A stretch of 13,180 nucleotides of DNA from an uncultured Collinsella sp. (lineage in GTDB: Bacteria > Actinomycetota > Coriobacteriia > Coriobacteriales > Coriobacteriaceae), in contig CAJJZO010000031.1 in the NCBI GenBank assembly GCA_905197585.1, positions 1 through 13,180 of the forward strand. Direction: 5' to 3'. Position 1 is the first letter of the stretch. Each line of letters starts with the position of its first letter. Positions 1-13,180 of the stretch are shown here, in pieces. Below the pieces are notes generated by a model that saw only the letters and a list, made by a program, of their open reading frames with translations, was not told where the DNA came from and searched no databases. The translations under genes and the position numbers were made by a program.

Positions 1-42
1 CAAAACAAGCCCTTTTCGCCGCACCCTCAAAGGTCTGTGGGC

Positions 43-260
43 AAAAAAGGGCAAATATGAGTACTGTTACCATTTTAGTAGCAGGCAAAACCACCCAAAA
101 TGACGTCCGAGCGACCCCTACAACCCCCTAAAGCAGCCAACCTGACTGGTTTAAGGCGTATTGGAGCCAATTTTAATGAACATACTAAATGCTATGTTCA
201 TTATCTTTTAGGATGTAAATGTTATTCACTTAGCAACAGTACTCATATTTGGCATTTTTG
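43..260. repeat. MITE-like AT-rich segment with imperfect terminal inverted repeats
   Basis: The 17-mer CAAATATGAGTACTGTT at 52-68 recurs as its exact reverse complement at 235-251. The similarity continues outward through an A-run on the left (43-51) and the matching T-run on the right (252-260), giving arms of about 25 bp with two mismatches. The interior is non-coding and far more AT-rich than the genes around it. It contains a perfect 11-bp hairpin at 174-203. Size, terminal inverted repeats and lack of coding capacity suggest a non-autonomous mobile element or a dispersed intergenic repeat. No target-site duplication is evident. Copy number elsewhere cannot be judged from this window. 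Confidence 0.5.
174..203. repeat. perfect 11-bp palindrome with 8-nt loop
   Basis: TAATGAACATA at 174-184 pairs exactly with TATGTTCATTA at 193-203 around the loop at 185-192. The plus-strand side is followed by a short T-rich stretch (ATCTTTT). It could be a weak terminator, a protein-binding palindrome, or the structural core of the MITE-like segment that contains it. Confidence 0.5.
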
Positions 261-293
261 TCCATTGCTATATAACTAACACCCTATAGCAGA

Positions 294-328
294 CAAAAAA
301 CAGGCCGCAGCCCATCGCTGCGGCCTGT
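294..328 (-). terminator. Rho-independent terminator of the metal-transport operon
   Basis: ACAGGCCGCAG (300-310) and CTGCGGCCTGT (318-328) form a perfect 11-bp GC-rich stem with a 7-nt loop. Read on the minus strand, the stem is followed directly by a run of six T residues (295-300). It lies about 20 nt past the stop codon of the NRAMP-like gene and should end transcription of the operon. Confidence 0.92.
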
Positions 329-347
329 TCGGAAGCAAAAGTGGGCG

Positions 348-1610
348 TTAAGCGCTGTAGCCCATCGCTTGCAGCACAAACATGACGACTGTCAGCACCG
401 TAATCACGGCGATAGTCGCCCAAGTGAGCACGTTCCACACACGGCCGTTGCGGTTGGCACCCATAATGTGGCGATCCGCCGCGATAACCACCTGGAATAC
501 CAAGACTACAGGCAGCAGCACGCCATTGATGACCTGCGAGGTCATCATAATCTGGAACAGATCAACGCCGGGCATAAGCACCAGCACGGCAGAGATACCG
601 ATGATGGCCGTAATGATGCCGCGGTAAACCGGGGCCTCGTCCCAGCTGCGGTCGGCACCGCGCTCCCAGCCAAATGCCTCGCAGATAGCGCTCGACGTAA
701 CGCCCGGTAGCACGCAGGCGGCCAAGAAGCTCGCCGCGACCAGGCCCGAGGCAAACAGTACCGTGGACCACTGACCCGCAATAGGCTCCAGCGCGCGGGC
801 GGCATCGGCGGCATCGCTAATCTGAATACCCGCCGGGAACAACACCGTACCGGTCGTGATGATAATAAAGCCGGCAATGATATCGGCGGCAAGCGAGCCG
901 CTCACAGTATCGATGCGCTGCAGCACGATATCGTCCTCGCCCGCGTTCTTATCGACCACGTTGTTCTGCGCCAAGAAAATCATCCACGGCGCGATGGTGG
1001 TACCGATCGTTGCGACCACGAGCGACACGTAGCTGGGGTCATTTTGAATGTTGGGCACGACCAGGTCGACCGCGACCTCACCCCAGTTGGGGCCAGCCAT
1101 AAACGCGGCGACAATATAGGTCACGAACACGCAGCTCACCAGCAGCAGAATCTTCTCGATGCGCTGGAAACTACCCGACATGGTAAGCATCCACACCAGC
1201 AGCGCTACCAACGGCACCGAGATGCTCGCCGGCACGCCAAAGAGAGCAAGGCCGCTGGCGATGCCCGCGAACTCCGAAATGGTCACAGCCGTGTTGGCGA
1301 TCAACAGCGCCGCCATAGCAAGTACACTCTTGCGCACGCCAAAGCGCTCGCGAATGAGCGATGCCAGGCCCTTGCCCGTGACGCAGCCGCAGCGCGCCGC
1401 GGTCTCCTGTGTCACGATGAGCAGCACAGTCATGACGGGAAGCATCCAGAGCATCTTGTAGCCATAGCTGGCGCCCGCGCTGGAATACGTTGCAATGCCG
1501 CCGGCGTCATTGCCCGAAAGCGCCGCCAGCAGACCGGGACCCATAGCGCCAAAGATGGCCGCGATGGTCAACTTTTGCTTGGTGCCCGACTTTTGCTTGG
1601 TATTTTGCAC
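348..1610 (-). CDS. NRAMP-superfamily transporter, probably the magnesium (NRMT-like) type
   Basis: Polytopic inner-membrane carrier of the SLC11/NRAMP fold, about 420 residues with roughly 11 hydrophobic segments, normal for the family. The usual GPGLL and AGASYGY landmarks flank helix 1. The canonical DPGN of helix 1 reads DAGG (residues 35-38): the Asp is kept and the Asn lost. The helix 6 MPH motif reads APW (207-209), so the metal-selecting Met is replaced by Ala. Loss of that Met is a hallmark of NRAMP-related magnesium transporters described from Clostridium and Eggerthella lenta, so Mg2+ uptake is inferred rather than Mn2+/Fe2+. I chose the GTG start at 1610 because AGGTGG precedes it by 5 nt. 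An ATG at 1673 would overlap the upstream gene by about 55 nt and lacks such a site. The ribosome-binding site overlaps the TAG stop of the MgtE-like gene, so the two are co-transcribed and probably translationally coupled. Confidence 0.88.
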   Translation of the reverse strand: MQNTKQKSGTKQKLTIAAIFGAMGPGLLAALSGNDAGGIATYSSAGASYGYKMLWMLPVMTVLLIVTQETAARCGCVTGKGLASLIRERFGVRKSVLAMAALLIANTAVTISEFAGIASGLALFGVPASISVPLVALLVWMLTMSGSFQRIEKILLLVSCVFVTYIVAAFMAGPNWGEVAVDLVVPNIQNDPSYVSLVVATIGTTIAPWMIFLAQNNVVDKNAGEDDIVLQRIDTVSGSLAADIIAGFIIITTGTVLFPAGIQISDAADAARALEPIAGQWSTVLFASGLVAASFLAACVLPGVTSSAICEAFGWERGADRSWDEAPVYRGIITAIIGISAVLVLMPGVDLFQIMMTSQVINGVLLPVVLVFQVVIAADRHIMGANRNGRVWNVLTWATIAVITVLTVVMFVLQAMGYSA

Positions 1611-1618
1611 GCGACCAC

Positions 1619-3463
1619 CTAACCCATGACCGACATGGTGAGCAGCACCGCAGCGGCGCAGTACGCTATGCACGAGATCATGACGGCAATAACGTTCATG
1701 GCGGTGCCCGACGTGTTGAGGTCATGCTCGTCACGCCAGAACAGCACCATCAGGTAAATCACGGCGCTCATGTTGCCAACCAGGCAAATGATGGCAGCGA
1801 TATTAAAGCAGCCGGTAAAGAGCTGCTCCTCAAACATGGGCGCATCGGGAAACGCGGCGGTGCGCACCAGCTGGGCGCACAGATAGGTCACGAGTGACAG
1901 AATCAGGCCCATGCCCGTGCTCTGGAAGAAAAACCCCAGATACGGCTTGGGCTCGTCGTCGTGACCGTCATACTCCAGGAAGTAGTTCTTGACGAACGAC
2001 ACCATGCGCGAGGCTGCCAGCAGCACGAGCGGCATGGCGCACATGGGGAACACCACCAGATGCGCGGAGCCGAGCGCCGTTCCCAGCACGGTCGCCATGA
2101 TGCACGACGCGATGCCCCACACGACTACCCAGTACTGGCGATGCACGAACCAGCTGAGCACGTTCGTCGAGTCGTCCGACGCACTATCGCCCGAGCCGAC
2201 ACCGGCGATCTGCAGGTCCTCCTGATGCTCCTCGGCGATAACGTCCATGGCGTCGTCGAAGGTTACGATACCCAGGATATGACGGTTCTCGTCGCAAACG
2301 GGGATGGCAACCAGGTCGTACTTGGTCATCTCGTCCGTCACGTCTTCCTGGTCCTCGTCGGGTGACACGTAGACCAGATCGCGATAGGCGAGCTGGCCCA
2401 GCGTGGCGTCGCGGTCGGCCACGATCAGCGTGCGCAGCGAAAGCACGCCCGTCAGCATGCCGCTCGGGTCCTCGGTATAGACGTAATAGACGCTCTCAAA
2501 GTCCTCGTCGAGCTTGCGAATCGCCTCGATGGCGTCGCCGACCGTCGCCGTGGCGGGCAGCGAGACAAACTCCGAGGTCATGATGCGGCCGGCGGTGTTG
2601 TCCTCGTAGCCCAGCAGATTACGAATCGCCTTCTCCTCCTTGACGCCCATCAGGCGCAGGAGCTTCTCGGCCTTCTCATAATCGAGTTCGTCGATCAGGT
2701 CGGCAGCGTCGTCCGGGTCCATCATGGCCAGCATCGACGATGCGTCCGTGTCGGACAGGCCCTCGAGCATCTCGGTCATAAGCTCATCGTCATCGAACTC
2801 CGAGATGGCCTCGGCGGCCTGGGCAGTATCGAGCTGCGCAAACACCTGCGCACGCAGGCGCGGGTCGAGCTGCTCGATAATGTCGGCGATGTCGGCAGGG
2901 TGCAGCTCGCCGAGCGTCTTGTGCGACACCGAGAGTTGAATGTTCTTGGTCGAGCGGTCGAGCAGGTCCATGTAGGACCAAGCGATGATGTCCTCACTGA
3001 GCGGCTTGCCCAGGGGCTTCATAAAGCCTTCGACGATATGCTCGAGCGCGGGGCTGATGGCGCGTAGCAGACCGCGGGCACCGACCTCGGCGCCCAGCAG
3101 GCGCAGCTGGTTTTCGCCCGACATGGAAAACTTGATGTCGTTTACGCGCACGACCTTCATGCCCTGCGTGTCGACAATCTGCTTGTTGAGCACGTCGCGG
3201 GCAAGCAAGAGTTCGGTCGGCTGCAGGTACGAAAAACGGATTTCGGTGGCCGACGTCTTAAGGTGTACACCCGTCTCGTCGATACGGTCGACCCATTTGC
3301 GCCAGCTGATCATAAACGGCGTCTTGCCGGGACCGCGGAACGCGAGCGACGTCACGTGTGGAAAAACTTCGCCGGTAGCAATACCAAAATCGTTGACCAC
3401 GCCGAGCTTTTCGCCATCGACGTCCAAGACCGGCAATTTGAGCATCTCACTCAGATAATTCAA
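1619..3463 (-). CDS. PRC-barrel / MgtE_N / CBS protein with divergent five-helix membrane domain
   Basis: Multidomain protein of about 610 residues. Residues 1-165 look like two PRC-barrel-type segments (LPVLDVDGEKLG and a second copy beginning near RDVLNKQIVDTQG). Residues about 180-290 match the MgtE N-terminal helical domain (HPADIADIIEQLDP, DPDDAADLIDEL). Residues about 290-420 form a CBS pair. Residues about 442-612 form five hydrophobic helices. Domain order equals MgtE Mg2+ channels except for the added PRC part. However, the membrane part lacks the GGNAG motif and the conserved pore Asp of the last helix, so channel function is uncertain. It could instead be a Mg2+-sensing partner of the co-transcribed NRAMP-like carrier. 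Start is ambiguous. The TTG at 3463 has GGGGAG 5 nt upstream. The ATG at 3445 is two nucleotides past the stop of a short upstream ORF and would give 608 residues. Confidence 0.85.
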   Translation of the reverse strand: MNYLSEMLKLPVLDVDGEKLGVVNDFGIATGEVFPHVTSLAFRGPGKTPFMISWRKWVDRIDETGVHLKTSATEIRFSYLQPTELLLARDVLNKQIVDTQGMKVVRVNDIKFSMSGENQLRLLGAEVGARGLLRAISPALEHIVEGFMKPLGKPLSEDIIAWSYMDLLDRSTKNIQLSVSHKTLGELHPADIADIIEQLDPRLRAQVFAQLDTAQAAEAISEFDDDELMTEMLEGLSDTDASSMLAMMDPDDAADLIDELDYEKAEKLLRLMGVKEEKAIRNLLGYEDNTAGRIMTSEFVSLPATATVGDAIEAIRKLDEDFESVYYVYTEDPSGMLTGVLSLRTLIVADRDATLGQLAYRDLVYVSPDEDQEDVTDEMTKYDLVAIPVCDENRHILGIVTFDDAMDVIAEEHQEDLQIAGVGSGDSASDDSTNVLSWFVHRQYWVVVWGIASCIMATVLGTALGSAHLVVFPMCAMPLVLLAASRMVSFVKNYFLEYDGHDDEPKPYLGFFFQSTGMGLILSLVTYLCAQLVRTAAFPDAPMFEEQLFTGCFNIAAIICLVGNMSAVIYLMVLFWRDEHDLNTSGTAMNVIAVMISCIAYCAAAVLLTMSVMG

Positions 3464-3479
3464 TGGTGCTCCCCATCAT
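3447..3479 (-). CDS. possible ten-codon leader ORF overlapping the MgtE-like start
   Basis: A strong Shine-Dalgarno (GGAGG, then AATA) precedes tandem ATG codons at 3479 and 3476. They open a frame reading MMGSTIELSE that stops with TGA at 3449-3447. This frame overlaps the TTG start of the MgtE-like gene in another phase. After the TGA comes one base, then an in-frame ATG of the large gene (TGAGATG), an arrangement typical of termination-reinitiation coupling. It may be a regulatory leader peptide. It could also mark a one-base error or frameshift at the true start of the large gene. Confidence 0.35.
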   Translation of the reverse strand: MMGSTIELSE

Positions 3480-3667
3480 TATTCCTCCGAACGCGGCCAC
3501 GCGTGCGGCGTCCGGGGGCTTCTGGATATGTATACGCATGCGCGGGCGGCACGCCGCTCGACGCTTACACCCCGTGCATGCGCAAAAAGCACCTGCATGG
3601 GGTCATCGACTGTATGGTCGAGGTTTGGATTTCACCTGTAACCTTTCTCTTGACCCTCATTAACCGC
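3480..3667 (-). ncRNA. candidate structured 5' leader RNA of the MgtE/NRAMP operon
   Basis: Between the promoter and the first start lie about 190 nt with nested complementarity. P1 pairs 3651-3656 with 3600-3605 (GGGTCA/TGACCC). Inside it sit two hairpins: 3640-3644 with 3621-3625 (AACCT/AGGTT) and 3617-3621 with 3606-3610 (TCGAC/GTCGA). Together they make a three-way junction. The 3' side of P1 also belongs to a 10-bp hairpin, 3594-3603 with 3569-3578, so P1 and that hairpin exclude each other, as in riboswitches and attenuators. A third stem, 3508-3514 with 3488-3494, abuts the ribosome-binding site. I could not match it to the M-box or another known class by eye. The pairings are read from the sequence; the switching role is inferred. 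Confidence 0.45.
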
Positions 3668-3671
3668 AGTA

Positions 3672-3680
3672 ACTATAGCA
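3672..3680 (-). promoter_or_regulatory. extended -10 promoter for the MgtE/NRAMP operon
   Basis: The minus strand reads TGCTATAGT: the extended -10 element TGn followed by a hexamer with five of six matches to TATAAT. There is no good -35, as expected for extended -10 promoters. Predicted transcription start is near 3665, just before the structured leader. Confidence 0.55.
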
Positions 3681-3758
3681 TCAGCATCGCCCTGCGGCAT
3701 CGAATTTATGCGCTGCACATTGCAGGCATACCAAACGCTGACGCATCCGTGACATAGC

Positions 3759-3790
3759 CATTGGGGACGTTCTTAAACGACTACCCAATG
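3759..3790. repeat. REP-like palindromic unit (solitary copy)
   Basis: CATTGGG (3759-3765) and CCCAATG (3784-3790) bracket GGGGACGTTCTTAAACGACT. The unit closely matches the repeats at 12180-12390 (core GGGGACAGACTTAAATGA). It abuts the stop codon of the deacetylase-like gene and may form its 3' hairpin. Confidence 0.75.
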
Positions 3791-3791
3791 A

Positions 3792-5198
3792 CTACTCTGT
3801 GGTGTCGTCGTCCTCGGCAAGTTGGGGGAACACGGCGTTTTTGGGCATGGCGGCCTTCGTCAGCGAGGTGAGCTTTTTGCTCAGCGATGTATCCGTCTTG
3901 ACCAGATCGCTCAATGTCACGATTTTGTAGCCGTCGGCAATAAGCCCGTCGATAATCTGCGGCAGCGCCTCGAGCGTCTGCTCGGCGCATTCATCGTTAT
4001 CGGTCAGCAACACAATGTTGCCCGGCGTCACCGAATCGAGCACCGTCGAGACCTGCTCGTCGGCACCGTTGAGCAGCCAGTCGCCCGAATCGATATTCCA
4101 CGAGACCACGGCAGACACCAGGTCCATCGCATCAATCCAGTTTTGCTCGTCAAAGGCTGCGTAGGGAGCACGCAAAAGCATCGTCGACGTTCCGGTCGCG
4201 GACTTGATCGCCTCGGTGCCCTTCGAAACCTGCTCGCGCACCGCATCGCGGTCCTGGCCCTTGAGCGATTCGTCGCTGTAACTGTTGGAGCCGACCTCGC
4301 AGCCGGCATCGACAATCGCCTTGGCCGTGGCGGGCGAGGCCTCGGCCGCATCACCCGACAGGAAGAACGTCGCGGTGACGCCCTTTTCCTTAAGCACCCG
4401 CAAGATCTGCTTGGTCGCTCCGCTCGGACCCTCATCAAACGTCAGCGCAACGTACTTTTCGTTGCCCTTGGGTGCCACGCTCGCGCACTCGACCACGCAA
4501 TCGGTGGCGGGCACGACCTCGCCGCGGTCCTGCGTCTTGCCCGATTGCTCGCCGACCCACACCTCGGAGCGGCCCTGGATACCCCACGTCTTGACGTACT
4601 CGATGGCACCCGTGCCCTCGACCTTGAGCTTGGGCTCGATAACCGTCGCCTGGACCTCGTGCTTCTCATACGTGTCACGGCCGTCCTTGACCGTCACCTT
4701 CTCGCCACCCGTAAGCTCGCGGCTTTTCCACTTGCCCTGTTTTATGCGCTTGCCGTCCACCTTTACCGACAGCTTTTCGCCGCCATGGCGGGTCAGCACG
4801 CTGTCGTCAACGGCCAGCAGATCACCAGCGTCGTAGGTATCGGTCAGCTCCTGGTCGTCGATGAGATTTTGCAGCGTAGAGCCGACGCGCACTGCAGTCT
4901 CCTGGCCGTTGAGGACGACATCCACGCTGCGGTTGACGTAGCCCACAACGGCGGCGACAAACAGCACGAGCGCGCAGCCCACGGCGATGAGCGCATAGGG
5001 CAGGCGAGACGGACGACGGGGCGTGCGGCCGTTGCCGATGCGAGCGCTGCGGTCGCTAAAGCCGCGGCTATGGTTGAGATACATCGCGCCGGGCTTACGG
5101 TGACGCTTGCGCTGACCGCTGGGCAGCTGCCCCAGGTCGCGGCGCGCCGTCGGACGCGCACCCGAGCGCCCGTTTAAGTTAGATCCGTTTTGGCGCAT
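3792..5198 (-). CDS. membrane-anchored NodB-fold polysaccharide deacetylase-like protein, metal site degenerate
   Basis: 468 residues. A basic, proline/arginine-rich cytoplasmic segment (1-66) precedes one transmembrane helix (67-88). Next are extracellular repeats resembling DUF348/G5-type domains (about 91-185, VDVVLNGQETAVRVGSTLQNL), then a NodB-like domain (about 248-435). Motif 1 is TFDEG (253-257), where the family has TFDDG. Motif 2, normally HxxxH, has Asn305 and Asp309. Motif 3 is RAPY (343-346). Motif 4 is DSGDW (370-374). The motif 5 His is Thr399. The catalytic-base Asp255 and the Arg and Asp of motifs 3 and 4 remain, but the metal ligands and the acid His are gone. A cell-wall location is likely. 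It may bind glycan rather than deacetylate it, or use other chemistry. The start ATG has GGGAGGG just upstream. A hairpin 22 nt upstream separates it from the PRC-barrel gene. Confidence 0.85.
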   Translation of the reverse strand: MRQNGSNLNGRSGARPTARRDLGQLPSGQRKRHRKPGAMYLNHSRGFSDRSARIGNGRTPRRPSRLPYALIAVGCALVLFVAAVVGYVNRSVDVVLNGQETAVRVGSTLQNLIDDQELTDTYDAGDLLAVDDSVLTRHGGEKLSVKVDGKRIKQGKWKSRELTGGEKVTVKDGRDTYEKHEVQATVIEPKLKVEGTGAIEYVKTWGIQGRSEVWVGEQSGKTQDRGEVVPATDCVVECASVAPKGNEKYVALTFDEGPSGATKQILRVLKEKGVTATFFLSGDAAEASPATAKAIVDAGCEVGSNSYSDESLKGQDRDAVREQVSKGTEAIKSATGTSTMLLRAPYAAFDEQNWIDAMDLVSAVVSWNIDSGDWLLNGADEQVSTVLDSVTPGNIVLLTDNDECAEQTLEALPQIIDGLIADGYKIVTLSDLVKTDTSLSKKLTSLTKAAMPKNAVFPQLAEDDDTTE

Positions 5199-5219
5199 AT
5201 GCCCTCCCCCATAAACGCA

Positions 5220-5249
5220 GCAAGCCGGAGCAACAGGTCTCCGGCTTGC
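5220..5249 (-). terminator. stem-loop between PRC-barrel gene and deacetylase-like gene
   Basis: GCAAGCCGGAG (5220-5230) pairs perfectly with CTCCGGCTTGC (5239-5249), an 11-bp stem with an 8-nt loop. No strong U-run follows on the minus strand (TGCGTTT), so termination may be partial. With no promoter visible in the 72-nt gap, it may attenuate read-through into the deacetylase-like gene. Confidence 0.6.
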
Positions 5250-5270
5250 CTCCCATCAATTGGTACGTCG

Positions 5271-6026
5271 CTATTTGCTAGCTTTTGACGAGCCCCCGCT
5301 CGCCTTTTGATATTCGTCCTTAAAGGCCTTGAACATACCGCGCGTCTTGCCGAGCTGCTTGCCCAGTGCGCGACTGCCCTTGTCCACGGCAACCGATCCC
5401 TTGTCGTCGAGCACCTTGGCGCCCTTTTTGACCTTGTCGCCCACCACGACGCTGGCCTCGGCGGCCTTGGCAGCCGCACCGCCCGAATACCCGAGCGACT
5501 TGACCTCGTCCGAGACGACCATCGCGCCGTTCTCGTAGCCGCGCAGCATCGTCGGCGGCACCTGCGTGTCACCAACCAAAACACTCGAAGCAGCACCGGC
5601 GGTCACATAGAATGCCTGCACGATGCCCGAGCGCGGCTTGAACTCAACGTCCGAGCAATAGCCCACGACGTCGCCCGATTCCGTGCGCACGTCCATACCG
5701 ACCCAGATGATGCAATCGTCCAGGTTGATGTCGAGGCGCTTGGCCGCAGCGGTATCGTAGGTGCCCTTGACGTCGTCAACCGCGATGGCGCCCTCGTAGA
5801 CACCAATGGCGTCGAGCGCTACGAATCGATCGGGACGCTCGATCATGCCCGCGATATCGGACTGGCGGACCATAAAGCCGACCACGCGCGTACCGCCCGG
5901 GGTAAAGACCGGAAAGTGAATCTTTCCGAGCTTTTTAGGGCTGCGCGGTGTGCCGTCCTTTTTGGTACGCTTGTCCTCAGTAGGCTTGCGATAGATCTTG
6001 GCGCCGACAAAATCCCCGGCGCGCAT
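5271..6026 (-). CDS. PRC-barrel domain protein
   Basis: 251-residue soluble protein. Residues 1-80 (MRAGDFVGAKIY, LGKIHFPVFTPGGTRVVGFMV) and about 105-165 (WVGMDVRTESGDVVGYCSDVEF) look like two PRC-barrel units. The C-terminal third is rich in Lys, Ala and Gly (VVVGDKVKKGAKVLDDKGSVAVDKG) and probably disordered or helical. PRC-barrels are small beta-barrels found in photosynthetic reaction centres, RimM and many uncharacterised prokaryotic proteins; no enzymatic residues are evident. The ATG shares its A with the TAA stop of the upstream YtxH-like gene (TAATG), so the two are translationally coupled and may act together at the membrane. The MgtE-like protein encoded downstream also begins with PRC-like sequence. 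Exact function unknown. Confidence 0.85.
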   Translation of the reverse strand: MRAGDFVGAKIYRKPTEDKRTKKDGTPRSPKKLGKIHFPVFTPGGTRVVGFMVRQSDIAGMIERPDRFVALDAIGVYEGAIAVDDVKGTYDTAAAKRLDINLDDCIIWVGMDVRTESGDVVGYCSDVEFKPRSGIVQAFYVTAGAASSVLVGDTQVPPTMLRGYENGAMVVSDEVKSLGYSGGAAAKAAEASVVVGDKVKKGAKVLDDKGSVAVDKGSRALGKQLGKTRGMFKAFKDEYQKASGGSSKASK

Positions 6027-6415
6027 TATGCCTCGGTCGAGGGCTCCGCAGCCTCGGTATCAGCCTCGACGGCGTTTTCGACCACGACGTCGGCGGCAGG
6101 CGTCACGTTGCTGCCCGAAATGGCGTCGTTGAGCTGCTCGCGCAGCTGGTCCATGCGCTCGCGGGCCAGGTCGACCTTGGCGCGCAGGTCGTCGGTCTTG
6201 GCGTCGACCATCGGGCCAAAGTCATTCACCGCAGCACGGGCCTCCTCGGCGCTGTGCTCGTAGGTGTCGCGCATATTGTCCCAGGCGTCGTTGGCGATAT
6301 CGGCAGCCATGGCGCGGGTCTCGGCGCCCGAGCGCGGGGCCAGAGCAACGCCGACAATAGCGCCGGCAGCGGCACCAAAAAGTGCGCCGGAGACAAAGCT
6401 GAAAGTCTTACCCAT
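6026..6415 (-). CDS. YtxH-like small membrane-anchored protein
   Basis: 129 residues from the ATG at 6415. The N-terminus (MGKTFSFVSGALFGAAAGAIVGVALAP) is the glycine/alanine-rich helix typical of YtxH/general-stress-like proteins. It is followed by RSGAETR, a charged helical region (about 35-100, likely coiled coil) and an acidic, alanine-rich tail. Expected to sit in the membrane with a cytoplasmic helix; homologues are linked to envelope or general stress but lack a defined activity. I preferred 6415 because GAGG lies 7 nt upstream and the protein starts right at its helix. The ATG at 6421 is also close to the site, and one at 6487 would add an atypical basic leader lying upstream of the predicted transcript start. 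First gene of a pair with the PRC-barrel gene. Confidence 0.85.
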   Translation of the reverse strand: MGKTFSFVSGALFGAAAGAIVGVALAPRSGAETRAMAADIANDAWDNMRDTYEHSAEEARAAVNDFGPMVDAKTDDLRAKVDLARERMDQLREQLNDAISGSNVTPAADVVVENAVEADTEAAEPSTEA

Positions 6416-6432
6416 GATCATTCCTCTCCTGC

Positions 6433-6472
6433 GGGCACGTCGGTGCCCACCGTTTGAATGCTGTCCATTATA
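6433..6472 (-). promoter_or_regulatory. -10 element and leader hairpin of the YtxH-like/PRC operon
   Basis: The minus strand has a perfect TATAAT at 6472-6467. No convincing -35 is seen at 16-18 nt. The short leader carries a perfect hairpin, GGGCAC-CGAC-GTGCCC (6448-6433), ending 2-3 nt before the AGGAG ribosome-binding site (6430-6426). The hairpin may stabilise the mRNA or affect ribosome access. Confidence 0.5.
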
Positions 6473-6481
6473 CCCGCAGCG

Positions 6482-6534
6482 CATCACTTGCCGCTCCGCT
6501 CATCTGCGTACGGCAAAGGCGCAGGTATGTGATG
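6482..6534. repeat. nested inverted repeat, possible weak terminator
   Basis: CATCAC (6482-6487) pairs with GTGATG (6529-6534) and TTGCCG (6488-6493) with CGGCAA (6511-6516). It lies just past the stop of the cyanophycin-synthetase-N-like gene on the minus strand and could end that transcript, but no U-run follows. Confidence 0.35.
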
Positions 6535-6551
6535 GTGATAAACGCCTAGAC

Positions 6552-7397
6552 CTACTCCTGGGGCATAGCCGGCATGGCCACCGTGGCACCCGGGTCCTCG
6601 CCGGCGCCGTCCACGAGCGGCAGACCGCCCTCATGCGCAGGTCCTGCCGGAACCGTCGCCGCACCGCCAAAGACGGCAGCGGAGGCCTCGTGGTTCTCGG
6701 CAACCGCGCCCTCGGTATCAATCGCCACCTGGGGCTCGTCGTCAAAGTTGGGGACACCCTGGGGCTCGGTGGGAACGGGCTCGGCGGTCGCATCGGAAAC
6801 GGGCTCGGCGTCGACCGGCGCATCGCCCTCGTCAGCGCCCTCGTCAGCGCCCTCGTCCTCGGCAGCATCTTCGCCGTTCGCAGCGGCGACGGCCTCGTGA
6901 GGATCCTTGCCCTCGGCCTCGGCGCGCATGCCCAGCACCAGGTTGCGCAGGCCCGCGACCGTGCCCTCCACGTCGGGGGCAGGCTGGTCGGCGTGCAGAT
7001 AGGCCCAGTCCATCATAAAGGTAGCCGAAGACAGCGCACCGATGGCCAGCGCGTCGTCGGGGCACGAAAGCTTAACCTCAAAGACGCGCTCGTCGTGCTC
7101 GCTTACGCGCGTGCGGCCGCACGAGATGCTACCGGCAAGACCGGTCTCGTTCATGAGCTCAACCGTCACGTGCTCCAGCAGGTGGCAGAGCTCGGTCTGG
7201 CCCATGCAGTCCTGGAACTCGCGACCGGAATCACCCAGGCACAGGTGCTTGGCAATCGCCGGCACCAGGTAATACACGCGCGCCGTGGCCTCGATATCCT
7301 CCGAGGTCACGAGCGGCATGCCGGGGTTCACCAGCACATGCGCGCAGATCTTGTCCTCGCTGACGGTGACCTTAAGGATGTTGAACAGGCCTGCCAT
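6552..7397 (-). CDS. stand-alone cyanophycin-synthetase N-domain-like protein with HxxEH motif and acidic tail
   Basis: 281 residues. The first 165 or so form a compact domain resembling the N-terminal domain of cyanophycin synthetase (CphA1). The stretch PAIAKHLCLGD...CHLLEHVTVEL...GLAG...GRTR follows the order of that domain's conserved positions: P, H.C, H..EH..LEL, G, GRTR. The HxxEH is at 72-76 and GRTR at 94-97. No ATP-grasp or Mur-ligase domain is present, so it cannot itself make cyanophycin. HxxEH is also the zinc motif of inverse zincins, so a metal-dependent hydrolase is possible. From about 165 the protein turns into a low-complexity Glu/Asp/Ala/Pro tail with EGAD repeats, probably disordered. 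GGGGAG precedes the ATG at proper spacing. It lies 24 nt past the CorC-like gene and is probably co-transcribed. Function unknown. Confidence 0.75.
   Translation of the reverse strand: MAGLFNILKVTVSEDKICAHVLVNPGMPLVTSEDIEATARVYYLVPAIAKHLCLGDSGREFQDCMGQTELCHLLEHVTVELMNETGLAGSISCGRTRVSEHDERVFEVKLSCPDDALAIGALSSATFMMDWAYLHADQPAPDVEGTVAGLRNLVLGMRAEAEGKDPHEAVAAANGEDAAEDEGADEGADEGDAPVDAEPVSDATAEPVPTEPQGVPNFDDEPQVAIDTEGAVAENHEASAAVFGGAATVPAGPAHEGGLPLVDGAGEDPGATVAMPAMPQE
6828..6863. repeat. 12-bp tandem repeats encoding the EGAD tail
   Basis: GCCCTCGTCAGC-type units occur about three times in a row. On the minus strand they encode Glu-Gly-Ala-Asp repeats in the acidic tail of the surrounding gene. 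In-frame 12-bp units can expand or contract without frameshift, so tail length may vary among strains. Confidence 0.65.
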
Positions 7398-7421
7398 AAC
7401 TCTCCCCTACTCTTCCTTGCC

Positions 7422-8795
7422 CTACTCGTCGCCATCGTGCGGATCCACAGAGCCCGCACCCGACGTCGCCGGCTTCTCTGCCGAAGACTCGGAATCCTTC
7501 TTATCGGTTTCGGCCGGAGCAATCACGCGAATGAGCGAGATGCGCTGGCCACGCATCGACTGCACCTTGAACTTGTACCCCGCAACCTCAAACACCTCTC
7601 CGATGTCGGGCACCGAGTCGCAAAGCTCCAAAATCCAGCCGGCGATGGTCTCATAATCATCGCTTTCCTCGAGCGGCCAACCAAGCTCAATCGCGTCATC
7701 GCACGAAAAACGCCCATCGACGAGCCACTCGCGGCGCGAAAGGCGCGTGAGGTACTTGTTGTCGGGGTCGAACTCGTCCTCGATCTCGCCGACGATCTCC
7801 TCGACGATGTCCTCGATGGTGATGATGCCGGCCGTGCCGCCGTACTCGTCCACGACCACCACGATCTGGTCGTGCGAGGTCTGCATCTCGGACAGCAGCG
7901 GCAGGATGTCCTTGGTGTCGGGCACAAAGGTGGCGTCGCGCAAAAAGTCGGCGATGGGCTGGTCGCCCTTGCCGTCGAGCGCGGGCTGAATCAGGTCCTT
8001 GATGTGCGCGATGCCGGCGACGTTGTCGGGATCCTCGTGATAGACGGGGATGCGGCTAAAGCCGGTCTGGCGCATGGCGGACAGCACGTCAGCGACCGTC
8101 TCGTCGTCCTCGCACATGGTGGTGTCCACGCGCGGCACCATAACCTCGCGGGCAACGGTGTCGCCCAGGTCGAAGATCTCGTGGATCATGCGCTTTTCCT
8201 CGTCGAGCAGGTCGTCCTGCTCCGAGACCATGTACTTGATCTCTTCCTCCGAGACGTTTTGGCGGTCGTCGGCGCTCTTGATGCGCAGGATGCGGGCCAG
8301 GCCATCGGAGCAGGCGCCGGTCAGCCACACGAGCGGACGGGCGATCTTTTGGAAAAACGACAACGGTCCCACGACCTGCTTGGATACGCCCTCGGCGTTG
8401 GCCAGACCGATGCGCTTGGGCACAAGCTCGCCGATCACGATGGACACAAAGGCGACGGCGACGGTGATGATGACCGGCGCCAGGCCGCGCGCGATGGCGG
8501 AAAGCGGCGCGATGCCAAAGCTCATGAGCCACGTGGCAAGCGGGTCGGACAGACTCGTCGAGGCGACGGCGGACGAGGCGAAGCCCACGAGCGTGATGGC
8601 AACCTGGATGGTGGCGAGCAGCTGGTCGGAGTCGGCAGCCAGCTTAATGGCACGCTCGGCGCGCTTGTCGCCTTCCTCGGCCTCGTGCTCCAGCACGGCG
8701 CGCTTGGCCGTGGTGAGCGCCATCTCGGACATAGAGAAGTAGCCGTTGATGAGGGTCAAAACGAGGGTGGTGATAAGGGAGATGGTTATGTCCAT
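7422..8795 (-). CDS. CorC/HlyC-family (CNNM-type) membrane protein with CBS pair
   Basis: 457 residues. Residues 1 to about 180 form the DUF21/CNNM transmembrane domain (NGYFSMSEMALTTAKR, VSIVIGELVPKRIGL). Two CBS domains follow (about 205-330), with VPRVDTTMCEDDETV and DEYGGTAGIITIEDIVEEIVGEIEDE, a signature of the family. A CorC_HlyC domain (about 340-425, RLSRREWLVDGRFSCDDAIELG) and a polar tail complete it. Such proteins (CorC, MpfA, CNNM) bind Mg-ATP in the CBS pair and are associated with Mg2+ or Co2+ export and Mg2+ tolerance; older annotations say hemolysin. Length and domain order are normal, so it looks functional. The ATG at 8795 sits at the first membrane helix. GGAGG lies 15 nt upstream, which is long, but no better in-frame start exists. 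It leads an apparent two-gene unit with the cyanophycin-synthetase-N-like gene. Confidence 0.9.
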   Translation of the reverse strand: MDITISLITTLVLTLINGYFSMSEMALTTAKRAVLEHEAEEGDKRAERAIKLAADSDQLLATIQVAITLVGFASSAVASTSLSDPLATWLMSFGIAPLSAIARGLAPVIITVAVAFVSIVIGELVPKRIGLANAEGVSKQVVGPLSFFQKIARPLVWLTGACSDGLARILRIKSADDRQNVSEEEIKYMVSEQDDLLDEEKRMIHEIFDLGDTVAREVMVPRVDTTMCEDDETVADVLSAMRQTGFSRIPVYHEDPDNVAGIAHIKDLIQPALDGKGDQPIADFLRDATFVPDTKDILPLLSEMQTSHDQIVVVVDEYGGTAGIITIEDIVEEIVGEIEDEFDPDNKYLTRLSRREWLVDGRFSCDDAIELGWPLEESDDYETIAGWILELCDSVPDIGEVFEVAGYKFKVQSMRGQRISLIRVIAPAETDKKDSESSAEKPATSGAGSVDPHDGDE

Positions 8796-8873
8796 CGGGA
8801 GTTTCTCGAACCTCCAAGATTCGGGACGTCAGGTCAAAACGTTGATGGCGGATAGGGCAGTTGCACCCGGCGG

Positions 8874-8897
8874 GCGCCCGGACGGGCCCGCGGGCGC
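8874..8897. repeat. GC-rich hairpin between HlyIII-like and CorC-like genes
   Basis: GCGCCC (8874-8879) pairs with GGGCGC (8892-8897) in a very GC-rich patch just past the HlyIII-like stop codon on the minus strand. It may slow or end transcription before the CorC-like gene. The U-run of a classical terminator is missing. Confidence 0.35.
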
Positions 8898-8908
8898 AGG
8901 CGCGATCG

Positions 8909-9592
8909 CTAGATTACGAAGAGGATCACCGCCATGAACTGGAAGATACTGCCGGCGAGCACCCACAAGTGAAACACACTGTGCAGGTAGCGCACGTTTT
9001 TGGCGATATAGAACGGCACGCCCGCGGTGTAGCACACGCCGCCGACGGCGAGCAGGGCAAGTGCCACGGGGTTGAGCAGCGCCACAAGTTCGGGCAGCTT
9101 AAAGACAACGAGCCAGCCCATCAGCAGGTAAACCAGGCCGCTTACCCAGTGCGGTTGACGCTCGCGCATAAAGCACTCGAGGGCGATGCCGATAATGGCG
9201 ATGGCCCATACGGCAAAGAACAGCGCAGGGCCGCCGTCGTTTGCGAGCGTGATAAGGCAAAACGGCGTATAGCTGCCCGCAATGAGCAGGTAGATGCAGC
9301 TGTGGTCGATGATGCGAAACACGCGCTTGGCGCGCGCGGGCTGAATCGCGTGGTAGAGCGTGGAGGCTAGGTATTCGAGGATAATGCTGACACCATAGAC
9401 AATCGCCGCGGCCATGTGGGCCGGGCCTCCGCCGCGCAGGGCAGCGAATACGATCAGGAGCACCAGGCCCGCGATACCCAGCAGGCAGCCGACACCATGG
9501 GTGACGGAGTTCATGATCTCCTCGCCCACCGTGTAGTGTGGAACGGCCGCGGTCTTGGGTCGCGGCTTAGAACTGTCGCTCGAATCGGACAT
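8909..9592 (-). CDS. hemolysin III / PAQR-type seven-helix membrane protein
   Basis: 227 residues from the ATG at 9592, with seven hydrophobic helices after a short polar N-terminus. Family signatures are present in order: EEIMNSVTHG (Ser and His of the first motif), STLYHA, DHSCIYLLIAGSYTP, and HSVFHLWVLAGS near the C-terminus. In this superfamily (PAQR, HlyIII, alkaline ceramidase) the conserved Ser, Asp and three His residues form a membrane-embedded metal hydrolase site, and all are visible. The bacterial role is not settled: pore-forming activity was reported for HlyIII of Bacillus cereus, and envelope or lipid functions are suggested for others. A longer form from TTG at 9610 is possible, but GGAGG (9608-9604) then falls inside it, whereas it lies upstream of ATG 9592. 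Divergent from the hydrolase gene. Confidence 0.88.
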   Translation of the reverse strand: MSDSSDSSKPRPKTAAVPHYTVGEEIMNSVTHGVGCLLGIAGLVLLIVFAALRGGGPAHMAAAIVYGVSIILEYLASTLYHAIQPARAKRVFRIIDHSCIYLLIAGSYTPFCLITLANDGGPALFFAVWAIAIIGIALECFMRERQPHWVSGLVYLLMGWLVVFKLPELVALLNPVALALLAVGGVCYTAGVPFYIAKNVRYLHSVFHLWVLAGSIFQFMAVILFVI

Positions 9593-9627
9593 GCCGGTTA
9601 CATCCTCCAACGTAAAGAGTTCTCAAC

Positions 9628-9657
9628 ACTATATCAAAGCGTCTAGGTACGTGCGAA
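9628..9657 (-). promoter_or_regulatory. possible promoter of the HlyIII-like gene
   Basis: The minus strand has TATAGT (9633-9628) as a -10, with a weak -35 TTCGCA (9657-9652) 18 nt upstream. It is the best candidate in the divergent intergenic region, but only the -10 is convincing. Confidence 0.35.
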
Positions 9658-9700
9658 ATTTGCACCATACGTGACCCTTTGTTTACCCATTCTTTGTCTG

Positions 9701-9729
9701 TTGACGCATCAACGGCGAACGTCCATAAT
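9701..9729 (+). promoter_or_regulatory. sigma-70-type promoter of the alpha/beta hydrolase gene
   Basis: TTGACG (9701-9706) and CATAAT (9724-9729) are separated by exactly 17 nt, each one base off consensus. The expected transcription start is near 9736, about 43 nt before the ATG. Confidence 0.75.
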
Positions 9730-9742
9730 GCGCTTGCATTAA

Positions 9743-9760
9743 ATGTTGATGTATTAACAT
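9743..9760. promoter_or_regulatory. palindrome in hydrolase leader, candidate operator
   Basis: ATGTTGAT-GT-ATTAACAT is an 8+8 inverted repeat with one mismatch. It lies just downstream of the predicted transcription start and before the ribosome-binding site. The position suits a repressor operator; no cognate regulator is encoded nearby. Confidence 0.4.
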
Positions 9761-9778
9761 CTTATAGGAAAGCTTCTT

Positions 9779-10744
9779 ATGTCTCAAAACGCACGTTCCC
9801 ATCGAAAGCTCAAGATAGCCGGCATCGTTGCACTGGTGGCTGTCGTTGCGCTGCTCGGATTTGCCGGCAACTTTCTGTTTGACTTCGCGCTGAATCCCCG
9901 CGCGCCATACACCATGAAGATGATGCAGGATAGCAAGAACGACAAAGAAAGTGAGCAGCCGGATGCCGAGGATGCCGAGGCGCGGGCATGGTTTAAAGAG
10001 AACCGCGAGAGCAGCGGCCTCACCGCAGATGACGGAACCGAGCTCGCCGCCTGGTATTTTACTGCCTCGGAGAACACCCACGATTACGCCGTCTGCCTGC
10101 ATGGATATACCAACGAGCCCATCGGCATGGCTCGATACGCCAAGCGCTTCCACGACCGTGGCATGAACGTGCTCGCGCCTGCCGCCCGCGCCCACGAGCG
10201 CTCCGGCGGCGACTATATCGGCATGGGCTGGCCCGAGCGCCTCGATATCGTCGCATGGATCGAGCAAATCGTTCAGGCTGACCCCCAGGCGCGCATTCTT
10301 GTCTTTGGCGAATCGATGGGTGCAGCAACCGCTATGAACGTCGCGGGGGAATCTCTGCCTGCAAACGTGAAATGCATTATCGAGGACTGTGGTTATACGA
10401 GTGTTTGGGACGAGTTTTCCCTGCAGCTCAAGGACGTGTTCGGCCTGCCCAGCTTTCCCTTGCTCGATGTAGCAAACTTGGTGTGCAACGTGCGCGCGGG
10501 CTACGACTTTCATAAGGCGAGCAGTGTGGAGCAACTCGAACACGCGACGGTTCCCATGCTGTTTATCCACGGCGACCAGGACACCTTTGTACCGTACAGC
10601 ATGCTCGACCAAAACTACGACGCGTGCGCCAGCAAGGTCAAGCAAAAGCTCACTATCCATGGCGCCACCCACGCCAAGAGTGCGCAAGTTGACCCCGAGC
10701 TCTACTGGAATACGGTCGACGACTTCCTCGACGAGTATTTTTAG
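9779..10744 (+). CDS. membrane-anchored alpha/beta hydrolase
   Basis: 321 residues. A short basic N-terminus precedes a single hydrophobic helix (about 11-30), then a charged linker (about 45-75) and an alpha/beta-hydrolase fold. LHGYTN (107-112) carries the oxyanion-hole region and GESMG (177-181) the nucleophile Ser179. HGDQDTFVP gives Asp268 and GATHAKS gives His298, so the triad is complete. It resembles YqkD-type or FrsA-like serine hydrolases that sit on the outer face of the membrane; substrate unknown. AGGAAAG lies 6 nt before the ATG. It is the only plus-strand gene here, with its own promoter and terminator, hence monocistronic. Length is typical and no defects are seen. Confidence 0.9.
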   Translation: MSQNARSHRKLKIAGIVALVAVVALLGFAGNFLFDFALNPRAPYTMKMMQDSKNDKESEQPDAEDAEARAWFKENRESSGLTADDGTELAAWYFTASENTHDYAVCLHGYTNEPIGMARYAKRFHDRGMNVLAPAARAHERSGGDYIGMGWPERLDIVAWIEQIVQADPQARILVFGESMGAATAMNVAGESLPANVKCIIEDCGYTSVWDEFSLQLKDVFGLPSFPLLDVANLVCNVRAGYDFHKASSVEQLEHATVPMLFIHGDQDTFVPYSMLDQNYDACASKVKQKLTIHGATHAKSAQVDPELYWNTVDDFLDEYF

Positions 10745-10790
10745 GCAAATAGGACGGTTTACCAGTCTATCTCACCCCTTAGCACTTCCA

Positions 10791-10829
10791 AAAAGCCGCC
10801 CGCGGGCACTGTGCCCACGGGCGGCTTTT
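10791..10829. terminator. bidirectional Rho-independent terminator between convergent genes
   Basis: AAAAGCCGCCCGCGGGCAC (10791-10809) pairs with 10811-10829 with a single mismatch, forming a long GC-rich stem. T-runs lie on the 3' side of both strands: TTTT on plus, and TTTTT on minus from the A-run at 10790-10794. It serves the alpha/beta hydrolase gene and the convergent DUF362 gene. Confidence 0.92.
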
Positions 10830-10876
10830 GCTAACGTTGCGCTACAAAAGCGCTTGATATGTCCAATAGACAGGCG

Positions 10877-12082
10877 CTACTTGACCTCGATGAGCTCGTA
10901 CTTGCTCGTGCCCAGGCCGATCTTCTCGGCGTGTGCGATGCACGCGCGCCAGTCGGTGTCGGGATGCGTGATGCAGAAGGGGTCACGCGCCTGCTCGCCC
11001 TCCAGACGCTCGTGGTTATGCTCCATCTTGGCCGCGCTATCGGTGAGCTCGGTGTTGGGCAGCGGCTCGGATGCCATGACGGCGTCGGCGCAGGCCTGGT
11101 CGATGGCGACCGGGTCGAAGCTCGCGAACATGCCGATATCGTTGACGATGGGCGTGTCGTTTTCGGGATGGCAATCGCAGTTGGGGCTGATATCCATGGC
11201 AAGCGAGATATGGAAGCTCGGGCGGCCGTCGACAACGGCCTTGGTGTACTCGGCAATCTTGCAGTTGAGCACGTCGGCCGCGGCGTCATAGCCGGGCTTG
11301 ATGCAGTCCTGGTTGCATGCCGCAATGCAGCGTCCGCAGCCCACGCAGCGATCGTGGTCGATGGCGGCCACGTGCACCGTGCGAGTAGCGCCGCTGGCAA
11401 GCTCGCGCTCGCGGGTGCCGTCGAACGAGATAGCGTTGTGCGCGCAGATCTTTTCGCAGGCACGGCAGCCAACGCAGTGCTCGGTCGCGACGTTCGGCTT
11501 GCCGGCGGCATGCTGCTCCATCTTGCCGGCACGGCTGCCGCCTCCCATGCCCAGGTTCTTCATGGCGCCGCCAAAACCGGCCTGCTCATGACCCTTAAAG
11601 TGGGTGAGGCTGATCACGATATCGGCATCCATGAGCGCCTGACCGATCTTGGCTTCGTGCACGTACTCGCCGCCCTCGACCGGGACGAGCGCCTCGTCGG
11701 TGCCCTTGAGGCCGTCGGCAATGATGATCTGGCAACCCGTAGCATACGGGGTAAAGCCGTTCTGGTAGGCGGTATCGACGTGCTCGAGCGCGTTTTTGCG
11801 GCTACCCACATAGAGCGTATTGCAGTCGGTGAGGAAGGGCTTGCCGCCCAGCTCCTTCACGACGTCCGCGACGGCGCGGGCGTAGTTGGGGCGCAAAAAG
11901 CTCAGGTTGCCCAGCTCGCCAAAGTGAATCTTGATAGCAACGAACTTGTTCTCAAAGTCGATCTGCTCAATACCGGCGCGGCGAATGAGGCGCTTGAGCT
12001 TGTCGAGCTGGCTCTCGCGAGCATGCGTGCGCAGGTTGGTGAAGTACACCTTAGCGGGTGCTGCGGGCGCGGTTGTGGTCAT
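10877..12082 (-). CDS. DUF362 protein with two 4Fe-4S ferredoxin motifs
   Basis: 401 residues. The N-terminal half (KVYFTNLRTH, FVAIKIHFGELGN, ADIVISLTHFKGHEQAGFGGAMKNLGMG) is the DUF362 domain. Two cysteine clusters follow: CVGCRACEKIC (Cys203, 206, 209, 213) and CVGCGRCIAAC (Cys246, 249, 252, 256), each fit for one [4Fe-4S] cluster. DUF362 sequence resumes after them (SPNCDCHPENDTPIVNDIGMFAS). These proteins are common in anaerobes and are presumed cytoplasmic electron carriers or redox enzymes; the reaction is unknown. I chose the ATG at 12082 because GAGGGG precedes it by about 7-8 nt. The ATG at 12103 would put that site inside the coding region. It appears monocistronic. A weak promoter candidate, TTGACT (12155-12150) and TACCAT (12130-12125), has an unusually long 19-nt spacing. 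Confidence 0.9.
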   Translation of the reverse strand: MTTTAPAAPAKVYFTNLRTHARESQLDKLKRLIRRAGIEQIDFENKFVAIKIHFGELGNLSFLRPNYARAVADVVKELGGKPFLTDCNTLYVGSRKNALEHVDTAYQNGFTPYATGCQIIIADGLKGTDEALVPVEGGEYVHEAKIGQALMDADIVISLTHFKGHEQAGFGGAMKNLGMGGGSRAGKMEQHAAGKPNVATEHCVGCRACEKICAHNAISFDGTRERELASGATRTVHVAAIDHDRCVGCGRCIAACNQDCIKPGYDAAADVLNCKIAEYTKAVVDGRPSFHISLAMDISPNCDCHPENDTPIVNDIGMFASFDPVAIDQACADAVMASEPLPNTELTDSAAKMEHNHERLEGEQARDPFCITHPDTDWRACIAHAEKIGLGTSKYELIEVK

Positions 12083-12159
12083 AGATATATCCCCTCGGTC
12101 CATATGGCGTTACAGACATAAGGGATGGTACCCATTGAAGTAGGGTCGAAGTCAAGCGC

Positions 12160-12390
12160 GAAACCTAGTCGTTGGGTAAATGACTACTCATTGGGGACAG
12201 ACTTAAATGACTGAAACCACTCATTGGGGACGGACTTAAATGAGTGCCTCGCCACCCGGCAGTTAGGGACATTCCTTTTCTGCCGGCAGCCGGGAACAGT
12301 CCTTGCCAGCCCGGCCGGCGAGCCGGCGAATCGGCAAAGACTGCCCCCGATGACTAGTCGTTTAAGACTGTCCCCAATGACCACTCTTGC
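12160..12390. repeat. cluster of REP-like repeats in direct and inverted orientation
   Basis: Two direct units, 12186-12212 and 12219-12245, share ACTCATTGGGG and ACTTAAATGA, differ at only two or three positions, and start 33 bp apart. An inverted unit lies at about 12350-12387 (minus strand GGGGACAGTCTTAAACGACT). Between them are diverged forms: GGGACATTCCTTTTCTGCC (12266-12284), GGGAACAGTCCTTGCC (12292-12307) and, inverted, GGGGGCAGTCTTTGCCG (12333-12349). A truncated piece (GTCGTTGGGTAAATGACT) begins the cluster at about 12169. The G-rich head plus ACAGTCTT-like tail recalls REP sequences mobilised by RAYT transposases. No such gene is in the window. The 427-nt space between the DUF362 and methyltransferase genes is largely this cluster. 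Confidence 0.75.
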
Positions 12391-12474
12391 TGGGTGCCTG
12401 CTGCTGGGTCGCCATCGCCTGCGTGAGCCTGGGCATGCAGCACGTCATCGGCATCTGGTAGGAAAGGCGTCGCG

Positions 12475-12496
12475 TGGGACGAAATCCCCCGTCCCA
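12475..12496. repeat. 7-bp inverted repeat downstream of the methyltransferase gene
   Basis: TGGGACG (12475-12481) pairs perfectly with CGTCCCA (12490-12496) around an 8-nt loop. It sits 14 nt past the methyltransferase stop on the minus strand. It lacks a trailing U-run, so it may be another intergenic repeat rather than a terminator. Confidence 0.5.
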
Positions 12497-12509
12497 AAAT
12501 GTGGTCGGC

Positions 12510-13061
12510 CTAGGAGGGCTTGCGCGCAACCAGGTGGGCGCGGAAGCCTTTCTGCGCCTCGAGCTTGAGCAGGAGGAATCCGGCGCTCTCGGCGAGCGCA
12601 CGAAGCTCGGACACCTTGCAGATCCGGACATCGCCGTGGCCTGCGAGGCGCGCCAACGGCTGCTCAAAGGTGTTCATGAGCCATACCACGATGTCGCTCG
12701 ACGTGTAGTCGCGGAGAATCAGGCGCCCGCCGGGGCGCAGGACTCGGGCCGCCTCGGCGAAGAACCTCTCGGGGTGCGGATAGTGATGGAAACTGTTGGA
12801 GCAGAGCACGGCGTCGAAGCTTTGCGGCTCGAAGGGCAGGGCTTCGGCGTCCCCGACGACGAAGCGGACGTTCCCGAGCTGCTTGGCGCGTGCCGCCTCG
12901 ATCATTTTGGGCGTGAGGTCGAGCCCCGTCAGGTGCTTGCCCGGGTATTCCCCGTGCAGCAGTTCTAGGACGGCTCCGGTTCCACAGCCCACGTCGAGCG
13001 CGTCCTCGAACGGTTCGAGCTCAAGCTCCTCGAGCATTTGCGGATAGTCGTCCTTGCACAT
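12510..13061 (-). CDS. class I SAM-dependent methyltransferase, 5' end interrupted
   Basis: 183 residues from the ATG at 13061. LDVGCGTGAVLELL is motif I (SAM binding), LTGLDLTPKMIEAAR supplies the acidic ribose contact, VVGDAEALPF is motif III, FDAVLCSNSFHHYPHPERFFAEAARVLRPGGRLILRD covers motifs IV-VI. This is the UbiE/Methyltransf_11 layout; substrate cannot be told. The natural start appears to be the ATG at 13157, which has AGGAGG 4 nt upstream, but its fourth codon is TAG. The frame is then open and continuous with this ORF and encodes plausible family sequence (AEELKQLSIKEFTEAAKVYESG). ATG 13061 has no ribosome-binding site, so the product is either poorly made or absent. The core fold would survive the truncation. 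Probably a recent nonsense mutation, or a sequencing error. Confidence 0.75.
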   Translation of the reverse strand: MCKDDYPQMLEELELEPFEDALDVGCGTGAVLELLHGEYPGKHLTGLDLTPKMIEAARAKQLGNVRFVVGDAEALPFEPQSFDAVLCSNSFHHYPHPERFFAEAARVLRPGGRLILRDYTSSDIVVWLMNTFEQPLARLAGHGDVRICKVSELRALAESAGFLLLKLEAQKGFRAHLVARKPS

Positions 13062-13157
13062 CTCGTAAATGCCGGCATGGCCGGATTCGTAGACCTTTGC
13101 CGCCTCGGTGAACTCCTTGATGGAGAGCTGCTTGAGCTCTTCTGCCTATCTGGCCAT
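13062..13157 (-). pseudogene. original 5' end of the methyltransferase gene, broken by an amber codon
   Basis: An ATG at 13157-13155 follows AGGAGG at ideal spacing and reads Met-Ala-Arg, then TAG (13148-13146). The next 28 codons, in the same frame, run into the methyltransferase ORF without a further stop. A single C-to-T change from CAG would explain the TAG. Several intact genes in this window end in TAG, so recoding is unlikely. Confidence 0.65.
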
Positions 13158-13180
13158 GAGCCCTCCTATTCCTGGACCTT

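Follow-up and report, generated by a model that had tools for sequence, protein, structure and literature searches.

A short conserved reading frame at the core of a probable leader-peptide attenuator upstream of a magnesium import operon in Collinsella and its relatives

Introduction

The window analysed here, a 13 180 nt stretch of DNA from an uncultured Collinsella sp., carries on its minus strand a magnesium-type transport operon preceded by a leader in which two RNA structures compete for the same nucleotides. What kind of element is this leader? The initial annotation took it for a 'new or strongly diverged metal-responsive RNA', that is, for an RNA that would itself respond to the metal. 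Leader ORFs that tune Mg2+ importers are known from Enterobacteria, where mgtL, a short ORF with Pro codons, precedes a Mg2+ operon. Among the matches listed in our literature search, subscription papers aside, no title or abstract describes the element reported here. In PMC11109978 an 'mgtE motif' is given only for Thioalkalivibrio, and the main text contains no Collinsella, Eggerthella or Olsenella; in the main text of PMC8040213 Collinsella is named once, for an L7/L12 leader.

Here we show by comparison of leaders across relatives that what is conserved in the core is a small upstream ORF, predicted to encode a peptide of 6–11 residues, and most probably not a metal aptamer. We think it probable that the leader as a whole is a leader-peptide attenuator that sets translation of a MgtE_N/CBS–Nramp Mg2+ import operon.

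Results and discussion

The operon and the competing folds of its leader

The main gene of the operon (3463–1619, minus strand; TTG start, 614 aa) encodes a protein with a PRC barrel, an MgtE_N domain and two CBS domains (Pfam), and with a C-terminal part that is hydrophobic by eye. Its best PDB relatives are entries for the magnesium transporter MgtE, and it is 100% identical over 614 residues to named Collinsella records; the window is from a member of the C. aerofaciens group. An Nramp-family gene (Pfam Nramp) lies at 348–1673 on the minus strand, which are the limits of the ORF as listed, the real start possibly being further in. Among PDB entries, the encoded protein scores highest, at 497.9 bits, against EleNRMT of Eggerthella lenta (7qia); the next relative reaches 108.5. 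EleNRMT, picked from a set of 745 putative Nramp-related magnesium transporters, has been characterised as a transporter of this kind (PMC8806188, excerpt), and Nramp-related Mg2+ transporters under M-box control have been described in Clostridia and Deltaproteobacteria (PMC4072509, excerpt).

The window also holds a CNNM/CorC-type protein with CBS and CorC_HlyC domains (7425–8795, minus strand) and a HlyIII-family membrane protein (8912–9610, minus strand). CorC-type proteins are linked to Mg2+ efflux.

All elements of the leader are on the minus strand. The extended −10 box of the initial annotation, TGCTATAGT, is present at 3680–3672; among divergent family leaders a TATAGT/TATAGA-type box stands no more than 190 nt upstream of the small ORF described below in 34 of 37, a count made without a chance control. 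The helix P1, formed by GGGTCA (3656–3651) and TGACCC (3605–3600), was likewise confirmed in the sequence. Hairpin H has its arms, ACCCCATGCA (3603–3594) and TGCACGGGGT (3578–3569), where they had been placed, with the qualification that nine rather than all ten of the supposed pairs form, an internal A·C mismatch taking the place of the tenth. The 5′ arm of H overlaps the 3′ arm of P1, and because both structures use the same ACCC they are mutually exclusive, as had been proposed. Within H lies an anti-SD, GGTGCTTTTT (3584–3593), and the Shine–Dalgarno sequence (SD) of the main gene is GGGGAGCACC (3465–3474). The three-way junction that had been drawn around P1 did not survive comparison: it is not conserved, P2 retains GG/CC only, the second pair of P3 is missing in 12 of 38 sequences, and RNAalifold returns no consensus structure for the core alignment, several rows of which are misaligned at the 5′ arm of P1.

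The leader had been judged by eye not to be an M-box, and we agree. An Rfam scan of the window at gathering scores gave zero matches, M-box (RF00380) included, and a scan of 3300–3900 up to an E-value of 10 again gave no M-box, the sole match being a snoRNA family at E 1.

Occurrence of the leader core in relatives

The genome sets called family, class and phylum in what follows are those of C. provencensis (L021/G001), whose family and class we take to be Coriobacteriaceae and Coriobacteriia. The main gene is found in 60 of 65 family genomes. A nearly invariant core lies upstream of it in 37 of 38 divergent family loci and in 20 of 20 loci of the C. aerofaciens group; in the exception (L093, genome G057), where the gene shows 56% identity, the element is absent. 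Before the ORF was recognised, a covariance model (R1) was built from 38 core sequences. A new aptamer was our initial model at the time of the R1 search, and it was dropped as the main reading after the ORF had been recognised and the synonymous test below carried out.

R1 has matches in 151 of the 396 genomes of the class set and in 24 of the 396 of the phylum set, the latter all being class matches too except G636, whose match (L221) has no MgtE_N/CBS gene behind it. From the R1 matches 80 further loci were picked, near-duplicates being left out: 74 have an MgtE_N/CBS gene in the fetched stretch, one is on a contig that ends early (L179), and five are false (L213, L217, L219, L220 and L221). 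The protein has a match in 346 of 396 class genomes, and 30 distant ('deep') genomes were chosen as gene-positive and R1-negative; the Nramp gene is next in 29 of these 30 loci. Seven rows were dropped before the counts given below, namely L093 (no element), L179 (the contig stops before the gene; the peptide is present) and the five false matches.

The conserved core varies as a coding sequence

In the window the core contains the reading frame GTG AAA TCC AAA CCT CGA CCA TAC AGT CGA TGA (3635–3603), which would encode (M)KSKPRPYSR. Its SD, AGAAAGG (3642–3648), ends 6 nt before the GTG; the P1 5′ arm stands directly upstream of this SD, and the P1 3′ arm includes the stop codon. A candidate ORF of this kind occurs in 169 of 175 leaders of the same gene (G275 being counted twice in the 175, as L216 and L232), and the other six give no pattern match. 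This pattern was built from peptides already seen, so that the decisive comparison is that with shuffled and reverse-complemented leaders. For it, a strict pattern (SD-like motif, 5–12 aa, P-x-S-x(1-2)-stop, Ser codon AGT) was applied to 420 nt upstream of the gene. It is present in 26 of 30 distant leaders, whereas the reverse complements give none in 30 and 30 shuffles give on average 0.1 in 30 (maximum 1); a looser pattern finds 28 of 30, 1 of 30 and 0.9 of 30 per shuffle respectively. By eye, L237 and L242 have related but longer peptide endings, and L236 and L265 have no such ending. Such an ORF is lacking in all 20 of the more distant homologues taken from the phylum draw; the loose pattern matches two of them (LPSS and LKTPPSRET), which otherwise have nothing in common with the leader peptides.

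A first ORF scan had yielded the peptide at 130 of 137 loci, the other seven being the five false R1 matches, L078 and L216. L078 carries an AGA codon and its ORF was recovered by the wider pattern; that of L216 lay beyond the part scanned and is seen in the second copy of the same locus, L232.

We sorted the leaders under the ad hoc labels Collinsella-type, MKPRPHSR-type, KPHSK-type and deep; as a guess, the KPHSK-type leaders belong to Eggerthella and kin. Collinsella-type peptides have the general form VKxKPRP(H/Y)S(R/S), as in VKSKPRPYSR (the window), VKSKPRPHSR, VKPKPRPHSS and similar sequences, while MKPRPHSR is found in 65 of the 169 leaders and LKVRKSKPHSK, VKPHSP, VTPSSP and further types make up the rest. 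Among the deep peptides are LKVRKSKPHSK, VKPHSP, VKPHSI, VIPHSP, VRPFSQ, VRPFSR, VRPPSP, VTPSSP, VIPSSP, VSNHDHPHSK, VSGLDHPHSC and variants of these. The ending P-x-S-x(1-2)-stop is shared by 163 of 169, with Arg or Cys in place of Ser in the other six. Lengths are 6 (15 leaders), 8 (84), 9 (2), 10 (56) or 11 (12) codons; the start codon is ATG (82), GTG (77) or TTG (10), the stop codon TGA (113), TAG (41) or TAA (15), and 152 leaders have a GAGAAAGG-like SD before the ORF. The leaders thus vary by codon-sized changes of length and by exchange of start and stop codons, and the end of the peptide is kept where the RNA differs.

In three leaders (L076, L082 and L083) the ORF is one codon longer (..SSC-stop), and the insertion extends the 3′ side of P1 as well. 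The peptide of one divergent genome (L231), VKPHQPRSK, resembles a rearranged mixture of the KPHS and PRPHSR types.

We then asked how often distinct variant codons one base away from the commonest codon are synonymous, the expected fraction being 0.20–0.25; identical sequences were collapsed and, here as in the pairing tests below, kinship is ignored. In frame, the synonymous variants were 13 of 19 in the 10-codon group (P 3.8e-5), 8 of 14 in the 8-codon group (P 0.01) and 5 of 9 in the 6-codon group (P 0.02). A further, fourth group, whose 9 sequences were too few for the test, gave 2 of 4. The same test found no significant synonymous excess in frames 1 and 2. We conclude that the ORF has been selected as a coding sequence.

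Base choice is constrained too. The Arg codon of PRP is CGA in 139 of 139 cases, compared with 114 of 2566 Arg codons in the downstream genes, and the last Ser codon is AGT in 151 of 163, compared with 67 of 2824 Ser codons there (the reference being the fetched portions of the downstream genes at the 80 R1-match loci). The 12 AGC codons at the latter position belong to ..HSS and ..HSSC endings. That these rare codons are fixed implies that base choice is also under selection, be it for slow decoding, for RNA folding or for both.

P1 and the anti-SD:SD pairing covary across lineages

P1 brings the sequence 5′ of the ORF together with the region of its stop codon, and H reuses the 3′ arm of P1 and holds an anti-SD complementary to the main SD. 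When the whole window leader is folded, P1 forms and GTGCTTTT of the hairpin is paired with the main SD GGGGAGCAC (z −2.65; 4 of 200 shuffles). When the leader is cut after H it folds with H and without P1, a fold that is not unusually stable (z −1.15; 27 of 200 shuffles equally low).

Pairing in relatives was assessed by comparing the duplex energy of each leader's own arms with that of arms from other leaders, using 94 dereplicated leaders of the 169. For P1 the own mean was −10.78 kcal/mol and the foreign mean −8.50 kcal/mol, and for anti-SD:SD they were −21.37 and −17.47 kcal/mol; in both cases 0 of 5000 permutations reached the own mean. For H, taken over all lineages, they were −17.62 and −16.59 kcal/mol (1 of 5000), and two control region pairs gave 3871 and 4973 of 5000. 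Within the Collinsella-type (27), MKPRPHSR-type (48) and deep (19) subsets, the permutation counts out of 5000 were 0, 0 and 0 for P1 and 2, 0 and 2 for anti-SD:SD. The corresponding counts for H were 3052, 350 and 0, so that H is supported within the deep set only. The comparison of relatives' leaders that the initial annotation had called for therefore finds the element conserved and both P1 and anti-SD:SD covarying.

The longest P1 helix reaches 6 bp or more in 66 of the 94 leaders (uncontrolled count). In the 38-core alignment, P1 shows 14 cells with changes on both sides, compared with 5.8 after shuffling, and 2 pairs with such changes, compared with 2.0. The 5′ arm lies just before the SD of the ORF in the window and many Collinsella-type leaders, and over this SD in many others, for example as AGGTCAGC/GCTGACCT in L157 and GGACCTAC/GTAGGTCC in L241. 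Its occurrence at two places is seen in L152, L200 and L142-L218; by eye L152 has both, as if they had been swapped by duplication. A loop–loop helix, GUGA:UCAC, was weighed by eye and dropped because one of its arms hardly varies.

In summary, the leader holds an ORF with in-frame start and stop codons and an SD ahead of the main gene, substitutions of coding type in frame 0, and mutually exclusive folds linked to the ORF, one of which would mask the ribosome-binding site (RBS); H, by itself, is non-significant inside two of the lineages.

The leader ORF occurs behind an M-box or where the M-box is missing

The M-box RF00380 shares with the leader the context of Mg2+ transport genes, which is a likeness of context and not of membership. 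When all 30 distant loci were examined with cmscan, 14 proved to carry an M-box upstream of the same gene, at a distance of 205–327 nt. By eye the order in these loci is M-box, terminator-like hairpin, leader ORF and gene, the M-box thus standing upstream of the leader-ORF element. No M-box was found by cmscan in any of the 9 KPHSK-type loci, or within 300 nt upstream in ten R1-match loci. In all 9 KPHSK-type loci (L250, L253, L254, L258–L261, L263 and L264) a tRNA gene precedes the leader ORF where the M-box would stand.

Across the class, 56 of 197 genomes have an M-box, and the only one of them among the 151 R1 genomes is G103, whose R1 match is false (L217). Within the family it occurs in 1 of 65 genomes (G057), and there not before the MgtE_N/CBS gene. 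In that genome (L094) the gene is present and the leader ORF absent, and the M-box precedes a gene for an MgtA-like P-type ATPase (DKTGT motif, by eye). Among the 20 more distant homologues of the phylum draw an M-box was found in 2. The leader ORF either is stacked behind an M-box or stands where the M-box is missing. The simplest history would be an older M-box, to which the ORF was added in the class, and which was later lost in the Collinsella/MKPRPHSR and KPHSK branches.

A terminator-like hairpin before the ORF was detected in 14 of 27 Collinsella-type leaders (4 in the reversed control), 9 of 48 MKPRPHSR-type leaders (control 5) and 19 of 19 deep leaders (control 6). It might be a leftover of the M-box terminator, for which these numbers are suggestive only. 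By eye, eight leaders (L057, L065, L073, L076, L078, L083, L086 and L089) have a hairpin with a U-run directly after the promoter and before the ORF.

These observations bear on whether the RNA core could itself be a new Mg2+ riboswitch, in which P1 closes on metal binding and the resemblance to an ORF is incidental. Such an RNA would fit the strong sequence conservation, the covariation of P1 and the presence of an anti-SD platform, and the invariant wobble bases of CGA and AGT could reflect constraint on the RNA. We nevertheless regard it as highly improbable, given that the synonymous excess is found in frame only, that start and stop codons are exchanged and lengths differ by whole codons, and that the peptide ending is retained in deep lineages despite a different RNA. 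The core moreover has no consensus fold, with P3 broken in 12 of 38, and the M-box upstream already provides the operon with an Mg2+ aptamer in 14 of 30 deep loci. P1 covaries, as it should in an aptamer, but would also serve an attenuator. A metal-responsive RNA of new or diverged type is hence unsupported, the conserved core behaving as a protein-coding leader ORF; the broader proposal, of a leader that regulates a Mg2+ transport operon in cis and contains mutually exclusive pairings, is upheld.

Proposed action of the leader-peptide attenuator

In the attenuator that we favour, four regions would take part: the flank and SD of the ORF (region 1), its stop codon together with CCCC (region 2), the anti-SD carried by H (region 3) and the SD of the main gene (region 4). 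The closed state would consist of 1:2 (P1) together with 3:4 (anti-SD:SD), and in the open state 2:3 (H) would hide the anti-SD and free the main SD. The fold would be picked by the position of the ribosome on the ORF. A ribosome that is starting, or is held early, would cover region 1 and favour H (on); with no ribosome, or with one held at the stop codon and so covering region 2, P1 would be left or H blocked (off).

Equilibrium folding of 93 leaders gave a mean accessibility of the main SD of 0.281 for the free leader, 0.323 with a ribosome at the start of the ORF, 0.292 with one at its stop and 0.317 with a control stretch further 5′ blocked (P 0.03 by Wilcoxon test for start versus stop; P 0.0008 for start versus free and 0.26 for stop versus free). 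In the window, the best fold with the ORF start region blocked is not H; instead, CCCCAT pairs with ATGGGG at the main SD. Because the equilibrium effects are small, and contrary in the window, a kinetic choice made co-transcriptionally must be assumed, and the direction of the switch is a weak prediction.

Alternatively, the main output could be early termination of transcription by Rho, at a site that translation of the ORF would shield or expose, with RBS masking being secondary. By eye, more than 100 nt of leader extend beyond H in many genomes, and Rho is active in the mycobacterial M-box leader (PMC12810186, excerpt). However, anti-SD:SD covaries in all three lineages, which argues that RBS masking has been selected, and only 63–90 nt separate the leader stop from the main start in 14 of 26 deep leaders. 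We consider Rho as the main output unlikely.

The signal to which the attenuator responds is most likely Mg2+, because of the content of the operon and because an M-box precedes the same operon in relatives. The main rival to Mg2+ as signal is charged tRNA or another translation stress. The ORF might gauge charged tRNA (Pro, Arg or Ser) or the decoding of Pro, so that the importer would follow the growth state and not Mg2+ itself. Besides Ser, Pro is the most constant sense residue, the rare codons CGA and AGT are retained, and mgtP is stated to be responsive to charged tRNA-Pro (PMC8092293, excerpt). Yet His, Arg and Lys vary between lineages (VTPSSP, VRPPSP, VKPHSP), a starvation sensor would be expected to have more than one to three Pro codons, and the downstream gene is unrelated to amino acids; amino-acid or tRNA attenuation strikes us as rather doubtful.

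For a Mg2+-sensing attenuator, the most likely course is that a nascent P-x-S-x-stop end encoded in fixed rare codons slows elongation or termination and renders it responsive to cellular Mg2+ or to some other variable of translation. The ending itself suggests an effect at or near termination. More tentatively, P-x-S-x-stop might be a cis-acting termination-arrest peptide, the nascent equivalent of type II proline-rich peptides, with a Mg2+-dependent hold on the terminating ribosome; this ribosome-based sensor would in this class first have acted behind the M-box and then have replaced it, apparently in two lineages; this is a speculation to which we give some, though limited, weight.

Relation to known leader peptides

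We know of no sequence relation between the leader ORF and mgtL or mgtP. Like mgtL, mgtP of Enterobacteria is a short leader ORF with Pro codons before a Mg2+ operon (PMC8092293, excerpt). The leader ORF differs from both in its own output, which as far as can be read from the DNA would be RBS masking. The closest parallel in logic is mgtQ of the Salmonella mgtCBRU operon, likewise a very small ORF (8 aa) upstream of a gene for a Mg2+ transporter, where 1:2/3:4 is opposed to 2:3, 3:4 masks the RBS and a ribosome on region 1 favours 2:3 (PMC8092293, excerpt). In the same excerpt mgtQ needs acidic residues, which are absent from the main peptide types of the Collinsella-class leaders; Asp or Glu occurs in 4 of 169 (MKDRPHSR twice, VSGLDHPHSC and VSNHDHPHSK). 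In addition, mgtQ sits between genes whereas the leader ORF starts its operon, and transporter type and phylum differ. The M-box leader of Mycobacterium tuberculosis offers small ORFs, one of them rich in rare codons, within an actinobacterial Mg2+ leader; there the M-box controls the uORF (PMC12810186, excerpt), whereas the Collinsella-class ORF also stands without an M-box.

Apidaecin, a type II proline-rich peptide, arrests terminating ribosomes at stop codons (PMC11347161, excerpt). According to the same excerpt its C-terminal segment is rich in Pro and Arg and its His tolerates Tyr, features that recall PRP(H/Y) near the stop codon of the leader ORF, but its end with penultimate Arg and terminal Leu is absent from the leader peptide. 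The latter, with six to eleven codons, would act, if at all, on its own ribosome, and deep forms such as VKPHSP and VTPSSP share only P-x-S-x in this comparison. We treat the likeness as a lead. The fixed P-x-S-x-stop ending and the fixed rare codons together point to a specific, unexplored interaction with the ribosome.

The Collinsella-class element would thus be an apparently unrelated leader ORF of a Mg2+ importer, retained across much of a class of gut bacteria and adjoining a transporter that has a structurally solved relative. Natural experiments exist in this class, with M-box and leader ORF together or the leader ORF only, and the M-box only in two more distant homologues. Replacement of a riboswitch by a ribosome-based sensor is therefore directly testable here.

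A second small ORF in the C. aerofaciens group

In all 20 leaders of the C. aerofaciens group that were compared, a second small ORF, ATGATGGGGAGCACC..TGA (MMGSTIELSE), is present with its own SD and overlaps the TTG or GTG with which the main gene starts; it encloses the SD of other leaders. In the window it is the ATGATG..TGA frame at 3447–3479 (minus strand). The further stem of the initial annotation, CGGACGC (3514–3508) with GCGTTCG (3494–3488), is likewise present in the sequence, with 7 pairs of which one is G·U; the ribosome-binding site at which it sits is that of this second ORF (3479–3447). Because the second ORF covers the main start in this group, the main gene may there be reached by translational coupling.
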